This document shows positions 1 to 21,957 of a stretch of 21,957 bases of DNA, piece by piece. The stretch is from positions 1 through 21,957 of the IMG/VR virus record IMGVR_UViG_3300042471_000435. One strand, 5' to 3'. Both the position numbers and the translations under genes were made by a program. This stretch comes from a virus. The notes beneath the pieces are model-generated. The model was given only the letters and a program-made list of their open reading frames with translations. It was not told the origin of the DNA and did not search any database. Each line of letters opens with the position of its first letter. Position 1 is the stretch's first letter.

Positions 1-64
1 CAAAACATAGGTCAGTATGTAGTGTCAGAGGGAATTAGTTATGTTTTGGTTTAGAGTTCTGACC
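1..64. repeat. Interleaved inverted repeats at left edge
   Basis: CAAAACATA (1-9) is the exact reverse complement of TATGTTTTG (40-48). GGTCAG (10-15) is the reverse complement of CTGACC (59-64). A second GTCAGA (24-29) can also pair with TCTGAC (58-63). The arms interleave, so they would form alternative hairpins or a pseudoknot in RNA. They lie just downstream of the leftward promoter at 75-105, so they would fall in the 5' leader of a leftward transcript. A leftward ATG at 8-6 could start a gene outside the window, but only two codons are visible. Protein-binding sites are an equally good reading. Confidence 0.4.
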
Positions 65-74
65 AACTCGTTTG

Positions 75-105
75 CAAATATAGTAATTTATAATTAATAA
101 ACAAA
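75..105 (-). promoter_or_regulatory. Leftward Bacteroidota-type promoter
   Basis: On the minus strand a TATATTTG box (82-75) fits the Bacteroidota -7 consensus TAnnTTTG. A TTTG (105-102) lies upstream with exactly 19 bases between its TTG and the box. Transcription would start near position 70 and run off the left edge. The segment 74-105 matches the promoter at 1463-1494 at 27 of 32 positions, which supports a real shared element. Confidence 0.65.
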
Positions 106-106
106 T

Positions 107-256
107 TTATTTTTTAATTCTAAATTGTTCTAAATCTTTGTTCCATTTGATCCGCAATCTTTCACGCTCTTTGCTTGGAACTGAAATAGGCAAAACAACA
201 GCCACATCGTCAATAAATGCTTTAGGTCTACCTCCTAAATTTTTTTCTTTTTTCAT
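107..256 (-). CDS. Small hypothetical phage protein, 49 aa
   Basis: ATG at 256-254, TAA at 109-107. The translation begins MKKEKNLGGRPKAF and is rich in charged residues. The N-terminal K-x-GGRPK stretch resembles the basic start of many small Bacteroidota DNA-binding or plasmid/phage proteins, and the C-terminal half (about residues 29-49) looks like one charged helix. It is the last gene of the leftward operon, 6 bases after the preceding gene. The promoter at 75-105 begins immediately beyond its stop. No family is recognised with confidence; a small DNA-binding accessory protein is the best guess. Confidence 0.55.
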   Translation of the reverse strand: MKKEKNLGGRPKAFIDDVAVVLPISVPSKERERLRIKWNKDLEQFRIKK

Positions 257-262
257 AGTTTA

Positions 263-463
263 TTATTCTTTAAAATTTTCTAACCATTGTTTAAATGTAA
301 TTGCTTTATATGCTGAACTACTAAATTGAAAACGCATGTTTTGATCCGATGAGTTCCAGGCACATTCTAACTGCTCCTTTTCCATTTCTTTGGCACGTTT
401 AACTATTTCTATATCTTGTTTTAAATGATATTGTTCACATAACCATTCTACTGCTGTTTTCAT
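263..463 (-). CDS. Hypothetical phage protein, 66 aa (MKTAVEWL type)
   Basis: The protein opens MKTAVEWLCEQYHLKQ, a start I have often seen in small Bacteroidota phage and prophage proteins of unknown function. It is predicted to be helical. A charged helix around residues 20-35 (EIVKRAKEMEKEQLE) is followed by a C-terminal stretch ending FKQWLENFKE. There is no signal peptide or membrane segment. The start overlaps the stop of the upstream gene by ATGA (460-463), indicating translational coupling in the leftward operon. Function is unknown; the position in a block of small leftward genes suggests an early accessory or host-takeover role. Confidence 0.75.
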   Translation of the reverse strand: MKTAVEWLCEQYHLKQDIEIVKRAKEMEKEQLECAWNSSDQNMRFQFSSSAYKAITFKQWLENFKE

Positions 464-783
464 ATTATTTTTCCTTTTACGTTATCCAATTCCTCTTGTA
501 ATTTTACTTTATAGTTTGGCAATAATTGTCCTTTTGAATTATAAACTTCCTGTACAATTATTTCGTAAAGTATAAAATCACATTCGCCTGTTTCCGGTGG
601 ATTAAAATAATTACCGGTGCATGGCTTACGATATACCTCAACCTCAATCTCAAAATCAACTACGGCAATGCAATTAAAATCTTCATCGTAAATTTCAAAG
701 CCTTTGGAGTTAATATAGTAATCAAACCAATTATAGTTATCATTACAAAAATCTTTGATGCTGTCTAATATTAAATTTTTCAT
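460..783 (-). CDS. Hypothetical phage protein, 107 aa
   Basis: The largest gene of the leftward operon. It is acidic and rich in beta-prone residues. The central part alternates hydrophobic and charged residues (IAVVDFEIEVEVY around residues 38-50), then has PPETGECDF and a lysine-rich tail. It looks like a small beta-sheet protein of the kind frequent in Bacteroidota phage early regions, with no catalytic motif visible. Start and stop both use 4-base ATGA overlaps with neighbours (780-783 and 460-463), so it is translationally coupled on both sides. Function unknown. Confidence 0.75.
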   Translation of the reverse strand: MKNLILDSIKDFCNDNYNWFDYYINSKGFEIYDEDFNCIAVVDFEIEVEVYRKPCTGNYFNPPETGECDFILYEIIVQEVYNSKGQLLPNYKVKLQEELDNVKGKII

Positions 784-893
784 AATAGATTAGTTATAAT
801 TAGTAATCCAAAAAATAATACTGCTATTCCAATAGCGCATTTCAATCCGGTCTTTAATACAAAGTCTAATTCTTTTTTTTCTTGTGGTGTCAT
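780..893 (-). CDS. Micro-protein with one membrane segment, 37 aa
   Basis: ATG at 893-891 and TGA at 782-780. The translation is a charged N-terminus (MTPQEKKELDF) followed by a single hydrophobic helix from about residue 18 to 37 (start CAIGIAVLFFGLL). It overlaps both neighbours by ATGA (890-893 and 780-783), which is strong evidence for a real gene despite its size. The topology fits a single-pass inner-membrane micro-protein with its charged end probably in the cytoplasm. Possible roles include superinfection exclusion or membrane modulation, but nothing in the sequence decides this. Confidence 0.65.
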   Translation of the reverse strand: MTPQEKKELDFVLKTGLKCAIGIAVLFFGLLIITNLL

Positions 894-1120
894 TTTCTTG
901 TAAATTCAATGTTAAACAATCCGAAATCAAAACTCCGAGGCTCTACATAAGCAGGGAACTTATAATTGTACATTTCTTTTATTTCAGCAGCACGTTTTTT
1001 AAAACTGCTCTTGTGTTTCTGTGGTTGTGATAAATCCACTAAATCGTAGTTTACATTTGCCATGTCTATACCTAAACTTTTGGCCTTGTTATAAAACTTT
1101 TGTTTTGCTCTAATGCTCAT
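890..1120 (-). CDS. Hypothetical phage protein, 76 aa
   Basis: A basic, soluble protein opening MSIRAKQKFYNKAKSLG. It has a lysine/arginine-rich middle (about residues 34-50) and an aromatic C-terminus (FDFGLFNIEFTRK). No domain is recognised. Two neighbours encode single-pass micro-proteins, and it is coupled by ATGA to the downstream one. The basic N-terminus could bind nucleic acid, but this is only suggestive. It lies in the leftward operon driven from 1464-1494. Confidence 0.7.
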   Translation of the reverse strand: MSIRAKQKFYNKAKSLGIDMANVNYDLVDLSQPQKHKSSFKKRAAEIKEMYNYKFPAYVEPRSFDFGLFNIEFTRK

Positions 1121-1125
1121 AATAA

Positions 1126-1212
1126 TTAATATAAAAATCGGGTTAAAAAATATACTGCAATGAATCCAATTGCGTAAACTTGGTACTTTTGTTTTGATAA
1201 AAATGTTTTCAT
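1126..1212 (-). CDS. Micro-protein with one membrane segment, 28 aa
   Basis: ATG at 1212-1210, TAA at 1128-1126. The peptide has a short basic N-terminus (MKTFLSKQKYQVY) and a hydrophobic stretch of about 14 residues (AIGFIAVYFLTRFL). It fills the gap between two better-supported genes in the same direction, 5 bases before the next start and 25 bases after the previous stop. At 28 codons the ORF could be chance. The membrane-like character, position and spacing make a real micro-protein plausible. Function unknown. Confidence 0.4.
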   Translation of the reverse strand: MKTFLSKQKYQVYAIGFIAVYFLTRFLY

Positions 1213-1237
1213 AATGTTTTGGTTTTAAAAGCGGATA

Positions 1238-1432
1238 TTACATCGCTTGATTTTCTAATTGACAAATTTTATTTGCGAAAAATAACATAATATGTACTTT
1301 ATCTTTATTCCATTCATCAGCTGTTATTCCTAAAGCTTTAGCCATTTTTACACATTGTTTTCTAAAGTTAATGTCTTCTACTAAATCCGTTCTTCTTTTG
1401 TATTCTGCTTTAATCATTTGTTTTGGTGTCAT
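1238..1432 (-). CDS. Hypothetical phage protein, 64 aa, first gene of leftward operon
   Basis: A helical, charged protein starting MTPKQMIKAEYKRRTDLVED. It is the promoter-proximal gene of the leftward operon: the -7 box ends at 1464, giving a leader of roughly 25 bases with no Shine-Dalgarno sequence, as usual in Bacteroidota. There are no membrane segments and no catalytic motif. The N-terminal pattern MTPKQ resembles that of the 37-aa protein (MTPQE), perhaps by chance. Function unknown. Confidence 0.7.
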   Translation of the reverse strand: MTPKQMIKAEYKRRTDLVEDINFRKQCVKMAKALGITADEWNKDKVHIMLFFANKICQLENQAM

Positions 1433-1463
1433 AATTTTTGATTTTTTAGTTAATAATTATATG

Positions 1464-1494
1464 CAAATATAGTTATTTATAATAAACTACCAAA
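1464..1494 (-). promoter_or_regulatory. Leftward Bacteroidota-type promoter for the small-gene operon
   Basis: On the minus strand the -7 box TATATTTG (1471-1464) is preceded by TTTG (1494-1491) with 19 bases between TTG and the box. This is the same architecture as at 75-105, and most spacer bases are also shared. It drives the seven leftward genes. It is back-to-back with the rightward promoter at 1518-1525, so this 100-base gap is a divergent control region. Confidence 0.75.
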
Positions 1495-1517
1495 CATTTT
1501 TCTAATTATTTTTTATA

Positions 1518-1525
1518 TATCTTTG
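1518..1525 (+). promoter_or_regulatory. Rightward -7 box, close to a start codon
   Basis: TATCTTTG matches the TAnnTTTG consensus. No TTG lies at the expected -33 position; the sequence there is T-rich (1497-1500). The ATG of the next gene is only 5 bases downstream, so the transcript would be leaderless or nearly so. It is divergent from the leftward promoter, whose -33 element lies 23 bases away. Confidence 0.5.
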
Positions 1526-1530
1526 TTTTT

Positions 1531-1746
1531 ATGAAGCAGCCGAAAGTTTTAATAAGCCAATACGATGAAGCTCCTGAATTTAGGAACTTCGATTTTGTCA
1601 TCGCAGATGTTAATGGCGTTTATGTTTTGGATAGTGAACAAATGGGCATCATGCTAAATGGCCTCGAATATATTTTAGAGTTTAATACTGAATTATATGA
1701 TGAGATTAAAAAAAATATTGTCATTAAAAATTTAATGAATGCTTGA
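1531..1746 (+). CDS. Hypothetical phage protein, 71 aa
   Basis: An acidic protein opening MKQPKVLISQYDEAPEF. A beta-prone core follows (FVIADVNGVYVLDSEQMG, about residues 22-39), then a C-terminal helix. No domain is recognised. It is the first gene of the rightward block, starting 5 bases after a -7 box. Its end overlaps the sigma-like gene by 8 bases, which implies coupled translation and a possible regulatory link with it, for example an anti-sigma or co-regulator. That link is speculation from position only. Confidence 0.65.
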   Translation: MKQPKVLISQYDEAPEFRNFDFVIADVNGVYVLDSEQMGIMLNGLEYILEFNTELYDEIKKNIVIKNLMNA

Positions 1747-2203
1747 AGAATTAGCAAAGCGAGATAAAGATTGGCGCAAAATGGCATTTCACATTTGTAA
1801 ATGTCATGATACCGCTGACGATATTGTCCAGGATATGTATCTAAAATTTGCTAATTACGATAAAAAGGTCAATGATTTTTATATTTACTTTGCAATCAAA
1901 TCCATTTGGCTCGACAAATTAAAGGACAAAAAAACAAAAACAGTTGAACTAATTGATAATTGTAATACCTTTGCTGATACTTACGATTTTGAATTAGACG
2001 AAATAAAAGAAATAACACTAAAAAAAGTAAAACAATTACCTTTTTTTGAACGTGAACTTTTAAAAGTAACAACCCAAGAGATGAGCCAACGAGAACTATC
2101 TCGACAAACCGGCATCAATCTTTTAGTAATTCAGAAAACGGTAAAAAAAACAAAAGAACAATTATGGGAAGACGTAAAAAAATTACAGGAGCGGGAGATA
2201 TAA
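1739..2203 (+). CDS. ECF-like sigma-70 family protein (phage sigma factor)
   Basis: 154 aa with the layout of a two-domain ECF sigma factor. Residues about 23-65 resemble sigma region 2: TADDIVQDMYLKF matches the usual region 2.2 pattern (D-[IL]-VQ-D/E-x-[FY]-L-K), which binds the core polymerase beta' clamp. The next helix could recognise the -10 element. Residues about 98-145 resemble region 4: LPFFERELLKV, then a helix-turn-helix with SQRELSRQTGI as its first helix, which would read the -35 element. There are no DNA-polymerase or recombinase motifs. It sits just before the packaging genes and upstream of three structural units that share a promoter-like element, so a late-transcription role is inferred. 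A sigma-like DNA-binding regulator without core binding is the alternative. Confidence 0.7.
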   Translation: MLEELAKRDKDWRKMAFHICKCHDTADDIVQDMYLKFANYDKKVNDFYIYFAIKSIWLDKLKDKKTKTVELIDNCNTFADTYDFELDEIKEITLKKVKQLPFFERELLKVTTQEMSQRELSRQTGINLLVIQKTVKKTKEQLWEDVKKLQEREI

Positions 2204-2490
2204 TAGCAACCATAACAGAAGCAGTTGGGATTGAGCCATGTGATGACTGCACTAAAAGAAAAGAAAAACTAAACAGGTTATTCCCAATTGGCGCATTGGA
2301 ATTAGAAGATGACGAAAGAGAATATTTAGGCACGTTGTTTGCATCCAATCCAACGGAACTAAATAAAGAGATGCAAAATAAAATATCAAGCATATATTTT
2401 AGATGTTACCGAGTGAAGCCATTTGATCCTTGCACTAATTGTCCGGGGGTTTGGAACTCATTTATTAAGAAACTAAAGAAGCTATTGTAA
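2164..2490 (+). CDS. Conserved Bacteroidota-phage protein with Cys pairs, 108 aa
   Basis: Starts MGRRKKITGAGDII and carries C26-x2-C29 (CDDCTKRKEKLNRLFP), C81 and C90-x2-C93 (CTNC). I recognise this arrangement from Bacteroidota phages: a GI-x-C-x2-C-x2-R-x3-LN-x-LFP segment, a middle helix and a C-terminal CxxC, encoded close to the terminase. The cysteines may bind a zinc ion. The gene overlaps the sigma-like gene by 40 bases and lies directly before terS, which suggests a role in packaging or late gene control. No enzymatic motif is seen. Confidence 0.75.
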   Translation: MGRRKKITGAGDIIATITEAVGIEPCDDCTKRKEKLNRLFPIGALELEDDEREYLGTLFASNPTELNKEMQNKISSIYFRCYRVKPFDPCTNCPGVWNSFIKKLKKLL

Positions 2491-2492
2491 TA

Positions 2493-2518
2493 ATGTTTAA
2501 ACATAACTTTTAACATAA
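2493..2518. repeat. Palindrome and tandem repeat before terS
   Basis: ATGTTTAAACAT (2493-2504) is a perfect 12-base palindrome. TTTAAACATAA (2496-2506) is repeated with one change as TTTTAACATAA (2508-2518), giving a 12-base period. The block fills the short gap before the terS start codon. TerS proteins often bind repeats near their own gene, so a packaging-initiation site is possible, but AT-rich chance is a real alternative. Confidence 0.35.
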
Positions 2519-2793
2519 TGGCATTTGAAAAAGGAAATAAGTTAAGCAAAGGAAGGCCTACAAAAGTAGAAGAAGAAAAAACTAACTATTATATTCTTAC
2601 TGCTATAAAGGAAATCAAATCAGTTACTACTGATGCAGAAGCTCGTATTGAGGTTATAAAAGAACTATTTACTTTCGATAGGGGTAAGATATTTATAGCC
2701 GAACATTTACTTGGTAAACCAAAAGAAACAGTTGACCAAAATGTAAATATTAATAACTTTGAGTTAAAAGATATTATTAAATTTAAAGAGTGA
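2518..2793 (+). CDS. terS: Putative terminase small subunit
   Basis: 91 aa, opening MAFEKGNKLSKGRPTKVEEE. The KGNKLSKGRP start is typical of small DNA-binding proteins encoded directly before terL in Bacteroidota phages. The rest is a helical core with a conserved-looking FIAEHLLGKPKE segment (about residues 58-69) and a hydrophilic tail. TerS oligomers recognise the viral DNA and hand it to the TerL motor. The call rests on this N-terminal style, the small size and the GTGA overlap with terL. No clear helix-turn-helix could be assigned by eye, and the gene is short for the family. Confidence 0.65.
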   Translation: MAFEKGNKLSKGRPTKVEEEKTNYYILTAIKEIKSVTTDAEARIEVIKELFTFDRGKIFIAEHLLGKPKETVDQNVNINNFELKDIIKFKE

Positions 2794-3992
2794 TTACTCT
2801 CAACAATAAATACAAACCATTATTTGAGAATGATACTCGTTACTTTATTGTAACCGGAGGTCGAGGTTCAAGTAAATCATTCGGGGTTGGTACTTTTACC
2901 AACCTCTTATCATTTGAGCAAGGCCATAAAATATTATTTACTCGTCAGACAATGACAAGTGCGCACCTTTCAATTATACCGGAGTTCCAAGAAAAGATTA
3001 ATCTAATGCAGCTCAATGAATTGTTTGAGGTGACCAAATCAGAAATTCGAAATAAGCAATCAAATAGCGAAATAATATTTAAAGGGATAAGGACTTCAAG
3101 CGGTGATCAAACTGCAAACCTTAAATCATTGCAGGGAGTTACGACTTGGGTACTCGATGAAGCGGAAGAACTAACTGACGAAAGCACCTTTGACAAAATC
3201 AATTTATCCATCCGGCAAAAAGGTAAACAAAACAGGGTTATCCTAATCCTTAACCCAAGCACAAAAGAACATTGGATTTATAAAAAGTTCTTTGAGGAGC
3301 GTGGAGTTCAAGAAGGATTCAATGGGATTAAAGACGATGTGACGTACATACATACGACCTACGAGGATAATATCGATAACCTGGATCAATCTTTTATAAA
3401 TGAAATACTGCGAATAAAAGAAATCAATCCGCAAAAATACAAACACCAAATACTTGGTGGATGGCTTAACAAAGCGGAAGGAGTTGTTTTCAATAATTGG
3501 CGAATTGATAATTTTGAAGAAGTAGGAACGGTTATATTCGGACAAGATTTTGGATTTAGTATTGATCCAACAACGCTTATAAAAGTATCAATTGACAAAG
3601 CCAAAAAACGCATTTACGCAAAGGAATATTTATATAAGCCATCACTAACTACAAGCGATATTTATCATGAAAATATGCGCTATTGCAATAAGTCTTTAAT
3701 CGTAGCCGATAGCGCAGAGCCAAGACTTATTCAAGAATTAAAAAGCAGGGGTTTAAATATAAAAGGCATAAAGAAGCCAACTATAATCGAACGTATTGCA
3801 TTGGTGCAAGATTATGAATTGATAGTTGATAGTGAAAGCTCCAACTTAATTAAAGAGTTAAATAATTACGTTTGGCACGACAAGAAAAGCCAAACACCTA
3901 TTGACGATTACAATCACTTACTCGATGCGCTTGGATATGCAGTTTGGGATTTAATCGGTAACTCTCGCAAATCAATATCTGATTTTAGATAA
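2790..3992 (+). CDS. terL: Terminase large subunit
   Basis: 400 aa DNA-packaging motor of the PBSX/Terminase_3 type. The N-terminal ATPase has a Walker A GGRGSSKS (residues 23-30) and a Walker B VLDEAEE (D123, E124). The C-terminal RNase-H-like nuclease has its acidic residues in GQDFGF (D253), VADSAEPR (D307) and DDYNHLLDALGY (D372/D373, D379). The length is normal. The start is GTG at 2790, overlapping the terS stop as GTGA; the next ATG is too far in to keep Walker A. It would act at the portal of the prohead, cutting concatemers and pumping DNA. It is followed by a late-promoter-like element, so later structural genes may be transcribed separately. Confidence 0.96.
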   Translation: MITLNNKYKPLFENDTRYFIVTGGRGSSKSFGVGTFTNLLSFEQGHKILFTRQTMTSAHLSIIPEFQEKINLMQLNELFEVTKSEIRNKQSNSEIIFKGIRTSSGDQTANLKSLQGVTTWVLDEAEELTDESTFDKINLSIRQKGKQNRVILILNPSTKEHWIYKKFFEERGVQEGFNGIKDDVTYIHTTYEDNIDNLDQSFINEILRIKEINPQKYKHQILGGWLNKAEGVVFNNWRIDNFEEVGTVIFGQDFGFSIDPTTLIKVSIDKAKKRIYAKEYLYKPSLTTSDIYHENMRYCNKSLIVADSAEPRLIQELKSRGLNIKGIKKPTIIERIALVQDYELIVDSESSNLIKELNNYVWHDKKSQTPIDDYNHLLDALGYAVWDLIGNSRKSISDFR

Positions 3993-3993
3993 A

Positions 3994-4019
3994 ATCAAAA
4001 CGCTTTTTTGTCGTTATAT
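3994..4019 (+). promoter_or_regulatory. Phage late promoter candidate A (ATCA-N13-TCGTTATAT)
   Basis: ATCA (3994-3997), 13 bases including a T6 run, then TCGTTATAT (4011-4019), 4 bases, and the ATG at 4024. The same spacing is found at 11635-11660 and 14339-14364. It occupies the 31-base gap between terL and the next gene. It differs from the host-type TAnnTTTG promoters and looks ECF-like (CGT in the -10 region). The predicted start site falls at or next to the ATG. Confidence 0.65.
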
Positions 4020-4023
4020 TGAT

Positions 4024-4617
4024 ATGAAGATAAACATACCAACAACATTACAGGATATTACACTAAATCAATTTGTCGAGTTTCAAAACTCGGAGCAGAC
4101 TAATCAGGATTTAGTATCAATCTTTTGCGAGATTGAAAACACAAACCTATTGCAGTTAAAAGACTTTCAAGAGATAACTGAAATAGTTAATAAGACTTTA
4201 ACCATTGATCCTAATTTTCATCGCAGATTTGTTTACAAAGGTGTTCATTATGGATTCATTCCAAAGTTAGATAACCTTTCAACTGCTGAATATATCGATT
4301 TGGAGATGTATATGGCCAAGCCTGAAACGTTTTACAAAGCGATGTCAATATTATATCGCCCTATTGTAAAGTTTAAGCGTAATTGGTTTAAAAGAACAGA
4401 GCCATTTTATGATATTGCTCCTTATACCGGCACTCATGAATTATTTAAAGATGCTCCAAGTGAGTATTATTTTGGTGCGTGTGCTTTTTTTTTCGCTTTA
4501 CTGAAAGACTTAGGAAATTACACAGTGGATTATTCGATGTCTATTTTGAAAAAGAGCAAACAAGGGAGAGCCTATTTAACGCAAAGTGGGGTTGGTACGT
4601 TAGCATTCGAGCTTTAG
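4024..4617 (+). CDS. Tail assembly chaperone candidate, zero-frame product
   Basis: 197 aa, opening MKINIPTTLQDITLNQF. The central part (FIPKLDNLSTAEYIDLEMYM, then FYKAMSILYRPIV, about residues 75-115) matches a family I know from Bacteroidota phages, where the protein precedes the tail genes. The downstream part continues in the -1 frame as residues resembling the second half of that family (KWGWYVSIRALAE). This mirrors the lambda G/GT and similar tail chaperones, made as a short form and a frameshift-extended form that load the tape measure. It is the first gene after late promoter candidate A. The chaperone function is inferred from the frameshift architecture, not from recognised catalytic residues. 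Confidence 0.6.
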   Translation: MKINIPTTLQDITLNQFVEFQNSEQTNQDLVSIFCEIENTNLLQLKDFQEITEIVNKTLTIDPNFHRRFVYKGVHYGFIPKLDNLSTAEYIDLEMYMAKPETFYKAMSILYRPIVKFKRNWFKRTEPFYDIAPYTGTHELFKDAPSEYYFGACAFFFALLKDLGNYTVDYSMSILKKSKQGRAYLTQSGVGTLAFEL

Positions 4618-4745
4618 CAGAATTAAACCACAAAGAAGAAGAAGAAGTATTGGAATATCCAATTACAAAAACGTTAAGGATATTGGAATTTGAAAAAGAA
4701 AAGGCAGAGTGTGCAACTGAAATGATTAAAAAGCAAAACAAATGA
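4464..4745 (+). CDS. -1 frame extension of the tail chaperone candidate
   Basis: An open -1 frame (after a TGA at 4461-4463) overlaps the last 154 bases of the zero-frame gene and continues to a TGA at 4743-4745. It has no ATG; a GTG at 4479 is the only early alternative. The C-terminal sequence, with FNAKWGWYVSIRALAE and a lysine/glutamate-rich helix, has the character of a real domain and is familiar as the second half of this family. If slippage occurs at the T-run, the fused product would be about 240 aa. Its end overlaps the next gene by ATGA. Internal initiation at GTG 4479 is possible but less likely. Confidence 0.6.
   Translation, partial: VLFWCVCFFFRFTERLRKLHSGLFDVYFEKEQTRESLFNAKWGWYVSIRALAELNHKEEEEVLEYPITKTLRILEFEKEKAECATEMIKKQNK
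4485..4494 (+). other. Candidate -1 ribosomal slippery site
   Basis: Nine T followed by C read as GCT TTT TTT TTC in the zero frame. This contains the heptamer T TTT TTC (4488-4494), which fits the X XXY YYZ rule for -1 slippage. It lies inside the window where both frames are open. A second candidate is G AAA AAG at 4548-4554, which would keep the zero-frame helix around residues 158-176. No strong downstream pseudoknot was identified by eye. Confidence 0.5.
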
Positions 4746-5200
4746 GAGGATTTTATTTAACGATTGAACTACTAAAAGAGTTACTGCAAGAGGATGTAAA
4801 TGTGCATACTATTGTACATGGGTTAAAGTCCGGAATGGATATAAATAAAAAAAATATATTCCCTTTAGCGCATTTGCAAGTTACATCTTCAACTGCTGAC
4901 AATCAATTTATATCTTTTACGTTTGAGGTTGCTGTAGTGGATTTGAGAAATATAAGTAAAAAAATAGTAACTGATAAATGGTTACAAAATGATAACGAGT
5001 TGGATAATCTTAACACCTGCCATGCTGTTTTAAATAGATTGGTTACAAAGTTAAGACTTCAAAATAATGCTGATAAGATTGAATTGAATAATATCCCTAC
5101 ATTAACACCTATCATATTTGAAGATATGAATTTGTTGGATGGATGGCGAACTGAATTGGAACTGATAATTCCTAATAACGAGATTAATGTCTGTACCTAA
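4742..5200 (+). CDS. Tail completion/terminator-like protein
   Basis: 152 aa of mixed beta/alpha character. It has a VHTIVHG segment near residue 21, IFPLAHLQV (about 39-47), a beta hairpin, then NDNELDNLNTCHAVLNRL (about 82-99) and a C-terminal GWRTELELIIPN. I recognise this order from Bacteroidota phages, where similar proteins (with NEQDVLNTQLAVLNRL-like helices) sit between neck and tail genes. The fold is probably that of tail-terminator or tail-completion proteins that cap the tail tube at the neck. It is coupled to the chaperone extension by ATGA and to the next gene by a 14-base overlap. The function is inferred from family resemblance and context. Confidence 0.6.
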   Translation: MRGFYLTIELLKELLQEDVNVHTIVHGLKSGMDINKKNIFPLAHLQVTSSTADNQFISFTFEVAVVDLRNISKKIVTDKWLQNDNELDNLNTCHAVLNRLVTKLRLQNNADKIELNNIPTLTPIIFEDMNLLDGWRTELELIIPNNEINVCT

Positions 5201-5729
5201 AAAGCAAACCGAAATAGCATTGAAGCAATTTATTAATGAGGTTGTTTCAAAAGCACGTACAAATTTAGCACGTAAGGGTAAAAACGCAACAGGTAATTTA
5301 TCGAAGTCAATTAGTGGCAATTTTAAAGTAAGTCCTAATAGTTTTGAGATTTCATTTTCGATGGAAGATTATGGAACGTTTCAGGACTTGGGGGTTAAGG
5401 GTGCAAGGTCAAGCAAAAAAGCGCCAAACAGTCCATATAAATTTGGAACAGGAACAGCACCGAAAGGAATGTTTAAAACCGCTATTAACTCATGGGTAAT
5501 TAGAAAAGGAATAGCACCGAGAGCAAATGGCAAGTTTGCAAGTAGATCACAAATGTTATTCAATATTAGAAGGTCAATTTTTAACACAGGATTAAGGCCG
5601 AGTTTGTTTTTTACTGATGCCTTTGAAGTTGGATTTAAAGGATTAGACAATACAATATTAGAGGCATACGGATTAGATGTTGAAACGTTTTTAAAATATA
5701 GTTTAGAAGATAATGGGAAAAAGGCTTAA
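5187..5729 (+). CDS. HK97 gp10-like neck/tail component
   Basis: 180 aa, basic. A long N-terminal helix (residues 1-30) leads to RKGKNATGNLSKSISGNF, then a beta sheet containing MEDYGTFQDLGVKG (about residues 58-71), a typical gp10-like feature. Next come a glycine/proline-rich loop and two helices. Proteins of this type join the head-tail interface or close the tail. The 17-base overlap at its end and 14-base overlap at its start place it firmly in the tail block. The assignment is by pattern resemblance. Confidence 0.55.
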   Translation: MSVPKKQTEIALKQFINEVVSKARTNLARKGKNATGNLSKSISGNFKVSPNSFEISFSMEDYGTFQDLGVKGARSSKKAPNSPYKFGTGTAPKGMFKTAINSWVIRKGIAPRANGKFASRSQMLFNIRRSIFNTGLRPSLFFTDAFEVGFKGLDNTILEAYGLDVETFLKYSLEDNGKKA

Positions 5730-7119
5730 TATAATTTTAGATACCAACCCTACAAATGGAACGAGTTTTTTGTTTTCCGTTAATGTGGTTAGCGAATATC
5801 AAACCAATTATTTTAGTGGAGTTTTTAAAACCACTCCGGTAAATACAGATGATATATTGATTGGTGTTGATGCTAACGCTTCAGCGACAAACCTATTAAC
5901 CTATTTACAAGCATTTGCAGTTCCAGATTATATTACTTTTACAAGAACTGCTAATATTGTTCATTGTGATGTTGAGCCTGACAATTCAAGCGAAGGGAAT
6001 ATCAATATAAGTTATAGTGGAACTGCCGGTATTACTTATGAAATAATTAACACCAATGTTGAGTTAGAATTAACTTATGCTTTAGTAAGAAGCACTTATT
6101 CTTTACGCATAACTCCAAACGTTTTATTTGATACGGTAACAATGGAGTTCTTTGCGTATAGTCCGGATGTAAATACAATACCAACACTACCAAATTATGA
6201 ACTATCGAAGCAGGTTGTTCAGTTAGGCCAAAGCACAATATCTTTTGACATTAATCATTTGATAAAAGAGAATACAAATCCTGGCATTGATAATTATCTT
6301 TTGGCAGGAGTTCAACCAACGCAACCCGATGCAACATGTTGGGTAAAATATAACGCTTTGTGTTTTGATTATAACGATCAAGTTTTTCAAGTTGAAGGAA
6401 CTATTTTAGCGATGTATGGTTATGGCTATTTTAATCAGGGTTTCAATCCACAATTATCAAGCAAGGTTTTAATATCAAATAACAATCAAAGACATTTTAG
6501 AGATAATGATAACAGGTTGTATTTTATAACTGATGGATTAACATCTTTGGAGGTAAATGGCACTCCAATAACTATTACTGCCAATTTAGATTTGAATACA
6601 GAGTACATTCAAAGCATAAATTTAAAAGACTACGATAGTGGCGATGCTATAACTTGTGAATTTGTTTACGAGGATGAAACTCGCACAATTACTTACTATG
6701 TTTTAGATGGTTGTAGGTATCCGGTTATCAACTGCGTATTTATAAATAAGTTCGGATTTCCACAATCATTTTTTCTTACGTTGGTAAATAAAATAACAGA
6801 CGAAGTTGATGGCGAAGATTACAGAGGGTTGACTTCTAACTTTGGGATTTACAATACAACGGATCACCAATACAGCACGTTTAATTTAAACGGAAGAAGC
6901 GGAATTGTTTGTAATACTGATTACTTGAATGAAGTAGAAAACGAGAACGTAAAACAAATGCTATTGTCAGAGAAGAAATGGTTTATTGAAGATGGCGAGA
7001 TACTTCCGGTTAATTTAGAAAGCAAATCCGTAGCGTATAAAACGCAATTAAATGACAAGTTGATACAATATTCTTTCAACTTTAAATATTCATTTGACAT
7101 TATAAATAACGTACAATAA
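5713..7119 (+). CDS. Large tail/baseplate structural protein, 468 aa
   Basis: Almost entirely beta-rich with Thr/Asn/Ser-rich loops. A segment around residues 334-357 (CRYPVINCVFINKFGFPQSF) resembles the C-x-PY-x3-FVNKFG-x3-D motif of tail proteins in Bacteroidota phages, where a conserved turn precedes a long beta domain. It has no signal peptide and no enzymatic motif. It is followed with a one-base stop/start overlap (TAATG) by an even larger tail protein. A distal-tail or baseplate role is likely. The position before the tape measure, rather than after it, is unusual. Confidence 0.6.
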   Translation: MGKRLNIILDTNPTNGTSFLFSVNVVSEYQTNYFSGVFKTTPVNTDDILIGVDANASATNLLTYLQAFAVPDYITFTRTANIVHCDVEPDNSSEGNINISYSGTAGITYEIINTNVELELTYALVRSTYSLRITPNVLFDTVTMEFFAYSPDVNTIPTLPNYELSKQVVQLGQSTISFDINHLIKENTNPGIDNYLLAGVQPTQPDATCWVKYNALCFDYNDQVFQVEGTILAMYGYGYFNQGFNPQLSSKVLISNNNQRHFRDNDNRLYFITDGLTSLEVNGTPITITANLDLNTEYIQSINLKDYDSGDAITCEFVYEDETRTITYYVLDGCRYPVINCVFINKFGFPQSFFLTLVNKITDEVDGEDYRGLTSNFGIYNTTDHQYSTFNLNGRSGIVCNTDYLNEVENENVKQMLLSEKKWFIEDGEILPVNLESKSVAYKTQLNDKLIQYSFNFKYSFDIINNVQ

Positions 7120-9587
7120 TGATAGGAACTAACCTATACATATTAGATATAAACAACCCTGATAATTTTATAAAGGTTGATTTGTTTAAGGATGAAAACT
7201 TTGAGTTAAATTCAAGCGTTCAAAACATAAACGATATTTCAAAAACCTTTAGCGATTTTTCGCAGTCGTTTACAGTTCCAGCAAGTAATACCAATAATAG
7301 AATATTTCAACACTATTATAACTCTGATGTCGATGGGAGTTTCAATCCTAACATTCGTGTAAGCTCGTTGATTGAGATTGGCAGTTTACCTTTTAGATAT
7401 GGACTGATTCAGTTGGAAGATGTAAAGTTAAAAAACGCTCAACCTACAAGTTATACAATTCGTTTCTTTTCAAAAGTAGTAAACCTATCTGATAGTTTTG
7501 GAGATGATGAGTTGACAGTTTTAGACTTGTCAGAGTTTGACCATGATTTTACGAGAAGTATTGTTTTTGATGCAACGCAAGATGAAAGTATAAATAATGG
7601 CGATATTTATTATCCATTAATTTCAAGCATAAGAAACTTTCAAATCGGAACAGGAAATACTGATGATATTACAAACGTTTTAGGAGAGATAAAATACACT
7701 GATTTAAAACCTGCTTTAAGAGTAATTCGAATAATAGAAGCTATTGAAAATAAATATAATATTTCATTTGATAGGGAGTTTTTAAATCGTGCTGCTTTTG
7801 GTAATTTGTTTATGTGGTTGCATTCTTATTCAGGTCAAATAAAAGTTCTTTCAACAGCATTAAGTATAGATTATACAACTTTGACAACATCAGTTGCTGG
7901 ATGGAGTGTTCCAAGTCCGGAGATAAATATTACTACTAATTCGGTTGCCATAGATTGGGATACTAATTTTAGTGCTTTTAATATAAGACCAAATTATAAA
8001 AGAGCAAAAGTATTTGTTAAAATAATTACAACATCTACTTATCCTTATATTTTAGAAGTTTTCGATAATGGTGTTTTATACAATACCTATGATAATTTAT
8101 TTCAAACTACAAATACTCAAATTTACAATAAAAGAGAAGATGGAGATGCATCAAATCATTTGTTCACTTTTAAAGTTTCAAGTATAGGCGGTAATTTAAC
8201 TTTTACATCTGAATTAAGATATGAAGGTTGGATATATTATTATCCTTTAGATTATCCCCCTGATTCGATTACAAAAAGAATTTTAACTGCAACTTCAGCA
8301 AGTCAAACAACAGCTAATTCTATTTTAAAAATATCTGAACAAATACCAAAATTAAAGGTTAGAGATTTTATTACTTCAATTATAAAAATGTTCAATTTGG
8401 TTTTAACACCAATTTCGAATAATAGCTTTTCTTTTATTCCTTTGGATGATTGGTATAGTAAGGGTAAATTAGTTGATATTACCAAATATATAGACACGAA
8501 AGATATTACAATTAAAAAACCGAAGCTATTTAAACGTATAGATTTTAAACATCAAAAATCGGGGCAAATATTAAATGAGCGATTTAGAGAAGGTAATGGA
8601 CTTGATTTAGGTTATGGCGATTTGGCCACTACTTACGATATTGATGGCGGTGAGTTAAAAGTTGAAACGCAGTTCGATAACTTAATGTTTGAGCGATTAA
8701 CAGATAGATCAACAGACGATATTACTAACGTTCAAGTTGGAAAGTCTATTGATAAAACTTTGCAACCTTATATCGGAAAGCCTTATTTATTTTATCGTGC
8801 CGGATATCAGTTTTATGACTTGCCAATTAAGGCTGATAGCAATCCCGATTTAGATTATACTTGGTTTACATCGACTGAAAATGATAGCATTTTTGAGCAA
8901 GTTACTCAATCGGTAAACTTTTCTGCTGATGTAAGTACGTTTTTGTACTCTGAAATAACAAATAATCTATTCAGCAACTATTGGCAGGACTATATTTCGG
9001 ACTTATATTCAACAAAAAGACGATTAGGCAATTACCGAGCGCATTTACCAATAGGCAAAATGATTGATATTAACCTAAATGATAGGATACAAATAAGCGA
9101 TAAGGCTTATGTTATCAACTCAATGAAGTCTAATCTCACCACAGGAGAGGTAAATTATGAACTATTGAACTATATCGGATTACCTTTTAAGAGTATAAAT
9201 TCAATTATATCGATTACAGTTGATACTATTGAATACTCTGTTGATACAACTGATATAAGTGCTGATGCAACCTATTACTATTTACCACAATATTCGCCAT
9301 TTGAAAATGGCATTCAATACACAGAACTATCGGTTACAAGTGGAGCGCAAGATTATGATTTAAAAATACTTGCCAATAGTCCTTATGTAGTTACTAAAGT
9401 AGATACAGGTGATGGTGTTGGATGGGTTGATTTAGAAAATAGTTTTGGAAATACAAGTGCATATCTTTTAATTAAAGTTTCAGAGTATACGGCTGCAATA
9501 ACAAACCCGATTTTAGAAAGAAGCATGGAGTTAGATGTTGTTATCGGACTTGACACTTTTACATTAACAATAACACAAACACAATGA
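7119..9587 (+). CDS. Tail structural protein with C-terminal BACON-like domain, 822 aa
   Basis: The N-terminus has a segment resembling the family start VDLFKDENFELNSSVQNIND and then ISKTFSDFSQSFTVPAS (about residues 20-57). I know this from Bacteroidota phage tail/baseplate proteins. The middle is beta-rich. The last about 85 residues look like a BACON (Bacteroidetes-associated carbohydrate-binding often N-terminal) or related Ig-like domain: YVVTKVDTGDGVGWVDLE, a Ser/Gly-rich turn, LLIKVSEY, then ERSMELDVVIG and a final TLTITQTQ. Such a domain could bind surface glycans. The ATG of the next small gene overlaps the stop. It is probably exposed at the tail tip. Confidence 0.6.
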   Translation: MIGTNLYILDINNPDNFIKVDLFKDENFELNSSVQNINDISKTFSDFSQSFTVPASNTNNRIFQHYYNSDVDGSFNPNIRVSSLIEIGSLPFRYGLIQLEDVKLKNAQPTSYTIRFFSKVVNLSDSFGDDELTVLDLSEFDHDFTRSIVFDATQDESINNGDIYYPLISSIRNFQIGTGNTDDITNVLGEIKYTDLKPALRVIRIIEAIENKYNISFDREFLNRAAFGNLFMWLHSYSGQIKVLSTALSIDYTTLTTSVAGWSVPSPEINITTNSVAIDWDTNFSAFNIRPNYKRAKVFVKIITTSTYPYILEVFDNGVLYNTYDNLFQTTNTQIYNKREDGDASNHLFTFKVSSIGGNLTFTSELRYEGWIYYYPLDYPPDSITKRILTATSASQTTANSILKISEQIPKLKVRDFITSIIKMFNLVLTPISNNSFSFIPLDDWYSKGKLVDITKYIDTKDITIKKPKLFKRIDFKHQKSGQILNERFREGNGLDLGYGDLATTYDIDGGELKVETQFDNLMFERLTDRSTDDITNVQVGKSIDKTLQPYIGKPYLFYRAGYQFYDLPIKADSNPDLDYTWFTSTENDSIFEQVTQSVNFSADVSTFLYSEITNNLFSNYWQDYISDLYSTKRRLGNYRAHLPIGKMIDINLNDRIQISDKAYVINSMKSNLTTGEVNYELLNYIGLPFKSINSIISITVDTIEYSVDTTDISADATYYYLPQYSPFENGIQYTELSVTSGAQDYDLKILANSPYVVTKVDTGDGVGWVDLENSFGNTSAYLLIKVSEYTAAITNPILERSMELDVVIGLDTFTLTITQTQ

Positions 9588-9733
9588 TAGGGAATTTAGT
9601 AGAATTATTAAACACAATGGATTTTTATAACGGAAGCGATAATATAGAATTTGCAAAAGGTGCTTATAGATGTCCCAGAACTTTTAAAGAAACGATTAAA
9701 CAATATAAGAGATGGCTATTAAGAAAGTTGTAG
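9584..9733 (+). CDS. Small conserved tail-block protein, 49 aa
   Basis: ATG at 9584 overlaps the previous stop (ATGA) and TAG is at 9731-9733, overlapping the tape measure start by 22 bases. The translation (MIGNLVELLNTMDFY start, then IEFAKGAYRCPRTFKE) is compact, with a basic helical end. The two overlaps argue for coupled translation and a real gene. It lies between the tail-tip protein and the tape measure. Function is unknown; a tail-assembly accessory is possible. Confidence 0.65.
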   Translation: MIGNLVELLNTMDFYNGSDNIEFAKGAYRCPRTFKETIKQYKRWLLRKL

Positions 9734-11625
9734 AGATAGATGTTGACGTAGTTCGTGCCAATGGCGGTTTAGAAAACTTCACGCAAAATTTTAAGAAAAG
9801 CGAGGAAGCAGCCAAATCTTTAAAGACTCAATTACGAGAGGCGCAATTAGAAGTAGCAACCTTATCTGAAAAGTTTGGTGATACTTCACGAGAGGCGGTT
9901 GAGGCTGCTAAAAGAGCGGCAGAATTAAAAGATAAAATTGGTGATGCAAAAGCGTTAACAGATGCATTTAATCCTGATGCAAAATTCAAGGCATTGAGCG
10001 GAGCGTTGACAGGTGTTGCGGGTGGATTTAGTGTTGTTACCGGATTAATGGGAACGCTTGGATCAGAAAGCAAAGAAGTAGAAGGAGCGATTTTAAAAGT
10101 TCAATCTGCTATGGCCATAGCAAGTGGCGCACAAGCATTAGGAGAAAGCATAGATTCATTTAAACAACTTGGCGCAGTAGTTAAATCCTTTTCATTAGTT
10201 CAAAAAATTAGCACAGCGGCTCAATGGCTTTGGAATGCTGCCATGGCTGCCAATCCAATAGGCGCAATTGTAGTTGTTGTTACTGCATTAATTACTGCCG
10301 GTTATGCTTTGGTAAAAATGTTTATTTCAAGTTCAGAGGCGGCAGATATGGCAGCGGCTAATAATAAAAAATTAGCAAAGCAAATGGATTTACTTTCTGA
10401 AAGTATTGCCAAAGCAAATGCAGAAGGAGATTTAAATAGAGAAACGCAGTACAGAATGGCTGAAGCATCAGGCGCAAGTACAAAAGCGTTAAGAGAATTA
10501 AATATTGCTTTAGCTGACCAAGCCATAGCGCAGAAAAAAGCAAATGCAGAGAAAGCACAAGCAATATATTTTAGTACATTACAAAGTGATGCCGATGAGG
10601 AACAAACCAAAAAAGCAAAAGAATTATTTGAGAAAGCAAATAAAGATTATGCAGATGCTATAAATGCACGTACAAAAATAAGAATTGACAATCAAGTTCA
10701 AGAAGTTCAAGAGGCAACTAATGCGAGAGAAAAAGCAGCGGAAGCACAAAAGAAACATAATGATGAATTATTAGAAAAACAAAAGAAAGCAAATCAAGAA
10801 CGTATTGATGAGTTTTTAAGATTAAAACGTGCTGAAACTGACATTGCAAATCAAGCGGCTTTGGACAGAGAAAAAGCAGATACCGCTTTTTTTGATAAAG
10901 AAATGGAAGCTAAAAAAAACAATGAGCTTTCTAAAATGACTGAACAAGAAGCGGATTTAGAACGAGTACGTTTAAAATATGAAACTGATTTAGCTTATGC
11001 TGAACAAAATGGATTAGATGCAAGTGCTTTAAAAGAATCGCAAGAAAATGAAATTAATGAAATTAATTTAAAATATCAAAAACAAGATTATGATAATAAA
11101 AAAGCGGGTGCTGATGCAGAAATTAAAATAGAAGAAGAAAAACAAGCCGCAAAAGAAAAAGCATTACAATCAATGTCATCTGGTCTTAAAACAGCAGCAA
11201 CTTTATTAGGTGAAAGTACAGCAGCTGGAAAAGCAGCAGCAATAGCAGCAACAACAATAGACACAATACAATCAGGAGTTTCAGCATTTAAAGGAATGGT
11301 GGCAGCAGTACCTGGTCCTGTTGGTATTGCTTTGGGAGCAGTTGCAGCAGCTGGTGCATTAGCTTCAGGTTACGCATCTGTTAAAAAGATTTTAGCAGTT
11401 AAAACTCCAGGCGGAGGAGGCGGAGGCGGAGGTGTAGGAGGCGGAGGAAGCGCACCTGCTCCTCCACCACAATTTAATATTGTAGGTCAAAGTTCAACTA
11501 ACCAATTATCGCAAACTATTGCAGGTCAGCAGAACAGACCTATACAAACTTACGTTGTGGGTAACCAAGTAAGCACACAGCAATCTTTAGACAGAAATGC
11601 GGTGGCTACTTCAACTTTTGGATAA
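9712..11625 (+). CDS. Tape measure protein
   Basis: 637 aa. The first about 100 residues form charged coiled coil (KKSEEAAKSLKTQLREAQLE). A hydrophobic segment lies near residues 175-205 (PIGAIVVVVTALITAGYAL), then a long helical coiled-coil region (about 230-500) rich in Ala, Lys, Glu and Gln. An Ala/Gly hydrophobic region (about 505-560) and a polyglycine/proline linker (about 567-590) follow. This is the normal make-up of phage tape measures, which set tail length and lie in the tail lumen. At roughly 1.5 angstrom per residue this suggests a tail near 95 nm. The promoter-like element B follows directly. Confidence 0.85.
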   Translation: MAIKKVVEIDVDVVRANGGLENFTQNFKKSEEAAKSLKTQLREAQLEVATLSEKFGDTSREAVEAAKRAAELKDKIGDAKALTDAFNPDAKFKALSGALTGVAGGFSVVTGLMGTLGSESKEVEGAILKVQSAMAIASGAQALGESIDSFKQLGAVVKSFSLVQKISTAAQWLWNAAMAANPIGAIVVVVTALITAGYALVKMFISSSEAADMAAANNKKLAKQMDLLSESIAKANAEGDLNRETQYRMAEASGASTKALRELNIALADQAIAQKKANAEKAQAIYFSTLQSDADEEQTKKAKELFEKANKDYADAINARTKIRIDNQVQEVQEATNAREKAAEAQKKHNDELLEKQKKANQERIDEFLRLKRAETDIANQAALDREKADTAFFDKEMEAKKNNELSKMTEQEADLERVRLKYETDLAYAEQNGLDASALKESQENEINEINLKYQKQDYDNKKAGADAEIKIEEEKQAAKEKALQSMSSGLKTAATLLGESTAAGKAAAIAATTIDTIQSGVSAFKGMVAAVPGPVGIALGAVAAAGALASGYASVKKILAVKTPGGGGGGGGVGGGGSAPAPPPQFNIVGQSSTNQLSQTIAGQQNRPIQTYVVGNQVSTQQSLDRNAVATSTFG

Positions 11626-11634
11626 AAAAAATAT

Positions 11635-11660
11635 ATCACTAAAAAAAAAAATCGTTATAT
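11635..11660 (+). promoter_or_regulatory. Phage late promoter candidate B (ATCA-N13-TCGTTATAT)
   Basis: ATCA (11635-11638), 13 bases ending in eleven A, then TCGTTATAT (11652-11660), 4 bases, and the ATG at 11665. The spacing matches copies A and C to the base, although the spacer is A-rich here and T-rich there. It fills the 39-base gap after the tape measure gene. Confidence 0.6.
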
Positions 11661-11664
11661 AGTT

Positions 11665-12774
11665 ATGAAAACATACGAGTTATTCTTATCGGATGAAGAT
11701 TTACAAGGGGTGGATTCTATTTCGGTAGTTGGATCTCCGGCCATGGAGAGCAAGTTTATTGCTTTGGCAGAAGAAAAAAAAGTACAGTTTGCTAAAATCG
11801 ATAATGAAAAGAAAATTTTATTAGGGGTTGCATTGATTCCCGAAAAAAAGATTTATCGATTTGACGAAAAAACAAAGGAAGAATACTATGTTTATTTTTC
11901 TAAAGAAACAATAAAACGTGCCTCGGAATTGTATCTTAAAAAAGGCAATCAAAGTAACGCAAATTTAGAACATTCTAAATATACTTTGAATGGAACAATC
12001 GTAGAGAGTTGGATTGTTGAAGATTTAGAAAAAGATAAGACAGCATTATACGGAATTGATGCGCCTGTTGGCAGTTGGGTTGTTGCTATGAAAATAGAAG
12101 ATGAAGAGCAATGGCAATTGTGTAAAGATAACGGAAGCGGATTTTCAATAGAAGGTATGTTTGACGAAAAAGTAACATTAACAAAAGTAAATATGGATTT
12201 TAAACAAATGAAAGACGATTTGCTAAATGAGTTTAAAACTCTTTTAGGCAAACAAGTTAAATTGGCCGAATGGAAGACAGAAGATGGCAGTTTAACATTG
12301 GTAACAGAAACTGAAATGCCGGAGATTGGTGGTACTATTTCAGTTTTAACTCCTGATGGAAATGTTCCTGCTCCAATTGGAGAGTACGTTCTTAATGATG
12401 GAACTAAAATTTCAGTTGCAGAAGTTGGCATAATTGCAGAGATTTCAGCAAAAGAAGAAGAAGAAGTAGTTGAAGCACCGGTTGAAGAAATGGCTGCTCC
12501 TGCATCAGTAAACACAAGTGAGGTTTCAGATTTGAAAAATGCTATTAGTTCAATGCTAATTAAATTCAATGAGAATTTAGAGCAAAGATTTTCAGCAATC
12601 GAAACTAAATTATCGGAGCAAGTTAAAGAAAATGAAACTTTAAAAGTTGAACTTTCAGAAACTCCTGCGGTAACAAAAACAAAAATTGCACCAATACAAG
12701 CTACAACAGAAAAACCAAAAACTTTAAAAGGAAGATTAGCTTTATCATTAACAGAATTAAAAAATAAAAACTAA
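11665..12774 (+). CDS. XkdF-like prohead protease fused to a scaffold-like region
   Basis: 369 aa. Residues about 50-175 match the XkdF-like/Peptidase S78 type: IPEKKIYRFDEK, YYVYFSKETIKRASELYL, NANLEHS with the likely catalytic H103, then GFSIEGMF with the likely nucleophile S161. The rest holds an acidic linker (about 260-280) and a coiled coil (about 285-330, LKNAISSMLIKFNENLEQRF), ending in a basic tail. That C-terminus fits a scaffolding function, so one protein could direct shell assembly and then degrade itself and process the shell. It lies directly before the major capsid gene (6-base gap), the usual protease-capsid order, and starts a unit headed by element B. Confidence 0.8.
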   Translation: MKTYELFLSDEDLQGVDSISVVGSPAMESKFIALAEEKKVQFAKIDNEKKILLGVALIPEKKIYRFDEKTKEEYYVYFSKETIKRASELYLKKGNQSNANLEHSKYTLNGTIVESWIVEDLEKDKTALYGIDAPVGSWVVAMKIEDEEQWQLCKDNGSGFSIEGMFDEKVTLTKVNMDFKQMKDDLLNEFKTLLGKQVKLAEWKTEDGSLTLVTETEMPEIGGTISVLTPDGNVPAPIGEYVLNDGTKISVAEVGIIAEISAKEEEEVVEAPVEEMAAPASVNTSEVSDLKNAISSMLIKFNENLEQRFSAIETKLSEQVKENETLKVELSETPAVTKTKIAPIQATTEKPKTLKGRLALSLTELKNKN

Positions 12775-12780
12775 AAACAA

Positions 12781-13695
12781 ATGGCAACAACAACAACAGT
12801 AAACAGTTCCTATGCAGGAACGGTGGCAGGTGAAATTATAGGGAAAGCTTTTAAAGAAGCAGACACTATTCAGAGAGGTTTGGTAACAATTTTACCAAAT
12901 ATTCCTGTAAAACAAGTAATCCGTAAAATTGACTACGGAAATGGTAGAACAGATTATTCTTGTGGTTTCACTCCTGCGGGAAGTGTAACTCTTGACGAGG
13001 TAATTTTAGAGCCAAAGAAAATCAAAAACGAGGCTGAACTTTGTAAAGAAGATTTCAGAAATGTATGGGATACTGCTTCAATGGGGTTCTCTGCTCACAA
13101 CGACAATATGCCGGTTGATGAGGAAGCTGCATTATTAGTTGAAATTTTAGCTGATACAGCACAAGCTACTGATTCAGATATTTGGATTGGAGATGCAGCA
13201 GACGATGGACATTTTGATGGATTTATCACTGCTTTTTTAGGAGATGGAACTGTTATTGATGTAGCATCACCTGTTGCTATCACAAAATCAAATGTAATTT
13301 CTAAAATCGAGGCTACTATGGCTGCTGTGCCTGTAGCTTTGAGAAGAAAAACAGATTTAGTTTTTGCAATATCAAGCGATGTGGCTTTGTTTTACCAACA
13401 AGCTTTAGTTAGCGCAGGTATTTCAAATGGTTTAGGTGGTGATGATTTCCAATTACGTTATGGAAATTATGTACTTGAAATCATAAATGGTTTACCTGAC
13501 TCAACTATGGTAGTTTATCAAAAGAAAAATTTATATTTTGGAACAGGTTTACTTTCGGATCATAATGAAGTGCGTATCAAAGACATGGATGATACTGATT
13601 TGAGCGGAACAGTTCGTTACAAAATGGTTTATACTGCCGGAGTACAATATGTAAGAGGTGCAGAGGTTGTGTTATACACTACATATACACTTTAA
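12781..13695 (+). CDS. Major capsid protein
   Basis: 304 aa, opening MATTTTVNSSYAGTVAGEII. The segments VTLDEVILEPKKIKNEAELC and then EDFRNVW (residues about 70-95) match a Bacteroidota phage major capsid family, probably with the HK97 fold. The protein is soluble, acidic and Gly/Asp-rich. It follows the protease/scaffold gene and is ended by a hairpin terminator, as expected for the most abundant structural product. The length is in the normal range for HK97-type shells. The fold is inferred from context and family memory. Confidence 0.8.
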   Translation: MATTTTVNSSYAGTVAGEIIGKAFKEADTIQRGLVTILPNIPVKQVIRKIDYGNGRTDYSCGFTPAGSVTLDEVILEPKKIKNEAELCKEDFRNVWDTASMGFSAHNDNMPVDEEAALLVEILADTAQATDSDIWIGDAADDGHFDGFITAFLGDGTVIDVASPVAITKSNVISKIEATMAAVPVALRRKTDLVFAISSDVALFYQQALVSAGISNGLGGDDFQLRYGNYVLEIINGLPDSTMVVYQKKNLYFGTGLLSDHNEVRIKDMDDTDLSGTVRYKMVYTAGVQYVRGAEVVLYTTYTL

Positions 13696-13703
13696 TAAAT
13701 AAC

Positions 13704-13730
13704 AAGGCGGTTGAAAATACCGCCTTATTT
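13704..13730 (+). terminator. Hairpin terminator after the capsid gene
   Basis: AAGGCGGT (13704-13711) pairs perfectly with ACCGCCTT (13719-13726) across a 7-base loop, followed by ATTT. The stem is strong for so AT-rich a genome, but the T-tract is short. It may therefore reduce rather than stop transcription into the next gene. Confidence 0.7.
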
Positions 13731-13744
13731 AAAACATTATAATA

Positions 13745-14281
13745 ATGGCAGCGTGTGAATTTATAACAAACGGCAGACTTTTAGAATGCAAAAATTTTAC
13801 AGGTGGTTTAGTTAATGCTTTTTTTGCTCAATTTTCAGATATTGGCGCAACGGTAGTTAATTCAGAACTTACAGGATTGGGAACTTTAGATGAAGTTTTT
13901 AAATTTGAATTAAAAAATACAGGTAATACTTATGTTGAAACTGAAACAGCATCAAGAGATAACGGAACTATTTTTTATGATAGTCAATTAAGTTTGATGT
14001 TGACCGGCTTAACTGCTGCGTTGGTTAATCAAGCTAAATTGCTTTCAAGAGATAGAATGTTAATTTTTTTAGAAGATAACAATGGAACATTCCATGCTAT
14101 TGGATTAAAAAATGGTGTTGATAAAACAACAGGAACAAGAGAATTAGGTGGTGCTTTAGGTGATTTCTACGGATTGAAATTGACTTTACAAGCATTAGAG
14201 CCTGAAACTGCTCCAATATTATCAGGTGCAGCAGTAACTTCTTTACTTAATATGGTTTCTGACCAATATGTAAACGATTAA
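13745..14281 (+). CDS. Candidate major tail (tube) protein
   Basis: 178 aa, opening MAACEFITNGRLLECKNFTG. The order GR-x2-E-C-K-x4-GGL, then FELKNTGNTYVETETASRDN (about residues 56-75), then LMLTGLTAALVNQAKLL and the GGALGDFYGLKLTLQ end (about 135-150) matches a family common in Bacteroidota siphoviruses, which I take to be the tail tube subunit. It lies between two terminators, which suggests separate, high-level dosage as expected for the tube. It lies far from the other tail genes. A minor capsid or decoration protein is the alternative. Confidence 0.55.
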   Translation: MAACEFITNGRLLECKNFTGGLVNAFFAQFSDIGATVVNSELTGLGTLDEVFKFELKNTGNTYVETETASRDNGTIFYDSQLSLMLTGLTAALVNQAKLLSRDRMLIFLEDNNGTFHAIGLKNGVDKTTGTRELGGALGDFYGLKLTLQALEPETAPILSGAAVTSLLNMVSDQYVND

Positions 14282-14300
14282 GTTTTTTTAAAGTAAATAT

Positions 14301-14336
14301 AAAAGACAGCGTATTAAGTTATGCTGTCTTTTTTTT
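14301..14336 (+). terminator. Strong Rho-independent terminator
   Basis: AAAAGACAGC (14301-14310) pairs with GCTGTCTTTT (14323-14332). The stem can extend inward by one G-T and two A-T pairs to a 6-base loop (14314-14319), and T8 follows (14329-14336). It separates the candidate tail tube gene from the unit headed by promoter element C, which starts three bases further on. Confidence 0.88.
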
Positions 14337-14338
14337 GT

Positions 14339-14364
14339 ATCAAAAAGTTTTTTTTTCGTTATAT
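14339..14364 (+). promoter_or_regulatory. Phage late promoter candidate C (ATCA-N13-TCGTTATAT)
   Basis: ATCA (14339-14342), 13 bases including eight T, then TCGTTATAT (14356-14364), 4 bases, and the ATG at 14369. It closely resembles copy A outside the core as well (ATCAAAA at the left, T-run, TTATATT at the right). It lies directly after a strong terminator, where a new promoter is needed. Confidence 0.7.
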
Positions 14365-14368
14365 TAGT

Positions 14369-14659
14369 ATGATAATATTAAGACCATCTGAAGAAACTCA
14401 AATTGTAACTATTATACCTCGTTATGAAGCGGATTTAGTTACTTTAAAAATTCGTGATGAAAGCAAAGCCACAGAAGAAACTTTTGATGATTTGTCGGCC
14501 GTTTATAGTTATGGTTATTTGACTTTTGAATTTGACAAAACAGTAAGCGAAGGAAGCACATTTGAATTTGAAGTTTACGATAATGAAAATACACTATTTC
14601 GAGGCAAAGCATTTGCAACGGATCAAACAGATTTACAAAATTATAAAATCAATCAATAA
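14369..14659 (+). CDS. Small beta-rich head/neck-block protein, 96 aa
   Basis: The start is ATG 14369 (MIILRPSEETQIVTIIPRYE), not an in-frame ATG at 14321, because the latter lies within the terminator hairpin and would be upstream of the promoter. The protein is a series of beta strands with acidic loops, ending FRGKAFATDQTDLQNYKINQ. A similar short protein with IPRxYx near the start and a [FY]xTxQ-like end is found next to portal genes in Bacteroidota phages. It overlaps the portal start by one base (TAATG). Its role is unknown; it may be a head decoration or portal accessory. Confidence 0.7.
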   Translation: MIILRPSEETQIVTIIPRYEADLVTLKIRDESKATEETFDDLSAVYSYGYLTFEFDKTVSEGSTFEFEVYDNENTLFRGKAFATDQTDLQNYKINQ

Positions 14660-16311
14660 TGGGAGATTTAAGAACAATAAGTTTAAGCGCATTTGATACG
14701 CAGATTTTTGAAGAAGTAAAACCAAGCGGTAAAACTTATGTATTAAATGGCAAAAACAATGAAGGGTATGATTATGTAATTAATCGTTACAAATATTCTC
14801 CAACAAACGCAGCTATTTTAGACAGTTATTACTCTTATACTTATGGCCAAGGTTTGACTGCAAATTATATGGCTAACCAGGCCATCCAAATGGCTAAAGT
14901 CAACAAACTATTTACAAAAGATATAGTTCGTAAATTAGTAAAAGATTATACCTTATTTCATGAATGTAGTTTTGAGATAATTTTAGGTAAAACAGGAAAT
15001 GAAATTGCACAAATAAATCACTTGCCAAAAAATAAAGTAGTTCCAAATGAAGTTGATGAAAATGGAGTTATTAATTCATATTGGTATTCTTACGATTGGA
15101 GTGATACAAGAAAATATCCGCCAACTCAAATACCGGTATTTGTTCAAGGCACAACAGAAAAAAAGACAGTCTTTGTAATCAAGGAATATTCAATAAACGA
15201 TTTCTATTTTGCAAGGCCATCTTATTATTCAGGCTTAAATTATGCTGAATTAGAAGAGCAAATTTCTGTTTATTGTGTGAACCATATTAAGAACGGATTG
15301 AGCGCAGGGCATATCATAAATGTAAACGAGGGCGTTACTGATGACGAGGTTAAAACGCAATTTGAACGTAACATTATAAAAAAATGGACAGGTGCAAATA
15401 ACGCTAATAAATTTATTTTATCATTTAATTCAAACAAAGACAATGCCACTACGATTGAAACAATAACCATAGCAGATGCACACCAACAATATCAATTTTT
15501 AACAGAGGAAGCGAGAAAGCAATTATTGACAGCTCACAAAGTTGTAAGCGGTGCAATTTTAGGTATTCAATCGGGAACAGGATTTAGCAGTAATGCAGAT
15601 GAAATCGAAACTGCATTTAACGAAACAATGTTGAATGTTATTACGCCAATGCAAAATGCTTTAACCGATGGATTCGAGTACGTATTAGGTCAAAATAAAA
15701 TTACTTTAGAATTGTATTTTATGAATTTGCGACCTAAAAAAGTTGAAGTTGAAACGGAAGTAAAACTATCAGAAGAAAAAAAAAAAATAGGTAGTGAGCT
15801 TATTGAGTTAGGTGAGGATGAAGATTTAGAGAATTACGAGTTAATTGAGTGCAAACCTGTTGACTATGAAGAAGAAGAAAAGTTATCTTATAAATTTGCC
15901 ACAAGCACAGGAACTGCAAACTCAAATCGAAGAAGTATTTACGATACTGATTTTTATCTTTTTCGTTATAGATACGCAGGTAATTCATCACCCGAAAGAG
16001 AATTTTGTAAAAATATGATGAGTGCAAATAAGATTTACAGAAGAGAGGATATTGAAGCCATGGGAGATATTACAGTAAACCCCGGATTCGGTAAACATCC
16101 TAACCCAAATAATCCGTATTCTATTTGGAAATATAAGGGCGGTGGCTTGTTAAGTGCCACATTTACAGGTGGAACTTGCAAACACTATTGGGAAAAATTA
16201 ACCTATAAAATTAAAGATGTTAAACCTGATGTTAAATCACCAATTGCTATTGACGATGCAAAAAAAGATAGAGCAAGTGGAATAGCAGGAATAGCACCTC
16301 ACGACATATAA
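14659..16311 (+). CDS. Portal protein with MuF-like C-terminal domain
   Basis: 550 aa. The first about 380 residues resemble a phage portal: an N-terminal arm, beta wing (HECSFEIILGKTG around 101-113), then a helical stem/clip region with LTEEARKQLLTAHKVVSGAI and an acidic C-terminal linker (about 375-405). The last about 110 residues are separate: SPEREFCKNMM, YRREDIEAM, NPGFG and KGGGLL...CKHYW. The spacing of the R-x-FC, D-I-x-x-M and C-x-H-x-W elements resembles a Mu gpF (MuF) head-morphogenesis domain. The portal forms the dodecameric DNA gate with TerL. Here it lies about 10.7 kb downstream of terL. A portal alone without MuF is the more cautious call. Confidence 0.8.
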   Translation: MGDLRTISLSAFDTQIFEEVKPSGKTYVLNGKNNEGYDYVINRYKYSPTNAAILDSYYSYTYGQGLTANYMANQAIQMAKVNKLFTKDIVRKLVKDYTLFHECSFEIILGKTGNEIAQINHLPKNKVVPNEVDENGVINSYWYSYDWSDTRKYPPTQIPVFVQGTTEKKTVFVIKEYSINDFYFARPSYYSGLNYAELEEQISVYCVNHIKNGLSAGHIINVNEGVTDDEVKTQFERNIIKKWTGANNANKFILSFNSNKDNATTIETITIADAHQQYQFLTEEARKQLLTAHKVVSGAILGIQSGTGFSSNADEIETAFNETMLNVITPMQNALTDGFEYVLGQNKITLELYFMNLRPKKVEVETEVKLSEEKKKIGSELIELGEDEDLENYELIECKPVDYEEEEKLSYKFATSTGTANSNRRSIYDTDFYLFRYRYAGNSSPEREFCKNMMSANKIYRREDIEAMGDITVNPGFGKHPNPNNPYSIWKYKGGGLLSATFTGGTCKHYWEKLTYKIKDVKPDVKSPIAIDDAKKDRASGIAGIAPHDI

Positions 16312-16319
16312 AATAAATT

Positions 16320-16845
16320 ATGATACTATTAATAACACCGCAGCAAGTAGTCGCAAAAACGCCTTTAAATGGGAATATTGACTTTGATAAAATAGTGCCT
16401 TGCATTGAGGATGCACAAATAACAGATTTAGAGCCTCTAATTGGCCAAGTTTTATATGATAAGATTTGCACCGATTTTGAGAATGAGGAATTACAAGATA
16501 AATATTTGATTTTATACGAGGATTTTATAGTTGACTTTTTAATTCGTGCAACCGCTAAAAATGTTCTTTTGGTTTTAGCTTATCAAATCTCAAATGGTGG
16601 TGTTTATAAGCATACTGCTGAAAATACAGAAAGCGTAACTAAATCAGAGGTTGATTATTTAATGGTTCAGCAAAGAAGTAAGCAAGAAGTTTTCGGACTT
16701 AGAATGCAAAAATGGTTATCTTACAACAAAATACCGGAATATACAAAACACAGCGATACAATTTCAAGAAAAAAATTAAATGTTGGCAGTTGGTGGTTTG
16801 GGAATAATAGTTGTAATGATTGCGGAAATATAGAAATTGACACTT

Positions 16846-16859
<14 letters not shown>
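16320..16859 (+). CDS. Head-tail connector-like protein (DUF6712 style)
   Basis: 179 aa, 8 bases after the portal gene. The start MILLITPQQVVAKTPLNGNI and the segment DFDKIVPCIEDAQITDLEPL with IGQVLYDKI (about residues 22-50) match a connector family found in Bacteroidota phages. A long helical core follows, then a short tail with CNDCGN (about 164-169). Such proteins form the neck ring below the portal. The position directly after the portal supports the call. The C-terminal CxxC is small and may or may not bind metal. Confidence 0.7.
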
Positions 16860-18708
<1,849 letters not shown>

Positions 18709-18709
<1 letters not shown>

Positions 18710-19146
18710 TGAAAACAATAATAAATATAACAACTAATCAAGTTGTCGGAGTTACTTACTCAAATGAGTGTTTAGAAACTGAAATATTAATCGATGAACT
18801 TTTACAAGTTGAAATGGTTAAACCTTATTTTAACTTTGATACGAGAGAGTTTTACGAGGGTGCAACACCGGAAGAAATTGAACAAGCGTTTAAAGACAAA
18901 ACACCATCAGAAAGTCAACTATGGAGAGTTAGAACTATTTTAAATTTAATGAATTTAATACCTACTATTGAGAGTGCATTAGACCAATTAGAAGAACCAA
19001 CAAAAACTGCTGCTAAAAATGTATGGAACTATGGCACAACAATAGAAAGATACTCGCAAACTGTTTTATTTATTCAATCAGTTACACAAATGACTGATGA
19101 CCAAGTTGACGAAATATTCCAACAAGCCGAAGCTATACAAATATAA
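18709..19146 (+). CDS. Tail-fibre-associated protein candidate
   Basis: 145 aa, starting at the last base of the fibre gene's stop codon. The N-terminal half is short beta strands with YFNFDTREFYEGATPEEIEQ (residues about 44-63). The C-terminal half is helical: SESQLWRVRTILNLMNLIPT, AKNVWNYGTTIERYS and MTDDQVDEIFQQA. This combination (residues about 75-142) is common in proteins encoded right after phage fibres and may be a fibre-assembly chaperone or virion-bound partner. The resemblance includes the WNYGTTIER-like W-N-Y segment before a polar helix. The function is inferred. Confidence 0.6.
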
Positions 19147-19148
19147 AA

Positions 19149-19331
19149 ATGAGCAAAGAAACTTTAGACAAATTACTAAACAAATTTATTAGCAGAAAGC
19201 TATTAGTTTTTTTTATAGCGTGTGTTGGTTTATTTTTTAGTAATATAACATCCGGAGACTGGGTAATTGTTGCGAGTGCTTATATAGGCATTCAAGGTTT
19301 TACTGATATTGTCTCGAAATTAAAAACATAA
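19149..19331 (+). CDS. Holin-like membrane protein, 60 aa
   Basis: The protein has two hydrophobic stretches, LLVFFIACVGLFF (about residues 18-30) and WVIVASAYIGIQGF (about 38-51), flanked by charged ends (MSKETLDKLLNKFISRK and a lysine-rich tail). Size, topology and position directly before a lysozyme fit a small holin that permeabilises the inner membrane to release the endolysin. It is followed 2 bases later by a second small membrane protein. Which of the two is the holin cannot be told; an antiholin pair is possible. Confidence 0.65.
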   Translation: MSKETLDKLLNKFISRKLLVFFIACVGLFFSNITSGDWVIVASAYIGIQGFTDIVSKLKT

Positions 19332-19333
19332 TA

Positions 19334-19504
19334 ATGAATAATGCACACGACATAAAACTTTTGATAGTAAATGGATTTTTAATTAGTTTCAGTTTTTCTA
19401 ATGTAGAATTAGGATTGAAGATTTTTTCATTATTATTAGCTATTGGATATACTACTCGCAGATGGTGGCTGATGGAAAAAAATAAAAAAAATGAAGCTGA
19501 ATAA
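19334..19504 (+). CDS. Second small membrane protein of the lysis block, 56 aa
   Basis: ATG 19334, TAA 19502-19504. The hydrophobic part (LLIVNGFLISFSF and then FSLLLAIGYT, about residues 9-40) gives one or two membrane passes, and the C-terminus is charged (RRWWLMEKNKKNEAE). It overlaps the lysozyme start by 14 bases. It could be an antiholin, pinholin or spanin-like component. No lipoprotein box is present, so it is not an outer-membrane spanin. Confidence 0.65.
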   Translation: MNNAHDIKLLIVNGFLISFSFSNVELGLKIFSLLLAIGYTTRRWWLMEKNKKNEAE

Positions 19505-19940
19505 AGAAGGATACGACCTTATAAAATTATTTGAAGGATTGAGCCTTAAACCTTATTTATGTAGCGCAAAAGTGCCTACTATTGGTTATGGCTCGACTTT
19601 TTATGAGAATAACAAGAAAGTTTTAATGTCAGATCCACCAATTACTAAACAACGTGCTGAAGAATTACTACAATTAAGTGCTGATAGGTTTGCTCGTAAA
19701 GTTTTTAATTTAGTTAAAAAGCCAATTACTCAAAATCAACTAAACGCTTTAACATCCTTTGCCTACAATTTAGGATCGGGAGCTTTGGCTTCTTCTACTT
19801 TATTAAAAAAGGTAAATGTAAATCCAAACGATTTGACTATTAGAAATGAATTTTTGCGTTGGAATAAAGCCAATGGAGTTGCATTAAAAGGCTTAACTAA
19901 TCGAAGAATAAAAGAAGCTGATTTATATTTCACTCCTTAA
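19491..19940 (+). CDS. Phage lysozyme (GH24 endolysin)
   Basis: 149 aa, within the usual GH24 range. It hydrolyses the MurNAc-GlcNAc bond in peptidoglycan. The catalytic glutamate is E15 in LFEGLSLKPY; T30 in PTIGYGST fits the third residue of the Glu/Asp-Cys/Thr triad. C24 takes the place of the T4 Asp20, a substitution that is common and functional in natural GH24 enzymes. ITQNQLNALTSFAYNLGSGA (residues about 79-98) is the second typical family segment, and LTNRRIKEADLY the C-terminal one. It has no signal peptide, so a holin is needed. A Rho-independent terminator follows immediately. Confidence 0.92.
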   Translation: MKLNKEGYDLIKLFEGLSLKPYLCSAKVPTIGYGSTFYENNKKVLMSDPPITKQRAEELLQLSADRFARKVFNLVKKPITQNQLNALTSFAYNLGSGALASSTLLKKVNVNPNDLTIRNEFLRWNKANGVALKGLTNRRIKEADLYFTP

Positions 19941-19965
19941 AGTATTGTTATTCAATACTTTTTTT
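19940..19965 (+). terminator. Rho-independent terminator after the lysozyme gene
   Basis: AAGTATTG (19940-19947) pairs with CAATACTT (19953-19960) across a 5-base loop, followed by a T-run to 19965. It begins at the lysozyme stop codon and closes the structural/lysis transcription unit. It physically overlaps the next promoter. Confidence 0.8.
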
Positions 19966-19974
19966 GTAGGTTTG
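19945..19974 (+). promoter_or_regulatory. Bacteroidota-type promoter overlapping the terminator
   Basis: TTG (19945-19947), 19 bases, then TAGGTTTG (19967-19974), which fits TAnnTTTG. This is the same 19-base spacing as the two leftward promoters. The -33 TTG lies in the terminator's left arm. The start site would be near 19980, giving a short leader before the ATG at 19995. Confidence 0.6.
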
Positions 19975-19994
19975 AATAACCAAATTAAAAACTT

Positions 19995-21020
19995 ATGAGC
20001 ATAAAAGGCAATCAAAACGCTGCTACTTACAAAAAAGATATTGTTTTATCTTTTATAAATCAGTTCCCAAATGCAACTACAATGGCCATTTCACGATTAA
20101 TTTATGATAAACATAAATTAGACTTTAGTTCACTTGATACCGTAAGAACAAACGTTAGAAGATATAGAGGCGAAAATGGTAAAAATAGTTCACCTATTTC
20201 AAAAGCGGGAGTGCGTACTGAAACTCAAAAAAAACAATCTATGAGCAGAATAATTGATTTACCGGATAGCGATTACGAAAAATGTGAAGCCTTTATTATT
20301 CCAAAAGGCCAAAACAATATTTTAATTTTAAGTGACATTCATTTCCCTTATCAAGATAACAAAGCGTTAGAACTTGCTTTAAATTACGGACTTGAAAATA
20401 AAGTCAATACAATATATTTAAATGGTGATATTGCTGACTTTTACCAATGCAGTCGATTTACTAAAGACAGACGATTGAGAGATATGGCGGGAGAGTTAGA
20501 AATGGTTAGAGGATTTCTAAAAATGATGCAAGATTTATTCAAATGCCCGATTTACTATAAAATCGGAAATCACGAAAAAAGATACGAAGATTATTTGATG
20601 ATTAAAGCTCCGGAGTTATTAGGGATTGATGATTTTAAACTTGAACAACTTTTGCGATTTAGGGAGTTTGGTGTTACATTGGTTAAAGATAAGCAAATGG
20701 CAATGGCAGGAAATCTTCCAATACTTCATGGCCATGAGTGGTTTGGTGGATTTGCACCTCCTGTTAATCCTGCAAGGGGTTTGTTTATGAAGGCCAAAGA
20801 GAGTGCAATCGTAGGTCACCATCATCGCACATCAGAACACACAGAAAAGACTTTAAGCGGTGAAGTTACAACAACTTGGTCAACAGGATGCCTTTGCGGT
20901 TTGGAGCCGGAATATGCGCCTTATAATAATTATAATCATGGGTTTGCTCACGTTAAGGTAGCAAATGATGGAAATTATGAGTTAAAAAATATAAGAATAA
21001 TCAATTATAAAATTGTGTAA
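19995..21020 (+). CDS. HTH-fused calcineurin-like metallophosphoesterase
   Basis: 341 aa. The N-terminal about 65 residues (KGNQNAATYKKDIVLSFINQ, then a basic RTNVRRYRGEN) look like a winged or plain HTH DNA-binding part. The C-terminal part has all calcineurin-type metal motifs: SDIH (D114, H116), NGD (D145), GNHE (N192, H193), HGHE (H245, H247) and GHHH (H275-H277). Such enzymes hydrolyse phosphate esters using two metal ions and are found as phosphatases or nucleases. In a phage, roles in DNA processing, RNA or nucleotide metabolism are possible, and DNA binding by the N-terminus would suggest a nuclease. It is driven by its own promoter after the lysis terminator, so it may be expressed early or throughout infection. 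Confidence 0.88.
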   Translation: MSIKGNQNAATYKKDIVLSFINQFPNATTMAISRLIYDKHKLDFSSLDTVRTNVRRYRGENGKNSSPISKAGVRTETQKKQSMSRIIDLPDSDYEKCEAFIIPKGQNNILILSDIHFPYQDNKALELALNYGLENKVNTIYLNGDIADFYQCSRFTKDRRLRDMAGELEMVRGFLKMMQDLFKCPIYYKIGNHEKRYEDYLMIKAPELLGIDDFKLEQLLRFREFGVTLVKDKQMAMAGNLPILHGHEWFGGFAPPVNPARGLFMKAKESAIVGHHHRTSEHTEKTLSGEVTTTWSTGCLCGLEPEYAPYNNYNHGFAHVKVANDGNYELKNIRIINYKIV

Positions 21021-21160
21021 TGGAAAACAAAGTTCCGCCAAATCTTGATTCGCAAATTGAGAAAGTAGCGAATAAAATTTTAAGACAATATTTAAGAGGT
21101 CAAAACTGCGAAAAAACAAATGCTATTTATAGAGAATTATTAAAACAAAAAAATGGCTGA
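21020..21160 (+). CDS. Small hypothetical phage protein, 46 aa
   Basis: ATG 21020 overlaps the preceding stop (TAATG), and TGA at 21158-21160 overlaps the next start by 8 bases. The translation (MENKVPPNLDSQIEKVANKI start) is a charged helical peptide with one cysteine at residue 30. The two overlaps make a real gene likely. No family is recognised. Confidence 0.6.
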   Translation: MENKVPPNLDSQIEKVANKILRQYLRGQNCEKTNAIYRELLKQKNG

Positions 21161-21380
21161 TATAGCAAAGTGTTCAGACAGTTTATGTCCAAGTAAAGAT
21201 TACTGTTATAGGTTTACTGCTCCGGTTGGAATGTATCAAACTTATGGAGCATTTAACAGAGAAGAGGATGCAGAAAATTGTAATATGTTTTGGAGTAATG
21301 GTATATGTAAATATTGCGGTTTAGAAAATGATAATCACAAATTAAGTTGTACTACTTGTAAAATCCAAATTAACTTATGA
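21153..21380 (+). CDS. Cys-rich conserved phage protein with zinc-ribbon-like end, 75 aa
   Basis: The start MADIAKCSDSLCPSKDYCYR (C7, C12, C18) is a pattern common in Bacteroidota phage proteins that end near a cysteine-aromatic segment (here C43-N-M-F-W). This copy has an extra C-terminal segment with C52-x2-C55 and C66-x2-C69, which has the spacing of a zinc ribbon. Eight cysteines in 75 residues suggest one or two metal centres. It is coupled by overlaps to both neighbours. Function unknown. Confidence 0.7.
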   Translation: MADIAKCSDSLCPSKDYCYRFTAPVGMYQTYGAFNREEDAENCNMFWSNGICKYCGLENDNHKLSCTTCKIQINL

Positions 21381-21739
21381 TTAGTTTTAAATATTCAACT
21401 CGATTAGTTATTATACTAAAAAATATAGTAATTAAAATACCATTATCAAAAAGAGGATATTTGCAAGGATTAAACGAAAAATATATCTGGAATAAATATC
21501 AAAACATAGTACCTTTAGCAGAGTTAAAATGGATGTATTTAGGTATAGTATGCCAAAAAAGATATAATACAGTTACCGAAATACCAAAAGCAAATGTAAA
21601 ATATTTAAAATATTATGTAAGTGAATTTAATTTTAAAAACTGCGACTTATATAATTGTGAAAATTGGGGAATAGAAAACAATAAATATATTTTATTAGAT
21701 TACGGAATTAATAAAAAAATATCTAATCTATATAAGTAA
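21377..21739 (+). CDS. Miniature kinase-like protein, 120 aa
   Basis: ATG 21377 overlaps the preceding stop (ATGA). The segment NIVIKIPLSKRGYLQGLNEK (about residues 16-35) contains a K-I-P strand like the ATP-binding lysine strand of kinases, and NEKYIWNKY may correspond to the first helix. LGIVCQKRYN (about 55-64) resembles a hinge strand. CDLYNCENWG followed by LLDYGI (about 89-111) resembles the catalytic loop and the DFG segment. The glycine loop and the C-lobe seem missing, so activity is uncertain. A pseudokinase or a related nucleotide-binding protein is the likely alternative. Its stop codon is inside an 18-base palindrome. Confidence 0.5.
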   Translation: MISFKYSTRLVIILKNIVIKIPLSKRGYLQGLNEKYIWNKYQNIVPLAELKWMYLGIVCQKRYNTVTEIPKANVKYLKYYVSEFNFKNCDLYNCENWGIENNKYILLDYGINKKISNLYK

Positions 21740-21752
21740 CTTATAAGTTACT
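21735..21752. repeat. 18-base perfect palindrome at the end of the kinase-like gene
   Basis: AGTAACTTATAAGTTACT reads the same on both strands and contains the TAA stop codon (21737-21739). As RNA it gives a hairpin of about 6-7 pairs, but no T-run follows, so it is not a typical Rho-independent terminator. A dimeric protein binding site is a good alternative. Confidence 0.6.
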
Positions 21753-21767
21753 ATTCGTTTAAAGAAA

Positions 21768-21921
21768 GACCTTAAATTTTAGGGTTTATATTGACACAGA
21801 AAGTAATATCTTTGTCCCATATATTATCTATAATTGGGACTAAATGTATCTTATAGATAACATAATAACTTTAAAATGTGAAATATATATTAATACTAAT
21901 AGCTTATGAATTTTTAAGGTC
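21768..21921. repeat. Nested and interleaved inverted repeats in a non-coding region
   Basis: No ORF of useful length lies in 21740-21957. GACCTTAAA (21768-21776) is the reverse complement of TTTAAGGTC (21913-21921). Inside, GTCCCA (21814-21819) pairs with TGGGAC (21835-21840), and TTATCTATAA (21824-21833) pairs perfectly with TTATAGATAA (21851-21860). The two inner pairs are interleaved in the order of an H-type pseudoknot. A structured RNA, an operator cluster or an origin is possible; strong AT bias makes some pairing likely by chance. Confidence 0.45.
21807..21814 (+). promoter_or_regulatory. Possible Bacteroidota-type -7 box
   Basis: TATCTTTG fits TAnnTTTG. The closest TTG (21791-21793) is only 13 bases upstream, closer than the 19-base spacing of the other promoters here. 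Its last base begins the GTCCCA arm of the interleaved repeats. It would transcribe rightward out of the window into a region with no visible gene. Confidence 0.35.
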
Positions 21922-21957
21922 AAAATTGATTTGGCTATGGTATTATTTAATTAAAAA

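What the first reader, a model, noticed from the sequence alone, without database searches (positions are those of the whole stretch)
21735..21957. Non-coding right end with interleaved repeats and an 18-base palindrome
No gene is seen for about 218 bases, unusual in this compact genome. It contains an 18-base palindrome, a 10-base perfect inverted repeat (21824-21833/21851-21860), a 6-base repeat (21814-21819/21835-21840) in pseudoknot order with loops of 4, 1 and 10 bases, and an outer 9-base pair (21768-21776/21913-21921). It could be a structured RNA, an operator cluster or a replication origin. A -7 box at 21807-21814 would place the start site inside the first inner arm, which argues for DNA-level control if that promoter is real.
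Basis: partly seen in the sequence, partly recalled or inferred. Interest (0 to 1): 0.55.

Follow-up and report, generated by a model that had tools for sequence, protein, structure and literature searches.

The report
Phage copies of toxin-antitoxin operators
A short non-coding stretch of a phage genome carries, side by side, copies of the DNA switches that bacteria place in front of two of their own toxin-antitoxin gene pairs, without those genes, which may let the phage interfere with the bacterium's self-defence; that effect has not been tested.

Summary
The repeats are real, but the stretch is not one element. The last 80 bases are coding (GTG 21878; 27 other distinct open frames in relatives). 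The rest is three modules. (1) The 18-base palindrome contains GTAACTTATAAGTTAC; in 45 of 80 bacterial loci found by that 16-mer alone, a HigB- or HigA-like gene starts within 60 nt. (2) A conserved linker with a terminator-like hairpin. (3) The '6-base repeat' forms the arms of a 35-bp dyad (21810-21844), TTTNGTCCC-N17-GGGACNAAA, which in bacteria lies upstream of AbiEi antitoxin genes. A matrix from 17 bacterial sites ranks 21810 first in the window (28.4; next 15.5; random 22 kb 6.2, sd 3.4). The freely varying spacer of distinct intergenic phage dyads also fits: 16 of 16 at p<0.05 against 68% AT, 12 of 16 against 80% AT. AbiEi families: 0 of 32 dyad-bearing phage records. The pseudoknot is not supported as a conserved RNA. 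Best reading: phage-borne copies of two host toxin-antitoxin operators, probably decoys. Sequence identity about 0.9; decoy function, inferred, about 0.45.

The parts
21377..21739 (+). 120-aa ORF (accessory gene) whose stop codon lies inside the palindrome
   Evidence: 72.8% DNA identity to Flavobacterium elemo phages over 21389-21733; PHROG 4301, unknown function
21735..21752 (.). Module P: AGTAACTTATAAGTTACT, containing the HigBA-operator-like palindrome GTAACTTATAAGTTAC
   Evidence: identity with bacterial higBA upstream regions:
21753..21806 (+). Module T: rest of the conserved ~72-nt linker, with terminator-like hairpin 21767-21774/21780-21787
   Evidence: 32 copies aligned, 90% mean column identity, 95% of named cells paired, no two-sided changes
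21807..21814 (+).
   Evidence: consensus TAnnTTTG recalled, not from a call
21810..21844 (.). Module D: CTTTGTCCCATATATTATCTATAATTGGGACTAAA, AbiEi-operator-like 35-bp dyad with arms GTCCC 21814-21818 and GGGAC 21836-21840
21824..21860 (+).
21878..21957 (+). Start (GTG) of a ~30-aa hydrophobic ORF, open at the contig end

Best explanation
The stretch is an intergenic spot near the end of the phage's late operon that holds copies of the operators of two unrelated host toxin-antitoxin (TA) systems: P, the operator of HigBA-type (type II) operons, and D, the operator of AbiE-type (type IV) operons, with a terminator-like hairpin between them, but without the TA genes. Shown here: sequence identity, position upstream of TA genes in bacteria, no match of the tested TA gene families in the phage records and loci examined, and presence of D in several phage groups including one cultured lytic phage. 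Inferred: the host HigA and AbiEi proteins bind these sites, and the replicating phage DNA acts as a sponge. That would derepress the host operons so that fresh antitoxin is made, or would hold antitoxin (with toxin, for HigBA) on phage DNA, and so blunt TA-based abortive infection. Probability that the sites are TA-operator copies: about 0.9. Probability that they act as decoys: about 0.45.
For: In 45 of those 80 a HigB-like (37) or HigA-like (8) ORF starts within 60 nt of P; the query HigB matches Pfam Gp49 and the query HigA HTH_3. 70 of 80 P sites lie outside any ORF of 100 aa or more. D, site to gene: exact arms in 395 class genomes gave 5 sites in 3 genomes, 5 of 5 upstream of and next to DUF6088 or DUF6577 genes; PADLOC calls the four I gave it AbiEi; AbiEii toxin genes follow in the three loci tested, L390, L391 and L395. 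D, gene to site: of 17 DUF6088 genes from 198 genomes, 11 have the dyad with 4 or fewer mismatches upstream and a 12th (L441) with 6; the same model finds 8-13 mismatches in downstream sequence. Two of the 11 are from G031, already known to have D; without it, 9 of 15 plus L441. The middle arm base changes on both arms together (GTCCC/GGGAC, GTCGC/GCGAC, GTCAC/GTGAC), as in a protein-bound dyad. The spacer is fixed at 17. A matrix from 17 bacterial sites puts 21810 first in the window and finds one strong site in each of two 31-kb phage genomes. Of 16 distinct intergenic phage 35-mers all 16 have a spacer above the 95% null and 12 above the 99% null at 68% AT; at 80% AT 12 reach p<0.05 and 10 p<0.01; reversed-pattern controls 0 of 23. 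Phage L021's site matches the L427 operator (same 35 bases in L387) at 32 of 35. Searching 50,697 phage records with the bacterial consensus, the only full-length match is Tenacibaculum phage pT24 (two records of one phage), intergenic, E = 2e-4; it is described as lytic (PMC5502841, listing). Phage P copies mostly lack the -7 extension GTTACnTTTG: 32 of 46 bacterial sites have it, 2 of 70 phage P-like contexts (both strands counted). TA genes: DUF6088 0 of 32 and DUF6577 0 of 32 phage records, with the families found in bacteria; one HigA and one HigB query gave no tblastn hit at 1e-3 in the phage loci held.
Against: No binding, expression or infection data. The raw count is not enriched: 28 D stretches in viral contigs against 23 for the reversed pattern, and 5 against 5 hits in the 395 genomes. 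The case rests on spacer, context and matrix. The reversed-pattern controls come from contigs of 29-57% GC, mostly richer in GC than the D contigs, and against an 80%-AT null 4 of 16 spacers are not significant. In the gene-to-site test 5 of 17 genes have no such dyad, and if ten other spacers are allowed the best upstream mismatch counts are 3-9, so L450 and L441 are weak. The host of this phage is unknown. D is absent from 14 of 32 related contigs (duplicates collapsed by hand). 10 of 29 listed phage D sites keep a TAnnTTTG box in the bacterial orientation and 15 of 29 on either strand, and in one group of phages D lies right upstream of a gene, so there it may be a working promoter. In S. 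agalactiae the C-terminal domain of AbiEi alone gives antitoxicity (PMC3985639, passages), so the benefit of titrating AbiEi is not obvious. 35 of the 80 GTAACTTATAAGTTAC loci, 28 of them outside Bacteroidota or unassigned by title, have no HigBA gene starting within 60 nt.
Confidence: 0.5

Rival explanations
1. Hijacked regulation: the phage uses the host antitoxin/repressors as switches on its own genes. D and P sit in the late operon just upstream of the small ORF and spanin-like genes, so loss of antitoxin (toxin activation) would release phage genes, for example to lyse the cell early.
For: In the window D overlaps a -7-like box. In L261, L263 and L026 D lies upstream of the spanin-like gene or its leader ORF. 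In L364, L368, L372 and relatives D carries a -7 box upstream of a gene; 15 of 29 listed phage D sites have such a box on one strand or the other.
Against: In L284, L383 and L016 the modules lie at the convergent junction, downstream of the spanin-like gene. Phage P copies mostly lack the -7 extension. The order of modules varies (P-T-D, D-P-T, T-D-P).
Confidence: 0.25
2. Remnant: the phage lineage once carried higBA and abiE cassettes; the genes were lost and the operators remain.
For: The spot is a hotspot of gene exchange. In one genome higBA and abiEi lie 1.1 kb apart with P and D in front of them (L394).
Against: No TA gene was found by the family and tblastn searches. D recurs in several phage groups with arms and spacing kept. 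HigBA next to AbiEi is rare: HigA or HigB matches in 2 and P in 1 of the 40 (partly redundant) AbiEi loci checked (number recounted).
Confidence: 0.15
3. Structured RNA (pseudoknot) with a regulatory or protective role.
For: Both stems form in the window, L261 and L263, with one two-sided change T-A to G.T, and loop 3 varies.
Against: By my reading the six other aligned copies do not form the second stem; 54% of its cells pair. The position between TTT and GTCCC is a Watson-Crick pair in 6 of the 16 distinct 35-mers printed, a wobble in 4, a mismatch in 6 (counted by eye). The spacer length is fixed. The same dyad sits upstream of bacterial genes.
Confidence: 0.05
4. Terminator-bearing recombination linker only (comparable to T4 promoter-stem-loop cassettes); the resemblance to TA operators has no role.
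For: Module T with P is conserved while genes on both sides are exchanged at or near stop and start codons.
Against: Does not explain D or P matching TA operators, nor D in other phage groups.
Confidence: 0.1

Closest known systems
AbiE (type IV TA) operator bound by AbiEi, S. agalactiae (PMC3985639 and PMC7319586, passages seen)
   Same: Inverted repeat at the promoter of an abiEi-abiEii operon, near the start codon; bacterial D sites lie 0-11 nt, others 51-125 nt, upstream of the estimated start of AbiEi genes
   Different: Sequence and spacing differ (TGTTGCTTTTA-N27-TAAAAGCAACA there; TTTNGTCCC-N17-GGGACNAAA here); the phage copy has no abiE genes beside it
HigBA (type II TA) operator bound by HigA (binding recalled)
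   Same: Short palindrome directly upstream of higB- or higA-like genes in Bacteroidota
   Different: The phage copy lacks the adjoining -7 extension and the genes
Protein-binding DNA sponge / decoy sites (PMC7686491, start of abstract seen in a search listing)
   Same: Extra binding sites that would titrate a DNA-binding protein
   Different: That work builds synthetic sponges; here natural sites in phages, for host TA repressors, and untested
Phage escape from ToxIN by antitoxin-RNA mimics (recalled)
   Same: Phage carries a non-protein mimic of a TA part
   Different: That is an RNA antitoxin; here DNA operator sites
T4 promoter-stem-loop (PeSL) cassettes (recalled; one search gave listings only)
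   Same: Intergenic stem-loop linker at which genes are exchanged
   Different: Other sequence; no T4-type promoter; carries TA-operator palindromes

Membership tests
AbiE-type (AbiEi) operator | Same dyad occurs upstream of AbiEi genes in bacteria | tested here: met
   in the gene-to-site test 11 of 17 genes (a 12th with 6 mismatches), 5 without
AbiE-type (AbiEi) operator | Window site fits a model built only from bacterial sites | tested here: met
   28.4 at 21810, next 15.5, null maximum per 22 kb 6.2 sd 3.4; slightly below the lowest bacterial training site (29.1)
AbiE-type (AbiEi) operator | Lies in front of an abiEi-abiEii operon | tested here: not met
   no AbiEi-like gene beside the window site and no DUF6088 or DUF6577 match in 32 phage records; filed as an operator copy, not as an abiE locus
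AbiE-type (AbiEi) operator | Bound by an AbiEi protein | not testable with these tools
   needs EMSA or footprinting
HigBA operator | Same palindrome directly upstream of higB/higA in bacteria | tested here: met
   45 of 80 loci
HigBA operator | Lies in front of higBA | tested here: not met
   no HigA/HigB tblastn hit in the window or the phage loci held
HigBA operator | Bound by HigA | not testable with these tools
   needs EMSA
Conserved H-type RNA pseudoknot | Both helices kept with compensatory changes across homologues | tested here: not met
   second helix 54% of cells paired; formed in 3 of 9 copies by my reading
Intrinsic terminator | G+C-rich stem followed by a T run | tested here: inconclusive
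   hairpin conserved, but the terminator scan found none in 21000-21957
Replication origin | Initiator sites or skew switch not explained by gene orientation | tested here: inconclusive
   GC-skew maximum near the site coincides with convergent operons

The most novel reading that the evidence does not exclude
Phages of Bacteroidota carry decoy operators: copies, some of them without a promoter box, of the operators of several host toxin-antitoxin systems, gathered in small intergenic arrays, which titrate the antitoxin/repressors during infection and so disarm or reset TA-based abortive infection. This would be a class of counter-defence made of DNA sites instead of proteins or RNA.
Probability: 0.4. 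Interest if true: 0.9.

Novelty: new variant of a known kind. Interest (0 to 1): 0.8.

Why it matters
If the sites are bound, phages fight or exploit toxin-antitoxin systems with bare DNA sites, a route that protein-based searches for anti-defence genes cannot see. It gives a direct test of whether TA repressors sense or are misled by phage DNA, a sequence model (35-bp matrix and 16-bp palindrome) for finding such sites in other phages, and a candidate operator for two AbiEi families of Bacteroidota (DUF6088 and DUF6577) that Pfam still lists as of unknown function.

Tried and rejected
Rfam and tRNA scans: nothing. A pattern for the first pseudoknot half gave 23 viral stretches, by my rough guess about the number expected by chance; several matched the window only over the ~20 bases fixed by the pattern. 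The pseudoknot as a conserved RNA: rejected. Sigma-70 promoter scan: no excess (6 found, shuffles 9.1). Module D as an RNA stem: rejected, because the position between TTT and GTCCC is Watson-Crick paired in only 6 of 16 distinct 35-mers (counted by eye) and the spacer is fixed. First control for D (reversed pattern): 23 against 28 stretches; that pattern is itself terminator-like, so I used spacer scores instead. The L260 hit lies inside a 1760-aa ORF and scores only 15.7: set aside as chance and left out of the 16 distinct phage 35-mers. A third repeat in relatives (TGTATATTATANTATACAAAAA) gave 2 hits in 395 genomes; the two loci were looked at only as sequence and gave no hint of a TA operator: unexplained. 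The GTCAC-type dyads L397/L399 (3 mismatches) lie near an ORF that looks HipA-like to me (no family search), not AbiEi. Of the 17 DUF6088 genes of the gene-to-site test, L447, L448, L449, L451 and L452 showed no dyad within 6 mismatches and count as misses; DUF6088-like genes L432 and L434-L437, outside that test, also showed none. My notes (and earlier) said 12-13 of 17; the recount is 11 plus L441.

Literature: searches for AbiEi with operator/inverted repeat, AbiEi with decoy, DUF6088, operator decoy with antitoxin, AbiEi with Bacteroid and binding site, AbiE with titrat, decoy with repressor, HigA with operator and titrat listed no title or abstract that reports phage-borne TA operators. 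Only open-licence papers are held there. Listings were seen for all ten searches (too); passages were seen of PMC7319586 and PMC3985639 only.

Full report
What the window is. The window is a linear virus fragment of 21,957 bases from the late operon of a Flavobacterium-type phage: endolysin, metallophosphoesterase, then small genes. Eighty related viral loci (the best of 102) were fetched through the metallophosphoesterase, 76 through the 75-aa gene that follows it, and others through DNA patterns. In relatives the next genes are small accessory genes and a spanin-like lipoprotein (spanin-like is my reading of its sequence; its best PHROG match has no named function), after which genes on the other strand converge in most of the loci printed.

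The observation. All the repeats named exist. Shuffles show the 18-base palindrome to be unusual (11 of 1000), the 10-base repeat not (115 of 1000), and the pseudoknot order marginal (35 of 1000). The claim of 218 non-coding bases is wrong: the last 80 bases open a hydrophobic ORF of about 30 aa. The loci held contain 27 other distinct open frames of this kind, with a third-position bias over their 351 pairs (1431/878/2933). The real non-coding part is about 21740-21877.

Module P and the linker. From the stop codon of the upstream gene to about 21806 runs a ~72-base block found in many related contigs. An alignment of 32 copies that I chose has 90% mean column identity and 31 invariant columns of 74. 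It starts with the palindrome and holds a terminator-like hairpin with 95% of named cells paired but no two-sided changes; the terminator scan did not list it. Different genes end at its left edge and start at or near its right edge, so it lies at a site of gene exchange. L016 has it inverted at the convergent junction, and L130 has two copies.

Module P is a HigBA operator sequence. In 45 of the 80 a HigB-like or HigA-like ORF starts within 60 nt of it; in many it is 9 nt before the start codon. Of the 35 misses, 7 are titled as Bacteroidota. In bacteria the right arm often continues as GTTACnTTTG, which forms the -7 box TAnnTTTG (consensus recalled): 32 of 46 sites. In phages this continuation is found in 2 of 70 P-like contexts, both strands counted. 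One HigA and one HigB query gave no hit in the phage loci held.

Over 242 loci (1.67 Mb), perfect GTCCC...GGGAC pairs with spacers 3-35 fall on 17 in 10 contexts (one of them, L260, coding) and on 15 in one (L259); no other spacer occurs. With mismatches allowed, 17 has 21 contexts with 2 or fewer mismatches and no other spacer from 10 to 25 more than 3. The dyad patterns that fetched loci up to then allowed spacers 13-19 or 13-17, except that, which fixed 17. Perfect or near-perfect copies sit at or near the same place (beside the 75-aa gene homologue or the spanin-like gene) in distant relatives L261, L263, L264, L265, L262, L284, L128 and L045. Module order varies: P-T-D (window, L284, L383), D-P-T (L014 and others), T-D-P (L045).

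Beyond this phage family. A scan for the arms with N17 gave 28 viral stretches. They come from several phage groups: contigs of 9-117 kb with the dyad between an RIIB-like gene and the next gene, a 65-kb contig beside an exonuclease-like gene and near a terminase, and others. L260 lies inside a large ORF; in L372, L375, L382, L384, L380 and L381 my ORF caller put the site inside a short or over-extended frame, and I count these as intergenic. Excluding L260 there are 16 distinct 35-mers.

Module D is an AbiEi operator sequence. In 8 bacterial genomes tried, one Flavobacteriaceae genome (G031) had three exact sites, all upstream of AbiEi-like genes. In 299 genomes of its family only G031 had a site. 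In 395 genomes of its class, 5 sites in 3 genomes were found, against 5 hits of the reversed pattern in 4 genomes; all 5 real sites are upstream of and next to DUF6088 or DUF6577 genes (PADLOC AbiEi for the four tested), and AbiEii toxin genes follow in L390, L391 and L395, the three tested. A relaxed pattern in 48 mostly Bacteroidota genomes, which I had from the P scan, gave 11 sites in 7 genomes (control 2 in 2); apart from the two GTCAC-type sites of G621, the sites lie upstream of DUF6088- or DUF6577-type genes (the G722 gene was judged by its sequence, not by a family search). The reverse test is the least biased: among 17 strong DUF6088 genes from 198 genomes, 11 have the dyad (4 or fewer mismatches) upstream and one more has it with 6, while downstream sequence gives 8-13; five genes have none. 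Two of the 11 are from G031; without it the count is 9 of 15 plus one. With ten other spacers allowed together, upstream mismatches go down to 3-9. The arms vary together (GTCCC/GGGAC, GTCGC/GCGAC, GTCAC/GTGAC, GTAAC/GTTAC).

Independent scoring. A matrix from 17 bacterial sites gives the window its top score at 21810 (28.4; next 15.5). Random 22-kb sequences with its dinucleotide frequencies reach 6.2 (sd 3.4), maximum 15.4 in 60. The two 31-kb phage genomes G005 and G028 have one site each (35.2 and 32.6; next 3.8 and 1.7). The 17-base spacer, which the search patterns left free, scores above the 95% null in 16 of 16 distinct phage 35-mers and above 99% in 12 (68% AT); against an 80%-AT null 12 are at p<0.05 and 10 at p<0.01. 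Reversed-pattern controls: 0 of 23, but these come mostly from contigs richer in GC. Best identities to a bacterial site are 26-32 of 35 in the 29 phage sites listed; the window has 28. In related contigs with the 75-aa gene and the spanin-like gene on one locus the score is bimodal, 23 or more or at most 0.5; after collapsing duplicates by hand 18 contigs have the site and 14 do not (one of the 18, L383, had been fetched by the dyad, and one of the 14, L290, covers only 385 bases). With the bacterial consensus as query, the only full-length hit among 50,697 phage records is Tenacibaculum phage pT24 (two records), with TTTTGTCACAAATATATACTAAATTTGTGACAAAA between two genes. DUF6088 was not found in pT24 (DUF6577 not searched there), and the downstream gene next to the site, BPT24_062, matches nothing in Pfam or PADLOC.

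No AbiEi gene in the phages. DUF6088 0 of 32 and DUF6577 0 of 32 phage records with the dyad, while both families were found in bacteria. Many of the records are fragments.

Mechanism. Shown: two operator-type sites of two unrelated host TA systems stand side by side in a phage fragment without these genes beside them. Inferred: the host repressors bind. Which benefit follows is open. Titration would derepress the TA operons; for type II systems DNA-bound complexes might also be shielded from proteolysis (recalled). For AbiEi the C-terminal domain alone suffices for antitoxicity (PMC3985639, passages), so the sign of the effect cannot be predicted. The loss of the -7 extension at P in phages speaks for binding sites without promoter activity. 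At D the picture is mixed: 10 of 29 listed phage sites keep a -7 box in the bacterial orientation, 15 of 29 on either strand, against 9 of 11 listed bacterial sites. A regulatory use is the main rival and could be the truth in the RIIB-group phages.

Verdict. Not a structured RNA and not shown to be an origin: a small array of host toxin-antitoxin operator sequences plus a conserved hairpin linker and the start of a small gene. Identity of the sites about 0.9; decoy role about 0.45.

Noticed in passing
21377-21739: 120-aa ORF inserted at the palindrome, 72.8% identical in DNA to a gene of Flavobacterium elemo phages in another gene context; L128/L129 share it. It looks like an accessory gene moving between phages.
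   Followed up: partly
21878-21957 (open): Small hydrophobic ORF of about 30 aa, with 27 other distinct open frames in the loci held, overlapping or abutting the next gene; it may belong to the lysis module.
   Followed up: partly
L014, L009, L011, L108, L134, upstream or downstream of the linker: Recurrent AT-rich repeats (TGTATATTATANTATACAAAAA and TGTATAATATAAG) in the same intergenic spot; no sign of them as bacterial TA operators in one search; unexplained.
   Followed up: partly
L394 (bacterial genome G722): higBA with P and abiEi with D lie 1.1 kb apart in one island; L427 also has a HigA-like gene near abiEi.
   Followed up: partly
L397/L399: GTCACAAAT-N9-ATTTGTGAC dyad (3 mismatches) near an ORF that looks HipA-like; possibly an operator of a third TA type.
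   Followed up: no
G027 (62,650 bases; L262 and L284): Record holds two 75-aa-gene/spanin cassettes and two D sites; it may be two ~31-kb phage genomes joined in assembly.
   Followed up: no
G028 (L362/L363): 123-base repeat at both record ends: probably a complete ~31.5-kb genome with Erf-like annealing protein and NinG/Rap nuclease, which could drive exchange at short homologies.
   Followed up: partly
L364, L367, L368, L372-L375, L377, L378, L382, L384, L385: Phage contigs of up to 117 kb carry D between an RIIB-like gene (L364 and L368 tested) and the next gene; those checked have a -7 box in D, so there it may be a regulated promoter.
   Followed up: partly
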